Shown here: positions 1-64,000 of the stretch, piece by piece
How the letters are laid out: every line of letters starts with the position of its first letter
Position numbering within the stretch: position 1 is the stretch's first letter
From: an uncultured Allomuricauda sp.
Lineage (GTDB): Bacteria > Bacteroidota > Bacteroidia > Flavobacteriales > Flavobacteriaceae
Assembly: GCF_937884665.1 (NCBI RefSeq)
Contig: NZ_CAKZYF010000027.1
Span: forward strand, 1 to 64,000
Direction: 5' to 3'
DNA: 64,000 nt
Position numbers and translations under genes: made by a program
Notes under the pieces: model-generated
Databases searched by the model: none
Told to the model about the DNA's origin: nothing
The model's input: only the letters and a program-made list of their open reading frames with translations

Positions 1-2
1 AT

Positions 3-554
3 GATTGGTCCGCCCGTGATATTCAAAAGTGGGAGTACGTCCCCTTAGGCCCTTTTTTGGCCAAGAATTTCGCTTCTTCCATTTCGCCATGGATAGTTAC
101 CCTTGAGGCTTTGGAGCCCTTCCGCGTTTCGGGACCAACACAAGAACCCAAAGTTCTTCCCTATCTGGAATATGATGGCGCGAAAAACTATGATATCCAT
201 TTAGAGGTTGGAATATGCCCAGAAAATAGTGAAGAAACCGTAATATGTCATAGCAACTTTAAATATATGTACTGGAACATGGCACAGCAGTTAGCACATC
301 ATACCGTTAACGGATGTAACATCCACGTAGGTGATATGATGGCCTCCGGGACTATTTCAGGGAAAAGTGAAACTTCCTATGGTTCCATGTTGGAGCTCGC
401 CTGGATGGGTACCAAACCGCTACGGATGAAAGATGGTTCTGAACGGAAATTCATTAATGATGGCGACACAGTGATTATGAGAGGTTATGCCCTAAAGGAC
501 GATATCCGCGTTGGATTCGGTGAAGTTTCATCAAAAATCTTGCCTGCAACATGA
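3..554 (+). CDS. fahA: Fumarylacetoacetase, C-terminal part (gene starts before window)
   Basis: Frame 3 is open from the window edge: DWSARDIQKWEYVPLGPFLAKNFASSISPWIVTL..., the typical FAH active-site region; TGA at 552-554. Confidence 0.88.
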   Translation, partial: DWSARDIQKWEYVPLGPFLAKNFASSISPWIVTLEALEPFRVSGPTQEPKVLPYLEYDGAKNYDIHLEVGICPENSEETVICHSNFKYMYWNMAQQLAHHTVNGCNIHVGDMMASGTISGKSETSYGSMLELAWMGTKPLRMKDGSERKFINDGDTVIMRGYALKDDIRVGFGEVSSKILPAT

Positions 555-1450
555 TAAAAACCATTGACCCAACCTCCATTTCGCAACCAGATTTACATAG
601 TATTCTGCTCACGGCGATAGCTCCTAGGCCCATATGTTTCGCCAGTACCGTCGATGAGTCCGGAAATGTAAACTTAAGCCCGTTCAGTTATTTCAATGTT
701 TTCAGCTCCAATCCCCCCATTCTCATTTTTTCCCCAGCACGAAGTGGAAGGGACAATACGCATAAGCACTCCTATCTTAATGTCAAGGAGGTACCTGAAG
801 TGGTCATCAATATGGTCAATCGTCCCATCGTGGAACAAATGTCCCTTTCAAGTACAGCGTATGATAGAGGGGTAAACGAATTCAGAAAATCAGGACTGAC
901 CGAAGTACCCAGCGAGAAAATAACTCCTCCCAGAGTAGGAGAAGCGCCTGTTTCATTTGAATGTACAGTACAACAGACCATTGAACTTGCCGAAGAACCA
1001 GGTGCTGGAAATCTAATCTTAGCCAAAGTAGAGCTCATTCATATTAACGAAAACTATACGACAGACGGCCAACTGGATACCCAAAAATTGGATTTGGTCG
1101 GAAGGATGGGAGGAAGTTGGTACGTGAGGGCTTCGGGAGATGCCCTTTTCGAGGTTCCCAAACCTATTCGAACCAAAGGTATTGGCGTTGATGCATTGCC
1201 TGATGGAATACGGAAAAGTAATGTTTTAACCGGAAACAACTTGGGACGCCTTGGTAATCTTGAAGCACTACCGAAAGTCGAGGAGGTCAATGCCATTCAG
1301 GAAGATGATGAAGTCCGGATGATGATAAAAAAAATAGGGGCCAATACCGCTAAAATTAAAGATCAATTGCACTGGTTGGCCCAACAAGTTTTGATCTCGG
1401 GCGAAACCAACAAGGCGATGACCATATTGTTATATGCAGAAAGTTTGTGA
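551..1450 (+). CDS. Flavin reductase family protein (FMN-binding split barrel, DIM6/NTAB-like)
   Basis: ORF track; TAIAPRPICFASTVDESGNVNLSPFSYFNVFSSNPP motif; overlaps the upstream stop. Confidence 0.85.
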   Translation: MIKTIDPTSISQPDLHSILLTAIAPRPICFASTVDESGNVNLSPFSYFNVFSSNPPILIFSPARSGRDNTHKHSYLNVKEVPEVVINMVNRPIVEQMSLSSTAYDRGVNEFRKSGLTEVPSEKITPPRVGEAPVSFECTVQQTIELAEEPGAGNLILAKVELIHINENYTTDGQLDTQKLDLVGRMGGSWYVRASGDALFEVPKPIRTKGIGVDALPDGIRKSNVLTGNNLGRLGNLEALPKVEEVNAIQEDDEVRMMIKKIGANTAKIKDQLHWLAQQVLISGETNKAMTILLYAESL

Positions 1451-1451
1451 T

Positions 1452-2558
1452 ATGGAAAAAGGAATTGAATCAATTTTCAAGCCTCAATTAGAACACAGAG
1501 AAGTATATAGAGGAGGAAAGAATATTCCAAAACAAAAGGATAAGAAGATTTATAAGCTTTCCTCAAACGAAAATCCTTTGGGCCAATCCCCGAAGGCAAC
1601 GGAAGCTTTATTGAGAGCCGCGCACCAAATTGCAATTTATCCTGACCAAACCGACATCCGACTTCGAGAGGCGCTGGCAGAGGACTTTAACAAGCAATTG
1701 GATACAGACCAGTTTCTATGCGGAAACAGTGGTTCAGAGATTATCGATATGCTCTTACGGGCCTTTATCAATGAAGGGGATGAAGTGATTTATTCGAATC
1801 CTTGTTTTCTTCCGTACTCCGTATTCTCCAGATGGTACGGTGCAAATTTGGTAGATGTACCATTAAAAAAACCAGACTATTCTCTGGATATGGAGGGTAT
1901 TTTACACGCAATTACCGAGAAAACGAAAGTCATTTTTCTAACAAGCCCCAACAATCCCACCGGCACCTATATCCCAAAAACAAGCATTGAGCTTTTTTTA
2001 GCACAAGTTCCCAAAAACATCGTAATTGTTTTTGATGAAGTCTACCGGCATTTTGCAGATGCCGCGGACTATGTGTCCGCACTCCCCTACGTAAGAGCGG
2101 GGCATAATATCATTGCCATCAATAGTTTTTCCAAGACTTATGGTTTGGCCGGTTTACGAATCGGTTACTGCTATACAACACGAAAAATCGCAAAGTATCT
2201 CCGACAAATCCACAAACCCTTTTTATTGCCCTTAACATCCATAGAGGCCGCCATTGGGGCTCTGAATGACTCCGATTTTATATCGGAAACAGTACAAACG
2301 GTTCAAAAAGGAAGAAAGTTTTTGGAAAACGAGTTCCAAAGATTGGGAATCGCCTATTGGCCTACCCAAGCCAACTTTTTTATCATTGCCCCGCCTTTGC
2401 CCGAGTTTGAGTTTACAGATTTTCTAATGGAAAAGGGTATCATGGTACGGCCTGTTTCACAATTTGGCGCTTTGGGCAAGGTACGCATTACAATAGGTAC
2501 CCCAGAGGCGAATGAGGCTTTGGTACAAGCTATGGAAAAAATAAAGCCCCGTAAATAA
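1452..2558 (+). CDS. hisC: Histidinol-phosphate/aromatic aminotransferase family (HisC-like, PLP-dependent class I/II)
   Basis: YKLSSNENPLGQSPKA and SFSKTYGLAGLRIGY PLP motif; ATG at 1452 is more plausible than the ORF-track start. Confidence 0.8.
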   Translation: MEKGIESIFKPQLEHREVYRGGKNIPKQKDKKIYKLSSNENPLGQSPKATEALLRAAHQIAIYPDQTDIRLREALAEDFNKQLDTDQFLCGNSGSEIIDMLLRAFINEGDEVIYSNPCFLPYSVFSRWYGANLVDVPLKKPDYSLDMEGILHAITEKTKVIFLTSPNNPTGTYIPKTSIELFLAQVPKNIVIVFDEVYRHFADAADYVSALPYVRAGHNIIAINSFSKTYGLAGLRIGYCYTTRKIAKYLRQIHKPFLLPLTSIEAAIGALNDSDFISETVQTVQKGRKFLENEFQRLGIAYWPTQANFFIIAPPLPEFEFTDFLMEKGIMVRPVSQFGALGKVRITIGTPEANEALVQAMEKIKPRK

Positions 2559-2570
2559 CAGGGCTTTATT
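2540..2570 (+). terminator. Inverted repeat AATAAAGCCC...GGGCTTTATT overlapping the hisC-like stop
   Basis: 10-bp perfect stem 2540-2549 / 2561-2570 between convergent genes. Confidence 0.5.
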
Positions 2571-2593
2571 GTGTGTTGGATTGAACTCTTAGC

Positions 2594-3097
2594 TTACTGT
2601 CTTGTAAACACAGCATCGGCTCCGGTAAAATTATCAGGGTCTATATCAGCACCTGCCAGAATGAGGGTATCATCTCCTTCAAAAGAGATGACAAGTGTTT
2701 CTTCTTCCATATTTGCATTGATAAAGGTCAACTGATTGCCATTCAATGACCAGGTCGAAGCTTCGGTTTCACTCTGCATGGGACAAGGAATGTCCAAACC
2801 GCCCATCCCTACATTAATGGAAAGAAAACTAGCTCTATCCACTGATGTAACGGTTCCATCGTCATTAAAAGTAAAAGTGATCAGGTCGCAGTCTATTCCC
2901 TGTAAGAAGGAAACGATCTGCTTCGCAAAATCAAGGTCGTCATCGTCAACACTGCTATCGATTCTAAGGTCGGTCAAAACCCAGGTTCCCACTATGGGAC
3001 TGGTACCATTGGACGTGTTATCCGAACCATCGTCACCATCATCGGAACAAGAAATAATAAGTATTGTTGTCAAAAATAGTATTGCAATCTTTCTCAT
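2594..3097 (-). CDS. Lipocalin-like lipoprotein, hypothetical
   Basis: MRKIAILFLTTILIISCSDDGDDGSDN lipobox; IVGTWVLTDLRID and LTFINANMEEETLVISF lipocalin-like pattern; downstream start relative to ORF 2594..3172. Confidence 0.65.
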   Translation of the reverse strand: MRKIAILFLTTILIISCSDDGDDGSDNTSNGTSPIVGTWVLTDLRIDSSVDDDDLDFAKQIVSFLQGIDCDLITFTFNDDGTVTSVDRASFLSINVGMGGLDIPCPMQSETEASTWSLNGNQLTFINANMEEETLVISFEGDDTLILAGADIDPDNFTGADAVFTRQ

Positions 3098-3171
3098 GCT
3101 TTTCATTTGTGAGGTTAATCTGTGGAGATAACGCAAAAACCACTGAAAAAGTATGGAATTTGCCTGTAGCA

Positions 3172-5823
3172 CTAGAGAACAAACCTGTAGGTAGCCTTTA
3201 AAAGAAAAATATTTTGTGGTTGTTGTCCAAAGATATTGTCCCCTAGACCTGTAAGCAAACCCTGTGAAGGGTCACCATCCTGTGAGATGTCCTGTGACCA
3301 TACCAGAAAAATTTCGGAACCTGGGATGTATTCCCAGCGAATTACCAAATTGGACCGGAACTGAACAAATGAAAAATCAGGATCGTCAAAGCTAAAGTCC
3401 GTTGCCCCGGATAAATTCTCATCTACAGAATACGTACCATCCAAAAGAGTGACCTGCTCTTCAGAATAGGCCAAAAAACGATTTTCAAAACGTTGTGCAG
3501 TGGCATCGGTAACATGTTTAAAGTTCGAATAACGCCCTCTGGAAATAAAGGGCTGTCCCCAATACTGAATGGTCAAGTTGGGATTTATGGTATAGTTGAA
3601 CCTAAAGGACATACTCAAGGTCCGTTGTTGGATTTCACCGTTCAAATATCGTGGGGAACCATTTACATCATCGAAATTATCAATGAACTGTAACTTATCA
3701 TTGTTAATATCCAACGAAGGAAAAGCTGAAACACGAATGGCATTTATGGGTTGATAGACCAATCCGGCTTCAATAAAATAGGAACGATATGAATTGTCTA
3801 CCGCCTTTTGACCTCTATGGAAAAAATTAAAGCGCAACTTTTTTCGATTGTCCGTTCGGATGGAATTCCAGAAACTCAAATCTGGTGATCTTCGTAATCT
3901 AGGACCGCCACGCAGTGCAAAATTATCATACCGAACAGGTCCATAGTTGAAACCGAAATTACTGAACCAGTTGTTCTGCCAATTCTGCCAGCTATTGGTA
4001 TTAAAGCGAAGCATATTATGGTTGCCATTAAAATCCCATGCGCTCCAATGGTTGTAATTGATGCCCACCCTTCTAAAAGTACTGTCAGGTTTTAACGTTT
4101 GATACCCCACCCAGGTATAGTGTCGAATATCGTCTGATTGGCGCTGGAAACCAATATCATTCAGTTCCAACTCGGGTGAGCGCCAAGTTCCACCCGATTC
4201 AAAACGCCAATGGCCATTTCCAATTTTCCCTATTTGGACATTCCCTGCACTCCCAGTCAAAGAAGTTCTATTGGGGTCCACTGCAACGTGCCCCGCATCC
4301 ACCCGTTGGAAGAGATGGGTAATGGATTCTTGTGTATTTTGGATAGCCTCTTGACTTCCTTGTACATGACTTAGAATAAGATTTCCTTCCACATACCAAT
4401 CCCTGTTGTGCCACTGGTGTTTAAAATCCACTCCGCCCGTATATGCGGAACGATGCAAAAAATCCAAAGGTCCCGTGAGATTATCTCTGTTGGTGGCAGT
4501 GAATATTCCACCGATGTAGGAGTTTCTATCGTTGAAATCTTTTTGAAGTCTCCCCACAAAATAATTGGTGAGCGGTTCCACCACTTCCCTTCTTCCTTCT
4601 CCGGTATCATCAACTATGGAAGCGTAGCGTTTTGCAGTAACGCTCTCCAAAACCCCAATGGCCCATCCATCTTTAGTCTTACCGCTAAATTTGGCCGCGC
4701 CAATTATTGGAGTGTTGTCTGGTTGTTCAACAAATTCATTATCAGCAGTATCGGGAGAACCTTGAGGGCTCCTACCTATCCTTCTGGAGTAGAATACGTT
4801 ATCGAATCCAAACGTATTCCCCGCCTCGGATTGGGAAACGTTAAAATCAAAAATGTTTTTGTTTTCCACAAAAAAGGGCCGTTGTTCCCTAAAGAAAATT
4901 TGGAAACCATCCAGTGCAATGGCGGATGGATCCGCCTCAACTTGACCAAAATCAGGATTTACGGTCAAGTCCAAGGTAAGATCGTTGGTGATACCGATTT
5001 TTGCGTCCAATCCAACAGTAATATCATTTTCAGTGCCATCCCGAAAAGGATTTCCTTCCTCGGCTTCATACGTTTCACCACTGGTCACCGTATAAGGTTG
5101 GATTTCGAGCTGTTTTTGTGGTTCAATGTTCTTGAGCCCGTGCAGTTCGCCAAACTCACTTACCCAACCGGGTTGATCTATAGGTTTTCTTTGCCAAAGT
5201 GATCGTTCTTCCGCCCGAAAGAACCTTCGGGTAGATTGCAAGCCCCATACTTGATCTTCTGCTCCACTGAACTTTAATTGGCTCAAGGGGATTATCAGTT
5301 CTGCAGTCCATCCTTCATCATACATATTGGTATTGGTGAACCAAATGGAGTTCCAACTCCCGACCCAATTGTTCCCATTATTGGAGACAAATTCGTCCCC
5401 CTTTACACCGGCTGCTGTCACTGTAAAGGAGAAAGCGGTTCGTTTGTCATGGTAACTATCAATATTGAATTCTACCCAATCCCCATCAAAACCATCTCTA
5501 CGGGACAATCTTCTCACTATTTTATCCGGTTCCGCATCGTAACAGCGAACCCCTATGTACAAGTATTTACTATCATAGACAATTTTAAATTTGGTCTGAT
5601 AACTGGGTGGTGTATTTTCATCAGGTTGAAGTTCCACATAATCACCAGTCCAATCAACGGTTTTCCACACAAGGTCGTTTAATAGGCCGTCTATGGAGGG
5701 AGGCTCGTTTTCTGCTACAGGTCTGGTTACGTAGATTTTTTTGGGAACGACTTGTGTTGAATCTTGCGCATTGGCCCCAAAAGAGATAAAAAATAAGGCC
5801 AGCAAGAGGGTTGGTTTTCTCAC
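3172..5823 (-). CDS. DUF5916 / CBM9-like domain outer-membrane protein
   Basis: 883 aa, signal peptide, PPSIDGLLNDLVWKTVDWTGDYVELQPDENTPPSYQTKFKIVYDSKYLYIGVRCYD, C-terminal beta-barrel. Confidence 0.85.
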   Translation of the reverse strand: MRKPTLLLALFFISFGANAQDSTQVVPKKIYVTRPVAENEPPSIDGLLNDLVWKTVDWTGDYVELQPDENTPPSYQTKFKIVYDSKYLYIGVRCYDAEPDKIVRRLSRRDGFDGDWVEFNIDSYHDKRTAFSFTVTAAGVKGDEFVSNNGNNWVGSWNSIWFTNTNMYDEGWTAELIIPLSQLKFSGAEDQVWGLQSTRRFFRAEERSLWQRKPIDQPGWVSEFGELHGLKNIEPQKQLEIQPYTVTSGETYEAEEGNPFRDGTENDITVGLDAKIGITNDLTLDLTVNPDFGQVEADPSAIALDGFQIFFREQRPFFVENKNIFDFNVSQSEAGNTFGFDNVFYSRRIGRSPQGSPDTADNEFVEQPDNTPIIGAAKFSGKTKDGWAIGVLESVTAKRYASIVDDTGEGRREVVEPLTNYFVGRLQKDFNDRNSYIGGIFTATNRDNLTGPLDFLHRSAYTGGVDFKHQWHNRDWYVEGNLILSHVQGSQEAIQNTQESITHLFQRVDAGHVAVDPNRTSLTGSAGNVQIGKIGNGHWRFESGGTWRSPELELNDIGFQRQSDDIRHYTWVGYQTLKPDSTFRRVGINYNHWSAWDFNGNHNMLRFNTNSWQNWQNNWFSNFGFNYGPVRYDNFALRGGPRLRRSPDLSFWNSIRTDNRKKLRFNFFHRGQKAVDNSYRSYFIEAGLVYQPINAIRVSAFPSLDINNDKLQFIDNFDDVNGSPRYLNGEIQQRTLSMSFRFNYTINPNLTIQYWGQPFISRGRYSNFKHVTDATAQRFENRFLAYSEEQVTLLDGTYSVDENLSGATDFSFDDPDFSFVQFRSNLVIRWEYIPGSEIFLVWSQDISQDGDPSQGLLTGLGDNIFGQQPQNIFLLKATYRFVL

Positions 5824-5982
5824 TGTTTCTGTTTTTTGATTTGATAGCTGACTTAAAGAGTCAACAAAATGAAATCAGTTACAGGTGTAACCCAATTTTA
5901 TATGATTTTAACATTATGGTATAAAAATGATTACACGGAAAAGAAGTACCATCCAAAATTGAAAAATAAACTAAAACAACCA

Positions 5983-6013
5983 TTTGTTATTCAACTGAAT
6001 AATTGTACATTTG
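5983..6013 (+). promoter_or_regulatory. Bacteroidota-type sigma-A promoter upstream of rplM
   Basis: TTTG (5983-5986) - 19 nt - TACATTTG (6006-6013), matching the TTTG/N~19/TAnnTTTG consensus. Confidence 0.7.
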
Positions 6014-6060
6014 CAGCCCGTTAAAATAGACAAATACTAAATACGAATAATATTCTCAAA

Positions 6061-6516
6061 GTGGATACATTAAGTTACAAGACCATTTCCGCAAATAAAG
6101 CGACCGTTTCCAAGGAATGGTTGTTGGTTGACGCTGAAGGACAAACATTGGGTAGATTAGCTTCTAAAGTAGCCAAATTGCTAAGAGGTAAGCACAAGAC
6201 AAATTTTACACCCCATGTGGACTGTGGAGACAATGTCATTGTCATCAATGCGGAAAAAATCAATTTGTCTGGAAATAAATGGGTTGAAAAAACCTACCAA
6301 AGATATACGGGATATCCCGGCGGACAACGTGAGACAACAGCAACGGAGATGTTGGAAAAGCAACCCGAACGTATTGTTGAAAAGTCGATTAAAGGTATGC
6401 TTCCCAAAAACAGATTGGGTGCTGATCTTTTTAGAAACTTGAAGGTTTACGCTGGTACAGAACACGGTCATGAGGCGCAAAAGCCAAAAGCAATAAACTT
6501 AAACGACTACAAATAA
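6061..6516 (+). CDS. rplM: 50S ribosomal protein L13 (GTG start)
   Basis: [46 protein letters not shown]. Confidence 0.96.
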
Positions 6517-6902
6517 TGGAGGTTGTTCATAAAATTGGTAGAAGAAAAACGGCAGTAGCCCGCGTATACCTTTCCGAAGGCAAAGGAACTATTACGGTGA
6601 ATAAAAGGGATTATAAAGACTATTTCAGTACTGCCCCATTACAATATAAGATAAAGCAGGCTTTTGCTTTAACAGACACTGAAGATACCTATGATGTAAA
6701 GGTCAATGTATATGGAGGAGGTATCACAGGTCAGGCAGAGGCGATTCGATTGGCTCTTTCCAGGGCCATGTGCGAAATAAACGAAGAAAACCGAAGTCTT
6801 CTAAAACCCGAAGGGCTTTTGACCCGGGACCCCAGAATGGTGGAGCGCAAAAAATTCGGTCAAAAGAAAGCGAGAAAGAAATTCCAGTTCTCCAAACGTT
6901 AA
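6516..6902 (+). CDS. rpsI: 30S ribosomal protein S9
   Basis: GRRKTAVARVYL...C-terminal RKKFGQKKARKKFQFSKR. Confidence 0.96.
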   Translation: MEVVHKIGRRKTAVARVYLSEGKGTITVNKRDYKDYFSTAPLQYKIKQAFALTDTEDTYDVKVNVYGGGITGQAEAIRLALSRAMCEINEENRSLLKPEGLLTRDPRMVERKKFGQKKARKKFQFSKR

Positions 6903-7106
6903 GAATACCGGACACTGGCTGTCCAATATTATATGTTCATTGAAAGCCCTGAATCGGATCAGGGTTAATAATTAATCAAGTTGTCGTTGTTCCAAAGAGC
7001 AAACATCAACTTTTTGGATACTAGTTTAGCATCTAAATGAGCAGGGCGAACCCAGGTGACCACCTTCTCATTGCTACTACAACGGAACGTAAACTAAGTA
7101 CAAGAA

Positions 7107-8267
7107 ATGGCAAGTAAACCCGAAGTAAAAGACTTATTGGAAGCAGGTGTGCATTTTGGACACCTCACCAGAAAGTGGAATCCCAACATGGCCCCCTATA
7201 TCTACATGGAGCGAAATGGGATTCATGTAATCAATCTTTACAAAACCGTAGCAAAATTGGATGAAGCCAAGGAAGCTTTGAAAAAAATAGCTTCTTCCGG
7301 CAGAAAGATTCTTTTTGTGGCTACGAAAAAACAAGCAAAAGACATTGTTGCCGACAAGGTATCCAAAGTCAACATGCCCTACATCACCGAAAGGTGGCCC
7401 GGTGGTATGTTGACCAATTTCGTCACTATACGTAAAGCGGTGAAAAAAATGACCGCAATCGATAGGATGAAAAAAGACGGTACCTTTAACACCTTATCCA
7501 AAAAAGAACGGTTACAGGTTGACCGTCTACGAGCAAAATTGGAAAAGAACTTAGGTTCGATAGCAGATATGACCCGTCTTCCAGGTGCTATTTTCATCGT
7601 GGACACTATGAGAGAGCATATTGCTGTAAAGGAGGCCCAAAAATTGAACATTCCAATTTTTGCCATGGTGGATACCAATTCAGACCCTCGCCCCATTGAT
7701 TTTGTAATTCCGGCCAACGACGATGCTGGTAAATCAATCGAGGCTATTCTTTCTGAGGTCACAGGCGCGGTTGCCGAAGGATTGGCCGATAGAAAAAGTG
7801 AAAAACAAGAGGAAAAACCTACTGAAACCGAAGCAACTGTTGAAACAGCAACTGCTGAACCAACAAACAATGTGGAAGAGGTAAAAACTCCCGAGGTGGA
7901 AGCATCAAAAGATGTGCCCGTTGAAGAAACAGTTGAAGAACCCAAAGAAGCCCCTGTTGAGACTAAAGTAGCGGTTGAGGAGAAAAAGGCCGTTCCAACG
8001 AAGAGCAGTGCAGAAGTTGAAGACCTCACAAAAATTGAAGGAATAGGTCCAAAAGCCGCCGAAGCATTGAATAACAAAGGGGTAGTGACCTACAAAGACC
8101 TCGCCGAAGCAGCACCTGATACCATTAAAGAGATTTTGACGGAAGCTAGTTCCAGAATGGCCCATTTGGACCCTACTACCTGGCCAAAGCAAGCTCAGAT
8201 GGCAGCCGATGGAAAGTGGGATGAATTAAAAGAATGGCAGGAAAATGCTAAAGGAGGGGTCGAATAA
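7107..8267 (+). CDS. rpsB: 30S ribosomal protein S2 with acidic linker and C-terminal helix-hairpin-helix-like extension
   Basis: MASKPEVKDLLEAGVHFGHLTRKWNPNMAPYIYMERNGIHVINL; extension VEDLTKIEGIGPKAAEALNNKGVVTYKDLAEA. Confidence 0.96.
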   Translation: MASKPEVKDLLEAGVHFGHLTRKWNPNMAPYIYMERNGIHVINLYKTVAKLDEAKEALKKIASSGRKILFVATKKQAKDIVADKVSKVNMPYITERWPGGMLTNFVTIRKAVKKMTAIDRMKKDGTFNTLSKKERLQVDRLRAKLEKNLGSIADMTRLPGAIFIVDTMREHIAVKEAQKLNIPIFAMVDTNSDPRPIDFVIPANDDAGKSIEAILSEVTGAVAEGLADRKSEKQEEKPTETEATVETATAEPTNNVEEVKTPEVEASKDVPVEETVEEPKEAPVETKVAVEEKKAVPTKSSAEVEDLTKIEGIGPKAAEALNNKGVVTYKDLAEAAPDTIKEILTEASSRMAHLDPTTWPKQAQMAADGKWDELKEWQENAKGGVE

Positions 8268-8347
8268 GTACCTCGATAATTAACTATTGTATTGGTGCGA
8301 AATAACGCTACAGAATTTACTTTATACAAATTTTAATACATAAGAAA

Positions 8348-9172
8348 ATGGCAAATATTACCGCCGCAGATGTCAATAAACTCAGAAAAATGACAGGTGC
8401 AGGAATGATGGACTGCAAAAAGGCATTGGTTGAAGCTGAAGGAGATTTTGATAAAGCAATCGAAATCCTTAGAAAGAAAGGGCAGAAGGTAGCTGCGAAA
8501 AGAGCGGACCGCGACTCTTCCGAAGGGGCGGCCATCGCTAAGGTCAATGAAAACCAATCCAGTGGGGTCATTATATCTTTGAATTGCGAAACAGACTTTG
8601 TTGCTAAGAACGATAGTTTTGTTTCCTTGGCAAATGATTTGGCCGAACTGGCCCTGGACTTTGACAATAAAGATGCTTTTCTTGCTGCATCGTACAATGG
8701 AATGACCGTTTCTGAAAAGCTTACGGAGCAGACTGGTGTGATTGGAGAAAAAATTGAAATCGGTAGTTTTGAAAGGTTGAATGCCGCTTTCGTCGGTTCT
8801 TACATCCATGCCGGCAATAAAATTGCCACCTTAGTTGGTCTGTCCGCTTCGGTTGACGGAGCGGCCCAAGCGGCCAAAGATGTCGCTATGCAAGCTGCAG
8901 CCATGAATCCAGTAGCTTTGAACGAAGAAGGTGTAGATCAAGGTACAATCGATAAGGAAATTGAAATTGCTAAAGATCAATTGCGTCAGGAAGGAAAACC
9001 AGAGGAAATGTTGGAAAACATTGCCAAAGGGAAACTTAAACGTTTTTTCAAAGACAATACTTTGGTGAATCAAGCTTTTATCAAGGATAGCAAACAAAGC
9101 GTTGCCCAATATGTCAAATCTGTTGATTCTAGTTTGGAAATCACTGGATTCCAGAGAGTAGCTTTGGGATAG
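8348..9172 (+). CDS. tsf: Elongation factor Ts
   Basis: ITAADVNKLRKMTGAGMMDCKKALVEAEGDFDKAIEILRKKGQKVAAKRADR. Confidence 0.97.
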   Translation: MANITAADVNKLRKMTGAGMMDCKKALVEAEGDFDKAIEILRKKGQKVAAKRADRDSSEGAAIAKVNENQSSGVIISLNCETDFVAKNDSFVSLANDLAELALDFDNKDAFLAASYNGMTVSEKLTEQTGVIGEKIEIGSFERLNAAFVGSYIHAGNKIATLVGLSASVDGAAQAAKDVAMQAAAMNPVALNEEGVDQGTIDKEIEIAKDQLRQEGKPEEMLENIAKGKLKRFFKDNTLVNQAFIKDSKQSVAQYVKSVDSSLEITGFQRVALG

Positions 9173-9190
9173 GAAATACGTTTTCTCAAT

Positions 9191-9218
9191 AAAAAAGCCG
9201 CTCTAGAGCGGCTTTTTT
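9191..9218. terminator. Bidirectional Rho-independent terminator between tsf and the convergent serine hydrolase gene
   Basis: Perfect palindrome AAAAAAGCCGCTCTAGAGCGGCTTTTTT. Confidence 0.88.
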
Positions 9219-9231
9219 ATTGGTAATACAT

Positions 9232-10722
9232 TCAAATCTTTTCAAAAGAGATTTCATTCCCCTCTTGAAAAAAGTCCAATTCTCGGTTGGCAAACTGTAT
9301 TTTAAAGTTCAGGTATTTACTTTTATAAGTATCATTTTCAACTTTAAAAAGCTGTAAATCATTCTGATTTTGATACTTCATAAAGAGTTTCGCATCATTA
9401 AAGCTAATTGCGATAGTATCCTTTTCATTAACATAATTTCCTGTAATGTTTTTGGCCGCAATACTATCTACTCCCTTATAATCGTAAACTTTTGGAAAAT
9501 GCTCCTCCCACTCATAGACTTTTGCCACTGAGTTCACAATCTCGTTTATTATGGGCTGTCCCTCATTGGAATTTATCATAACAACAACCCCTTTTCCTCC
9601 TTTTCTATAACTGCGAAACTCGCTAATGTACCCCTCGTTCCAACCCCCATGGCTAAAGGTTATCACATCATTATTCTTTGATTTTATAAAAAAACCAATG
9701 CCAATCCAATCGGCCACCTTATTTGGTGTAAGCATTTCGTCCAAAGTTTCTTTTTTAAACAGAGATGAACCACCTTGCAATCCTTTCAGGATTTCTATCA
9801 TGATTTTGGCTAATTCAGAGGGATAGGTCCACAGCCCAGCGGGAGCCTGCTCTGGATAAACATGATATTTGCCCACTATTGCTCTTTTTTTATAAGGATA
9901 TCCTGTTGCAATTTTATACTCCATGGTATCCGGGATAGGTTGGGCGTATGTGCTATTTTCCAATCCTAAGTGAGAGAATAATTCCTCGTCCATTATTTGA
10001 GGCAGTGATTTTTTCAATAAATCCGTAAGCGCAACCTGCGCAACAACGGTACCACCCCCTGAATAACGGAAACGAGTCCCGGGAAAACCGTTCACTTCAA
10101 CTTTAGGTGTATTGGAATTTGGTTCTCCGTTCAATAGTCGAATTGGTGAAGGAATTTTCTCGGTTGTCAAATATCCATCGAAACCAGAAACATTCAATCC
10201 GGCCGTATGACTCAGTATTTGCCTAAAAGACAAGCTTGGTTGCCAATCTCCTTTTTTAGGAACTTTATATGAAGTTAAATATTCATTAACGTCTTTATCA
10301 ATATCCAGTATTCCCTGTTCGTGCAGCCTCATTACAACCAAAGAAAAAATAGGTTTACTTATTGATGCTGCCTGAAAAAGTGTATTGGTATCCGCTTCAA
10401 TTCCCTCTTCGGTATTTGCCATTCCGAAGGCTCTGGCCCATTCAATTTCGCCATTATTTACTACCGCAATGCTAACAGCAGGGGTATTGTAGTACTTCAT
10501 TCTTTCCTCTAAGCCAGCCGTCTCATAAATACCGCTTAGGGATGTTTCTATCATCAAATTGTTCAACACTTCTTCAATACTTTGTTCAACTTCCGATGAA
10601 TATTGGGGGTTTCCCGAATAATCTATTCCTTTTGTATCTGTTTGGCAACCCAGTAAAAGGAAAGAGAAAGGAATCCATAGATTCATTAATTTCAGCCGGT
10701 ACTTTGTCAAAAAAATAGTCAT
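9232..10722 (-). CDS. Serine hydrolase, beta-lactamase/class C family lipoprotein
   Basis: LFQAASISKPIFSLVVMRLHEQGIL (SxxK), RYSGGGTVV (YSG/YSN-like), HGGWNEGY. Confidence 0.85.
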   Translation of the reverse strand: MTIFLTKYRLKLMNLWIPFSFLLLGCQTDTKGIDYSGNPQYSSEVEQSIEEVLNNLMIETSLSGIYETAGLEERMKYYNTPAVSIAVVNNGEIEWARAFGMANTEEGIEADTNTLFQAASISKPIFSLVVMRLHEQGILDIDKDVNEYLTSYKVPKKGDWQPSLSFRQILSHTAGLNVSGFDGYLTTEKIPSPIRLLNGEPNSNTPKVEVNGFPGTRFRYSGGGTVVAQVALTDLLKKSLPQIMDEELFSHLGLENSTYAQPIPDTMEYKIATGYPYKKRAIVGKYHVYPEQAPAGLWTYPSELAKIMIEILKGLQGGSSLFKKETLDEMLTPNKVADWIGIGFFIKSKNNDVITFSHGGWNEGYISEFRSYRKGGKGVVVMINSNEGQPIINEIVNSVAKVYEWEEHFPKVYDYKGVDSIAAKNITGNYVNEKDTIAISFNDAKLFMKYQNQNDLQLFKVENDTYKSKYLNFKIQFANRELDFFQEGNEISFEKI

Positions 10723-10737
10723 GTTTATTTATTGATA

Positions 10738-11583
10738 CTATTTGCTCTTAATCAGAATATCCCCGTTAAAGGTCTTGAACAACATTTCAGGACCACCTCC
10801 GTTGATTTTTCCCCGCACCCATTGTTCCAATTTTACTTTATAGGTACCCGAAGAAGTGTTTTTCTTTATCTCCGGCTTATTCGAAGCGACCACCAAGTCA
10901 AAATCAGTGTAAATTTCACCCATCTCTGATTTCGCTTTCACATCCGCTTTTAAAGAACTGGGAAAACTAATGTTCAAATCCCCATTCAGGCTGCTAAATG
11001 CCATATTTGCGCCGGAGGTGATGGTGTTAAATGAAATATCAATATCTCCATTAACCGTGTCTGTTGAGGCAGAACCATCCACGGACTCTAGCGTAATGGC
11101 TCCATTAACATTGCTGACCTCCATATCTCCACGAACACCTTTTACCCAAATATCACCTTCATTTACGGTCCCAAGTTTCAGGGAAAAGTTTTTGGGCACC
11201 TTTATTTCCAAGTTTGTGGCACGATTCCATTGCTCATTAATAATCTGCACCACGTTGTTCTTTTCCTCGGCACTGATGTTCAAAGATGAATTCTGTATGC
11301 GTTTCATCCCCTTCGCTTTTTTTTGAAGTTCACTTTTGTCCTTGTGCTTATCCTTACCACCACAACACTCGCCTTTAGAGCCAAAAGAAGCCTTGATAAG
11401 CACTTCGTTGCCTTCATAGCCTTCCACATTTATAGAACCTGCGAGCTGTTCAACGATAAGTTTTCCTGGCTTGGATGGCTCACTTAAAGGAACTGAAAAC
11501 AAATCTATGCTCGCTTCTTGAGCCTTTATCCCATTCATCATTAGAAAGAGAAACATTACCAGTATATATTTTATCTTTTTCAT
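10738..11583 (-). CDS. DUF4097-type beta-strand repeat protein (putative adhesin-like)
   Basis: Signal peptide MKKIKYILVMFLFLMMNGIKAQ; SINVEGYEG...VSNVNGAITLESVDGSASTDTVNGDIDISF repeats. Confidence 0.75.
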   Translation of the reverse strand: MKKIKYILVMFLFLMMNGIKAQEASIDLFSVPLSEPSKPGKLIVEQLAGSINVEGYEGNEVLIKASFGSKGECCGGKDKHKDKSELQKKAKGMKRIQNSSLNISAEEKNNVVQIINEQWNRATNLEIKVPKNFSLKLGTVNEGDIWVKGVRGDMEVSNVNGAITLESVDGSASTDTVNGDIDISFNTITSGANMAFSSLNGDLNISFPSSLKADVKAKSEMGEIYTDFDLVVASNKPEIKKNTSSGTYKVKLEQWVRGKINGGGPEMLFKTFNGDILIKSK

Positions 11584-11587
11584 TCGG

Positions 11588-12454
11588 CTATATTTTTTTG
11601 ATGTATACATTTCCGTTTAACGTTTCAAAGTCAAAATCAACTGAACCATCCCCAATCTGAACTACAGGCTTGGCTTCGAACTTATATCTGGCCTTACCGC
11701 TATCGCTGGGTAATTTATTGGTCAGCATATATTGCTTATTGATATCAAAATCGGTAAACATTTCACCATTCATACTTTTGAAGGTAATGTTAGCAGATAA
11801 CGCTTCCTGGTAGGATATGTTGATATCTCCGTTCAATGAATAATATTCCGATGGCTCTTTGGGGTTGTCCGCATAAGAAATGGTTACAGGCCCGTTTATA
11901 CAGTTTACTTTTGTTTTTCCAGTGATTTGGGTTAAGGTAATCCCGCCATTGATGTTGCTCGCTGTAAGGTAGTTGCTCTTGGTGTTTTTCACATGAATTT
12001 CTCCTTCATTTACGGTGCTTACGTCCAAAAGCATGGTTTTGGGGACTTTCACCGTGATATTCAGATTGTGTTCGTAAGTGAGTTCATACGAGTTATTGCA
12101 CCATCTATATTTCAACTTTTCATCGTCAAATTCAATATATGGTGCGTCTGGGCGGATTAGGATTCTATCAGGTCCTTGTACAATTTTGACTTGCAGTTCA
12201 CTTTTTCCCAACTCCAGGTTCTCTAATGTCTTGGCGTGGATACTTCGCTTTACCTCAATAAATACAGTGCTCCCTGCATAGCCTTCAACTGAAATGGACC
12301 CGAAAACATTCTTGATTATCATCTCGCTTTTCGAAGGATTATCCAATTCCAACTCTTTTTTTATCACCTCCGTGAATTCCTTTTTCTGTGCCGGGGATTT
12401 CTGGGTACACATGACCAAGGTCAGCGACAACAGCGTAATTGCTTGTTTCATCAT
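11588..12454 (-). CDS. DUF4097-type beta-strand repeat protein (paralogue of the adjacent gene)
   Basis: FGSISVEGYAGSTVFIEV...ASNINGGITLTQITGKTKVNCINGPVTISY. Confidence 0.75.
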   Translation of the reverse strand: MMKQAITLLSLTLVMCTQKSPAQKKEFTEVIKKELELDNPSKSEMIIKNVFGSISVEGYAGSTVFIEVKRSIHAKTLENLELGKSELQVKIVQGPDRILIRPDAPYIEFDDEKLKYRWCNNSYELTYEHNLNITVKVPKTMLLDVSTVNEGEIHVKNTKSNYLTASNINGGITLTQITGKTKVNCINGPVTISYADNPKEPSEYYSLNGDINISYQEALSANITFKSMNGEMFTDFDINKQYMLTNKLPSDSGKARYKFEAKPVVQIGDGSVDFDFETLNGNVYIKKI

Positions 12455-12518
12455 TAATACATTTTAACTGTTCGTAATTTGATTTGACCCATTTAAGGGC
12501 AGATTGATAAATAAACTC

Positions 12519-13310
12519 CTATATAATAGACTCAATGGAATTCTTGATTTTCTTCTTAACCGTTGTATCCAATTCCTGATTTTCAAGCAACTGTTTAAAA
12601 GGTTCAATGGAGGCTTTTTCTTGTAAGGCCACCATAAGGTTCGCTAAAGTAATCTGCATTATTGGAGATTCTTGATTTTGAATAGCCTGGACCAAACCTT
12701 GACGTACCAACGGATTTTCAACATAGTTTGTCAACGACTCCACCGCGGCCAAACTTACATTGACATTGGCATCATAGTTAAGGGTTTTTAAAAGCGCCTT
12801 GATAACAATCTCGTCCACAGCAACAATCTTATTTGCTTCCCCAACGCCCTGGAGTCTTTGGTTGGCGGAAGGTTGTTCCAACAAGGTCAAAATCAACTTT
12901 TGCCGCACGGCTTCGGTTTCCTTATCCCTTGCCACTACCTGATTTGACGACTTTTCTTCGTTTGAAGCTAAAAAGTAACCTACACCTAAACCTACCATAA
13001 GGAAAAGAGCGCCGAAAGCAAATTGGGGTTTAAACCATCCAAATAGGCCAGCAAACATATTCTTGGATTCCTCTTTTTTATTCTTTTGAATCGCATTGGA
13101 CAACATTGTAAAAAAACTATCGTCCATTTGAGCAGAAGGCTGTGGTGCATCCAACTGTCCCAACAGGGTCCATGATCTTTTCAATTCCGAAAACTTTTCC
13201 TTGTACTCCGGATTTTTATCTAAAAAACTTTCGAAAAGAGCCGTATCAGCTGCGGATGCAGCTCCCGTCAAATGTTCCATGGCTTTTATTTCAAACAATT
13301 CCTTATCCAT
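12519..13310 (-). CDS. Putative anti-sigma factor with single TM and HEAT-like repeat C-terminus
   Basis: 4 bp downstream of an ECF sigma gene; N-terminal cytosolic region, TM FAFGALFLMVGLGVGYFLA, repeat-like ...LLKTLNYDANVNVSLAAVESLTNYVENPLVRQGLVQAIQNQ. Confidence 0.7.
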   Translation of the reverse strand: MDKELFEIKAMEHLTGAASAADTALFESFLDKNPEYKEKFSELKRSWTLLGQLDAPQPSAQMDDSFFTMLSNAIQKNKKEESKNMFAGLFGWFKPQFAFGALFLMVGLGVGYFLASNEEKSSNQVVARDKETEAVRQKLILTLLEQPSANQRLQGVGEANKIVAVDEIVIKALLKTLNYDANVNVSLAAVESLTNYVENPLVRQGLVQAIQNQESPIMQITLANLMVALQEKASIEPFKQLLENQELDTTVKKKIKNSIESII

Positions 13311-13313
13311 CTT

Positions 13314-13868
13314 CTATCCTATTTCCAATTCTAAAAAAATGATTCGTAATTCTTTCAGTGCCCTATGCACCCTGACCTTTGCCGCTCCCTCGGAACAGCC
13401 GATAATCTGAGCAAGCTCCGAAAACTTAAGCCCCTTGTATTTTGCCAACACCAAAAGCTCCCGTTTTCCTTTTGGTAATTTTTCCAAGGCCTTTTGCAAT
13501 AGGGCATTGTTATCTTCTCGTTCGATTTCCTCATTCAATCTGTCCTCAATTGGGTCTTTGATTTGAATCTCAGAGGTGCTCCTTAATACTCCCGTTTGCA
13601 AAGTCTTTTTGTGAAAATCATAATTTGCGTTCCTGGCCATTTTGAACATCCATGCCCCAAAAGCACCTTCACCAGAATACGAATTTCTATATTGCAACAT
13701 CCGCATAAAAACATTTTGGACCAAGTCCTCGCTGATTGACGGATTATTCCCCAGATTGTAGAAAAAACCAAACAACTTTTTTTTGTGCCGCTCGTACAAT
13801 AGTCCGAGTTTGTCAAGGTCTCCGTTCTTCACTTTTAACATCAGCATATTATCCGTAAGGTCTTGCAA
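13314..13868 (-). CDS. ECF-type RNA polymerase sigma factor
   Basis: [16 protein letters not shown] (region 2), [33 protein letters not shown] (region 4). Confidence 0.9.
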
Positions 13869-14030
13869 GACGATAGTTCTTTTGGTTCGTTTAAGGGAAT
13901 ACTGCGTTTATTTGAAAAGGTTACAAAATGTATTCTTTTTTTCTTCATTCTACAGATAAATCCATGGTTTTTATACCCATCAGACCAAAATATTTTTGAT
14001 TATTTTTGTCCGAATTTCAACTCAGCCTAC

Positions 14031-14738
14031 ATGCAATACAAACGAATTCTTTTAAAACTCAGTGGTGAAGCGCTAATGGGAGACCAACAATACGGTATTG
14101 ATGGCAACCGCTTATCCGAGTACGCAGAGGATATCAAGGCCGTGGTTGAAAAGGGCATTGAAGTTGCCATAGTCATCGGTGGAGGTAATATTTTCAGGGG
14201 ATTGGCGGGTGCCAGTCAAGGTATGGACCGGGTTCAGGGAGATCACATGGGCATGTTGGCCACGGTAATCAACGGATTGGCCCTTCAAAGCGCCCTGGAA
14301 CAGCAAGGGATTGAAACGCGTCTTCAATCCGCAATAAAAATTAATGAAGTGGCCGAACCTTTTATTCGCAGACGCGCCATGCGCCATTTGGAAAAGGGGA
14401 GGGTCGTAATTTTTGGAGGAGGCACCGGAAACCCTTACTTTACTACAGATTCGGCAGCAGTATTAAGGGCCATTGAAATAAAGGCCGATGTGATTTTAAA
14501 GGGTACCCGAGTAGATGGCATCTATACTTCTGACCCTGAAAAAGATAAAAGTGCTACCAAGTTCGATAAGATTTCATTTAATGAGGTGATTTCCAAAGGC
14601 CTCAAAGTTATGGATACCACCGCCTTTACTTTAAGCCAAGAGAATGAACTGCCCATTGTGGTATTCGATATGAATACTAGGGGCAACTTAATGAAAATAG
14701 TACAAGGCGAAAGCATTGGGACCGTGGTCAATGTTTAA
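14031..14738 (+). CDS. pyrH: UMP kinase
   Basis: [24 protein letters not shown]...; ATG at 14031 is the conventional N-terminus, ORF-track start is too long. Confidence 0.96.
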
Positions 14739-14779
14739 TTTGGCAAAGCTTTTGTGACCAGACGTTAAAACTAATACGC

Positions 14780-15334
14780 ATGAATGAAGAAGTGACATTT
14801 ATACTCGACTCTGCCAAAGAGAGTATGGACGGAAGTATTTCCCATTTGGAAAAGGCCTTGATCAAGATTAGGGCAGGTAAGGCAAGTCCCGTAATGTTAT
14901 CCACCGTAATGGTCGAGTATTATGGATCACCCACCCCGCTTTCCCAAGTTTCCAATATTAACACACCAGATGCCAGGACCATTTCTGTACAGCCCTGGGA
15001 AAAAACTATTCTTGGGGATATTGAAACTGCAATTATGAACGCGAATTTGGGTTTCAACCCGATGAACAATGGCGAAATGGTAATCATAAACGTACCACCA
15101 CTTACAGAGGAACGTAGGATACAACTGGTAAAACAAGCCAAAGGGGAAGCAGAGGATGCCAAGGTAAGCATCAGAAATGCCAGACAAGATGCGAACAAAG
15201 AGCTCAAAAAGTTAGAGATTTCAGAAGACTTAAAAAGCAATGCCGAAGTAGATGTACAGGAACTCACCGATTCTTACAGCAAAAAGGTAGATGCAATTCT
15301 CTCGGTAAAGGAAACGGAAATAATGAAGGTGTAA
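14780..15334 (+). CDS. frr: Ribosome recycling factor
   Basis: IRAGKASPVMLSTVMVEYYGSPTPLSQVSNINTPDARTISVQPW. Confidence 0.96.
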   Translation: MNEEVTFILDSAKESMDGSISHLEKALIKIRAGKASPVMLSTVMVEYYGSPTPLSQVSNINTPDARTISVQPWEKTILGDIETAIMNANLGFNPMNNGEMVIINVPPLTEERRIQLVKQAKGEAEDAKVSIRNARQDANKELKKLEISEDLKSNAEVDVQELTDSYSKKVDAILSVKETEIMKV

Positions 15335-15409
15335 TGCCTTTTGTCTTCCCAGTACAATCTTTTAGGAGTACAGCCGATCATTGTCTAACTTTGTACCAAT
15401 AAAATACTG

Positions 15410-17809
15410 ATGGTAGCGAAGCTGATGCAAGGGTTTTGGCCTACTGTAGCGCGGATTATTTTAAGGAATCGAATCCTTATCCTGATTTTGGTTACGGCCT
15501 TAACGGTTTTTTTGGCCTTACAATGGAGAAACATCAAACTGTCCAATACAGAGGCTAACATTCTCCCCGACGACCATATCGCCACCATACAATACAATAT
15601 TTTTACAGGACTTTTTGGAGAGGAGGGCAACGCCGTTGTTTTTGCGGTAAGAGACCCCAAGCTATTTGACCCAAGCAATTTTAATCGGTGGAACAAGTTG
15701 AGCAAACAACTTGAAGCTTTTCCTGAAATTGATTTTGTGGTTTCCACGGACAATCTTCAAGTATTGGTCAAAGACGAGAAAAATCAGGAATTTTTAATTG
15801 AGGACTTTATTAAAAACGCTCCGGACACTCCTGAAAAAGTAGCTCAGTTAAAAGAATTTCTGCTCAAAGAACTTCCTTTTTATGATGGACTTATCTATAA
15901 CCCTAAAAGTGAGACCATCCAGACCATTGCCTATCTGGACAAGGACATAATGAATACTTCTGTACGGAATGAATTCATATTGAACGATTTGGGAGATCTG
16001 ATCAAAAATTTTGAAGAAGAGACCGGATTGGATATGCACGTCTCGGGAATGCCCTACATTCGAACGTGGAACACAAAGTCCATCGTTGACGAAATCGGTA
16101 TTTTTATTGCTGCTGCACTTTTGGTCACTTCATTGATTTTCTTTTTCTTTTTTAGAAGTTTTCGGGCCACACTGATTTCCATGTGCGTAGTTATCATCGG
16201 GGTTATGTGGGCCTTTGGCATTCTGGGCCTGCTTCAGTACGAAATTACCATTCTCACCGCTTTGATTCCTCCGCTGATTATCGTTATTGGAATCCCAAAT
16301 TGCATTTTTCTTATCAACAAATACCAACAAGAGGTAAAAAAGCACGGAAATCAGGCCCTTTCCTTACAACGGGTAATCTCAAAAATTGGAAACGCGACTT
16401 TAATGACCAACATAACCACGGCATCCGGTTTTGCAACGTTCATTATTTTGGACAGCGATTTGTTAAAGGAATTTGGTATCGTTGCTTCCATCAATATTAT
16501 TGGAATTTTTATTCTCTCCCTTTTGATTATTCCTATAGTATACAGTTTTATGGCCTTGCCCAAAACCAAGCATTTAAAACATCTGAACAAAAAGTGGATT
16601 GATTTTTTCGTAAACTGGATGGAACGTATGGTACGGGAATACCGAATCGGGGTCTATATTTCTTCTGTCCTGATTTTAGTATTGAGCATCATTGGAATTT
16701 ATCAGATTGAAATCACAGGAAGCCGTATTGAAGACCTTCCGAAAAACACCCATTACTTTAAGGACATCCGTTTTTTTGAGGAAGAATTCGATGGTATTAT
16801 GCCCATGGAGATTGTGGTGGACACGAAACGTAAAAATGGCGCTATAAAACCAGCCACACTGCGTAGAATGGACCAATTGGGTACTGTTATCGAAGAGACT
16901 CCCGAATTATCTCGTCCAGTTTCCGTGGTAGATTTGATCAAGTATTCCAAACAAGCGTTTTACAACGGAATTCCAAAATACTATCAACTCCCTACTTCAC
17001 AAGAGAATACTTTTATTATGGATATGGTCCGAAAGTCATCTGGCGAGGACAATCTCTTGCAAAGTTTTGTGGACAGTACCGGTCAAAATGCCCGTCTGAC
17101 CACCTATCTCCGTGATGTAAAAATTGACCGAATGGAAGAAATTGAAATGGATATTCAAAAAGCCATTGCCAAATTCTTTCCAGAAGAGCGCTATAATGTT
17201 TTCATGACCGGAAAGGCACTGCTTTTTCTGAAAGGTACGCGATACTTGGTAAAGAACCTTCTGATTTCACTGGCACTCGCCATAGGTCTCATATCCTTGT
17301 TTATGGCTTATTTGTTCCGTTCCTTTCGAATGATAATTGTTTCTTTGGTACCTAATTTACTACCCTTGGTGGTAACTGCCGGGCTTATGGGTTTCCTTGG
17401 CATACCCATAAAACCTTCTACCATTCTCGTATTTAGCATCGCTTTCGGAATCTCTGTGGATGATACCATTCATTTCTTGGCGAAATATCGTCAAGAACTT
17501 GCTGCCAATCGATGGCAGATAAAAAAATCGGTATATGCCGCTTTAAGGGAGACCGGTGTCAGTATGTTTTATACCTCCATTGTACTTTTCTTTGGTTTTT
17601 CTGTGTTCATCATTTCGAGTTTTGGAGGTACACAAGCCTTGGGCGGATTAGTTTCGGCAACGCTGCTGTTTGCTATGTTGGCCAACTTGATACTGCTACC
17701 TTCCCTCCTGCTCTCTTTAGAGCGAAGCATTGCAAACAAACAGGTCCTGAAGAAACCACAAATAGATATTTTGCCCAAGGGCGAAGAAAACAGTCTTAAC
17801 GATAAATAG
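15410..17809 (+). CDS. RND/MMPL superfamily transporter
   Basis: 799 aa, multiple TM segments, FSIAFGISVDDTIHFLAKYR motif. Confidence 0.88.
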   Translation: MVAKLMQGFWPTVARIILRNRILILILVTALTVFLALQWRNIKLSNTEANILPDDHIATIQYNIFTGLFGEEGNAVVFAVRDPKLFDPSNFNRWNKLSKQLEAFPEIDFVVSTDNLQVLVKDEKNQEFLIEDFIKNAPDTPEKVAQLKEFLLKELPFYDGLIYNPKSETIQTIAYLDKDIMNTSVRNEFILNDLGDLIKNFEEETGLDMHVSGMPYIRTWNTKSIVDEIGIFIAAALLVTSLIFFFFFRSFRATLISMCVVIIGVMWAFGILGLLQYEITILTALIPPLIIVIGIPNCIFLINKYQQEVKKHGNQALSLQRVISKIGNATLMTNITTASGFATFIILDSDLLKEFGIVASINIIGIFILSLLIIPIVYSFMALPKTKHLKHLNKKWIDFFVNWMERMVREYRIGVYISSVLILVLSIIGIYQIEITGSRIEDLPKNTHYFKDIRFFEEEFDGIMPMEIVVDTKRKNGAIKPATLRRMDQLGTVIEETPELSRPVSVVDLIKYSKQAFYNGIPKYYQLPTSQENTFIMDMVRKSSGEDNLLQSFVDSTGQNARLTTYLRDVKIDRMEEIEMDIQKAIAKFFPEERYNVFMTGKALLFLKGTRYLVKNLLISLALAIGLISLFMAYLFRSFRMIIVSLVPNLLPLVVTAGLMGFLGIPIKPSTILVFSIAFGISVDDTIHFLAKYRQELAANRWQIKKSVYAALRETGVSMFYTSIVLFFGFSVFIISSFGGTQALGGLVSATLLFAMLANLILLPSLLLSLERSIANKQVLKKPQIDILPKGEENSLNDK

Positions 17810-17879
17810 GTTTTCAACCTACAATTCTTGCGTTGGCATGGTCTAGTTTTTTCCAATAAACTATCTTTACCGCTTAAAT

Positions 17880-19328
17880 TTGAGCGAAGCAAAAATGATA
17901 TCACATTCCATAAAATCATTGCTTGAAAAACAGCCTATTGGTGACTCGGTACAAATAAACGGATGGGTAAGGGCCTTTAGAAGCAACCGATTTATCGCCC
18001 TGAACGATGGTTCCACACTCCACAACCTGCAATGTGTCATTGATTTTGAGAATTTTGACGAATCCCTTTTGAAAAAAATCACGGTTGGCTCAGCTTTGAA
18101 AGTAAGTGGAACGTTTGCAGAAAGTCTTGGAAAAGGGCAAAGTGTGGAAATTCAAGTTAACGATATTTTTGTACACGGTACCGCCGATGCGGAAGCGTAT
18201 CCAATCCAACCCAAAAAGCACTCCTTGGAGTTTTTGCGGGAAAAAGCACATCTGAGGATACGGACCAATACGTTTTCTGCGGTGATGCGAATACGTTCTG
18301 CTCTGTCTTTTGCAATTCACGATTATTTTCAGAAAAACGGATTCTTTTACATGCATACCCCCATAATTACAGGTTCTGATGCTGAAGGTGCTGGGGAAAT
18401 GTTCCGGGTCAGTACCTTAAATGCAAAAAAACCGCCTCTGGATGATAGGGGTGCAGTGAACTATCAAGAAGACTTTTTTGGGAAAGAGACCAATTTGACG
18501 GTCTCCGGTCAATTGGAAGCGGAAACCTACGCTATGGGCCTGGGCAAGGTGTATACTTTTGGACCAACTTTTAGGGCGGAAAATTCCAATACCTCCAGGC
18601 ATTTGGCCGAATTTTGGATGATAGAGCCCGAAATGGCATTTTATGAGCTGGACGACAATATGGACTTGGCCGAAGACTTCATCAAATACACCATACGCTA
18701 TGTAATGGACCATTGCCATGAAGATTTGAACTTTTTGGAGAAGAGGCTTTTGGATGAAGAAAAAACAAAACCCCAAAATGAGCGCAGTGACATGGCACTT
18801 ATTGAAAAATTAAGGTTTGTTACTGACAATGACTTTAAACGGATTACCTATACGGAGGCCATTGACATATTGCGAAACAGCAAACCCAATAAAAAGAAAA
18901 AGTTTAAGTTCCCCATCAACGAATGGGGCGCGGACCTTCAAAGTGAACATGAGCGTTTTTTAGTTGAAAAACATTTTAAATGTCCCGTAATACTTTTTGA
19001 CTATCCGGCCAAAATCAAGGCGTTTTATATGCGTTTGAACGAAGATGGAAAAACCGTAAGAGCTATGGACGTACTCTTCCCAGGAATTGGGGAAATTGCC
19101 GGGGGTTCCCAGAGAGAGGAACGCTTGGATGTATTGCTGGAAAAAATAAAAGAACTTGAAATTGACGAGAAAGAACTCTGGTGGTATTTGGATTTGAGAA
19201 GATTCGGGACCGCCGTACACAGTGGATTTGGATTAGGTTTGGAGCGATTGGTCCTTTTTGTGACGGGTATGGGGAATATCCGGGATGCGATACCGTATCC
19301 GCGTACTCCCCAGAACGCTGAATTTTAA
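17880..19328 (+). CDS. asnS: Asparaginyl-tRNA synthetase
   Basis: [71 protein letters not shown]. Confidence 0.96.
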
Positions 19329-19370
19329 TTCTATTGCTTAAATTTATAGGAAAGGAAGATTTTTAGTTCC

Positions 19371-20825
19371 ATGTTAAAACAACATCTTCAGTTTAAACTT
19401 TCCCAGAAACTCTCTCCCCAGCAAATTCAGCTGATGAAACTGATTCAATTGCCCACACAGGCCTTTGAACAACGGTTGAAACAGGAGTTGGAAGAGAATC
19501 CCGCACTGGAAAGTGGCAAAGCCGAAAACGATACTCTTGATGATGGCTTTGATAATTATGATGAGACATCAGATAGTGATTCAATTTCTGCAGAAGACAT
19601 CAATATCGATGATTACCTCAGTGATGATGAAGTTCCTGATTATAGGACCCAAACCAATAACTACAGTGCAGATGACGATGAAAAGAGTATTCCCTATGCA
19701 GCGGGAACCTCGTTCAACCAGTATCTAATGAATCAGTTAAATACCGTGTATATGGACGATGACGAATGGGCCATAGCGGAGTTTTTAGTGGGCAGCATAG
19801 ATGAAAGTGGTTACATACGCCGCCCCATAACCGATATTATGGATGATCTGGCTTTCACACAAAACATTTATACCGAAGAAAAAAAAATTGAAGAGGTACT
19901 TAAGATTGTGCAGCAATTGGACCCACCTGGCGTTGCAGCTAGATCGTTGGACGAGTGCCTCGTTCTGCAACTGAAAAGAAAAGAGAGCAACGCTTCCGTG
20001 GATTTGGCCGTTGCCATTCTTGAAAAATCCTTCGAGCAGTTCACTAAAAAGCATTATTCCAAATTACTCCAAAAGCATCAGGTGAATGAAGAAGAACTTA
20101 AAAATGCCATTTTGGAGATTGAAAAACTCAACCCAAAGCCTGGCGGATCTTATGCCGGGAGCACACGGATAATAGAACATATCGTACCTGACTTTTCCAT
20201 TCGAATCGTTGACGGAGAACTGGAGCTTAGCTTAAACGGACGAAATGCTCCAGAACTTCACGTGTCCAGAGAATACAGTAACATGTTGGAAGGGTATAAA
20301 AATGCCAAAGAAAAATCGAAGTCCCAGAAAGATACCGTACTTTTTATCAAACAAAAATTGGATGCTGCCAAATGGTTCATAGATGCCATCAAACAGAGAC
20401 AACAGACTCTTTTTGTGACCATGACCACCATAATGGAGTACCAAAAAGAGTATTTTTTGACCGGGGATGAACGTAAATTGCGTCCAATGATATTGAAGGA
20501 TATAGCAGATAAAATCGGTATGGATGTATCAACGGTATCCCGTGTGGCCAATAGTAAATATGTTGATACCCCTTACGGAACCAAGTTGATCAAGGAATTT
20601 TTCTCGGAAGCGATGAAAAATGAGCAAGGAGAGGACGTTTCCACAAGGGAGATAAAGAAAATATTGGAAACCGTTATTGGCGAAGAAGAAAAGAAGAAAC
20701 CTTTGACAGATGATAAGCTCGCGAAAATCCTTAAAGAACGCGGCTATCCTATTGCTAGAAGAACAGTGGCCAAATACAGGGAACAACTTGGCATCCCTGT
20801 TGCCAGGCTCAGAAAACAAATCTGA
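19371..20825 (+). CDS. rpoN: RNA polymerase sigma-54 factor
   Basis: QFKLSQKLSPQQIQLMKLIQLPTQAFEQRLKQELEENPALE; RPMILKDIADKIGMDVSTVSRVANSKYVDTPYG; ARRTVAKYREQLGIP RpoN box. Confidence 0.96.
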   Translation: MLKQHLQFKLSQKLSPQQIQLMKLIQLPTQAFEQRLKQELEENPALESGKAENDTLDDGFDNYDETSDSDSISAEDINIDDYLSDDEVPDYRTQTNNYSADDDEKSIPYAAGTSFNQYLMNQLNTVYMDDDEWAIAEFLVGSIDESGYIRRPITDIMDDLAFTQNIYTEEKKIEEVLKIVQQLDPPGVAARSLDECLVLQLKRKESNASVDLAVAILEKSFEQFTKKHYSKLLQKHQVNEEELKNAILEIEKLNPKPGGSYAGSTRIIEHIVPDFSIRIVDGELELSLNGRNAPELHVSREYSNMLEGYKNAKEKSKSQKDTVLFIKQKLDAAKWFIDAIKQRQQTLFVTMTTIMEYQKEYFLTGDERKLRPMILKDIADKIGMDVSTVSRVANSKYVDTPYGTKLIKEFFSEAMKNEQGEDVSTREIKKILETVIGEEEKKKPLTDDKLAKILKERGYPIARRTVAKYREQLGIPVARLRKQI

Positions 20826-21430
20826 TGCGCCATCTTTTACACCTCATCTCGTTCATTTTTCACCCTCTTTTTGTACCCATTGGGGGTACCGTGATTTATT
20901 TTTTAGTAACTCCGAAGTACAGTTCACTTGAAATACAAAGTGGAAACATCCTACCTATTTTTATACTTACGGTAATCATACCTATCATCTTTTTTTTGAT
21001 TTTGAAGAATCTCGGGATCATTAACTCCATCTTTCTGCCTACATTAAAGGAACGTAAGTACCCTCTGTACATCAATGCAATCATTCTACTGATGATTCTG
21101 TACAAAGTGATTCCGAACAATTACGTGCCCGAACTTTTCTACTTTTTTTTGGGTCTGTTAACTGCTGTAGGCGCTACACTGTTTTTACTTTTCTTAAAAA
21201 TAAAGACTAGTGTCCATTTACTGGGAATGGGCAGTATTCTTATGTTCATGATAGGACTAAGCATTCATTTTGAGGTGAACATTACACTAGCAATAAGTTT
21301 GTTCACCTTATTTACAGGGCTGGTGGCAACTTCGCGCCTCTATCTGAACGCGCACAGTAAAATTGAACTGTTGATAGGTTTTATGCTAGGGGTTCTTTCC
21401 CAGCTGTTGATTTTGAAGTATTGGCTATAA
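20825..21430 (+). CDS. Conserved multi-TM membrane protein (PAP2-like?)
   Basis: 201 aa, hydrophobic, start overlaps the rpoN stop. Confidence 0.6.
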   Translation: MRHLLHLISFIFHPLFVPIGGTVIYFLVTPKYSSLEIQSGNILPIFILTVIIPIIFFLILKNLGIINSIFLPTLKERKYPLYINAIILLMILYKVIPNNYVPELFYFFLGLLTAVGATLFLLFLKIKTSVHLLGMGSILMFMIGLSIHFEVNITLAISLFTLFTGLVATSRLYLNAHSKIELLIGFMLGVLSQLLILKYWL

Positions 21431-22105
21431 AATGTAAAAGATAACGCCTATCCGCAAAACTCTGGTATCTATAGCCGCTCCTGAATCCAAAACAACATTT
21501 TCGTCCAAAAGGGAGTTAATCCCATAATAGGCATGGATGTTTAGTGTGTTATATCCGAAACTCAAGGTTGGTCCATATTGGAACCTACGTATATCACCAT
21601 TGGAAAAACGAGTGGTCCCCCCCTCGGTCACTAATTTGGAACTTCCTGCAAAAATATAGGCGAATCGAAGGCCAGCATAAATTCTCCAAAATCTATAATC
21701 TGTAGCGGTGGATGTTCTCCACCTAACTTCCAGAGGCACTTCAACAGCATGCGTTTCCAACTTGTTCCGTTCAAAAGCATCAGACTCTAAAAGAGCATAC
21801 GCTATTTGAGCATCGTCGTTATTCGCTCCAATATTGCTGTAATAGGAGTTTACTGCATATCCCAACCCCAAACCAAAACCAAAATTTCGTGTCCTATTCA
21901 ATGGAATATCCTTTATAAATCCGAGCTGTAGATTATAGGACAAGCTATTTTGAACCACATTTTCAGGCCTATTGGTCAAAAAGTTGATTCCCAGACCGAA
22001 GTAAAATTGATCTTCCAAATAGTTGGAAATGGACCCCTTGTCATCTACCTGGGCATTAATGGAGAAGACAAACAGTAAACCAAATAAAAAAAAGTTAGCC
22101 TTCAT
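21425..22105 (-). CDS. Outer-membrane beta-barrel (PorT/porin family) protein
   Basis: Signal peptide and alternating barrel pattern FGLGLGYAVNSYY...; C-terminal RIGVIFYIL. Confidence 0.7.
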   Translation of the reverse strand: MKANFFLFGLLFVFSINAQVDDKGSISNYLEDQFYFGLGINFLTNRPENVVQNSLSYNLQLGFIKDIPLNRTRNFGFGLGLGYAVNSYYSNIGANNDDAQIAYALLESDAFERNKLETHAVEVPLEVRWRTSTATDYRFWRIYAGLRFAYIFAGSSKLVTEGGTTRFSNGDIRRFQYGPTLSFGYNTLNIHAYYGINSLLDENVVLDSGAAIDTRVLRIGVIFYIL

Positions 22106-22144
22106 GTACTAACACCTCATTTATGATCCATTCAATTTATAACA

Positions 22145-22176
22145 AAAAACGCTCCAGAAATTTCTGGAGCGTTTTT
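22145..22176. terminator. Bidirectional terminator between the exbD operon and the porin-like gene
   Basis: Perfect palindrome AAAAACGCTCCAGAAATTTCTGGAGCGTTTTT. Confidence 0.85.
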
Positions 22177-22205
22177 ACTAAATGTTATATCTCTTGTATT
22201 ATTCT

Positions 22206-22688
22206 TTATTGTAAATTTCTAAAGGCATCGCCGTCAACAGTTGTGTAGTTGACTTTAAGTGCATTCACCTTTCTCAACTCTTGCTTAATGTCAGCGATAA
22301 GACCCATGTTGGCATCCTCGTCCACCTTAAGTGCTGTTGTCAATACATTTTGGAGCTCTTGGGGTTTTTTCGCCCGTTCCGCCAAAATATAAGACCCTAC
22401 TTCATCTATATTGGCAAACTTATCGTTCAACTGTATTTTTGGTTCAGTACCAAAAACCTTTTCGTATTCTCGTGTGGGTTTACCGACATAGATATAAATG
22501 ACTCTATCTTTCTTTTCCAACTTTTTGATTTCAGAGGCACTGGGCAGCGTGTTCTCAACCAATAAAGAACTATCTTTCATTGTCGTCACAGTCATAAAGA
22601 AAAACAACAACATGAAAACAATGTCAGGTAAAGAGGCCGTTGAAACCGCAGGTAAGTCACCATCCTTCTTTTTTGCAAATTTTGCCAT
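22206..22688 (-). CDS. exbD: ExbD/TolR biopolymer transport protein
   Basis: N-terminal TM PDIVFMLLFFFMTVTTM; periplasmic ExbD-like domain. Confidence 0.88.
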   Translation of the reverse strand: MAKFAKKKDGDLPAVSTASLPDIVFMLLFFFMTVTTMKDSSLLVENTLPSASEIKKLEKKDRVIYIYVGKPTREYEKVFGTEPKIQLNDKFANIDEVGSYILAERAKKPQELQNVLTTALKVDEDANMGLIADIKQELRKVNALKVNYTTVDGDAFRNLQ

Positions 22689-22702
22689 AATTCTGAACTG
22701 TA

Positions 22703-23320
22703 TTAATTACTTGTGGTTTCTGCTTCTGATAATTTTTGAGGGAACATATCTTGAATTCTTTTGACGTTGTCCTTAAGCTTTTCCAACTCGGTCTCTGTCA
22801 TCAAGTCTTTGTTTTTTGGATCTAAATATTGTGACTCCATTTCAACAAAAGTCCTACCAAAAATTCGTTCAGCTTCCCTATCCCGTAAATCATTGTAAGC
22901 ACCTACTAATTCGTTTTGAACCGTGATATAGGTACTGTATTTGGTCTCCCGGTCATTTTTCAAAGAAATAATGGCCTTCGTTGGATTATCAGAAGAAGAT
23001 GGATTTCTTTTACCCTTACAGTAATTGCAACTACCATCTGCTCCATTTTCCAAAAACGCTATCGCAGCGGCCCGTAAATCCTTTATCTGCATTAATTCGT
23101 CCTCTACCAAAAGTTGTCCGTTCTTATTGATATTGACAGTAAAAATATTCTTTTGTTTAATCACCACGTCCTGGTCCGGCGGCTCAATCGGTGGCAACAT
23201 ACGGTCCAATCCTGCATCTGTTTCAATGGTGGTGGTCACCAAAAAAAAGATTAACAGAAGGAAAGCAATATCGGCCATAGAGCCTGCATTGACTTCCGGT
23301 GCACCTTTTCTTCTTGGCAT
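22703..23320 (-). CDS. exbD: ExbD/TolR biopolymer transport protein
   Basis: MPRRKGAPEVNAGSMADIAFLLLIFFLVTTTIETDAGL. Confidence 0.92.
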   Translation of the reverse strand: MPRRKGAPEVNAGSMADIAFLLLIFFLVTTTIETDAGLDRMLPPIEPPDQDVVIKQKNIFTVNINKNGQLLVEDELMQIKDLRAAAIAFLENGADGSCNYCKGKRNPSSSDNPTKAIISLKNDRETKYSTYITVQNELVGAYNDLRDREAERIFGRTFVEMESQYLDPKNKDLMTETELEKLKDNVKRIQDMFPQKLSEAETTSN

Positions 23321-23332
23321 AATATCTAGTTT

Positions 23333-23779
23333 TTACTTAACGAATAATTTTTTAAGCCCTGGGAATACCATGAGGACTACTGCAACCGCGGTCAAAATGA
23401 AGAAAACATTTAATCCCATGCCCACGTTCTTAACCGTACCCGCAGAGGTTTCTATATTGGGATTGCCAGCGAAAGAATCCGCTACCATTTGTGCCTCATC
23501 TCCTGAAGACAATCCATAGGATATGGCGACCACTACGGCAAGTCCCCCTACTGCGAACAACGTTTTTTTAATGCTCCCTTGTGTTGTCAACAATTTTTTT
23601 AGTCCAAAAACTATTGATGTCACAACAGCGATGGCCAAGAGTAGATACATTATGATAAACATAAAGTTCATTGCCCCGCTATTTATCGCATCCGGATCGT
23701 CACCAGATGGTAGCGAAAACCAAAGTATGGCCGCTATCAATCCAATGGCGATAAGTGCTATTTTAATAATCTTATTCAT
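23333..23779 (-). CDS. Four-TM hypothetical protein in exbB-exbD operon
   Basis: Hydrophobic, between exbB and exbD genes. Confidence 0.7.
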   Translation of the reverse strand: MNKIIKIALIAIGLIAAILWFSLPSGDDPDAINSGAMNFMFIIMYLLLAIAVVTSIVFGLKKLLTTQGSIKKTLFAVGGLAVVVAISYGLSSGDEAQMVADSFAGNPNIETSAGTVKNVGMGLNVFFILTAVAVVLMVFPGLKKLFVK

Positions 23780-23806
23780 AATTCTCGATAGATTTTGTTT
23801 TCGTAA

Positions 23807-24544
23807 TTATTTTTTGTGCGCTGCCAACATATCTATTAAGGATATGGAGGAGTCTTCCATGTCGTTTACGATACTATCGATTTTTGCGATAATGTAGTTG
23901 TAAAATATTTGAAGGATGATCGCTGTAATCAAACCAAATACAGTTGTCAATAAGGCGACCTGGATATCACCCGCGATCAGGGACGCACTTAAGTTACCTA
24001 CCGCTGCGATTTTCTGGAATGCTGCAATCATACCAATTACCGTACCCATGAACCCGAGCATGGGCGCAATGGCGATGAACAGGGATAACCAGGAAACATT
24101 TTTCTCCAGCTGCCCCATTTGAACCCCTCCATAAGCTACTACCGCCTTTTCTGCAGATTCCAATCCTTCTCCGGCCCGGTCCAATCCTTGATAGAAAATG
24201 GATGCAACAGGACCTTTGGTGTTCCGGCATACTTCTTTAGCTGCCTCAATGCCGCCAGATGCCAAAGCATCTTCAACTTGCTGCTTAAGTTTGGTTGAAT
24301 TGGTACTCGCCAAATTCAAATAAATGATTCTTTCGATGGCAACGGCCAACCCCAAAATCAAACAAAGCAGTACGATTCCCATAAATTCAGGACCTCCTTG
24401 GATGAACTGCTCTTTTAGTATTTGGGTAAAACCCTTGCTGGCTTCAGCTTCCTCTTGCAACATTGCTGCAGATGCCGATGTAGTGCCCAAAACAAACATT
24501 CCGGCAGTAGCCAGAGTAAAGGATATTTTTTTCATTTTGTTCAA
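23807..24544 (-). CDS. exbB: MotA/TolQ/ExbB proton channel family protein
   Basis: AIAPMLGFMGTVIGMIAAFQKIAAVGNLSASLIAGDIQVALLTTVFGLITAI. Confidence 0.95.
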   Translation of the reverse strand: MNKMKKISFTLATAGMFVLGTTSASAAMLQEEAEASKGFTQILKEQFIQGGPEFMGIVLLCLILGLAVAIERIIYLNLASTNSTKLKQQVEDALASGGIEAAKEVCRNTKGPVASIFYQGLDRAGEGLESAEKAVVAYGGVQMGQLEKNVSWLSLFIAIAPMLGFMGTVIGMIAAFQKIAAVGNLSASLIAGDIQVALLTTVFGLITAIILQIFYNYIIAKIDSIVNDMEDSSISLIDMLAAHKK

Positions 24545-24612
24545 ACTTAAATTTAGTTAGTTAATAATGTTAAAGATATAAAAATTTTATAATTGAAAAA
24601 GTTATTCCGTAG

Positions 24613-24700
24613 CAGAGAGGAAGGGATTCGAACCCTCGATACACTTTTGGTGTATACACACTTTCCAGGCGTGCGCCTTCGACCACTCGGCCACCTCTCT
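24613..24700 (-). tRNA. tRNA-Ser (anticodon GGA)
   Basis: Minus strand AGAGAGGTGGCCGAGTGGTCGAAGGCGCACGCCTGGAAAGTGTGTATAC...GGTTCGAATCCCTTCCTCTCTG; long variable arm, 7-bp acceptor stem, CTGGAAA anticodon loop. Confidence 0.95.
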
Positions 24701-24761
24701 AATTTTCAATAATGAGCCGACCAATAAACAAAAAAATAATTATTTAAGGAAATTTGGGGCG

Positions 24762-25799
24762 TTAATTTTGATGCATTTCACCCCGTAGTGACGTCTCAAA
24801 TAATTCTTTGAATTTCCCCATCGTATTTGACTTTCCCAAAAGATACATTGCTTTGGTTATGGCCGCTTCAACAGTAATATCCTTCCCATCTATTACCTGC
24901 AAGGCCCTCAACTTTTGACTGGTCTCGTACTGGCCCATGGACACACTGCCTCCTGGACATTGGGTCACATTTATTATCTGGAGTCCCTCATTAATCGATT
25001 TCCGTAACGCCTTGAGGAACCAATCATCAGTAGGAGCATTTCCCGCTCCGTACGTTTCCAGTATTAGGACCTTTAGCCCTGTTGTTTGCAGTATCGTGTT
25101 CAAAACCCTGACATTAAGTCCTGGGAACAGTCTCAGTACCGCAATCTGGGTATCCATCGCCATACTTACCCTAACCGTGGTTTTTCCTGGAGGCGGTTTT
25201 AATAAATTTGATCGATTTATTTTTAGGTGTACCCCAGATTCAACCAATGGCGGATAGTTTAAAGAGGCAAATGCTTCAAAGTGCTCTGCATTTAATTTCG
25301 TGGTACGGTTGGCCCGATACAACTTGTATTCAAAGTAAAGCCCCACCTCTTGGATAACAGGGTTGCCATTCTCCCGTAGCGCGGAAATCTGTATCGACGT
25401 GATCAAATTTTCCTTGGCGTCTGTCCTTAAATCCCCTATGGGAAGTTGAGAACCGGTGAAAATGACAGGTTTTGTCAAGTTCTCCAACATAAAACTTAGT
25501 GCGGAAGCGGAATAACTCATGGTATCACTTCCATGAAGCACCACAAAGCCGTCGTAATTCGAATAATTGTCCTGTATGATTTTCGCCATGGTCATCCAAT
25601 GCTTCGGATTCATATTGGAAGAATCAATGGGATTTTCAAAGGAAACGCCGTTTAAACGACATTCCAATTGGTCAAGCTCTGGCAAATTCCCTATCAACTC
25701 CTTAAAATTAAATGCCTTCAAGGCCCCGGTTGAATACTCTTTTACCATGCCAATGGTTCCGCCGGTGTATATCAGTAGTATGTTCGTTTTTTTCTCCAT
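24762..25799 (-). CDS. ansA: Type I L-asparaginase
   Basis: ILLIYTGGTIGMV, VVLHGSDTMSYSASALSFML. Confidence 0.93.
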   Translation of the reverse strand: MEKKTNILLIYTGGTIGMVKEYSTGALKAFNFKELIGNLPELDQLECRLNGVSFENPIDSSNMNPKHWMTMAKIIQDNYSNYDGFVVLHGSDTMSYSASALSFMLENLTKPVIFTGSQLPIGDLRTDAKENLITSIQISALRENGNPVIQEVGLYFEYKLYRANRTTKLNAEHFEAFASLNYPPLVESGVHLKINRSNLLKPPPGKTTVRVSMAMDTQIAVLRLFPGLNVRVLNTILQTTGLKVLILETYGAGNAPTDDWFLKALRKSINEGLQIINVTQCPGGSVSMGQYETSQKLRALQVIDGKDITVEAAITKAMYLLGKSNTMGKFKELFETSLRGEMHQN

Positions 25800-25804
25800 A
25801 CGCC

Positions 25805-26572
25805 TTAAATACCAAATACTGCTTTGGAATTTTCAGTGGTTATCTCGGCTATTTGTGACGCCGCCATTCCGTAAATTGATTCCAATTTTTCCAAAACTTT
25901 GATGATGTAGGCACTTTCATTGCGTTTTCCCCGATAAGGAACTGGAGCGAGGTAGGGTGCATCGGTCTCTAGAACAATGTGATCCAGTGGGATTTTATCC
26001 AAAAATTGATCGATCTTTCCATTTTTAAAAGTGGCCACTCCGCCAATTCCAAGTTTCATATTGTAGGAAATCGCTTTTTTCGCTTGTTCCCACGTACCGG
26101 TGAAACAATGAAAAATACCATATAAGCTTTCCCCTTTATTGTTCTCTAAAACTTCAAATATCTCATCAAAAGATGCTCTACAATGAATCACGATGGGCAA
26201 TCCGTGTTTTTTGGCCAAACCAATTTGAAATTGGAAGGCCTCCTGCTGCTGTGCTAAAAAGGTTTTGTCCCAATATAAATCGATACCTATTTCACCGACG
26301 GCATAAAACTTTCTTTGCGTCAGCATTTCTTCAACGTGTTCCAGTTCGGCTTGATAATTTTCCTTGACGTGTGTGGGATGAAGGCCCATCATCAGGAACA
26401 CATTTTTTGGATGTTTTCTTTGAACATCGAACATGGCTTCTGTGTACGTTGAGTCTATGGCCGGGACAAAAAAACGGGAGACACCAGAATCAAGCGCCCT
26501 GGCGATCATAGCGCCCCTATCTTCTTCGAAAGCTTCGCTGTACAAATGCGTATGGGTGTCGGTAATGATCAT
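25805..26572 (-). CDS. tatD: TatD family hydrolase
   Basis: ITDTHTHLYSEAFEEDR, VGEIGIDLYW, IVIHCRASFDEIFEVL, LETDAPYLAPVPYRGKRNE. Confidence 0.93.
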   Translation of the reverse strand: MIITDTHTHLYSEAFEEDRGAMIARALDSGVSRFFVPAIDSTYTEAMFDVQRKHPKNVFLMMGLHPTHVKENYQAELEHVEEMLTQRKFYAVGEIGIDLYWDKTFLAQQQEAFQFQIGLAKKHGLPIVIHCRASFDEIFEVLENNKGESLYGIFHCFTGTWEQAKKAISYNMKLGIGGVATFKNGKIDQFLDKIPLDHIVLETDAPYLAPVPYRGKRNESAYIIKVLEKLESIYGMAASQIAEITTENSKAVFGI

Positions 26573-26627
26573 GCAACAAAAATAGACTTATCTTCGTTTT
26601 TGAACTTCAATTCATCAAAACCGATTT

Positions 26628-27071
26628 ATGAAATCGCTTAAAACGTTTTTGAAATCCAAAAATTATGTGTGTATTGCACTCAAACTTACCGAAACCAATC
26701 ATTTTGAAATTAAGGCACGAATAAATGGTATTGCGGGAAGGTTCATTCTGGATACAGGAGCTTCCAACACTTGTGTGGATATGGAGAAATTGGAGTTTTT
26801 TAAGATGGTCTCCGAAACTTCCGAAGTTAAAGCAGCGGGTGCGGGAGCAACTGAGATGGATACTTCGATCTCGACCAGAAACCATATTCAAATCGGAAAA
26901 TGGATCAAAAAAAGACAACCCATTGTTCTTTTTGATTTAGTTCATGTAAATCGGGCTTTGATTTCCCATAACACACTTCCCGTAGATGGAATTATTGGTG
27001 CGGATATCCTGAAAAAGGGCAAAGCGGTAATCGATTATGATAAAAAACGTCTGTTTTTAAAATTAAAGTAA
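26628..27071 (+). CDS. Single-domain retropepsin-like aspartic protease (clan AA)
   Basis: RFILDTGASNTCVDMEKL (DTGA) and PVDGIIGADILKKGKAVIDYDKKRL. Confidence 0.82.
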   Translation: MKSLKTFLKSKNYVCIALKLTETNHFEIKARINGIAGRFILDTGASNTCVDMEKLEFFKMVSETSEVKAAGAGATEMDTSISTRNHIQIGKWIKKRQPIVLFDLVHVNRALISHNTLPVDGIIGADILKKGKAVIDYDKKRLFLKLK

Positions 27072-27270
27072 GACGAGCTGTTCAAAGCGAATGGTACGAG
27101 ATGAGCCACTTGCAATCAAAAACATAAACGCTACTCCCCATCACTTTAGGGAATTCTACTTCATATCCTTTTCAATAAAGTAACAGGCGAATCAACTAGA
27201 GCAACGCCGAGAACTTCTACCGACTTTTTCCAAAGGGATGTCGTACACCACGCCTTTTGTTGAAACTATT

Positions 27271-28494
27271 TTATAGTTCCAAAGCCTTCTTCACGTCGCC
27301 ATCCATCAACAATTCCTCGGGACTTTCCAAGGCTTCTTTAACAGCGACCAAGAAACCGACGGATTCTTTACCATCTATTATTCTGTGGTCATAGGACAGG
27401 GCAACATACATGATAGGAGCTATCACCACCTGTCCGTTCTTGGCTATGGGTCGTTCTACGATATTGTGCATGCCCAAAATTCCGCCTTGAGGTGGATTGA
27501 TAATTGGGGTAGAGAGCATGGAACCGAAAACCCCACCATTGGAAATAGTGAACGTACCTCCGGTCATTTCGTCCACGGTAATCTGACCGTCACGGGCGCG
27601 TAGTGCCAAACGTTTCACCTCGGCCTCTACTCCCCTGAACGTCAAATTTTCAGCATTTCGAATGACTGGCACCATCAATCCTTTGGGTCCAGAAACCGCA
27701 ATACTGATATCACAAAAATCGTAGGTGATCATTTCCTTACCGTCTATCATGGAGTTCACCGCAGGATACATTTGAAGCGCCCGAATCACTGCTTTGGTAA
27801 AAAACGACATAAATCCGAGGCTTACGCCGTGTTTTTCCTTGAATACTTCTTTATATTGTTTCCGAAGTCCAAAAATAGGCGACATGTCCACTTCGTTAAA
27901 AGTGGTGAGCATGGCCGTTTCGTTTTTAGCGGAAACCAATCTTTCAGCTACTTTTCGGCGCAACATAGACAATTTGGAACGAGATTCTCCCCTGTTGCCT
28001 CCAGTAGGTGTGCCCATGGAAGGAACTGCATTTACCGCATCTTCTTTTGTTATACGGCCATCCCGTCCTGTACCCTTCACTGAAGCTGGGGCTATCCCTT
28101 TTTCATCCAAAATTTTCTTGGCCGCAGGAGATGGGGTTCCAGAAGCATAGGTTTCTGTTTTCGGTTTAACCGTTTTGGGTGCTTCAACCGGTTTTGGCGT
28201 TTCTTTTTGGGGCTCCTTTTCTTCAACTTTTGGTGCTTCACCGCCTTCCGGCTTGGCCGCGCTGGTGTCGATAAGACAGACGACTTCGCCAACGGCAACG
28301 GCATCTCCTTCTTCGGCCTTTAGCGTAATTGTGCCACTTTCTTCTGCAGGAAGCTCCAAGGTTGCTTTATCGGAGTCGACTTCGGCAATCGCCTGATCTT
28401 TTTCCACGTAATCCCCGTCTTGCACCAACCATTCCGCAATTTCAACCTCAGTTATGGATTCCCCTGGTGAAGGGACTTTCATTTCTAGAACCAT
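27271..28494 (-). CDS. odhB: Dihydrolipoyllysine-residue succinyltransferase (2-oxoglutarate dehydrogenase E2)
   Basis: Lipoyl domain [17 protein letters not shown]3-binding domain; catalytic [12 protein letters not shown]. Confidence 0.95.
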
Positions 28495-28515
28495 TCCTTT
28501 TTTGTTTATGCTTAT

Positions 28516-31311
28516 TTATCGAATTAACATATTGTCCTTTTCCTTGTCAAAAACGTAGTCCAACACCTGGGCATGACGTCTTTGGGAACGCACGGCGCTT
28601 CCCGCTGCGGGAGCTCCATAAAATCTTCGAGAGGCCACTCTAAATTGTTTCGCCTCATCCAAATGCATGAGCAAATGGCCCCATGCACCCATATTGCGGG
28701 GCTCTTCTTGGGCCCAAACTATATCTTGTGCCAATTTATACTTTTGAATCAGTTTGCGTATTTCTTCCACAGGTAAAGGAAACAATTGCTCTACCCGAAC
28801 CAAGGCAACGTCCGCTCTGCCCAATTGCTCTTTTTTGTCCAGCAAATCGTAATAGAACTTCCCGGTACAGAATACCAAGGTCTTTACTCGGGCAGTATCG
28901 GCGATCGTATCATCGATTACCATCTGAAAGCTTCCGTTGGCCATTTCTTCTTTTGTGGAAAGAACCTTGGGATGGCGTAACAGACTTTTAGGTGTAAAAA
29001 CAATCAAAGGCTTTCTAAAATTCGCTTTCATCTGTCTTCGCAACAAATGGAACATATTCGCTGGGGTCGTGACATCGGCAACGTACATATTGTCCTTGGC
29101 ACAGAGTTGAAGGTAACGTTCCATTCTTCCAGAAGAATGTTCTGCACCTTGACCTTCATACCCATGTGGCAATAGTAAAACCAAACCATTCTGTAGTTTC
29201 CATTTATCCTCTGCTGAAGATAGATATTGGTCGATGATTATCTGGGCTCCGTTGCTGAAATCACCAAATTGCGCCTCCCAAATGGTCAAAGTCTTTGGGC
29301 TGGCCATCGCGTAGCCATAATCAAATCCCATAACGGCATATTCAGAAAGCAAAGAGTTGTAGATATGGAATTTCCCATTCTGGTTTGCGCCTAAACCATT
29401 GAGCAATATTACCTCTTCTTCGTGCATTTCGGTCTTTATGACCGCATGCCGATGCGAAAACGTTCCCCGCTCCACATCTTGGCCGGTCATGCGAACGTCA
29501 AAACCTTCGGCGATCAAGGAAGCATAGGCCAAAAGCTCGCCCATGGCCCAATCCAGTTTATTGTCCTCAAAATACATTTTGTGCCGCCCTTGTACTAGGC
29601 GTTCCAACTTTCTCAAGAATTTTTTCCCTTCTGGAAGTGCGGTAATACTTTGTGCCACTTCATCCAACTTCTCCAAATCGTAGGAAGTGTCCATAGGAGC
29701 CAACATAATATCTTCAACTACCTGTCCAAAACCTTCCCATTCATCTTGCATGAAGGGAGTGATGACCGTTTTTTCAATTTTACGGGAATCGAGTAAATCT
29801 TCTTCTAGGTTTTTCTTGTATTCAACCTCTAGATTCTTCACATAATCCCCATCGATAATACCTTCAGCCAATAGTTTTTCTGCATAGATATCTCTCGGGT
29901 TTTTATGTTTGGAAATAAGTGTATACAGAAGGGGCTGCGTAAATTTGGGTTCATCTCCTTCATTGTGACCGTATTTTCTGTACCCCAATAAATCGAGAAA
30001 GACATCCCTTTTGTACCGCATGCGGTATTCCAGCGCAAAGGTAGCCGCGTGGACCACTGCTTCCACATCGTCTGCATTGATATGAAGTACAGGCGATAGG
30101 GTGACTTTTCCAACATCGGTACAGTAGGTAGAGGACCGCGCATCTAGATAATTCGTGGTAAATCCTATTTGATTGTTGACAACAATATGTATTGTGCCTC
30201 CTGTGTGATAGCCATCTAAACGGGCCATTTGAACGACCTCGTAGACCACACCTTGTCCTGCGAAGGCTGCATCACCATGTACCAGAATGGGCAACACTTC
30301 GGAGATATTTTCTTTGTGATCGCTATCTTGTTTGGCTCGGGTAATCCCTTGAACCACTGAATTCACCGTTTCCAAATGTGAGGGATTGGGGGCAATGTTC
30401 ATATTGACGATCTTGCCGGAATCGGTTTCACGCCTCGAGGTCCAACCCAGGTGATACTTTACATCCCCGTCAAAAATGGTCTCTTCGTAATCCTTACCAT
30501 CAAATTCGCTAAAAATATCCTTTGGTGACTTGCCAAAGATATTGGTCAACACATTCAAACGGCCGCGGTGTGCCATCCCCATCACGAACTGTTTCACTCC
30601 CGCATCTGCTGCTTTTTCGATAATCACGTCCAAAGCGGGTATCAGACTTTCGCCCCCTTCCAAAGAGAAGCGTTTTTGACCCACATATTTGGTATGGAGA
30701 AAACTCTCAAAGGATACGGCCTCGTTCAATTTTCTAAGGATATTCTTTTTTTCTTCTGCGGAAAAATTGGGATGGTTATCGTTGACGTTGAGCCAATCTT
30801 GAATCCATTGGATACGTTCTGGGGTGCGGATGTACATGTATTCCACCCCAATGGCATCGCAATAGATCCGTTCTAAATGCCCAATTATATTTTTTAGTGG
30901 ACTTGGTCCTATACCGATCACTTTACCGGCATCAAAAGTGGTTTCCAAATCAGCTTCAGAAAGTCCAAAATTGGACAGCTCTAAAGTGGGTTCATACTTT
31001 CTTCGTTCCCTAACGGGATTGGTCTGCGTAAACAAGTGCCCTCGGGAGCGATAGCCGTCAATCAATTTGATAACTTGAAATTCCTTCTGTAGCGATTGCG
31101 GAACTTCCAATTGTTGTCCATTGGAAAGTGCCAAAGTTCCATTGGAAGAAGCTAAATCCAACTCATCCAGTGAGCTTTCCAAACCAAAATCAAATCCCTG
31201 AAAAAAAGCCCTCCAACTGGGCTCAACACTATCAGGGCTCGTTAGGTATCTATGATATAACTCTGCAAAAAAAGAGGTGTGCGCAGCGTTTAAAAAGGAA
31301 TATTTATCCAT
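28516..31311 (-). CDS. sucA: 2-oxoglutarate dehydrogenase E1 component
   Basis: VMGMAHRGRLNVLTNIFGKSPKDIFSEFDG; HGDAAFAGQGVVYEVVQMA; LPHGYEGQGAEHSSGRMERYLQLCA. Confidence 0.96.
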   Translation of the reverse strand: MDKYSFLNAAHTSFFAELYHRYLTSPDSVEPSWRAFFQGFDFGLESSLDELDLASSNGTLALSNGQQLEVPQSLQKEFQVIKLIDGYRSRGHLFTQTNPVRERRKYEPTLELSNFGLSEADLETTFDAGKVIGIGPSPLKNIIGHLERIYCDAIGVEYMYIRTPERIQWIQDWLNVNDNHPNFSAEEKKNILRKLNEAVSFESFLHTKYVGQKRFSLEGGESLIPALDVIIEKAADAGVKQFVMGMAHRGRLNVLTNIFGKSPKDIFSEFDGKDYEETIFDGDVKYHLGWTSRRETDSGKIVNMNIAPNPSHLETVNSVVQGITRAKQDSDHKENISEVLPILVHGDAAFAGQGVVYEVVQMARLDGYHTGGTIHIVVNNQIGFTTNYLDARSSTYCTDVGKVTLSPVLHINADDVEAVVHAATFALEYRMRYKRDVFLDLLGYRKYGHNEGDEPKFTQPLLYTLISKHKNPRDIYAEKLLAEGIIDGDYVKNLEVEYKKNLEEDLLDSRKIEKTVITPFMQDEWEGFGQVVEDIMLAPMDTSYDLEKLDEVAQSITALPEGKKFLRKLERLVQGRHKMYFEDNKLDWAMGELLAYASLIAEGFDVRMTGQDVERGTFSHRHAVIKTEMHEEEVILLNGLGANQNGKFHIYNSLLSEYAVMGFDYGYAMASPKTLTIWEAQFGDFSNGAQIIIDQYLSSAEDKWKLQNGLVLLLPHGYEGQGAEHSSGRMERYLQLCAKDNMYVADVTTPANMFHLLRRQMKANFRKPLIVFTPKSLLRHPKVLSTKEEMANGSFQMVIDDTIADTARVKTLVFCTGKFYYDLLDKKEQLGRADVALVRVEQLFPLPVEEIRKLIQKYKLAQDIVWAQEEPRNMGAWGHLLMHLDEAKQFRVASRRFYGAPAAGSAVRSQRRHAQVLDYVFDKEKDNMLIR

Positions 31312-31528
31312 TGACCGCCTTTAACTAAAATCAATCTAAAAAATTAACACAAAAGTACAATAAAACGGATAGTTCCATAGAATTATAGGTCTGCTTATTT
31401 TGAACTTTTTCTGTTTATCGGGATAAAATGCAAAACCTTACCGTTTCTCGATTAATAAAAAAATGTAGCTTAAGGAAAGATTCATTGTTCAACTCAACCT
31501 CTTTTATCTTAATTTCAAGAGGTATCCT

Positions 31529-32242
31529 ATGTTGACTTTATCAGATTTTCTTCAAAGCGCGCCAGCAAAGCCATGTTCCATTTTGATCGTGGATGACGAC
31601 ATAATCACTTGTGCGGGCTATATTTCCATTTTAAGTAACTCTACACTTCTAGACGGCCTTATAAATCAACGATTTGAAGTGGCCCACTCTCTTTTTGAAG
31701 CGAAGGAAAAAATCAACAAGGCTATTGTGACGGCTTCTGTGTTTGACCTGGTTTTTCTCGATATTCGTATGCCTTCCGAGCCAAAAGAAAATCTTTTCTC
31801 AGGGGAGGATTTGGGCAAGTTGACGAAAAGCTTAAGCCCGAAAACCAAAATTTTGGTCCTAACCAGTATCACTGATCCCTTTCGTATAAGTTCCATTTTA
31901 CAAGCTATTGACCCCAGCGGATTTATGCTTAAAAGTGAGATTACCAAAGAGACCCTTACAACATGCATTGAAAAATTGATGACCGAAGGTGTATTTTATT
32001 CCAAAAAGGTTACGCGAATCATTCGAGACCATTTTATTTCCAACCCCACATTGACTTTTGAGGAAAAAAAATTTCTCCACCTTCTTTCCATCGGAGTCCC
32101 GTCCCATAAAATTCAAAACCATCTACCTTGGTCCCTGTCCAAAATCAATAAAAAGAAGCAACAGCTAAGGGAAAAACTTGGAGTCGAAGAAAGTAACACC
32201 TTTGCACTTGTCCATCAAGCGAAAAAACTGGGAATAGTTTAA
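31529..32242 (+). CDS. Response regulator with REC-like domain and LuxR-type C-terminal HTH
   Basis: ILIVDDDIITCAGYISIL, VFLDIRMPSEPKENLFSGEDLGKL, FMLKSEITKETL, C-terminal HTH ...KLGVEESNTFALVHQAKKLG. Confidence 0.78.
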   Translation: MLTLSDFLQSAPAKPCSILIVDDDIITCAGYISILSNSTLLDGLINQRFEVAHSLFEAKEKINKAIVTASVFDLVFLDIRMPSEPKENLFSGEDLGKLTKSLSPKTKILVLTSITDPFRISSILQAIDPSGFMLKSEITKETLTTCIEKLMTEGVFYSKKVTRIIRDHFISNPTLTFEEKKFLHLLSIGVPSHKIQNHLPWSLSKINKKKQQLREKLGVEESNTFALVHQAKKLGIV

Positions 32243-32246
32243 AAAC

Positions 32247-32261
32247 TGTACAAAATGTACA
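32247..32261. promoter_or_regulatory. Inverted repeat TGTACA-AAA-TGTACA
   Basis: 6-bp arms with 3-nt spacer, starts 5 nt after the response-regulator stop. Confidence 0.4.
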
Positions 32262-32315
32262 CTTTCTGCACCCTAACATCTGAAACATGCAACATATTTT
32301 TATACCAGTCCTAAA

Positions 32316-32329
32316 TTTTGTGCACAAAA
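32316..32329. promoter_or_regulatory. Perfect 14-bp palindrome TTTTGTGCACAAAA upstream of the small secreted-peptide ORF
   Basis: Read directly; 41 nt before ATG at 32370. Confidence 0.45.
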
Positions 32330-32369
32330 GGGATGTAATAAAAACGATGTTAATTTTAAATTTGAAGAA

Positions 32370-32585
32370 ATGAAAAAAAGTATTGGAATTTTTGGTGCAT
32401 TCTTGATAATGAGCTTTAGTTTGAGTGCTGAAGTGGACAACAAGGCTTCTTCGATATCAAATGAAACCATGGAAACTATGGAACTATTCTGTGATGCGGG
32501 ATGGGCCGCAGTGGATGGATATTATCAAGGTGGGGGTAGTGATGGTTCTAAAGCAGCACAAATTTTCGCGATTGCCTGTGGTTAA
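32370..32585 (+). CDS. 71-aa putative secreted peptide with two cysteines
   Basis: MKKSIGIFGAFLIMSFSLSA signal-like N-terminus; mature EVDNKASSISNETMETMELFCDAGWAAVDGYYQGGGSDGSKAAQIFAIACG. Confidence 0.6.
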   Translation: MKKSIGIFGAFLIMSFSLSAEVDNKASSISNETMETMELFCDAGWAAVDGYYQGGGSDGSKAAQIFAIACG

Positions 32586-32607
32586 AATAGCTATTTAGGG
32601 GATTCAA

Positions 32608-33393
32608 ATGAATCCCATTAACAATGTTTACCTTTTCAGTACGTTAGAAAAATCTTTAGAACAAATGAAAAATCTCAAGCTATTCCTTGGCGTCCTTATG
32701 TTTTGCTCCTTTTATTGCAATTCACAAGTATCCGAAGGTAAGATCCTGTACAATGTGAATATCGATATTTTTATGGAAAGGATAAATTCGAACAATTCCA
32801 ATTCATCAGCAAATACTTTGTTTAAAGATGTGGCCAAAGCCATCAAAGATGTAAGTATGACGCTTTCTTTCAATCAGCATCTTTCTAAATTTGAAGTCAA
32901 TAAAACAATGCCGAGTGATTTTTCAGAAAAAACAAGTAAACTGGCTCTTATCATGGCAAACAAAGGTGTTTATTACACCAACAAAAAACTAGGGAAGCAA
33001 CTATTGGTCCGCACTTTTCAAGGAGATAACTTTAACGTGCTTTCGGAAATCGAAGAAAGGAATTGGACATTAACGCGGGAGAGCAAAAAAATTGGGGATT
33101 TTACATGCTATAAGGCTACAATGAACAAGGAAACAGTGGGAGGAAATTTTCCCATTACAGCGTGGTATACTCCGCAAATCCCTTTAAGCTTTGGTCCAAA
33201 CCAATTTGTGGGAAATTTACCAGGGCTAATTTTAGAACTACACGATACCGATGTAAGCTACGTCTGTAGTAGCATTACTTTAAATCCTAAGGAGAACGTT
33301 GTCATTGAATGGCCCGAAGCCGATGAAACTATGACAAAAGAGGAATATAAAAAAGCTGGGGATGAATTAAAAAAGAAGCTGACAAAGTTTTGA
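32608..33393 (+). CDS. GLPGLI family protein (probable start at 32665)
   Basis: MKNLKLFLGVLMFCSFYCNSQVSEGKILYNV; NQFVGNLPGLILELHDTD matches the family motif. Confidence 0.82.
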   Translation: MNPINNVYLFSTLEKSLEQMKNLKLFLGVLMFCSFYCNSQVSEGKILYNVNIDIFMERINSNNSNSSANTLFKDVAKAIKDVSMTLSFNQHLSKFEVNKTMPSDFSEKTSKLALIMANKGVYYTNKKLGKQLLVRTFQGDNFNVLSEIEERNWTLTRESKKIGDFTCYKATMNKETVGGNFPITAWYTPQIPLSFGPNQFVGNLPGLILELHDTDVSYVCSSITLNPKENVVIEWPEADETMTKEEYKKAGDELKKKLTKF

Positions 33394-33465
33394 TAAAAAA
33401 GTTTGGCGTCCAAAATCAGGTAAACTAAAAGCCATTTTCCATTCTTTAATGAAGGTCTTTTTGCG

Positions 33466-36162
33466 ATGAAAATTAAAACCTATCTATGCTTTACCATTTT
33501 TCTCGTAAGCCTTATACCTGGGACTTTCTCAATCGTAATGGGGCAGGAAACACTGCTCAAAGGAAAGGTATCAGATACAACGGGTACATATTTATCCGAG
33601 AGCAGCATCCTGGCATTTCCTGAAACCGAAAATGAGAAAACCCGTTTTGCAATATCCAATCAAGATGGTGCGTATGTTTTAAAACTTAGCAAAGGAATTT
33701 CTTATAGCATTGAAGTTCATTATTTAGGTTATCAAAAACTGACTTTTCAATATACCGCTGCCCAAGATGAAGTCAAGGACCTGATTTTAAAACCAAGTAT
33801 AAATGCATTGGACGAAGTAATTCTTAATTATCAGGTACCCATAACGGTAACCCAAGATACTACGACCTACAATACAGATGCCTTTGTAAACGGAGAGGAA
33901 CGAAAACTTCGGGAAGTTTTAAAAAAGCTCCCGGGCATAGAAGTGGACCGCGAAGGAAATGTTACTTCACAAGGTAAAGAAGTGACAAAGGTTCTTGTAG
34001 AAGATAAGATTTTCTTTACAGGAAATAGCAAACTTGCGGTTAACAACATTCCGGCCGATGTTGTGGATAAAATTCAAGTAATAGAGGATTATAATAAGGT
34101 GGGCTTTTTAAAGGGACTTCTGGATTCAGATGATATTGCATTGAACATTAAGCTAAAAGAGGACAAAAAGAAGTTTGCATTTGGTGATATTGAAGTTGGA
34201 GGCGGAGATGAGGAACGTTACCTAGCACATTCCAATTTGTTTTATTACGGACCTAAAACCAACATTAACTTTATTACCGATTTGAACGATATCGGCATTA
34301 AGTCTTTTACATTGAAGGACTACATAGACTTTAATGGGGGATTTGGTAAGCTTATGGGAGATTTAAAAGGATATTTGGCCCTTAGCAATGACGATTTATC
34401 ACAATTTTTGATCAACACCGATTTCAAGGAAAACATCAATCGTTTTGGAGCTTTCAACTTAAGGAACTCATTATCACCAAAAGCTGAAATGAACGCTTTC
34501 GTGATAGTAAACCATAGTGACACCGAAACTGAAGTAAACACATTGAATATATACAATGACCCGCAAGAGCAATTCAATGAGGAAAGAATCAACATAAACC
34601 AGCTAAGTAATTTTTTTATCCTTGGAAAAGTCACTTTTGACTATGAACCCAATTTAAATGAAGCTATTTCAGCAAATACATTTGTTAAGATTACCAACAA
34701 TGACAATACAGGAAATATTTCAACGCAGCGTCCTGATGTTAACAGCACGTTTTCTACAGTTTCTGATTTGGAGGCCCTCGAGTTTCGACAAAACTTGGAA
34801 TACAGCAAAAGGTTTTCCAAAAAACAGACACTGAGCCTTGAATCCACTTTTAACCATCAAAATAACAGCCCCAGTACGAACTGGGTTACGGATGAAGCTT
34901 TTTTAGAAGGACTTATTCCGCTGCAAGAGGACAACTTCTTTGACGTGCGACAGACCAAAAACGCCAAAAGCACCTCTTTTGAATTACTTCTCAAGGACTA
35001 TTGGGTCCTCAATCGCTTTAATCATATCTACACAACATTTGGGACCAGTTTGCTATTCGAGGAATATACCACGGAAGAGTTCCAAATATTGGAAGATGGC
35101 GCAATCAACGATTTTTCTCTCAACGGTTTTGGTAATGAACTAGACTTTCGTCTTAGGGATACATTCTTGGGACTGGAATATAAGTTTTTGATGGGTAAGC
35201 TCACCTTAAAATCAGGCCTGTTTTACCACAACTATACCTGGGAAAATATACAGGAAAATTCCACAGAAAGAAATACAACGAACATCGCTTTACCAAGAAT
35301 AGATGCTACCTTGGAAATCAACAGTAGTGAAAAAATTCGCTTCAATTACCAACAGCAAGTCCGTTTTCCCATGGGAAATCGTTTTTTCAACAATGCGCTT
35401 TTGAGTTCGTTCAATACCGTTTTATTGGGAAATCGGGAGCTAGCCAACGAACGCTTTCACACCTACTCTTTGAACTATTACAAATTCAAATTATTGAGAG
35501 GTTTTAATTTGAACGCAGGTATCAACTACACTAGAAAGACGCAAACCATTAAAAACACGATACGTCTAGAAGAAATCGAGCAATTTATAACCTATACCAT
35601 GTTCAACCGACCAGAAAATGGCATTACGGCCAATTTTGATATCAGTAAAAAAGTAAACCGGATCAAGTTCAGGGTTAACGGCTCAACATCGTATAACGAG
35701 TTTTTTCAGCTTGTAAATGATGACGTTTCCAAAAATATATCCAAATCTCTTTCTGTAACCGGTAGGACGATAACAACTTTTGAGAAATTGCCGAACCTTG
35801 AAGTAGGCTATACCTACGAACCTACAAACTTTAGGACCGGGGTTTCCTCAAATGAATTCAACAATACCGAGTTTTTTACCGATCTGAGCTATGATTTCAT
35901 TAACGATTTTCAATTGAAAGGAGATTTCAGAAGAATAAACTATGAAAACATCACCCAGAATGTCAGTAACTCTTTTGAGATTTCCAACATCTCGTTATTT
36001 TATCAAAAAGAAGATAGTCCATGGGGGGTTGAATTCTCAGTAACCAACATCTTTGACACTAAATTTAAAAGACAAAACTCATTTTCGGACTTTTTGGTGA
36101 GTGATAAGACCACTTTTATCGTACCAAGAATAGTGATGCTAAAAATGTCCTATAAATTCTAA
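33466..36162 (+). CDS. Outer-membrane beta-barrel protein with N-terminal carboxypeptidase-regulatory-like domain (TonB receptor-like)
   Basis: LLKGKVSDTTGTYLSESSILAFPETENEKTRFAISNQDGAYVLKL..; plug-like LREVLKKLPGIEVDREGNV; long beta-rich C-terminus. Confidence 0.82.
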   Translation: MKIKTYLCFTIFLVSLIPGTFSIVMGQETLLKGKVSDTTGTYLSESSILAFPETENEKTRFAISNQDGAYVLKLSKGISYSIEVHYLGYQKLTFQYTAAQDEVKDLILKPSINALDEVILNYQVPITVTQDTTTYNTDAFVNGEERKLREVLKKLPGIEVDREGNVTSQGKEVTKVLVEDKIFFTGNSKLAVNNIPADVVDKIQVIEDYNKVGFLKGLLDSDDIALNIKLKEDKKKFAFGDIEVGGGDEERYLAHSNLFYYGPKTNINFITDLNDIGIKSFTLKDYIDFNGGFGKLMGDLKGYLALSNDDLSQFLINTDFKENINRFGAFNLRNSLSPKAEMNAFVIVNHSDTETEVNTLNIYNDPQEQFNEERININQLSNFFILGKVTFDYEPNLNEAISANTFVKITNNDNTGNISTQRPDVNSTFSTVSDLEALEFRQNLEYSKRFSKKQTLSLESTFNHQNNSPSTNWVTDEAFLEGLIPLQEDNFFDVRQTKNAKSTSFELLLKDYWVLNRFNHIYTTFGTSLLFEEYTTEEFQILEDGAINDFSLNGFGNELDFRLRDTFLGLEYKFLMGKLTLKSGLFYHNYTWENIQENSTERNTTNIALPRIDATLEINSSEKIRFNYQQQVRFPMGNRFFNNALLSSFNTVLLGNRELANERFHTYSLNYYKFKLLRGFNLNAGINYTRKTQTIKNTIRLEEIEQFITYTMFNRPENGITANFDISKKVNRIKFRVNGSTSYNEFFQLVNDDVSKNISKSLSVTGRTITTFEKLPNLEVGYTYEPTNFRTGVSSNEFNNTEFFTDLSYDFINDFQLKGDFRRINYENITQNVSNSFEISNISLFYQKEDSPWGVEFSVTNIFDTKFKRQNSFSDFLVSDKTTFIVPRIVMLKMSYKF

Positions 36163-36521
36163 GAAGACCATTCGCCCTGTTGCTTTCTCAAACTAACCTT
36201 TGTCCATTCCCTTTTCAGGATTAAGAAAGAAACCGTCTTGGCCATGTCGACCACATCGATAGCTTCAAGTTGTCTGACCTTATGCTCCGGGACATCCACA
36301 ATATAAAGTAGATTCAAATATTCGGGGAACTGTTCCAACATAAGCCGGTAAACTTTTTCGTGAAGTTCGGCCTGAAGGTGTTCAGGAATAGGATTCTCTG
36401 GAATTTTAAGGTCTACATTTACCCTTCCGAAGTCCTTTTTTAGCTGTGCGACCAAAGCTTTGTACAAAAGTTGTTTTTCGGCCAGGACTAAAATTTCAAA
36501 ACTAGTGGTAAACTCCTGCAT
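36159..36521 (-). CDS. Conserved hypothetical protein (120 aa)
   Basis: Intact ORF, mixed alpha/beta composition, tail-to-tail with the upstream gene. Confidence 0.6.
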   Translation of the reverse strand: MQEFTTSFEILVLAEKQLLYKALVAQLKKDFGRVNVDLKIPENPIPEHLQAELHEKVYRLMLEQFPEYLNLLYIVDVPEHKVRQLEAIDVVDMAKTVSFLILKREWTKVSLRKQQGEWSS

Positions 36522-36545
36522 TGTGGCTGGTTTTTATCCAAACCG

Positions 36546-37562
36546 TTAAGCCCGGATTTTCTGTTCCCAGTCCCAAGCAGATTTCACCGCATCGTCCAAA
36601 GAGGATTCCGCTTTCCAACCTAAAACTGCGTTGGCCTTCTGGGTATCGGCATAAGCTTGAACTACATCGCCCGATCTGCGATCTGCGATGGTATACTTCA
36701 ACTTTTTACCGGATACGTTCTCAAAACTATGGATAACCTCAAGCACCGAACTGCCCCTACCGGTTCCCAGATTAAAAACTTCGTAGTTTTCCTTGTTTTC
36801 CTTTTCCAGTAACCGCTGAAGTGCTATCACGTGGGCTTTTGCCACGTCCACCACGTGGATATAATCCCGAATACAAGTGCCATCGTTGGTAGGATTATCG
36901 TTTCCGAATACCGAAAGCTGTTCCCGAAGACCTACCCCTGTTTGGGTGATGAAAGGAACCAGATTTTGGGGCACTCCAATGGGAAGTTCCCCTATATGCA
37001 CACTCGGATGGGCTCCAATAGGGTTAAAATAGCGGAGCGCTATGGCCGATAGTGAAGGATTGACATTACAGGTATCCCTGATAATCTCCTCCCCTACTTG
37101 TTTTGTATTTCCGTAGGGCGATTCCGCAGGTTTGACCGGAGCATCTTCCGTAATTGGCATTTTATCCGCTTGGCCATACACCGTGCAAGAGGAACTGAAA
37201 ATAAAACGGGCTTTCTCTTGTTTTGTCAACTCTTGGAGCATGTAGACCAATACACCCAAGTTATTTTCGTAATACAACAGAGGTTTGTCAACGCTCTCGC
37301 CAACCGCTTTTGAGGCCGCAAAATGTATTACCCCTTCGATATCCGCATGTTTGGCAAAAAAATCTTGGACCTTAGTTTTTTCCCGAAGGTCCATTTCTTC
37401 AAAAATTGCCTTTTTGCCCGTAATAGCTGTAATACCTTTCAGAACATCTTTGGATGAATTCGAAAGATTATCTATTATGACCACTTCAAAACCTTTGTTT
37501 TGAAGTTCAACGACGGTATGGGAACCGATAAATCCCAGACCTCCGGTGACTAAAATCTTCAT
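36546..37562 (-). CDS. galE: UDP-glucose 4-epimerase
   Basis: MKILVTGGLGFIGSHTVVELQNKGFEVVIIDNLSNSS; SSCTVYG...SPYGNTKQ. Confidence 0.94.
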   Translation of the reverse strand: MKILVTGGLGFIGSHTVVELQNKGFEVVIIDNLSNSSKDVLKGITAITGKKAIFEEMDLREKTKVQDFFAKHADIEGVIHFAASKAVGESVDKPLLYYENNLGVLVYMLQELTKQEKARFIFSSSCTVYGQADKMPITEDAPVKPAESPYGNTKQVGEEIIRDTCNVNPSLSAIALRYFNPIGAHPSVHIGELPIGVPQNLVPFITQTGVGLREQLSVFGNDNPTNDGTCIRDYIHVVDVAKAHVIALQRLLEKENKENYEVFNLGTGRGSSVLEVIHSFENVSGKKLKYTIADRRSGDVVQAYADTQKANAVLGWKAESSLDDAVKSAWDWEQKIRA

Positions 37563-37564
37563 AC

Positions 37565-38716
37565 TTATTTATTAACGAAATTCTTGATGAGCTTTGTAAT
37601 AAAATCAATTTGCCCATTATCCAGTTCAGTGTGCATGGGCAATGAAATGACTTCCTTGACCAATTGGTTCGTGGCAGTAAAATCTTCCTCCTTATATCTA
37701 GCGTCGGCATAGGCTTTCTGGCGATGTAAAGGAATGGGATAGTACACCCCAAAGGGAACGTTGTTTTCCGAAAGATGTTGCATCAAAGCATCCCTTTTTC
37801 CGTTTAAAATTCTTACAGTATACTGATGAAAAACATGGTTATCGCAAGCATCGGTTATACTATCATGACCTGTCACCTTGGGTAGCACAATGTTTTCCTG
37901 CCCTTTTAATCCATCAGAATACTTTTGCGCAGATGCCCTCCGCTTGGCATTGTATTCGTCCAATTTAGGAAGTTTGGCGTTCAATACCGCGGCTTGGATG
38001 GAGTCCAGTCGGGAATTTACACCTACCACATCATGATGGTATCGCTTGTACATACCATGGTTCACAATTCCACGGATGGTGTGGGCCAAATCATCATCAT
38101 CCGTGAAAATGGCGCCCCCATCCCCATAGCAGCCTAAATTCTTGGAGGGGAAAAATGAGGTGGCCGCCACATGCCCCAGTGTGCCCGCCTTTTGTTTTTG
38201 TCCATTTTTAGAGGTATAAACCGCCCCCATCGCCTGGGCATTATCTTCGATGATGTATAGATTATGTTTTTCTGCGATTTCCCGTATTGCTTCCATATTT
38301 GCGCATTGTCCAAATAGGTGTACTGGAACTATGGCTTTGGTTTTAGGGGTGATGGCTTTTTCGACCGCCACCGGGTCTATATTGAACGTATCAACTTCAA
38401 TATCGACCAAAACTGGAACCAAATTTAGAAGGGCTATTACCTCTACAGTGGCCGCAAAGGTAAAATCTACGGTAATTACCTCATCTCCTGGTTTGAGACC
38501 TAGTCCCATCATACAAATTTGTAACGCATCTGTACCATTTGCGCAAGGAATCACATGTTTTACGCCGAGATAGTTTTCCAAGCTGCTTTGAAACTCCTTC
38601 ACCATAGGACCATTAATGAAGGCAGAAGAATTTAAAACCTCTTCGATAGAGGTATCAACTTCGCTCTTTATCCCCTCATATTGACCCTTAAGGTCAACCA
38701 TTTGTATTTTTTTCAT
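37565..38716 (-). CDS. DegT/DnrJ/EryC1 family sugar aminotransferase
   Basis: ALQICMMGLGLKPGDEVITVDFTFAATVEVI; FFPSKNLGCYGDGGAIFTDDDDLAHTIRGIVNHG. Confidence 0.93.
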   Translation of the reverse strand: MKKIQMVDLKGQYEGIKSEVDTSIEEVLNSSAFINGPMVKEFQSSLENYLGVKHVIPCANGTDALQICMMGLGLKPGDEVITVDFTFAATVEVIALLNLVPVLVDIEVDTFNIDPVAVEKAITPKTKAIVPVHLFGQCANMEAIREIAEKHNLYIIEDNAQAMGAVYTSKNGQKQKAGTLGHVAATSFFPSKNLGCYGDGGAIFTDDDDLAHTIRGIVNHGMYKRYHHDVVGVNSRLDSIQAAVLNAKLPKLDEYNAKRRASAQKYSDGLKGQENIVLPKVTGHDSITDACDNHVFHQYTVRILNGKRDALMQHLSENNVPFGVYYPIPLHRQKAYADARYKEEDFTATNQLVKEVISLPMHTELDNGQIDFITKLIKNFVNK

Positions 38717-38748
38717 CAGTCTGCTTTTTCGTGCAAAATTAAGAAATA

Positions 38749-40041
38749 ATGACAGAGCGTCCTCCTAATACGGAAAGAATGTATTTTAGCGAAAACAACG
38801 GTTTGGTATATTTCATTTATAACCTTCTCACTGTATTGGTCTGGCCCTTTTTAAAGATCATTGGGCTTTTTAACGCCAAGATACGCTTGTTTGTTACTGG
38901 AAGACAACAGGTTTTTCAGATACTTGAAACCCAAATCGATCTGAACGATAAAGTTATTTGGCTGCACGCGGCTTCCTTGGGCGAATATGAACAAGGACTC
39001 CCCATTTTGGAACAACTGAAAAAGGAGTTCCCTGCATTCAAAATCTTGCTTACTTTCTTTTCCCCTTCTGGTTTTGAAGTTAAAAAAAATAGCGCCCCAG
39101 CTGATGTAATCACCTACCTGCCTCTCGATTCCAGGGCAAATGCTGAAAGATTTGTAGAACTTGTACATCCTGCGTTGGCCATTTTCATTAAGTATGAAGT
39201 GTGGCCCAATCATTTAAGAGCGCTTCAAAAAAGAGGAATTCCCAGCCTTTTGGTCTCTGCTCTGTTCTTGAAACGACAGATTTATTTTAAATGGTACGGC
39301 GGATTTATGCGCAATAGCTTACAGGCGTTCCATCATTTTTTTGTGCAGGATAAAAATGCAATGGACCTGCTTCAATCCATTCATATTACTAATGTGACCG
39401 TTAGCGGTGATACACGATTTGATAGAGTTTCCGAAATCCTGAAAAAGAACAATCGTTTGGATTTTATGGAAGCGTTCAAACAGGATAAGATTTGCATTGT
39501 GGCAGGCAGTACCTGGCCGGAGGATGAAAAAATCTTGGTCCCTTATTTAAATTCGGCCCCAAAATTCTTGAGATTCGTTATTGCCCCGCATACCATGAAA
39601 CCTTCACACATGGAGAAATTGATACGGGCGATCTCAAAACCGGTCATAAAGTATTCTGAATTGGGAACCACGACCCTTGATGGAATGGACATTCTTATCA
39701 TTGATACCATAGGCATGCTTACCAAGATATACAGCTACGCGGATGTCGCCTATGTTGGAGGTGGTTTTGCCACTGGGCTCCATAATACCTTGGAACCCGC
39801 AGTTTATGGTATTCCTGTTGTTATCGGCCCAAAATATGAAGGTTTCAAGGAGGCGGAAGAACTGGTGGCAAGGCGGGGAATTTTACCAATCAGCGATACC
39901 ACAACCTTTTCAAATACCATGTCCCGCTTATTGAACGACCCTTCTTTACGGGCCAAAATGGGAGAAATCAATACCCGGTATATTCAAAAAAATCAAGGTG
40001 CCACCCAAGGTGTTATGGAGCATGTCCGAACCATTCTTTAA
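38749..40041 (+). CDS. waaA: 3-deoxy-D-manno-octulosonic acid (Kdo) transferase
   Basis: VIWLHAASLGEYEQGLPILEQLKKEFP; GGFATGLHNTLEPAVYGIPVVIGPKYEGFKEAEELV. Confidence 0.93.
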   Translation: MTERPPNTERMYFSENNGLVYFIYNLLTVLVWPFLKIIGLFNAKIRLFVTGRQQVFQILETQIDLNDKVIWLHAASLGEYEQGLPILEQLKKEFPAFKILLTFFSPSGFEVKKNSAPADVITYLPLDSRANAERFVELVHPALAIFIKYEVWPNHLRALQKRGIPSLLVSALFLKRQIYFKWYGGFMRNSLQAFHHFFVQDKNAMDLLQSIHITNVTVSGDTRFDRVSEILKKNNRLDFMEAFKQDKICIVAGSTWPEDEKILVPYLNSAPKFLRFVIAPHTMKPSHMEKLIRAISKPVIKYSELGTTTLDGMDILIIDTIGMLTKIYSYADVAYVGGGFATGLHNTLEPAVYGIPVVIGPKYEGFKEAEELVARRGILPISDTTTFSNTMSRLLNDPSLRAKMGEINTRYIQKNQGATQGVMEHVRTIL

Positions 40042-40075
40042 TTTTCCTTAGTTTTAAATACGGCAACCCCTCTAT

Positions 40076-41432
40076 ATGAAACAAAAAATTTTATGGATTG
40101 CCATCATCGTGGCCCTTGCAGGATTTCTTTTTGGTTTTGATGCAGCCGTTATCTCTGGTGTCAACTCTTTTTGGTTTTGATACTGTGGTAATCTCAGGTG
40201 CGGACAAAAAGCTGCAGGAACTTTGGGGTTCTTCAGATACATTCCACGGACTGGTAGTTATGGGCATGGCCTTATGGGGAACCGTCATTGGCGCTATTTT
40301 TGGAGCGATCCCGACAGATAAACTGGGCCGAAAGAAAACACTTATTTGGATCGGTGTACTGTATTCCATTTCGGCAGTCGGTTCTGCCCTTACCCATGAC
40401 CCTATCAGTTTTGCCATTTTTAGATTTGTGGGAGGTCTTGGCGTAGGTGCTTCCACCATTGCTGCTCCTGCCTATATTTCGGAAATAGCCCCTGCAAAGA
40501 ATCGGGGAAAATTGGTGGGTATGTACCAATTCAACATTGTTCTTGGAATTTTAGTGGCCTACATGTCCAATTATCTTTTGAGCGGTATAAGCGAACAAGA
40601 CTGGAGATTCATGTTGGGCGCTGAGGCAATTCCAGCACTTGTTTATACCATTTTGGTGCTTTATGTTCCGAAAAGCCCGCGTTGGCTCGTGGTCCAAAAG
40701 AGATATGACGAAGCGGAACGTGTGGTTCAATCGCTAGGATTGGATTTTGGATTGGATGATTTAAAAAGCGAGGTAAACACGATAGGTTCCAAAGGATCCA
40801 AGGAAACTATTTTCATGAAAAAATACCGTCTTCCATTGATACTGGCTTTTTTAATCGCTTTTTTTAATCAATGGTCCGGTATAAACGCCTTCTTGTACTA
40901 TGCCCCCCGTATCTTTGAATTGGCGGGGTTGGGGGAGAGCACCGCACTGCTCAGCAGTATCGGTATCGGTGCCACCAATCTGGTATTTACCTTAATCGGA
41001 ATCTATCTTATCGATAGATTGGGCAGGAAACAACTTATGTACTTTGGGTCTATCGGATACATTATATCTCTTGCTTTGGTCTCCGCCGCATTTTTCTTCA
41101 ATTGGACGGGTATGTCCGTCCCCCTATTTTTGTTCGTTTTCATTGCCTCGCATGCCATAGGCCAGGGTGCTGTGATTTGGGTATTCATTTCGGAAGTCTT
41201 TCCCAATCATTTACGGGGGGCAGGCCAAGCTTTTGGCTGCTCTACCCACTGGGTGCTGGCCGCACTGATTCCATCATTTGTCCCTTTCCTTTTTGGTACT
41301 ATAGGACCGGGAATCGTATTCGGTTTTTTTGCTTTTATGATGGTCCTGCAGCTGTGCTGGGTATTTCTAATGATGCCCGAAACCAAGGGCATGAGCCTAG
41401 AGGATTTGGGGAGGCAGCTCAGTGCAAAGTGA
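40076..41432 (+). pseudogene. MFS sugar porter with N-terminal frameshift at an imperfect duplication
   Basis: ATG 40076 gives MKQKILWIAIIVALAGFLFGFDAAVISGVNSFWF then TGA 40178-40180; the rest (LFGFDTVVISGADKKLQELWGSSD...) is in the +1 frame. 16-bp direct repeat TCTTTTTGGTTTTGAT at 40126-40141 and 40166-40181; removing 40 nt restores one normal ORF. Confidence 0.82.
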
Positions 41433-41547
41433 CCTTGAGCGAATTCGATACCTTATGCGCCCAAAACCTGACCTTTGGTCGAATAATGAAGGTGGGGCCA
41501 TAATCCATAACTAAATAATTCCTTACATTGTTGGAAATTACACTATT

Positions 41548-41676
41548 ATGAGTGATGGAATTTCTTTTGGCAACAAAATGCTAGTGGGATTTTTACGCCT
41601 TATGGTATTCGTTTTGGTTATTATACTTTTAGCGATTCCCCTTTGTATTTTGCTTGATTTTCTTGGACTTCTGTAA
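41548..41676 (+). CDS. 42-aa putative single-TM micro-ORF
   Basis: MSDGISFGNKMLVGFLRLMVFVLVIILLAIPLCILLDFLGLL; hydrophobic, no homology claim. Confidence 0.35.
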   Translation: MSDGISFGNKMLVGFLRLMVFVLVIILLAIPLCILLDFLGLL

Positions 41677-41706
41677 TTTCAGAAAGTCGTTCAACCTCAA
41701 AGAAAA

Positions 41707-42333
41707 TCAAAACAGTATTTCTTCTTTTTGCATGGTATCCTGTATGACTTTTATGTAGGAATCGATGGTTTTTTCCAACTTAACCGGTTCGGCTACGTTG
41801 ATATTGCCCCTCCATATCAAAGCCCGCTCCTTTTCCAAGCATATACAGTATAATGAGGTTTCTGCGGTATAGATTTTGAAGGTCTCATAATAGTCTGAAT
41901 CATAATAAACGTTCTGGTTGCTCAAGTAGTCATTGCTGAATTGGGTATACAGGTTGTCAATATTACTTATACGCTGTCTGAATGTTTCCCTGTTCTCGGA
42001 TCCAATGATTTTGGTCAGCAGAATAGCATCAAAACCTTGGGCCAAGAGATTTTGTTCCACTTGATCCAAATCAGCCTCAGTTTTTTCAGAAGCAGTAAAT
42101 GCCTTATCAAATAACTCCATACTCTTTTCCGCTTCAAAACCCTTACTTCGCAAGGCATCGCGTAAACGGGTCTCAAAAGCCGTCCTCACCTCTTCATCCT
42201 GTGTCATTCCGACCACCAAGACTTTGTATACCTGATAATCGTCAGCTTCAGGACTTTTCCAAGAACTTATCAGTTTAGGGGCCGCGCATCCCAAAAACAG
42301 CAGCGATGCGGTAAAGAGGAACAAATATTTCAT
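41707..42333 (-). CDS. Hypothetical lipoprotein
   Basis: MKYLFLFTASLLFLGCAAPKLISSWKSPE lipobox. Confidence 0.75.
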   Translation of the reverse strand: MKYLFLFTASLLFLGCAAPKLISSWKSPEADDYQVYKVLVVGMTQDEEVRTAFETRLRDALRSKGFEAEKSMELFDKAFTASEKTEADLDQVEQNLLAQGFDAILLTKIIGSENRETFRQRISNIDNLYTQFSNDYLSNQNVYYDSDYYETFKIYTAETSLYCICLEKERALIWRGNINVAEPVKLEKTIDSYIKVIQDTMQKEEILF

Positions 42334-42366
42334 GGTCGTGGTTTTATTTTTAGTTCAAGTTTCCTA

Positions 42367-42666
42367 TCAATGTCTAGCAAACACTTCCTGTCTTTTCTCA
42401 AGCTGTCTCTTTAATTCGTTGATCGTTTCGGCCATGGCCTTTTCAAAATTATCGGTATCCGCTTTCGCAAAAAGTCTGGGTCCAGGAGCACTTAGTTCAA
42501 TCTCGCAGACTTTACCTGCACCTCTTTTATCATTTTCTTCTTTAAAGAGCACGTTTGCCTTAATCAACCATTGATATTTATGGGAAAGTCTTTCCAACTT
42601 CTTTAAAAGAAGTTGGCTCAAGGACTCACTCGTGCTCATTTTTTGATACTGGATATTGACTACCAT
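42367..42666 (-). CDS. HPF/RaiA-like ribosome-associated protein
   Basis: MVVNIQYQKMSTSESLSQLLLKKLERLSHKYQWLIKANVLFKEE...FAKADTDNFEKAMAETINELKRQLEKRQE; start 42666 chosen because the palindrome 42721-42732 then lies upstream. Confidence 0.75.
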   Translation of the reverse strand: MVVNIQYQKMSTSESLSQLLLKKLERLSHKYQWLIKANVLFKEENDKRGAGKVCEIELSAPGPRLFAKADTDNFEKAMAETINELKRQLEKRQEVFARH

Positions 42667-42720
42667 ATTTTGATTTTTTAATTTATTCTCAAAGCTAATC
42701 CAGTACGTTCCCAAAAGAAA

Positions 42721-42732
42721 TGACAATTGTCA
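42721..42732. promoter_or_regulatory. Crp/Fnr-type box TGACAATTGTCA upstream of the HPF-like gene
   Basis: Perfect 12-bp palindrome fitting TGAY-N4-RTCA, 55 nt from start 42666. Confidence 0.68.
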
Positions 42733-42744
42733 GCTTTGTTTGCT

Positions 42745-44049
42745 TCAGCCTAAGAAGAAGGGCTGGCCCGTACTCTGCAGGACCGAAAACCAAAACTCAC
42801 TTTCCAAATCTATTTTTTTTCTTTTTTTCGTTACTTCGGAAATAGGCATATAAACAAATTGATTGTTCACTTTGCTCACCACAAAACGGGTTTTTCCCGC
42901 CATGGCGCCATGTACCGCATGATAGGCCAATCTGCTACAATACACGCTATCACTGGAATTGGCCGGAGCACTTCGAATGATGTAGCTGGGGTCAATATAT
43001 TTAACAGTAACCTGGATATCATCAAAGTACAACTTTATTTTCTCCATAAGATAACGTCCAATATCCTGATGTTGGATGTTTCCTGAAGCATCTTTAACAA
43101 CATCCCTTTTTTCGAATAGGTGCTGCCCAGCACCCTCTGCGACCACGATTACAGCATGTCTCTTTTGCGATAAGCGTTGGCGAAGTGCCTCTAGAAAACC
43201 GTTTGGACCTTCCAATTTAAAATCCATTTCTGGTATCAATACAAAATTGACGACCGGCATGGCCAAAGCAGCAGAGGCAGCGATAAAACCACTATCCCTT
43301 CCCATCAACTTAATGATAGATACACCGTTGAAAGCGCCTGCTGCCTCATTATGGGCATCACGGAGTATGGAGCCGGACACATCAAAAGAGGTTTCAAATC
43401 CAAAGGACTTATCAATAATGTCAATATCGTTGTCTATGGTCTTGGGAATTCCAACAACGGCAATATCCAGACCTTTTCTCGAAATTTCCTCGCCTATGGC
43501 ATCCACCCCTTTCAGGGTCCCGTCACCTCCAATGGCGAAGAGAATGTCAATCTTGTTCTTTACCAAGGTATTGACCATCACAGAAACCTTCTGGGCCCCT
43601 CTTGAAGAACCAAGAAAGGTTCCTCCAAATTGATGGATATCCTTCACCTTTTCTGGTGTCAAATGGATGAAGCCATGCCCCTTTTCAGGATTTAAACCTT
43701 CATACCCATAGGGTATGCCCAAAATCTTTTGTATATCATAAAAATAGTGGAGCGCCATTACAATCCCCCGAATAACATTGTTGATTCCAGGGCAGAGTCC
43801 TCCACAAGTGACTATGGCGGCCGTTGTTTTGTCCGTATCAAAAAATAGATGTTGCCGGGGTCCTGCTTTTTCCAAACAAACGGGATTCAGGCCCTGTTCC
43901 AAACAACGACTGTAGTTATCATTTGAAAGGTCCAAAACGAATTTCTCCCGCTCATCCACAAAATTGAAAATATTATCTCCCCTGACCGTACTTAGCTCCA
44001 GGGGAGATACATATTTTGGGATACCTAAATTCCTGTTCTGAAACTCCAT
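42745..44049 (-). CDS. ATP/PPi-dependent 6-phosphofructokinase family
   Basis: AAIVTCGGLCPGINNVIRGIV; FAIGGDGTLKGVDAI; GIPKTIDNDID; MGRDSGFIA. Confidence 0.92.
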   Translation of the reverse strand: MEFQNRNLGIPKYVSPLELSTVRGDNIFNFVDEREKFVLDLSNDNYSRCLEQGLNPVCLEKAGPRQHLFFDTDKTTAAIVTCGGLCPGINNVIRGIVMALHYFYDIQKILGIPYGYEGLNPEKGHGFIHLTPEKVKDIHQFGGTFLGSSRGAQKVSVMVNTLVKNKIDILFAIGGDGTLKGVDAIGEEISRKGLDIAVVGIPKTIDNDIDIIDKSFGFETSFDVSGSILRDAHNEAAGAFNGVSIIKLMGRDSGFIAASAALAMPVVNFVLIPEMDFKLEGPNGFLEALRQRLSQKRHAVIVVAEGAGQHLFEKRDVVKDASGNIQHQDIGRYLMEKIKLYFDDIQVTVKYIDPSYIIRSAPANSSDSVYCSRLAYHAVHGAMAGKTRFVVSKVNNQFVYMPISEVTKKRKKIDLESEFWFSVLQSTGQPFFLG

Positions 44050-44073
44050 ATTCCCTAGCAAATGCTATTTTGG

Positions 44074-45702
44074 TTAAAAGACTTCATTTAAATTATGATG
44101 TGAGTCTATCAACGGTCCTCCATTCAGGATTTCCTCTGACGCCTCACTCGCGAATTTATCAAAATTTATGTGGAACGAATGCGCCAATTGAATGGCTTTG
44201 CTCACATAGGCCCCTTTTTGTAACCAAGTATTCATGGGGTCTAACATTTCAGAGGGAACACCTGGGCAATATTTAGGCATGTAAAGTCCAAAAATGGGAT
44301 GAGGCTCAAAATCGACATCATTTAACTTGTCCTCTAAAATGGCAGAAATCATGGCTCTGGTATATTTCAATTTAATTCGAGAGCCAACTCCGTAAGGGCC
44401 TCCGCTCCATCCCGTGTTTATCAACCAGACCTTTACCCCGGCCTCGGTCATTTTTTTACTTAACATTTCTGCATAGACCGCAGGGTGCAATGGCATGAAG
44501 GGTTCTCCAAAACAGGCAGAAAATGAAGGTACAGGCTCATTGATACCCGCTTCTGTACCCGCTACTTTGGCGGTATATCCTGAAATAAAATGATACGCGG
44601 CCTGGCCTGGCGTCAATTTAGAGACAGGGGGCAAAACTCCAAATGCGTCACAAGTCAAAAAAAAGATATTCTTAGGGTTGGAAGCGTAAGAAGGTACCTG
44701 GATATTATCGATATGCTCCAAAGGATAACTTACCCTTGTATTTTGTGTTATAGAACTGTCAAAATAATCTACCTCCTTGGTTTCTCCCTTAAAAACTACA
44801 TTCTCCAACAGGGCCCCGGGTCTAATGGCGCGATAAATATCGGGTTCCTTTTCTTCTGTAAGGTCTATCACTTTGGCATAACAACCCCCTTCAAAGTTGA
44901 AAATGGTATTTTCCGAAGTCCAGCCGTGCTCATCATCCCCAATCAGTTTTCTATCTGGATCTGCTGAGAGCGTGGTCTTGCCCGTTCCCGATAGTCCAAA
45001 ATAAATGGCCGTATCTCCATTTTTGCCCACATTGGCAGAGCAGTGCATGGGCAGAACATTTTTTTCGACCGGTAAAATAAGATTCAAGGCGGTAAAAACT
45101 CCTTTTTTCATTTCCCCGGGATATTCGGAACCTCCGACCAGGGCTATCTTACGAGTATAGTTCAGAATAGAGAAGTTTCCAGCAATAATTCCGAATTCCT
45201 CCGGATTTGGGGCTTCGTATCCTGGAGCGCAAATCACAAGCCATTGTTCTTCAAAGTTTTTCAGTTCCTTTTCATTAAGACGGATGAACATGTTCTTGAT
45301 GAAATAGTTGGACCAGGGAAACTCTGTTATAGTCCTTACGTTCATGCGATATCTTGGTTCTGAGCAAACAGCAGCATCCCTCACATAAATCTCTTTCCCA
45401 GATAGATATTTTATCACTTCGTTGTAAAGCTTGTCAAAATTCATTGGCGAAATGGCCTTGTTGATACGACCCCACCAAATCTTGTCCTTTGTATAGTCAT
45501 CCTTTACCAAGAACCGGTCCTTCGGGGAACGACCTGTGAATTTTCCGGTATTGATACTCAATGTTCCGTTTTCTGTCTCTTTGCCCATACCTTTTTCAAC
45601 TGTGATTTGTTGAAGGATTTCAGCATCTAAGTTCCAATGCGCGGTCACATCCTGTAGACCGTACTTGGTTAAATCATTTGTTTTTTCCATAACTTGACTC
45701 AT
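44074..45702 (-). CDS. pckA: Phosphoenolpyruvate carboxykinase (ATP)
   Basis: FGLSGTGKTTLSADPDRKLIGDDEHGW; GRSPKDRFLV; GGSEYPGEMKKGVFTALNLILP. Confidence 0.96.
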   Translation of the reverse strand: MSQVMEKTNDLTKYGLQDVTAHWNLDAEILQQITVEKGMGKETENGTLSINTGKFTGRSPKDRFLVKDDYTKDKIWWGRINKAISPMNFDKLYNEVIKYLSGKEIYVRDAAVCSEPRYRMNVRTITEFPWSNYFIKNMFIRLNEKELKNFEEQWLVICAPGYEAPNPEEFGIIAGNFSILNYTRKIALVGGSEYPGEMKKGVFTALNLILPVEKNVLPMHCSANVGKNGDTAIYFGLSGTGKTTLSADPDRKLIGDDEHGWTSENTIFNFEGGCYAKVIDLTEEKEPDIYRAIRPGALLENVVFKGETKEVDYFDSSITQNTRVSYPLEHIDNIQVPSYASNPKNIFFLTCDAFGVLPPVSKLTPGQAAYHFISGYTAKVAGTEAGINEPVPSFSACFGEPFMPLHPAVYAEMLSKKMTEAGVKVWLINTGWSGGPYGVGSRIKLKYTRAMISAILEDKLNDVDFEPHPIFGLYMPKYCPGVPSEMLDPMNTWLQKGAYVSKAIQLAHSFHINFDKFASEASEEILNGGPLIDSHHNLNEVF

Positions 45703-45718
45703 AACTAGTGTTTTAAGA

Positions 45719-47554
45719 TTAAAAGTTCCATATCCAAGGAACGATACATAAGGTTGCGATAAAGAATAGCAGCAGCAAAGGTGCCCCTACTTTCAAATAA
45801 TCCATAAACCGATACCCTCCCGCGATCATCACCATGGCATTGGTGGTAGTTCCAACAGGAGTTAAAAAAGCAGTTGAGGCACTTACCGCAACACCGATCA
45901 TAAAAGGTTTGGGCGAAACCCCTAAGGTACTTGATGCCATTATGGCTATTGGGGCCATAAGCACTGCGGTTGCCGAATTATTAATGGTTTGGCTAAACGC
46001 CGTGGTCAGCAAAAAAATACCGGCCAAAAGGGCGATGGGGCCAATCTTGCCCAAGGAATTGACCAAGCTCGTAGCCGCTATTTGGGCAAGACCTGTTTTT
46101 TGTAGGGCCAGTCCCATAGGAATCATTGCGGCAATCATGACGACGCTGGTCCAACTGATCCCTTTATAGGCTTTTGAAATGGGCACACATCCTGTAAGCA
46201 TCATGATACCTGCACAGATCAATGCCGCTATTGCACCAGGCAATATCTTTAGGACAAGCAGCAATACCATCAAAATCAGGGTGCCCAAGGCAATATAGCT
46301 TCGAGGTGTTAGCATGTCCACATTCTTTGAAAGGGCCTCTGGACTTCCAGAGATCACAAGATTCTCATATACAGATTTTAAGTTTTCAATCTTTTCCCAT
46401 TGTCCTCTAATAACAAAAGCATCCCCAGCCTCTATTTTCACTTTCCCCTTTAGGGGTTTATTGTCACGTGATGCCGCTAAAAGTTGCACTTCCATTTGGT
46501 TCAGGTATTGCCCCAATGCAATGGTCTTGCCCACAAGAACGGACTTAGGAGTAATCATCATTTCGGCCATGCCCACCTCTTGATTTATCAATTCTTTTTT
46601 CAGATTGTCCATTTCCGGTGTGAGGGGGATGAGCCCTAAATGAAAGGTTTGCATTAGCCTATCTATGGCTTCTGCCTCTCCTTTTACTGTAATGATATCG
46701 TGATAGCGCATTTCCATTTCTGGACTAGGCATTTCTACATAAGGAGGTATTCGCTGAATTGGATTTGGATGCCTTCGTTTGAGGCGCATAAGGGATACTT
46801 GGTAAACCTCTTCGAAGTTCCACTCTTTTACGCTTGTACCGATCAAGGGAGACATGGAACGAATCCGAAGGCGATAGAGGTTGTCATCGATACTATAGTT
46901 TTCTATCCATTTGTACATCTCTTGGTCCAGGGCAACCGGTTTGTTGCGTGTTCTATGATCAGGTAACAATTCGTATCCCACATATCTAAAATAAAGTATG
47001 GAAATAAGCAGCAAGGGCAGACCGATTAGACTGAATTCAAAGAAAGAAAAGCCTTGGAAACCATTTTCTATCAAAGCATTACTTACAATAATGTTGGGTG
47101 GGGTCCCCGTGAGCGTAAGCAATCCTCCCGTATTGGAACTAAAAGCAACCGGCATCAGCAACTTTGAAGGCAGTGTGCCCGCGCTCCATGCCGCCGTCAC
47201 GGTTACCGGCAGTAAAGCGGCTACCGTCCCGGTATTGCTCACAAATCCGGATAACAGGCTTGAACCTAAGGTAATGATGACCAATAAGCGTGGAACGCTC
47301 TTTTTGGCCCATTTTACAAAATAGCGCCCTGCCACAGCAGTCCAGCCGGTTCTGGACAAGCCTTCTCCAATAATGAACAAAGCGGCAATCATGATCACAG
47401 TAGTATTGCTAAAACCACTAAGGGTTTCCCCTAAATCCAAAATACCTGCCAGATAAAGGGAAATCATCGACATCAACGCTACTACATCTGGGGGGAACTT
47501 CCCCCAGACAAATAACAGAATGGTGATACTCAGAATTATGAGCAGTGTATACAT
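45719..47554 (-). CDS. SLC13/DASS family permease with two TrkA-C-like domains
   Basis: 611 aa; VSNTGTVAALLPVTVTAA; central RIRSMSPLIGTSVKEWNF... and ...MITPKSVLVGKTIALGQ. Confidence 0.88.
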   Translation of the reverse strand: MYTLLIILSITILLFVWGKFPPDVVALMSMISLYLAGILDLGETLSGFSNTTVIMIAALFIIGEGLSRTGWTAVAGRYFVKWAKKSVPRLLVIITLGSSLLSGFVSNTGTVAALLPVTVTAAWSAGTLPSKLLMPVAFSSNTGGLLTLTGTPPNIIVSNALIENGFQGFSFFEFSLIGLPLLLISILYFRYVGYELLPDHRTRNKPVALDQEMYKWIENYSIDDNLYRLRIRSMSPLIGTSVKEWNFEEVYQVSLMRLKRRHPNPIQRIPPYVEMPSPEMEMRYHDIITVKGEAEAIDRLMQTFHLGLIPLTPEMDNLKKELINQEVGMAEMMITPKSVLVGKTIALGQYLNQMEVQLLAASRDNKPLKGKVKIEAGDAFVIRGQWEKIENLKSVYENLVISGSPEALSKNVDMLTPRSYIALGTLILMVLLLVLKILPGAIAALICAGIMMLTGCVPISKAYKGISWTSVVMIAAMIPMGLALQKTGLAQIAATSLVNSLGKIGPIALLAGIFLLTTAFSQTINNSATAVLMAPIAIMASSTLGVSPKPFMIGVAVSASTAFLTPVGTTTNAMVMIAGGYRFMDYLKVGAPLLLLFFIATLCIVPWIWNF

Positions 47555-47572
47555 GGCCTAAACGATATAAGA

Positions 47573-48388
47573 TCAATCCAGTGCCAACACTGGAATCTCC
47601 GAATGAAGGGTCAGTAGTTTCGTCAGACGTCCTTCAGAAGGTGTTCCGGCAACGGAGTGGTTCCTGGGCAATATGGCCAGCACATCAATGTTCTTCGCAT
47701 TGATGTAATTGAGAATCCCCTGTTCAATATCTTCATTTTTATTGAAGGAATGTTCCATGTAAAAATGTTCCAGATAGTACTCCAACAAATGTTCTGTTCT
47801 ATCCACCATGGCTTCCTCGGCATAAACCGACTCTTTGTAGATGGTGAGCACGTGAACCTTGGCATCAAATGTCCTTGCGATGGTCAAGAGCATTTGCAGC
47901 ACTTCCTTATCTTCAATTTCTTCCTTGCCCACTAACAGCGCAATTTGTTTTGGTTGTGCAATTTCACATCCATAGGGCACGGAAAGGACAGGACAATTGG
48001 CCTCTAATACCAATTTTGAGGTATGCGTTATGGCCTCGTCCGTAGTTTTATCGCCCATAGTTCCCATAATGATCAAATCTACTTTCTGATTGACCTGTGT
48101 TACCAGAATAGTTTCGATCACATTTCCCGATACACTTGAGAACACCGGGGTGTTTTTCGTTTTGACACTGAAAGAACCCAATACTTTCTTAAAGTTTTCA
48201 TCAAGTTCTTTTTCCTCTTTTTCCGAGGAAGGCAAAACACCGACATACAGGGCGAGGATATCAGTCTCTCTATTGGGGCCCACGAAGTTTATCGCATACT
48301 CCAAAGCATTTAAAGAAGCCTCGGAGAAATCAAACGGAATCAAGATTTTTTGAATTGTGCTCATACCTGTAAATTTTAATTGATTCAA
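47573..48388 (-). CDS. Universal stress protein (two-domain)
   Basis: KILIPFDFSEASLNALEYAINF; VDLIIMGTMGDK. Confidence 0.88.
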   Translation of the reverse strand: MNQLKFTGMSTIQKILIPFDFSEASLNALEYAINFVGPNRETDILALYVGVLPSSEKEEKELDENFKKVLGSFSVKTKNTPVFSSVSGNVIETILVTQVNQKVDLIIMGTMGDKTTDEAITHTSKLVLEANCPVLSVPYGCEIAQPKQIALLVGKEEIEDKEVLQMLLTIARTFDAKVHVLTIYKESVYAEEAMVDRTEHLLEYYLEHFYMEHSFNKNEDIEQGILNYINAKNIDVLAILPRNHSVAGTPSEGRLTKLLTLHSEIPVLALD

Positions 48389-48428
48389 TATTCACTTCAA
48401 AAGTAGAACCGGACTTTTACCTAAAATA

Positions 48429-48440
48429 TGACAGAAATCA
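48429..48440. promoter_or_regulatory. Crp/Fnr-type box TGACAGAAATCA upstream of usp-SLC13-pckA-pfk
   Basis: Fits TGAY-N4-RTCA, 41 nt from the usp start at 48388. Confidence 0.55.
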
Positions 48441-48561
48441 GCTTTGGTAATGCATTACATCCGAAGTGGATTTATTACATGATGTTCTTACTTGGACAAT
48501 CATTTTTTTTCGGTTGATATTTAGCTACCTTTAAACATCAACAATTTGGACTGATAAATCA

Positions 48562-49521
48562 ATGGATGTCGTTATAGGAATCGATATTGGAGGGACCAAA
48601 ACAAAAATCGGTTTGGTCAACAGCACCGGGGAATGCCTTGAAAAGACCTTTTTTCGAACCAAAGAATACCCGGATTTGGATGCCTATCAGGATAAGCTGG
48701 TAGATAGTGCCATTTAGCTGATTGAAGAAACTGCGAAGCCACTAAATATTCTGGGCTGCGGAATTGGAGCACCAAACGCTTCCAGCAAAAACGGCACCAT
48801 TGAAAACGCCAGTAACCTGCTATGGAAAGGTAGTGTCCCTTTTCTCGAAAAGCTTGGTAAAAAAATGCCCATGCCCATGCGCATCATGAACGATGCCAGT
48901 GCGGCCGCACTGGGCGAAATGCTTTTTGGCAGCGCGAAAAAAATGACGGACTTCATCGCCATTACCTTAGGTACGGGTTTTGGAGCGGGCATTGTTGCCA
49001 ATGGTCACCTGATTGACGGCTTCGATGGTTTTGCTGGGGAGCTGGGCCATGTAGACATGACCATGGGGGACGGCCGTTTGACGGGACTTGGCGTAAAGGG
49101 CGGACTCGAGGCCTACGTATCCGCAACAGGACTCAAAAGGACGATTTTGCACATGCAGAGCAAGTATCTTGTGGATAGCCGGTTCAGGAGTATTGCTTAT
49201 AACGATCTGCACGGAGAGGATATTACAAAAGCTGCCGAAGAAGGCGACGAAATTGCGTTAATGGCTTTTGACTATACCGCCAAAATTATGGCGCAGGCCT
49301 TGGCCAACTTTACGGCATTTACACAACCCGAAGCCTTTATACTTATGGGTGGGCTTACCAATAGTGGGAAATGGATCATGGAACCCTTGGAACGGTATTT
49401 CAACGAGTTCTTGCTAGAGGTATATAAGGGAAAAGTAAAACTGATGCATTCCGGAATGCAGGGCAAAACAGCAGCCATATGTGGGGCCGCTGCCTTGATA
49501 TGGGAAAATCAAAGGAATTGA
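48562..49521 (+). pseudogene. ROK-family sugar kinase with in-frame amber codon
   Basis: MDVVIGIDIGGTKTKIGLVNSTGECLEKTFFRTKEYPDLDAYQDKLVDSAI*LIEETAKPLNILGCGIGAPNASSKNGTIENASNLLWKG...; TAG at 48715-48717, same frame both sides. Confidence 0.85.
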
Positions 49522-49629
49522 TTATCATCTACCTATTTTTAAAAAAAAGCGTGTAAGGATTACCTGATCGTTATCATATTTTTTTTGGTATGGCGTCTCT
49601 AAATTTATGTTCATTAAATAGGAAACGTC

Positions 49630-50355
49630 ATGAAACCAAAAAAAAATCCCAACGCAGAAATTGGCAGAAATAGTAGTCTCTATTTCATGATAGGCCTTAC
49701 CGCTGTATTATTTGTCACCTGGCAATCCCTGGAAGTAAAAATATACGAGAAAGAATCAGAAGTTTTGGACGTTGTCGAAGTAGTGGACGACCTTGATGAG
49801 GAGGTACCAATCACCCAAAATGTAATGACCACTCCACCTCCGCCGCCACCTTCAGCTCCCGATGTCATCGAAATTGTGGAAGATATTGAAGACGTGGAAG
49901 AAACTGTGATAGAAAGTACCGAGAGCAGTCAGGACCTTTACATAGAGGACGCCATTATAAAAATCAACGATGTAGTCGTAGAAGAAGAGGAGGAAGATAT
50001 TTCAGTTCCTTTTGCGATTATAGAAAATGCTCCGGTTTTTCCAGGATGTGATAGCTGTCCTACGGAAGAAGAGCGTAGAGCCTGTTTTAACCAAAAGATT
50101 CAAGAACATATTGTCAAAAACCTGAATTATCCCCCTGCGGCGCTTGAAATGCGCATAACGGGTCGTGTATTCGTACAGTTTGACATTGATTCCAAAGGGA
50201 GAGTGGCCAATATACAACGTAGGGGACCCGATAGATTGTTGGAGAATGAGGCCGAGCGTATTATCGCCGCCTTACCTAAAATGAAACCTGGAATGCAAAG
50301 GGGGAAAGCAGCTAAAATTAGTTACGCCATCCCCATCAATTTCAAAATTCAATAG
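49630..50355 (+). CDS. tonB: Energy transducer TonB-family protein
   Basis: N-terminal TM, PPPPPPSAP linker, C-terminal NYPPAALEMRITGRVFVQFDIDSKGRVANIQ. Confidence 0.88.
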   Translation: MKPKKNPNAEIGRNSSLYFMIGLTAVLFVTWQSLEVKIYEKESEVLDVVEVVDDLDEEVPITQNVMTTPPPPPPSAPDVIEIVEDIEDVEETVIESTESSQDLYIEDAIIKINDVVVEEEEEDISVPFAIIENAPVFPGCDSCPTEEERRACFNQKIQEHIVKNLNYPPAALEMRITGRVFVQFDIDSKGRVANIQRRGPDRLLENEAERIIAALPKMKPGMQRGKAAKISYAIPINFKIQ

Positions 50356-50382
50356 TCCAAAACCTGTTCCTGGACACCCAAC

Positions 50383-50394
50383 TGACATTTGTCA
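50383..50394. promoter_or_regulatory. Crp/Fnr-type box TGACATTTGTCA upstream of hemN
   Basis: Near-perfect palindrome, 48 nt before hemN ATG 50443. Confidence 0.7.
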
Positions 50395-50442
50395 TGCTTT
50401 CCTTCTGAAAGCAAGTATACCTTAGCGCCATAAATCAAAAAC

Positions 50443-51801
50443 ATGTGCAATCTTATCCAAAAATACAATGTCCCCGGTCCAAGATATACAAGTTACCCCA
50501 CCGTGCCATACTGGAATTTGGAGGGTTTTTCGGGCAGACTTTGGAAATCCACTGTAAACCGGGTGTTCCATGAAAAAAAGGAAGAGGGCATCAGTGTTTA
50601 CGTACACCTCCCCTTTTGTGAGCGCATGTGTACCTTCTGTGGCTGTCATAAGCGAATTACCAAAAGGCATGATGTGGAACTCCCATATATCAAATCCGTA
50701 TTGAAAGAGTGGCAGATGTATGTGAAACTTTTAGGGGAAAAACCGAAAATCAAGGAACTGCATCTCGGTGGCGGTACCCCCACATTTTTTTCTCCAGAAA
50801 ATCTTAGCTTTTTGGTGACTGGCATTTTGCAAAATGCGAGCATCACCACAAATCCGGAGTTCAGTTTTGAAGGACATCCCAACAATACAACAAAGGAACA
50901 TTTGAAAGCGCTTTTTAATGTAGGCTTCAAAAGAGTTTGTTTTGGCGTTCAAGATTACAAAGCAACCGATCAAAAAGCCATTAATAGAAATCAAACTTTT
51001 GCACATGTAAAACAGGTAACGGAATGGGCACGGGAAATTGGTTACACTTCCGTAGGGCATGATATTATTTACGGACTCCCGTTTCAACAACTGCGTGATG
51101 TGGAGCATACTGTTTTAATGACCCAAGCACTACGTCCAGATCGCATTGCTTTCTACAGCTATGCCCATGTCCCTTGGATCAAGGGAAATGGGCAACGGGG
51201 CTATCGGGATGAAGATATCCCTTCAGGAAGTGAAAAAAGGACCCAATACGGAACAGGCAAAAAAATGCTTGAAGGTTTCAACTATAAAAATGTGGGGATG
51301 GATCATTTTGCACTTCCCAACGATACCTTATACCGGGCTTTGGTCCAAGGGAAACTCCATCGGAATTTTATGGGATATACTCCCTCTAGCACCAGATTGC
51401 TGATTGGTCTAGGTGCTTCCAGTATCAGTGACAGTTGGTATGGTTTTGCCCAAAATGTAAAAAATTTAGAGGAGTACCAAAATTTGACAGCAAACGACAT
51501 ACTCCCCATTTTTAGGGGACATATCCTGACCCAAGAGGACAAACTGATTCGAAAGCACATCCTTGAACTTATGTGCCAGTTTGAAACCATTCTCAACCCG
51601 AAAACCAAAAAGTTGGGGGCTTTCCAACACATCAAAGAAAATCTTATTGAAATGGAATCAGATGGATTGATACTATGTGAAGGGGACCATTTGAAAGTCA
51701 CATCAAAAGGAAAACCCTATATCAGGAATATCTGTATGTCATTCGATTTGAAACTTTATCGCAAAAAACCGGAAACACCTCTGTTTTCGATGACCGTTTA
51801 A
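50443..51801 (+). CDS. hemN: Oxygen-independent coproporphyrinogen III oxidase
   Basis: PRYTSYPTVPYW; VYVHLPFCERMCTFCGCHK radical SAM motif; LHLGGGTPTFF. Confidence 0.95.
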   Translation: MCNLIQKYNVPGPRYTSYPTVPYWNLEGFSGRLWKSTVNRVFHEKKEEGISVYVHLPFCERMCTFCGCHKRITKRHDVELPYIKSVLKEWQMYVKLLGEKPKIKELHLGGGTPTFFSPENLSFLVTGILQNASITTNPEFSFEGHPNNTTKEHLKALFNVGFKRVCFGVQDYKATDQKAINRNQTFAHVKQVTEWAREIGYTSVGHDIIYGLPFQQLRDVEHTVLMTQALRPDRIAFYSYAHVPWIKGNGQRGYRDEDIPSGSEKRTQYGTGKKMLEGFNYKNVGMDHFALPNDTLYRALVQGKLHRNFMGYTPSSTRLLIGLGASSISDSWYGFAQNVKNLEEYQNLTANDILPIFRGHILTQEDKLIRKHILELMCQFETILNPKTKKLGAFQHIKENLIEMESDGLILCEGDHLKVTSKGKPYIRNICMSFDLKLYRKKPETPLFSMTV

Positions 51802-51817
51802 CCTAAAAACCATTAAA

Positions 51818-52639
51818 ATGAAAGGTATTATCGTCCCAGTAGATTTTTCAGAACAATCCGAATATGCACTGAAAGTAGCGGTTTCCATCGCTAAAAAACA
51901 TGAGTCAGAACTCTATGTACTCCATATGTTGGAGCTTTCTCCCTCCATTATGAACGAGTCGGGCTACATTGCGCAAGAACAAGTGGTCCATCTCATAAAA
52001 ATCGGCGAAAAACGCTTCAACGATTTTTTGGACAAACCCTATTTGAAGGGTGTGAAAGTGACCCCTATTATAAAACATTATAAGGTGTTCCACGAAGTCA
52101 ACGATATAGCGGAAAAACACAATGTGGATTTAATTGTAATGGGGTCGCACGGCACCGACGGCCTAAAGGAGATTTTCATTGGTTCTAACACGGAGCGCGT
52201 GGTACGGAGTTCCGAAATTCCAGTCTTGGTGGTCAAAGGAGACGTACAGAAGTTTGAGCTCAACTGTTTTGTTTTCGCCTGTGACTACAAACCTGAAAAC
52301 CTACCCGCCCTAAAAAAAGCAAAGGAAATCGCAGAATCTTTCGGGGCTGAGCTTCAGTTGGTGTATATCAATACTCCTGGTGATGAATTCTTAAGTACGG
52401 AGGATGCCTACAACCGTATCTCCAAATTTCTGAACATCGCCAAATTAGGAGTAGAAGTGGACATCTATAACGATTATTCCGTAGAAAAGGGAATTTTGAA
52501 TTTTTGTGAAACCGTTGGTGCCGATCTAATCGGTATACCTACCCACGGAAGAAAAGGACTCACACATTTCTTTATGGGAAGTATTGGGGAAGATGTGGCC
52601 AACCACTCTAATATCCCTGTGATCACTTTTAAAATTTAA
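51818..52639 (+). CDS. Universal stress protein (two-domain)
   Basis: IIVPVDFSEQSEYALKVAVSIA; VDLIVMGSHGTDGLKEIFIGSNTERVVRSSEIPVLVVK. Confidence 0.92.
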   Translation: MKGIIVPVDFSEQSEYALKVAVSIAKKHESELYVLHMLELSPSIMNESGYIAQEQVVHLIKIGEKRFNDFLDKPYLKGVKVTPIIKHYKVFHEVNDIAEKHNVDLIVMGSHGTDGLKEIFIGSNTERVVRSSEIPVLVVKGDVQKFELNCFVFACDYKPENLPALKKAKEIAESFGAELQLVYINTPGDEFLSTEDAYNRISKFLNIAKLGVEVDIYNDYSVEKGILNFCETVGADLIGIPTHGRKGLTHFFMGSIGEDVANHSNIPVITFKI

Positions 52640-52692
52640 AGGTTGGACTTTTTTGGTTGGTTCGTTTATTATTTAATTAGTAGTTCAACAGG

Positions 52693-52719
52693 AAAGGGAG
52701 GCCAGCTGGCCTCCCTTTT
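52693..52719. terminator. Bidirectional terminator between usp and the CoA-transferase gene
   Basis: Palindrome AAAGGGAGGCCAGCTGGCCTCCCTTT with flanking T-tract. Confidence 0.85.
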
Positions 52720-52738
52720 ACTTTTATGATGCGCTGTA

Positions 52739-54010
52739 TCATATTCCATTAAAACGTTTGAAAGCTGCCTCCTCCAGTTCTTGTCTAAAATCTGGATGAG
52801 CTATTGAAATAAGGGCTTCAGACCGTTGTTTTAGATTTTTCCCATATAAATTCACCACCCCATATTCTGTCGCGACATAGTGTACGTGCGCACGGGTAGT
52901 AGTAACGCCGGCACCTTCTTTCAAGTAGGGGACTATCTTAGAAACCCCTTTATGCGTGGCCGCAGGCATCGCGAAAATGGGTTTGCCTCCTTTGGATAAA
53001 GATGCGCCCCGTATAAAATCCATTTGCCCACCAACACCAGAAAACTGCCGGCTTCCTATAGTATCCGCACAAATCTGACCGGTCAAATCAATCTCAATAG
53101 CGCTATTTATTGCAGTTACTTTAGGGTTTTTTCGAATCTTGGCCGTATCGTTGGTATAGGCCGCTTCCCTAAAATCGCAAACAGGGTTATCATCAATAAA
53201 ATCATAAAGCTTACGCGAACCTACGGCAAAACAACTTACGATTTTTCCCTGTTTCACTGCTTTCTCCTCCCCAGTAATAACGCCACTTTCAATTAAGGGC
53301 AAAACCCCATCGGAAAACATCTCGGTATGGATACCCAATCTTTTGTGGTTGCCTAAATTGGAAAGAACGGCATTGGGGATATTACCGATTCCCATTTGTA
53401 GGGTCGCCCCATCTTCAATAAGGGAGGCCACATGTTCACCAATTTTATGTTCAATATCGGAAATGGGCATAGGTTCATGCTCATGGATAGGTCGATTTAC
53501 CTCCACTGCAAAGTCAATCTGATCTATGTGGATTATTCCATCCCCATGGGACCTAGGCACTTGCGGATTAATCTGCGCCACCACTTTTTTGGCCATTTCT
53601 ATAGCGGGAAGTGCCACATCTACCGAAACCCCTAGGGAGCAATACCCATGTTTGTCCGGGGGAGATACCTGTATGAAAGCAACATCCAAAGGCAGAATGC
53701 CCCTTCGAAACAATAGGTGTATCTCGCTCAAAAAAATAGGTACATAATCGCCTCTAAGCTCATTGACGAACTTTCGAACATTTCCACCTACAAAAAGACT
53801 GTTCAATCGAAAACTATCGTTGTAGGGTTTTTGGGTATAACGGGCATTTCCTTCCGTGTGAATTGAGACAATTTCAACATTTTCCAGTGCTTTGTGACGC
53901 TCGCAAAGGGCATCTATAAGTTCATTGGGGGTCATGGCCGCCCCCTGAAAAAAAATACGGTCCCCGGATTTTACGCCTTGGACCGCCTCTTCTGCAGACG
54001 TGATTTTCAT
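52739..54010 (-). CDS. Acetyl-CoA hydrolase/transferase family (4-hydroxybutyrate CoA-transferase-like)
   Basis: DRIFFQGAAMTPNELIDAL; LQMGIGNIPNAVLSNL; FSGVGGQMDFIRGA. Confidence 0.9.
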   Translation of the reverse strand: MKITSAEEAVQGVKSGDRIFFQGAAMTPNELIDALCERHKALENVEIVSIHTEGNARYTQKPYNDSFRLNSLFVGGNVRKFVNELRGDYVPIFLSEIHLLFRRGILPLDVAFIQVSPPDKHGYCSLGVSVDVALPAIEMAKKVVAQINPQVPRSHGDGIIHIDQIDFAVEVNRPIHEHEPMPISDIEHKIGEHVASLIEDGATLQMGIGNIPNAVLSNLGNHKRLGIHTEMFSDGVLPLIESGVITGEEKAVKQGKIVSCFAVGSRKLYDFIDDNPVCDFREAAYTNDTAKIRKNPKVTAINSAIEIDLTGQICADTIGSRQFSGVGGQMDFIRGASLSKGGKPIFAMPAATHKGVSKIVPYLKEGAGVTTTRAHVHYVATEYGVVNLYGKNLKQRSEALISIAHPDFRQELEEAAFKRFNGI

Positions 54011-54019
54011 AAATATGTT

Positions 54020-54733
54020 TTAGGGTTGATGACACTCGATACGGGTTGTGGCTACAGTATGTTCTACGATTTTTGGGGATAAATAAGGTATTCCCAACCC
54101 CAAGCCTCTCAGTATAAACAGTAGCCCTACCATTATCACAAAAATAGGGATGGCTTTCTTAACTTTCAATCGAATTGGTCCACGAAACCATTTGGATGAG
54201 AATACGACCATTGTCATCAACGGGATGGTACCCGCACCAAATAGAACCATATACAGACCTGACTTAAGTTCCGAACCCATAGCAATCGCCCCTAAGGTAG
54301 CCATGTACACGAGACCGCAAGGTAAAAAACCATTTAAAAAACCTATTGTTAAGAATGTGTCAGGTGATTTCTTCTTTAATTCAGAACCTAGCTTGGATTG
54401 TATCTTATTGATAATGCGATATACAGGCGCTACGAGTCGATTCCCTCTTGAGCGACCTAAGGGCAAGAGCACCAAAATGATCATGGCCCCACCTATCAGT
54501 ATGGAAAGCTTCTGCTGAATTCCAAATAGCGCCAAAGACTTTCCCAAAAAACCGAACAAAAGACCAATAATACCGTAGGCCAATAGGCGTCCCAAATGAT
54601 ATAAAGAAAGCTGGACCATTTTACGGGCGAGGTTATGCTTTTCCAATGGCAACAAAAAGGCAATCGGTCCGCACATCCCCAAACAATGGAGACTTCCTAA
54701 AAATCCAAAGACTATGGCTGAAAACAAAAGCAT
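54020..54733 (-). CDS. Sulfite exporter TauE/SafE-like membrane protein of the cco locus
   Basis: GFLGSLHCLGMCGPIAFLLPL; NGFLPCGLVYMATLGAI. Confidence 0.88.
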   Translation of the reverse strand: MLLFSAIVFGFLGSLHCLGMCGPIAFLLPLEKHNLARKMVQLSLYHLGRLLAYGIIGLLFGFLGKSLALFGIQQKLSILIGGAMIILVLLPLGRSRGNRLVAPVYRIINKIQSKLGSELKKKSPDTFLTIGFLNGFLPCGLVYMATLGAIAMGSELKSGLYMVLFGAGTIPLMTMVVFSSKWFRGPIRLKVKKAIPIFVIMVGLLFILRGLGLGIPYLSPKIVEHTVATTRIECHQP

Positions 54734-55180
54734 CTAATAGTTGAGTTTTTCCTTATGTAAAAAAATATGGTCTTCATAGTTCCAGGAAACGGTAATGTCC
54801 CAGCGACCGTCCAGCAAGCGATTGTCAGGTATGAGCAAATGTGTATTGGACAAACTTATGGGAAAGTCGAAATCCAAATGCTTGTTAGACGGTCTGTACA
54901 GGGACACTTTACCTGTAATTTTTTTGAAATCAAACTGTGCGGGAAAAACAATGGCAATCCCGGCATCGGTTTTTTTAATTTTAAGTTCAGCTTCTTTCGA
55001 TATGGCGGAGTTGGCCGCATCAATTTCTTTTTGATACGCCAACTCACGTTTGTAATAATCACCGGTTACTAGATCATGGTTTGCACTGTTGTCCATGCTC
55101 ATTCTGACCACGAAGTATAAAATGAAGGCGATAAATGCGATAAACGCGATAACGATTCCTGTTCCCCAATTAATTCTCAT
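54734..55180 (-). CDS. ccoH: FixH/CcoH family protein
   Basis: N-terminal TM, NHDLVTGDYYKRELAYQKEIDAANSA. Confidence 0.88.
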   Translation of the reverse strand: MRINWGTGIVIAFIAFIAFILYFVVRMSMDNSANHDLVTGDYYKRELAYQKEIDAANSAISKEAELKIKKTDAGIAIVFPAQFDFKKITGKVSLYRPSNKHLDFDFPISLSNTHLLIPDNRLLDGRWDITVSWNYEDHIFLHKEKLNY

Positions 55181-55191
55181 ATCCTACTTTT

Positions 55192-56601
55192 TTAATTATA
55201 ACTTCTTGGTGCCAAAAACTGGGTGTTGGTAGTTTCGATGAGCTCATCTCCGCTGTACACACCAATTTTCAATCGGTTTTTATCACCGCTCAGTGCTGCA
55301 TTATTGATTTCGATGAACAAAGTACCTTCTGCCAATTCTTCGGCAGGTACTTGAAAAGCTTCTTTGGATACCATCTTGATGGTGCCTTTATGGGAAAGCA
55401 ACTTAAAACTGACATCCTCGATATTCCTGGTGGTCTTATTGATCATCTTGTAGGTGTATACATTGCTGATGATGTTATCCGCTTTTCGCTCATACAATTG
55501 ACCGGGCAACCTAAGAATATTGGCCTCTATTTCGTTCCGAAGAAAGAGCATCCCGATCAAGACCCCGATCAGAATAACCAACACGCCCGTATATCCTTTT
55601 AAACGGGGTGTAAACTTGAATTTTTCCTTTTTGGTGATCTCCGCTTCACTTGCGTATCGAATAAGACCTCTCGGTTTGTTGATTCGGTCCATAATATGAT
55701 CGCACTCATCAATACAAGCGGTACAATTGACACATTCTAACTGCGTGCCGTTTCTAATATCGATTCCCGTGGGACATACGTGTACACATTGGAAACAGTC
55801 AATACAATCCCCAAAGCCCAGCGCATCCCTATCTTCATTTTTTCTATATTTTTTACGGCCCCTTTCAGACTCACCGCGCTTATGGTCGTAGGCCACCACT
55901 ACGGATTTATCGTCCAAGAGCACTCCTTGTAATCTACCATAAGGACAAGCAATGATGCAAACCTGTTCCCGAAACCAGGCAAATACAAAGTAGAACACTC
56001 CCGTAAATATCAGAAGAGGAACAATGGTGCCCAAATGGTCCAGAGGTCCGTCTATTACGTATTGGATGAGATTATCACTACCGATAAGATAGGCTAGAAA
56101 AATATTGGCTATAAAAAAGGATATCATAAAAAAGACACTCCACTTCAAAATCCTTTTTCGAATTTTTTTCCCATTCCAGGGTGATTTGTCCAAGCGCATC
56201 TGAGCACCCCTATCACCATCAATCCAATATTCGATCCTGCGGAATACCATCTCCATAAAAATCGTTTGGGGACACATCCATCCACAGAAAATTCTTCCGT
56301 AGGCAACTGTGAACAGCGCCACAAAGATCACTCCCGCGATCATGGAGATGACCACCAAATGAAAATCTTGCGGCCAAAAAGGAAAACCAAAAATATTGAA
56401 GCGCCTCTCCAATACGTTGAACATGAGAAATTGATGGCCATTAACGCTAATGAACGGCGCGGCAAAAAGAAAAAACAAGAGGGAGTAACTTACATATTTG
56501 CGATACTCAAAATAGCTACCACTTGGTTTTTTGGGATAAATCCAAGCTCGCTTTCCCTCCTCTGATATCGTTCCTATGGAATCCCTAAAGTTCTCTTCCA
56601 T
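55192..56601 (-). CDS. ccoG: Cytochrome c oxidase accessory protein CcoG
   Basis: GRIFCGWMCPQTIFMEMVFRRIEYWIDGD; FGDCIDCFQCVHVCPTGIDIRNGTQLECVNCTACIDECD. Confidence 0.95.
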   Translation of the reverse strand: MEENFRDSIGTISEEGKRAWIYPKKPSGSYFEYRKYVSYSLLFFLFAAPFISVNGHQFLMFNVLERRFNIFGFPFWPQDFHLVVISMIAGVIFVALFTVAYGRIFCGWMCPQTIFMEMVFRRIEYWIDGDRGAQMRLDKSPWNGKKIRKRILKWSVFFMISFFIANIFLAYLIGSDNLIQYVIDGPLDHLGTIVPLLIFTGVFYFVFAWFREQVCIIACPYGRLQGVLLDDKSVVVAYDHKRGESERGRKKYRKNEDRDALGFGDCIDCFQCVHVCPTGIDIRNGTQLECVNCTACIDECDHIMDRINKPRGLIRYASEAEITKKEKFKFTPRLKGYTGVLVILIGVLIGMLFLRNEIEANILRLPGQLYERKADNIISNVYTYKMINKTTRNIEDVSFKLLSHKGTIKMVSKEAFQVPAEELAEGTLFIEINNAALSGDKNRLKIGVYSGDELIETTNTQFLAPRSYN

Positions 56602-56657
56602 TTTTCAAATTCTTTCCCTAGCGCTTTTTGGGCACTGGCTTTTTCAACCTCGTTCGC

Positions 56658-57593
56658 TCAGTCCATGCTTACTGCTGTGGAATCTGTAACCTGACCTTGT
56701 ATTTCTTCGGACGGTGCGTCCGGATCGACCCATATTTCACCCTCGGGCGCTTTTGGGTTAGCGGGGGCCGTGCCCCCTAAGGTCAATATGTAACTGGCCA
56801 CCTGCGCCATTTCCACAGGTTTTAAGCTCTGCTTCCAGGCCACCATTCCCTTACCGTCCCTACCCCCTTCCGAAATCGTGTTGAAGACATTTTTGATACC
56901 TCCGCCCAAAATCCAGTATTCATCGGTAAGATTGGGGCCGATGCCCCCGCCACCGTCGGCCATGTGACAGGCCACACAATTGGTGGTGAATATTTTCTGA
57001 CCGGTACTTAAATCAGATGCATCTGCCAAAAACTCCACGGTGTTTACATCGACCAAATTCTTGGCAGTCTTTTTGTACTCCTCTATGGCAATTTTGGCAG
57101 CAGCTACCTCTTGTTCATATTCCAGTTCTTGATCATAAGCTCCAGCAATGTGGAATCGCACCAAGTAAATCGCGCCAAAAATGATGGTCACATAGAACAT
57201 GTAGACCCACCAAGGTGGAAGTACATTGTCCAGTTCCCGAATCCCATCGTAATTATGATCAAGGATGATTTCACCCTCTCTTTCAATAGCACGGCTACGG
57301 GTCATTTTTTGATAGAGTTGTTTCGCCCAGGTCCATTCCCGTTTTTTATTTTTTGCCATGAGATAACGTTCCTTCGCTTCTTCCGATAGGGTCTGGAACA
57401 TTACATTTTCGATGGATGATAAAATGAGTTCTATGGCTATGAGAATCATCAAAACCATCAACATAAAAAATTGGGTGATGGGATAAGCGATAATAGCGGG
57501 CATATCGCCAGAATCGATGAAGTATTCCATCAGTCCAAAAATCAGGAAGAATACTACCGGAATGCGAATCCACCAAGGTGTCCTTGTGCTCAT
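56658..57593 (-). CDS. ccoP: cbb3-type cytochrome c oxidase subunit III (CcoP), N-terminal membrane extension
   Basis: DNVLPPWWVYMFYVTIIFGAIYLVRFHIAG; CVACHMADGGGGIGPNLTDEYWILGGG. Confidence 0.93.
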   Translation of the reverse strand: MSTRTPWWIRIPVVFFLIFGLMEYFIDSGDMPAIIAYPITQFFMLMVLMILIAIELILSSIENVMFQTLSEEAKERYLMAKNKKREWTWAKQLYQKMTRSRAIEREGEIILDHNYDGIRELDNVLPPWWVYMFYVTIIFGAIYLVRFHIAGAYDQELEYEQEVAAAKIAIEEYKKTAKNLVDVNTVEFLADASDLSTGQKIFTTNCVACHMADGGGGIGPNLTDEYWILGGGIKNVFNTISEGGRDGKGMVAWKQSLKPVEMAQVASYILTLGGTAPANPKAPEGEIWVDPDAPSEEIQGQVTDSTAVSMD

Positions 57594-57597
57594 AGTT

Positions 57598-57783
57598 TTA
57601 GGGTTTGTTGTTTTTATCGTTATCCAACGGCAGTTCGCCCATTTCTTTGATGTGTTCTTTGGAGGCAGTGGCCACCCACCAAAACAACAGGACGAAAAAG
57701 ATGAAAAAAATTAGAAGGGATACCATGGGGTAATTGGCAATTCCCTCGATACTGTCCATATGGTATTTTACATATTTCAACAT
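57598..57783 (-). CDS. ccoQ: CcoQ/FixQ-like small membrane protein
   Basis: 61 aa with one TM, located between ccoO and ccoP. Confidence 0.75.
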   Translation of the reverse strand: MLKYVKYHMDSIEGIANYPMVSLLIFFIFFVLLFWWVATASKEHIKEMGELPLDNDKNNKP

Positions 57784-57785
57784 AG

Positions 57786-59987
57786 TTATCTGTTTTCTGA
57801 GAGTAACTCTTCGGTCTCCTTTATTTTTATGTCTGTGCCCAATCGTTGCAAATAGGCGATCAAGGCGACTACTTCACGATCTCTCATTTCTATAAAATCT
57901 TCTCCATTTTCTTTGGCATATTTCTTATCAGCTTCATAAGTTCTCACGAATTCAGGGTCTGAATACAAGTTTTTTTCAATTTGTAAAGCTTGTTCTGCCA
58001 TGGATTCTTTCGCCCCTGCTATATCTTCTTCAGAATAGGGTACGCCCAATTTTACCATGGCTTTCATTTTATCCTGTACTGCGCCGCGATCGTGTTCATT
58101 CCTGACCAACCATTGGTATGCGGGCATTATCGATCCTGCTGATGTACTTTGTGGATCGTACATGTGGTTCAAGTGCCAATTATCCGAGTACTTTCCCCCA
58201 ACTCGAAGTAAATCGGGACCTGTTCGTTTACTGCCCCAAAGAAAAGGATGGTCGTAAACAAATTCACCTGCTTTGGCATATTCGCCATAGCGTTCCACCT
58301 CACTTCTAAATGGACGTATCATCTGCGAGTGGCATCCTACACAACCTTCCCTTATGTATAGATCTCGACCTTCCAATTCCAGTGGGGTATAGGGTTTGAC
58401 ACTTGTGATTGTGGGAATATTGGATTTTACCAAGATAGTGGGCACGATTTGGATGATGCCACCTATCAAAATGGCAATAGTGGCAAGAACTGTAAGCTGT
58501 ACGGGCTTTCTTTCCTACCAGTTGTGAAAGTTTTCTCCGTCCAGTCTTCTTTTGGTAACGCGGGTGTGAGGTGCTGCTTCAGCCAACTCATCCTCTACGC
58601 TGCTTCCTTTTCTAATTGTCACCACCACATTGTACACCATGATGAGCATACCGAGAATATAGAGACTACCACCAATTGCACGCATCCAATACATGGGAAT
58701 TATCTGGGAAACTGTCTCCAAAAAGTTACCGTAGACCAGACTTCCATCTGGATTGAATTCCTTCCACATAAGCGCTTGGGTAAAGCCAGCTACGTACATA
58801 GGCAAGGCGTACAATACTATTCCCAAAGTCCCTATCCAAAAATGAAAATTGGCCAAGCCTTTGGAGTACAAAGTGGTTTTGAACATTTTTGGCACCAGCA
58901 AGTAAATCATCCCAAAGGTGAGAAAACCGTTCCTAGCCAGCGCACCTACGTGCTCATGGGCGATGATCCAATCGCTAAAATGCGCTATGGCGTGGACATT
59001 CTTAAGCGAAAGCATGGGGCCTTCAAAGGTGGCCATACCGTAACCCGTAATAGCCACTACCATAAACTTTAAGGTAGCATCGCTTCTGACTTTATCCCAT
59101 ACTCCCCTAAGCGTCAAAAGCCCGTTTATCATACCTCCCCAGGATGGTGCTATCAACATCACCGAAAACACAACTCCCAAGTTTTGGGCCCAGTCAGGCA
59201 AAGCAGAATACAACAAGTGATGTGGGCCCGCCCAGATGTAGATGAATATCAAGGACCAAAAGTGTACAATGGAAAGCCGATAAGAGTAAACAGGCCTATT
59301 GGCGGCTTTAGGAACAAAATAGTACATTAACCCGAGGAAGGGCGTTGTCAAGAAAAAAGCGACGGCATTGTGACCGTACCACCACTGTACCAAAGCATCC
59401 TGAACGCCTGCGTAGACGGAATAGCTCTTCAAAGCCCCAACCGGAAGTTCCAAACTATTGAAAATGTGAAGTACGGCGACCGTAACGAAGGTGGCCAGAT
59501 AAAACCAAACTGCTACGTATAAATGGCGTTGTCTACGTTTCAAGATGGTACCTATCATATTCCATCCAAAGACAACCCATACCACCGCTATGGCCAAATC
59601 GATAGGCCACTCCAGTTCTGCATATTCCTTGGATGTGGTATAACCTAAAGGAAGGGTGAGGGCCGCTGCCACGATAATCAACTGCCAACCCCAAAAATTA
59701 ATGCTGCTGAGTGCATCACTGAACATTCTGGTCTTCAGCAGTCTTTGCAGGGAATAATAAACCCCTGCAAAAATAGCGTTCCCTACAAAGGCAAAAATTA
59801 CCGCATTGGTGTGCAACGGACGTAAACGTCCAAAACTCAACCAAGAAATACCATCGGTAATATTGGGGAATAAAAACATAAAGGCCAAAAGAAGGCCCAC
59901 CAACATACCTACAACGCCCCAGAGCATAGTAGCGTACAAAAACTTTTGAACGATCTTGTTATCGTACCGAAACTGTTCTATTTCCAT
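57786..59987 (-). pseudogene. ccoNO: Fused cbb3-type cytochrome c oxidase subunits I/II (CcoNO) interrupted by in-frame TAG
   Basis: CcoN part 59987..58518 ends ...VTKRRLDGENFHNW*; after TAG (58517-58515) the same frame continues ERKPVQLTVLATIAILIGGIIQIVPTILVKSNIPTI... into CcoO with CVGCHSQMIRPF. The ORF track lists the two halves separately (the second with a TTG start). Confidence 0.85.
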
Positions 59988-59989
59988 GT

Positions 59990-60211
59990 TTATTGATTAG
60001 TATCTTTATTTTGATTTTCTCCTTCAGTTTTCACCTTGGTGTTTTCTTTTCCCGGTGGTACCAGTTCATCCTCAAAAAGCATGCGTACAGAAGGGGTGTA
60101 CGCATCATCGTACTGACCTGCTCTTACCGATCGGATAAAGGCCATAAAGAATACTACCGCAACGGATATACTTATCGTCAGCAACACATAAATCACACTC
60201 ATACCTACCAT
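59990..60211 (-). CDS. ccoS: cbb3-type oxidase assembly protein CcoS
   Basis: MSVIYVLLTISISVAVVFFMAFIRSVRAGQYDDAYTPSVRMLFEDEL. Confidence 0.93.
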   Translation of the reverse strand: MVGMSVIYVLLTISISVAVVFFMAFIRSVRAGQYDDAYTPSVRMLFEDELVPPGKENTKVKTEGENQNKDTNQ

Positions 60212-60252
60212 AATTTGCTGTAAAACTAGCCTTCGGTCCTATCAGAAAGAAT

Positions 60253-60264
60253 GACATTTGTCAG
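60253..60264. promoter_or_regulatory. Crp/Fnr-type box TGACATTTGTCA upstream of ccoS-ccoNO-ccoQP
   Basis: Same 12-mer as at the hemN promoter; 41 nt upstream of ccoS start 60211, overlaps the ccoI 3' end. Confidence 0.68.
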
Positions 60265-62642
60265 ACTTTGTTATTTAGATTTCTTCCAAATAAGTTGGTG
60301 GCCAGTGTAGTAAATGCCACAACACTTATGGAACTTAATGGCATTAAAATAGCAGCTATCACGGGTTGAAGTTGCCCTGTAACCGCGAAATAAAGACCGA
60401 CCAGGTTGTAGCACAAGGACAAAAGAAAACTCAACTTGATTATCTTTATGGACTTTTGGGACAATTCCACAAACAAAGGCAATCGCACCAGGGCCTTTGC
60501 ATCCAGAATGGCATCACAGGCGGGAGAAAATACATTGATATTCTCAGATACCGCAATACCCACATCACTTTGGGCGAGGGCGCCAGCATCGTTCAATCCG
60601 TCACCTACCATTAAAACCTCATGTGTTTTCTGTAATTCTTTGATAAAGAAGAGTTTGTCCTGAGGTTTTTGGCCAAAGGCAATTTTGGCATGGACTGGCA
60701 ATATTTTCTGGAGTCTTATCCTTTCTCCGTCAGTATCACCGGACAAAATTCCCAGTTCCATTCTTTTTTGCAACTCTTTGAACAAATGGGCAACCCCCTC
60801 CCGATATCGATTTTTGAAGACGAATTTTCCCTTTATCTCTTCATCTGAGCTGATGTAAACCGCGGTGTTCAAGGTTTGCCCTAGAGGCTCATGTCCCACG
60901 TAGGATGCGGAACCTACCTTGATGGTGTGCTTCGCGGACTTGGCTTCCAAACCTTTCCCTTCATATTCGTGGAATTCATCCAAAGTAACAATGTCGTTGG
61001 ACTTCAAAATGGAATATAAAGAGCGACTAAGCGGATGGCTTGAGGCCCGCAAAGTGGTGGCCAGCATATTTTTTTCTGCCTTGGTCAATTCCAGGCCTTC
61101 ATAATGCACCACATCTTCGTCCATGGTGGTAATTGTTCCGGTCTTATCAAAAATGGCCATATTGATTTTCGCCAAACGTTCGATGACATTTGTATTTTTT
61201 AAGTAGAATCCACATTTCCCAAAAATGCGCAGCATATTTCCCAGCGTAAAAGGGGCGGCCAAGGCTATGGCGCAGGGGCAGGCTATGATGAGCACCGCTG
61301 TAAAAACGTTCAAGGCTTTGGCGGCATCGAATACCAACCAATACATAGAAGCTGAAATGGCTATTGTGAGCACGATGAGCGTGAAACGTCTTCCAATGCT
61401 GTCAGTAAGGGTTTGAAAAGCGGTTGTCTTGTCTTTCGAGAAAATGGAATTGCCCCATAATTGGGTCAGATAACTTTGTGAAACGGATTTGAGCACCTCA
61501 ACTTCCAAAACTCCGGATAGTTGTTTGCCGCCTGCAAACAGTTTTTCACCTACCTGTTTAACGACCGGTCTTGATTCGCCCGTAACAAAACTGTAGTCAA
61601 TTTTTGCGTCACCTTTCAATAAGGTACAATCTACAGGCAGAATCTCTTGGTTTCTTATCAGCAAACGGTCGCCTCGATTTACGTTATGGATTTGGATGTT
61701 TTCTTCAGTATTTTCTTCGGCTATCCGGGTCACCGCAATGGGAAAGTAGGACTTGTAGTCCCTTTCGAAAGATAGAAAAGCATAGGTTTTCTGCTGGAAA
61801 AACTTGCCCAGTAACAGAAAAAATACCAATCCCGTGAGACTATCAAAAAAACCAGAGCCCAAATCCAAGACAATATCGACGGTACTTCTTAGAAAGAGTA
61901 CCAAAATACCTAAGGCTATGGGGACATCGATGTTCAATATTTTTGAACGTAAACCCCTGATAGCGGATTTAAAATAGTCTTGGGCGGCATAAAAAACCAC
62001 GGGCAAGGAAAAAGCGAACATCACCCATCTAAACACCACTTTGTACTGTTCCAACCAAAACTCCCCTGACTCAAAATACTCAGGGAATGAAAGGAGCATT
62101 ACATTTCCAAAGGCAAACCCGGCCACGCCCAATTTGTACAAAAGGGACCTATCTGTTTTTTTGATGTCTTTGGAATAATCGTCCAGAGCGAGGTAGGGTT
62201 CGTAGCCAATGCTTGCCAACAGAAGCGCCAAAGCCTTTAACGAAAATCCAGAAGTCCTAAAAGTGACTCGTACGGTTTTAGCCGGAAAGTTCACTTGAGA
62301 CACCGAAATGGCCGGATGCAGTTTATTGAGATTTTCCAAAAGCCAGATACATGAGCTACAGTGAATGTTGGGGATGTTCAGATTTATGACTTGGATACCT
62401 TCTTCGTCGAATTCGGTCAGCTGCGAAACAATTTCGGCATTGTCCAGGAAATCGTATTTGTGCTTTACTGTATTGGGTGTAAAACCTGCCTTGGCTTCCA
62501 GTTCATAAAAGTGTGAAAGTCCATTGGTCGAAAAGATTTCATAAACGGTCTTACAACCATGGCAACAAAAATCCTTGTCATCGAAGTGGACGGATTGGTT
62601 ACCACAGGAATCCCCACAATGATAGCACCTTTTGTCCAACAT
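60261..62642 (-). CDS. ccoI: Heavy-metal translocating P-type ATPase (CcoI/FixI-like)
   Basis: CYHCGDSCGN; IHCSSCIWLLENL; ACPCAIALAAPF; FDKTGTITT; MVGDGLNDAGAL. Confidence 0.95.
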   Translation of the reverse strand: MLDKRCYHCGDSCGNQSVHFDDKDFCCHGCKTVYEIFSTNGLSHFYELEAKAGFTPNTVKHKYDFLDNAEIVSQLTEFDEEGIQVINLNIPNIHCSSCIWLLENLNKLHPAISVSQVNFPAKTVRVTFRTSGFSLKALALLLASIGYEPYLALDDYSKDIKKTDRSLLYKLGVAGFAFGNVMLLSFPEYFESGEFWLEQYKVVFRWVMFAFSLPVVFYAAQDYFKSAIRGLRSKILNIDVPIALGILVLFLRSTVDIVLDLGSGFFDSLTGLVFFLLLGKFFQQKTYAFLSFERDYKSYFPIAVTRIAEENTEENIQIHNVNRGDRLLIRNQEILPVDCTLLKGDAKIDYSFVTGESRPVVKQVGEKLFAGGKQLSGVLEVEVLKSVSQSYLTQLWGNSIFSKDKTTAFQTLTDSIGRRFTLIVLTIAISASMYWLVFDAAKALNVFTAVLIIACPCAIALAAPFTLGNMLRIFGKCGFYLKNTNVIERLAKINMAIFDKTGTITTMDEDVVHYEGLELTKAEKNMLATTLRASSHPLSRSLYSILKSNDIVTLDEFHEYEGKGLEAKSAKHTIKVGSASYVGHEPLGQTLNTAVYISSDEEIKGKFVFKNRYREGVAHLFKELQKRMELGILSGDTDGERIRLQKILPVHAKIAFGQKPQDKLFFIKELQKTHEVLMVGDGLNDAGALAQSDVGIAVSENINVFSPACDAILDAKALVRLPLFVELSQKSIKIIKLSFLLSLCYNLVGLYFAVTGQLQPVIAAILMPLSSISVVAFTTLATNLFGRNLNNKV

Positions 62643-62696
62643 ACACTTTCTGCTTTAACCTATGGCAAAAGTGATTTATCCTTACCAAGGAAAACA

Positions 62697-62708
62697 TGAT
62701 TTATGTCA
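62697..62708. promoter_or_regulatory. Crp/Fnr-type box TGATTTATGTCA between divergent ccoI and crp-like gene
   Basis: Fits TGAY-N4-RTCA; 54 nt from ccoI start and 35 nt from ATG 62744. Confidence 0.55.
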
Positions 62709-62743
62709 GCTTTTTAAGAATGGCCCCATAATATCTTTGCTGT

Positions 62744-63427
62744 ATGGGAAACTGCACCAAAATAAAAAACAAACAACTGAAGGATTTTGTATCCCTACCT
62801 AGGGAAGCCCAAGAACGACTTATTTCAACATCAGAATCCATTAAACTTCCCAAGGGCAGTCTTATTTTTGAGGAAAGCCAACCTTTGGATAAACTGTTCT
62901 GTATAAAAAAGTGAGCTTGTAAGTACAGTAAAATAGATAATACGGGGCAAGAGCACATCCTACGCTTTCTGGGTGAAGGAGAGGTCATGGGCAAAAGAGC
63001 CATGGTGACCAATTGCGCGGCAAGGGTAAGTGCCACAGCCCTTACAGAAACCGAACTTTGCTGTTTGGAAAAAATGGAAATCCAAAAAAACCTTGAGGAA
63101 AACCCAAAATTTTGTCAGGACTTTCTGGATTCATTAATTGAGGACGCCGATATTAATGAAACCACTCGAATGATATTTTATTCGCATAAAAGCATCAAAC
63201 AGCGATTGGCCCAACTTCTCTTGTATTTGTTGCACAAGTTTGGGTGCTGCGAAGTAGGCAGACTTAACGTAAAATTAAAACGTGAGGATATGGCTACCGT
63301 ACTGGGCACCTCACCGGAATATATCATCAATTTGCTCAAGAAATTCAAGAACTTAAAGCTAATTGATACCCAGAAGAGTGAGTTGTACATTTTATCAAGG
63401 TCAGGTTTGGAAATATTGGCAGCGTAA
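62744..63427 (+). pseudogene. Crp/Fnr family transcriptional regulator with in-frame opal codon
   Basis: MGNCTKIKNKQLKDFVSLPREAQERLISTSESIKLPKGSLIFEESQPLDKLFCIKK*ACKYSKIDNTGQEHILRFLGEGEVMGKRA...; TGA at 62912-62914, same frame on both sides; ORF track recovers only 62987..63427. Confidence 0.85.
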
Positions 63428-63495
63428 TTCCTGAAAAATTACAGGTTTTATCTGTCCAAGAAGTCGTAATTTTAAGTGTCAGGTAAATTGAAATT

Positions 63496-64000
63496 ATGGA
63501 GAATAGCAGGTGTGAAAATTGTATCATCAGGCAGTTTAACTCCCTACGTGCCATGAGCAGGGAAGAACTCAAAAAAGTATCGGATTCAAAGACGACCAAA
63601 AAGCTTAAAAAGGGAGATCCACTTTTCGAGGAAGGCGAAAAGTTGAACGGGGTCTTTTGTGTCCGAAATGGCGTTTCCAAACTCTCTAAGTTGAGCGCCA
63701 ATGGAAAGGACCAAATTGTAAAACTGGCCACCAAAGGTGAGGTCATAGGACAGCGTTCTGTTATTGCAGAGGAAAGTGCAAACCTATCCGCCATCGCCGT
63801 TTCCGATATGGAAGTCTGTTTTATTCCCAAGGAAAGTATAAATACCACCTTACAAAGCAATCCTAATTTTACACTGGAAGTTTTACGGCACATGGCGCAT
63901 GACCTGAAAGAAGCGGATGACGTTATTGTAAATATGTCCCAAAAAACAGTAAAACAGCGCGTTGCCGAAGCATTCATTTACTTAAAAAACAATTTTGGAT
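63496..64000 (+). CDS. Crp/Fnr family transcriptional regulator (3'-truncated by window end)
   Basis: MENSRCENCIIRQFNSLRAMSREELKKVSDSKTTKKLKKGDPLFEEGEKLNGVFCVRNGVSKLSKLSANGKDQIVKLATKGEVIGQRSVI..., open to the window end. Confidence 0.9.
   Translation, partial: MENSRCENCIIRQFNSLRAMSREELKKVSDSKTTKKLKKGDPLFEEGEKLNGVFCVRNGVSKLSKLSANGKDQIVKLATKGEVIGQRSVIAEESANLSAIAVSDMEVCFIPKESINTTLQSNPNFTLEVLRHMAHDLKEADDVIVNMSQKTVKQRVAEAFIYLKNNFG

What the first reader, a model, noticed from the sequence alone, without database searches (positions are those of the whole stretch)
40076..40200. MFS sugar porter broken by a 40-nt imperfect duplication with 16-bp direct repeats (possible reversible switch or gene-conversion scar)
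TCTTTTTGGTTTTGAT occurs at 40126-40141 and again at 40166-40181. Each copy is followed by a differently spelled version of the same motif (GATGCAGCCGTTATCTCTGGTGTC = DAAVISGV; GATACTGTGGTAATCTCAGGTGCG = DTVVISGA). The two copies are in different frames (40 is not a multiple of 3), so translation from ATG 40076 stops at 40178. Deleting exactly 40 nt between the repeats restores MKQKILWIAIIVALAGFLFGFDTVVISGADKKLQ. Because the downstream halves differ in sequence, a simple slippage duplication is unlikely; recombination with a paralogous sugar porter is a better fit. The 16-bp repeat could still allow precise reversion by slippage.
Basis: partly seen in the sequence, partly recalled or inferred. 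Interest (0 to 1): 0.65.

Follow-up and report, generated by a model that had tools for sequence, protein, structure and literature searches.

The report
Sugar-porter break, likely chimeric sequence artefact
A sugar-transporter gene in this Flavobacteriaceae-like draft genome is interrupted by a 40-base scrap resembling part of another porter, but the same draft also shows breaks in indispensable genes, so this is most probably a sequencing or assembly chimera and not a genetic switch.

Summary
In detail: TCTTTTTGGTTTTGAT lies at 40126-40141 and 40166-40181, nowhere else in the genome, and the frame from ATG 40076 ends at TGA 40178-40180. Fourteen orthologues in sister species (64-87% identity) lack the 40 nt. 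The extra 24 nt (AAVISGVN) is not a diverged copy of this gene. It matches the TM1 motif of another sugar-porter subfamily, found in the reference collection only in six Saprospiraceae MAGs. No such gene was found in this genome or in sampled family genomes, so the predicted paralogue donor is absent. Both junctions fit template switching: the shared FLFGFD segment at the 5' side, TCTTTT at the 3' side. Comparison with a sister genome shows premature stops scattered through this 216-contig draft, including its only MetRS and AtpA, plus a 7-nt deletion in its only IleRS. The reverse comparison shows no comparable breaks. The held sequence therefore contains errors, and a chimeric molecule or assembly join with DNA of another Bacteroidota bacterium is the best explanation (0.72). 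A recent real insertion is the main rival (0.22). A reversible switch is unsupported: precise deletion could restore the frame, but slippage could not put the foreign 24 nt back.

The parts
40076..40180 (+). Truncated 5' reading frame of the sugar porter (34 codons, stop TGA 40178-40180)
40126..40141 (+). First copy of the 16-bp direct repeat TCTTTTTGGTTTTGAT (within codons for FLFGFD)
40142..40165 (+). 24-nt foreign stretch GCAGCCGTTATCTCTGGTGTCAAC (AAVISGVN), like TM1 of a different ~520-aa sugar-porter subfamily; best match 21/24 in Saprospiraceae MAG locus L072
   Evidence: absent from sisters
40166..40181 (+). Second copy of the 16-bp direct repeat, continuous with the native gene; its first bases TCTTTT also fit the donor subfamily's GVN-SF continuation (possible junction microhomology)
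   Evidence: junction reading is inference
40182..41432 (+). Rest of the sugar porter (TIGR00879 / PF00083) in the +1 frame, open and conserved
48562..49521 (+). ROK-family kinase orthologue with in-frame TAG at 48715 (another broken gene of the same assembly; evidence on sequence quality)
57786..59987 (-). Fused CcoN-CcoO cbb3 oxidase orthologue with in-frame TAG (58517-58515) where the sister has TTG (Leu)
62696..63424 (+). Crp/Fnr-type regulator orthologue with in-frame TGA at 62912 where the sister has GGA (TAA at 62729 may lie upstream of the true start)

Best explanation
The 40-nt insertion is most probably not in the organism's chromosome but is a chimera in the draft sequence. A strand of the porter gene, reaching the highly conserved TM1 segment GFLFGFD, switched to the equivalent segment of a different sugar porter (probably from another Bacteroidota bacterium in the sample), ran on for about 24-30 nt (AAVISGVN, perhaps SF), then rejoined the native gene at TCTTTT, 40 nt upstream of where it should be. 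The switch could have happened in library amplification or in assembly; in a thinly covered region one chimeric read would set the consensus. The real gene would then be an ordinary intact sugar porter. Shown: the anatomy, the sisters' intact state, the foreign-subfamily character of the 24 nt, the absence of a donor in this assembly, and other gene breaks including essential single-copy genes. Inferred: that this particular break is artefactual, the thin coverage, and the template-switch route.
For: 1) Fourteen sister orthologues have no insert. 2) The 24 nt encodes a motif of another subfamily, FGFDAAVISGVN, found in the genome collection only in six Saprospiraceae MAGs, where it mostly continues GVNSF; up to 21/24 nt identity. 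3) The donor motif is absent from the rest of this assembly, from about 300 family genomes and, as DNA with up to 3 mismatches, from 396 phylum genomes. 4) The assembly carries breaks in genes a cell cannot do without: its only MetRS has TAA for AAA; AtpA has a stop in GSLTA*PIIETQ; its only IleRS is frameshifted by a 7-nt deletion while sisters have an open 1148-aa frame. 5) Nine inner stops in 145 genes (about 51,000 codons) against a sister, at least two of them doubtful; the reverse comparison gives only two rows, both spurious antisense frames, and sister versus sister gives none in 55 genes. 6) The porter downstream of the break evolves like a constrained gene. 7) Draft of 216 contigs with 4.19% estimated contamination.
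Against: No reads or coverage are available, so the artefact is inferred. The other breaks are single-base stops and one short deletion, not chimeric inserts, so they show general unreliability but not this exact error type. No donor identical to the 24 nt was found. A 16-nt overlap is shorter than the k-mers of common assemblers (own knowledge), so a pure assembly error is less likely than a chimeric molecule.
Confidence: 0.72

Rival explanations
1. A real, recent insertion mutation in this lineage: replication or repair switched template to another sugar-porter gene (incoming foreign DNA or a paralogue missing from the draft) at FLFGFD, then back at TCTTTT, knocking out the porter. It could revert by precise deletion between the 16-bp repeats.
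For: Junction anatomy fits microhomology-guided template switching; the downstream frame is intact, as expected for a young mutation.
Against: Single-copy essential genes in the same assembly are broken too, which cannot be real in a living cell and lowers trust in every break; no donor in the genome.
Confidence: 0.22
2. A functional on/off switch: the 16-bp repeats let the population toggle the porter by slippage.
For: A 40-nt deletion between exact repeats would give the frame seen in sisters.
Against: The repeat pair is not conserved: no orthologue has it. Deletion loses the foreign 24 nt, so slippage cannot re-create the off state. No donor cassette was found.
Confidence: 0.02
3. The gene is expressed despite the break, through +1 slippage at UUU UGA U (as at the prfB site CUU UGA C) or restart at GTG 40185 or TTG 40098, giving a porter with a duplicated half of TM1.
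For: The stop context is TTT TGA T and a +1 slip puts DTVVISGAD in frame; F. johnsoniae prfB uses +1 frameshifting (PMC8710568).
Against: No Shine-Dalgarno-like stimulator precedes it, unlike prfB (sequence); the context arises automatically from the repeat; no conservation.
Confidence: 0.03
4. Simple tandem duplication of 40 nt in the porter followed by divergence of one copy.
For: Two in-register copies of a 16-bp repeat.
Against: The following 21 nt differ at 8 positions while the 16 bp are identical, and the divergent copy matches another subfamily's motif.
Confidence: 0.01

Closest known systems
Sugar porter family MFS transporters (TIGR00879 / Pfam PF00083)
   Same: The broken gene is an ordinary member; the 408-aa part scores 314 bits against a cut-off of 237.8.
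   Different: TM1 is interrupted by a 40-nt frame-breaking insert in this assembly only.
Saprospiraceae ~520-aa sugar porters with GGFLFGFDAAVISGVNSF
   Same: Their TM1 motif equals the inserted peptide.
   Different: Nucleotide match at most 21/24, so none of the six is the exact donor.
Chimeric molecules formed by template switching in amplification (PCR/MDA; own knowledge)
   Same: Short homologous segment at the junctions, donor from elsewhere, seen in one assembly only.
   Different: Cannot be proved without reads.
Phase variation by slipped-strand repeats
   Same: Direct repeats flanking a frame-breaking segment.
   Different: One-way, not conserved, spacer foreign.

Membership tests
Sugar porter (SP) MFS transporter | Match over the curated cut-off to TIGR00879 / PF00083 | tested here: met
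   314.2 bits vs 237.8; PF00083 344.7 bits vs 22.3
Sugar porter (SP) MFS transporter | Intact reading frame through TM1 | tested here: not met
   Stop at 40178-40180 in this assembly
Phase-variable (slippage-switched) gene | Repeat tract conserved or varying in length among relatives | tested here: not met
   No relative has the repeat pair
Phase-variable (slippage-switched) gene | Mixed on/off population in reads | not testable with these tools
   No reads held
Gene conversion from a paralogue | A donor paralogue in the same genome | tested here: not met
   Only one strong sugar porter; donor motif unique to the insert; the draft is 96.9% complete, so a missing donor is not wholly excluded
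Sequence/assembly chimera artefact | Other biologically impossible breaks in the same assembly | tested here: met
   MetRS, AtpA, IleRS broken
Sequence/assembly chimera artefact | Reads do not support the junctions | not testable with these tools
   No reads held

The most novel reading that the evidence does not exclude
The insertion is real and recent: a sugar porter was knocked out by a 24-nt templated scrap of a foreign porter captured through 16-bp homology, leaving a repeat pair that allows precise one-way reversion, and possibly leaking product through +1 slippage at UUU UGA.
Probability: 0.1. Interest if true: 0.3.

Novelty: not a real feature. Interest (0 to 1): 0.08.

Why it matters
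If real, it would be a small example of microhomology-guided gene knockout by foreign DNA with a built-in route back. As it stands its main value is as a warning: pseudogene claims from this draft are unreliable, because essential genes are broken in it too.

Tried and rejected
Looked for a donor paralogue in the own genome, in the family, phylum, virus contigs and plasmids: none; only Saprospiraceae MAGs carry the peptide motif. Considered gene decay: dN to sisters is low with dS saturated. Lineage-specific amino-acid changes are balanced with outgroup L005 (13 vs 14, 17 vs 17) but not with L078 (26 vs 11, 27 vs 14), which may group with the sisters, so there is no clear sign of decay. Considered a reassigned TAG codon because two of the window's stops are TAG, but TAG ends 28 of 134 long ORFs, and TAA and TGA also occur as premature stops. 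Literature searches for chimera and MAG-error papers gave nothing I relied on. Searches were rejected queries.

Full report
OBSERVATION. The repeat TCTTTTTGGTTTTGAT is at 40126-40141 and 40166-40181, has no other copy in the 4.2-Mb assembly, and is the only exact 16-mer repeated within 200 nt in the window; third-order Markov simulations gave 0.03 per window. From ATG 40076 the frame reads MKQKILWIAIIVALAGFLFGFDAAVISGVNSFWF and stops at TGA 40178-40180; the rest of the porter is open in the +1 frame to 41432.

WHAT THE GENE IS. The 408-aa remainder is a sugar porter of the major facilitator superfamily (TIGR00879, 314 bits; PF00083, 345 bits). It lies downstream of a Kdo-transferase-like gene. 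The whole window is collinear with two sister genomes of the same genus. In three genus members (G010, G023, G345) the orthologue is fused in frame to a long extra part (937 aa in all); the one I read, from G023, looks like a GH32 fructan hydrolase by its WMNDPNG motif, which hints at fructose or fructan as substrate. That is recognition by eye, not a family search.

SISTERS. Fourteen of 73 genus genomes, this one included, hold a close orthologue in one piece (64-87% identity), and G006 holds one in two pieces. All fourteen relatives read ALAGFLFGFD(T/V)(V/I)VISGAD with no insert. The 40 nt is therefore private to this assembly.

WHERE THE 24 NT COMES FROM. The stretch between the repeats, GCAGCCGTTATCTCTGGTGTCAAC, differs from the native ACTGTGGTAATCTCAGGTGCG at 8 of the first 21 positions, so it is not a fresh slippage copy. 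The peptide FGFDAAVISGVN, searched as a degenerate pattern in 84,980 species genomes, occurs in six contigs, all Saprospiraceae MAGs, in porters of about 520 aa where it mostly continues GVNSF. The best nucleotide match is 21/24. Within the genus only four other genomes have a similar motif (GFDAAIISGV). This genome has no other strong sugar porter, and the motif occurs only in the insert. Searches of the family, of 396 phylum genomes with up to three mismatches, of viral contigs and of plasmids found no donor. Because the donor subfamily continues GVNSF, the TCTTTT that starts the second repeat can belong to both the donor and the native gene. A switch out at FLFGFD and back at TCTTTT explains the whole structure. 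This is inference from the anatomy.

IS IT REAL? The gene downstream of the break shows no clear decay. The decisive evidence is the state of the rest of the assembly. In the window itself a ROK kinase (TAG 48715), the fused CcoN-CcoO oxidase (TAG 58517) and a Crp/Fnr regulator (TGA 62912) carry in-frame stops relative to the sisters. Over 575 kb of this genome compared with 880 kb of sister G004, 145 genes (about 51,000 codons) show nine inner stops, at least two of them doubtful (a possible N-terminal extension and a probably spurious frame). The reverse comparison shows only two rows, both spurious antisense frames, and sister against sister shows none in 55 genes. The broken set includes genes no cell can lose: the only methionyl-tRNA synthetase (TAA for AAA), the ATP synthase alpha subunit (Pfam on the sister protein) and the only isoleucyl-tRNA synthetase, 7 nt short and frameshifted while sisters have an open 1148-aa frame. 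These cannot all be true in a living organism, so the draft (216 contigs, 4.19% contamination) contains base errors and small indels. A chimeric insert carrying part of a porter found nowhere else in the genome fits such a draft.

MECHANISM AND VERDICT. Best explanation: an in-vitro or assembly template-switch chimera (0.72). Main rival: a real recent insertion by the same kind of template switch (0.22). A reversible switch (0.02) is disfavoured because no relative has the repeats and deletion would be one-way. Rescue by +1 slippage at UUU UGA U (0.03) resembles the prfB site used in Flavobacterium (PMC8710568) but lacks its Shine-Dalgarno-like stimulator. The finding is rated as not a real feature, with low interest.

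Noticed in passing
window 48562-49521, 57786-59987, 62696-63424: Three further genes (ROK kinase, CcoN-CcoO oxidase, Crp/Fnr regulator) carry in-frame premature stops relative to sister species.
   Followed up: yes
own assembly G000: C2:18315, C206:32951, C55 near 78645, C27:77989: MetRS, AtpA, IleRS and a DUF4407 protein are interrupted in this assembly; the first three are indispensable, so the draft has sequence errors.
   Followed up: yes
L006, L007, L079 (genomes G010, G023, G345): The porter orthologue is fused in frame with a long extra part (937 aa total); in L007 it looks like a GH32 fructan hydrolase, a possible transporter-hydrolase fusion conserved in three genomes.
   Followed up: no
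L106:14995 (own assembly C8) versus sister ORF L179_3096_17394: A very large 4765-aa protein of the sister has an in-frame stop in this assembly.
   Followed up: no
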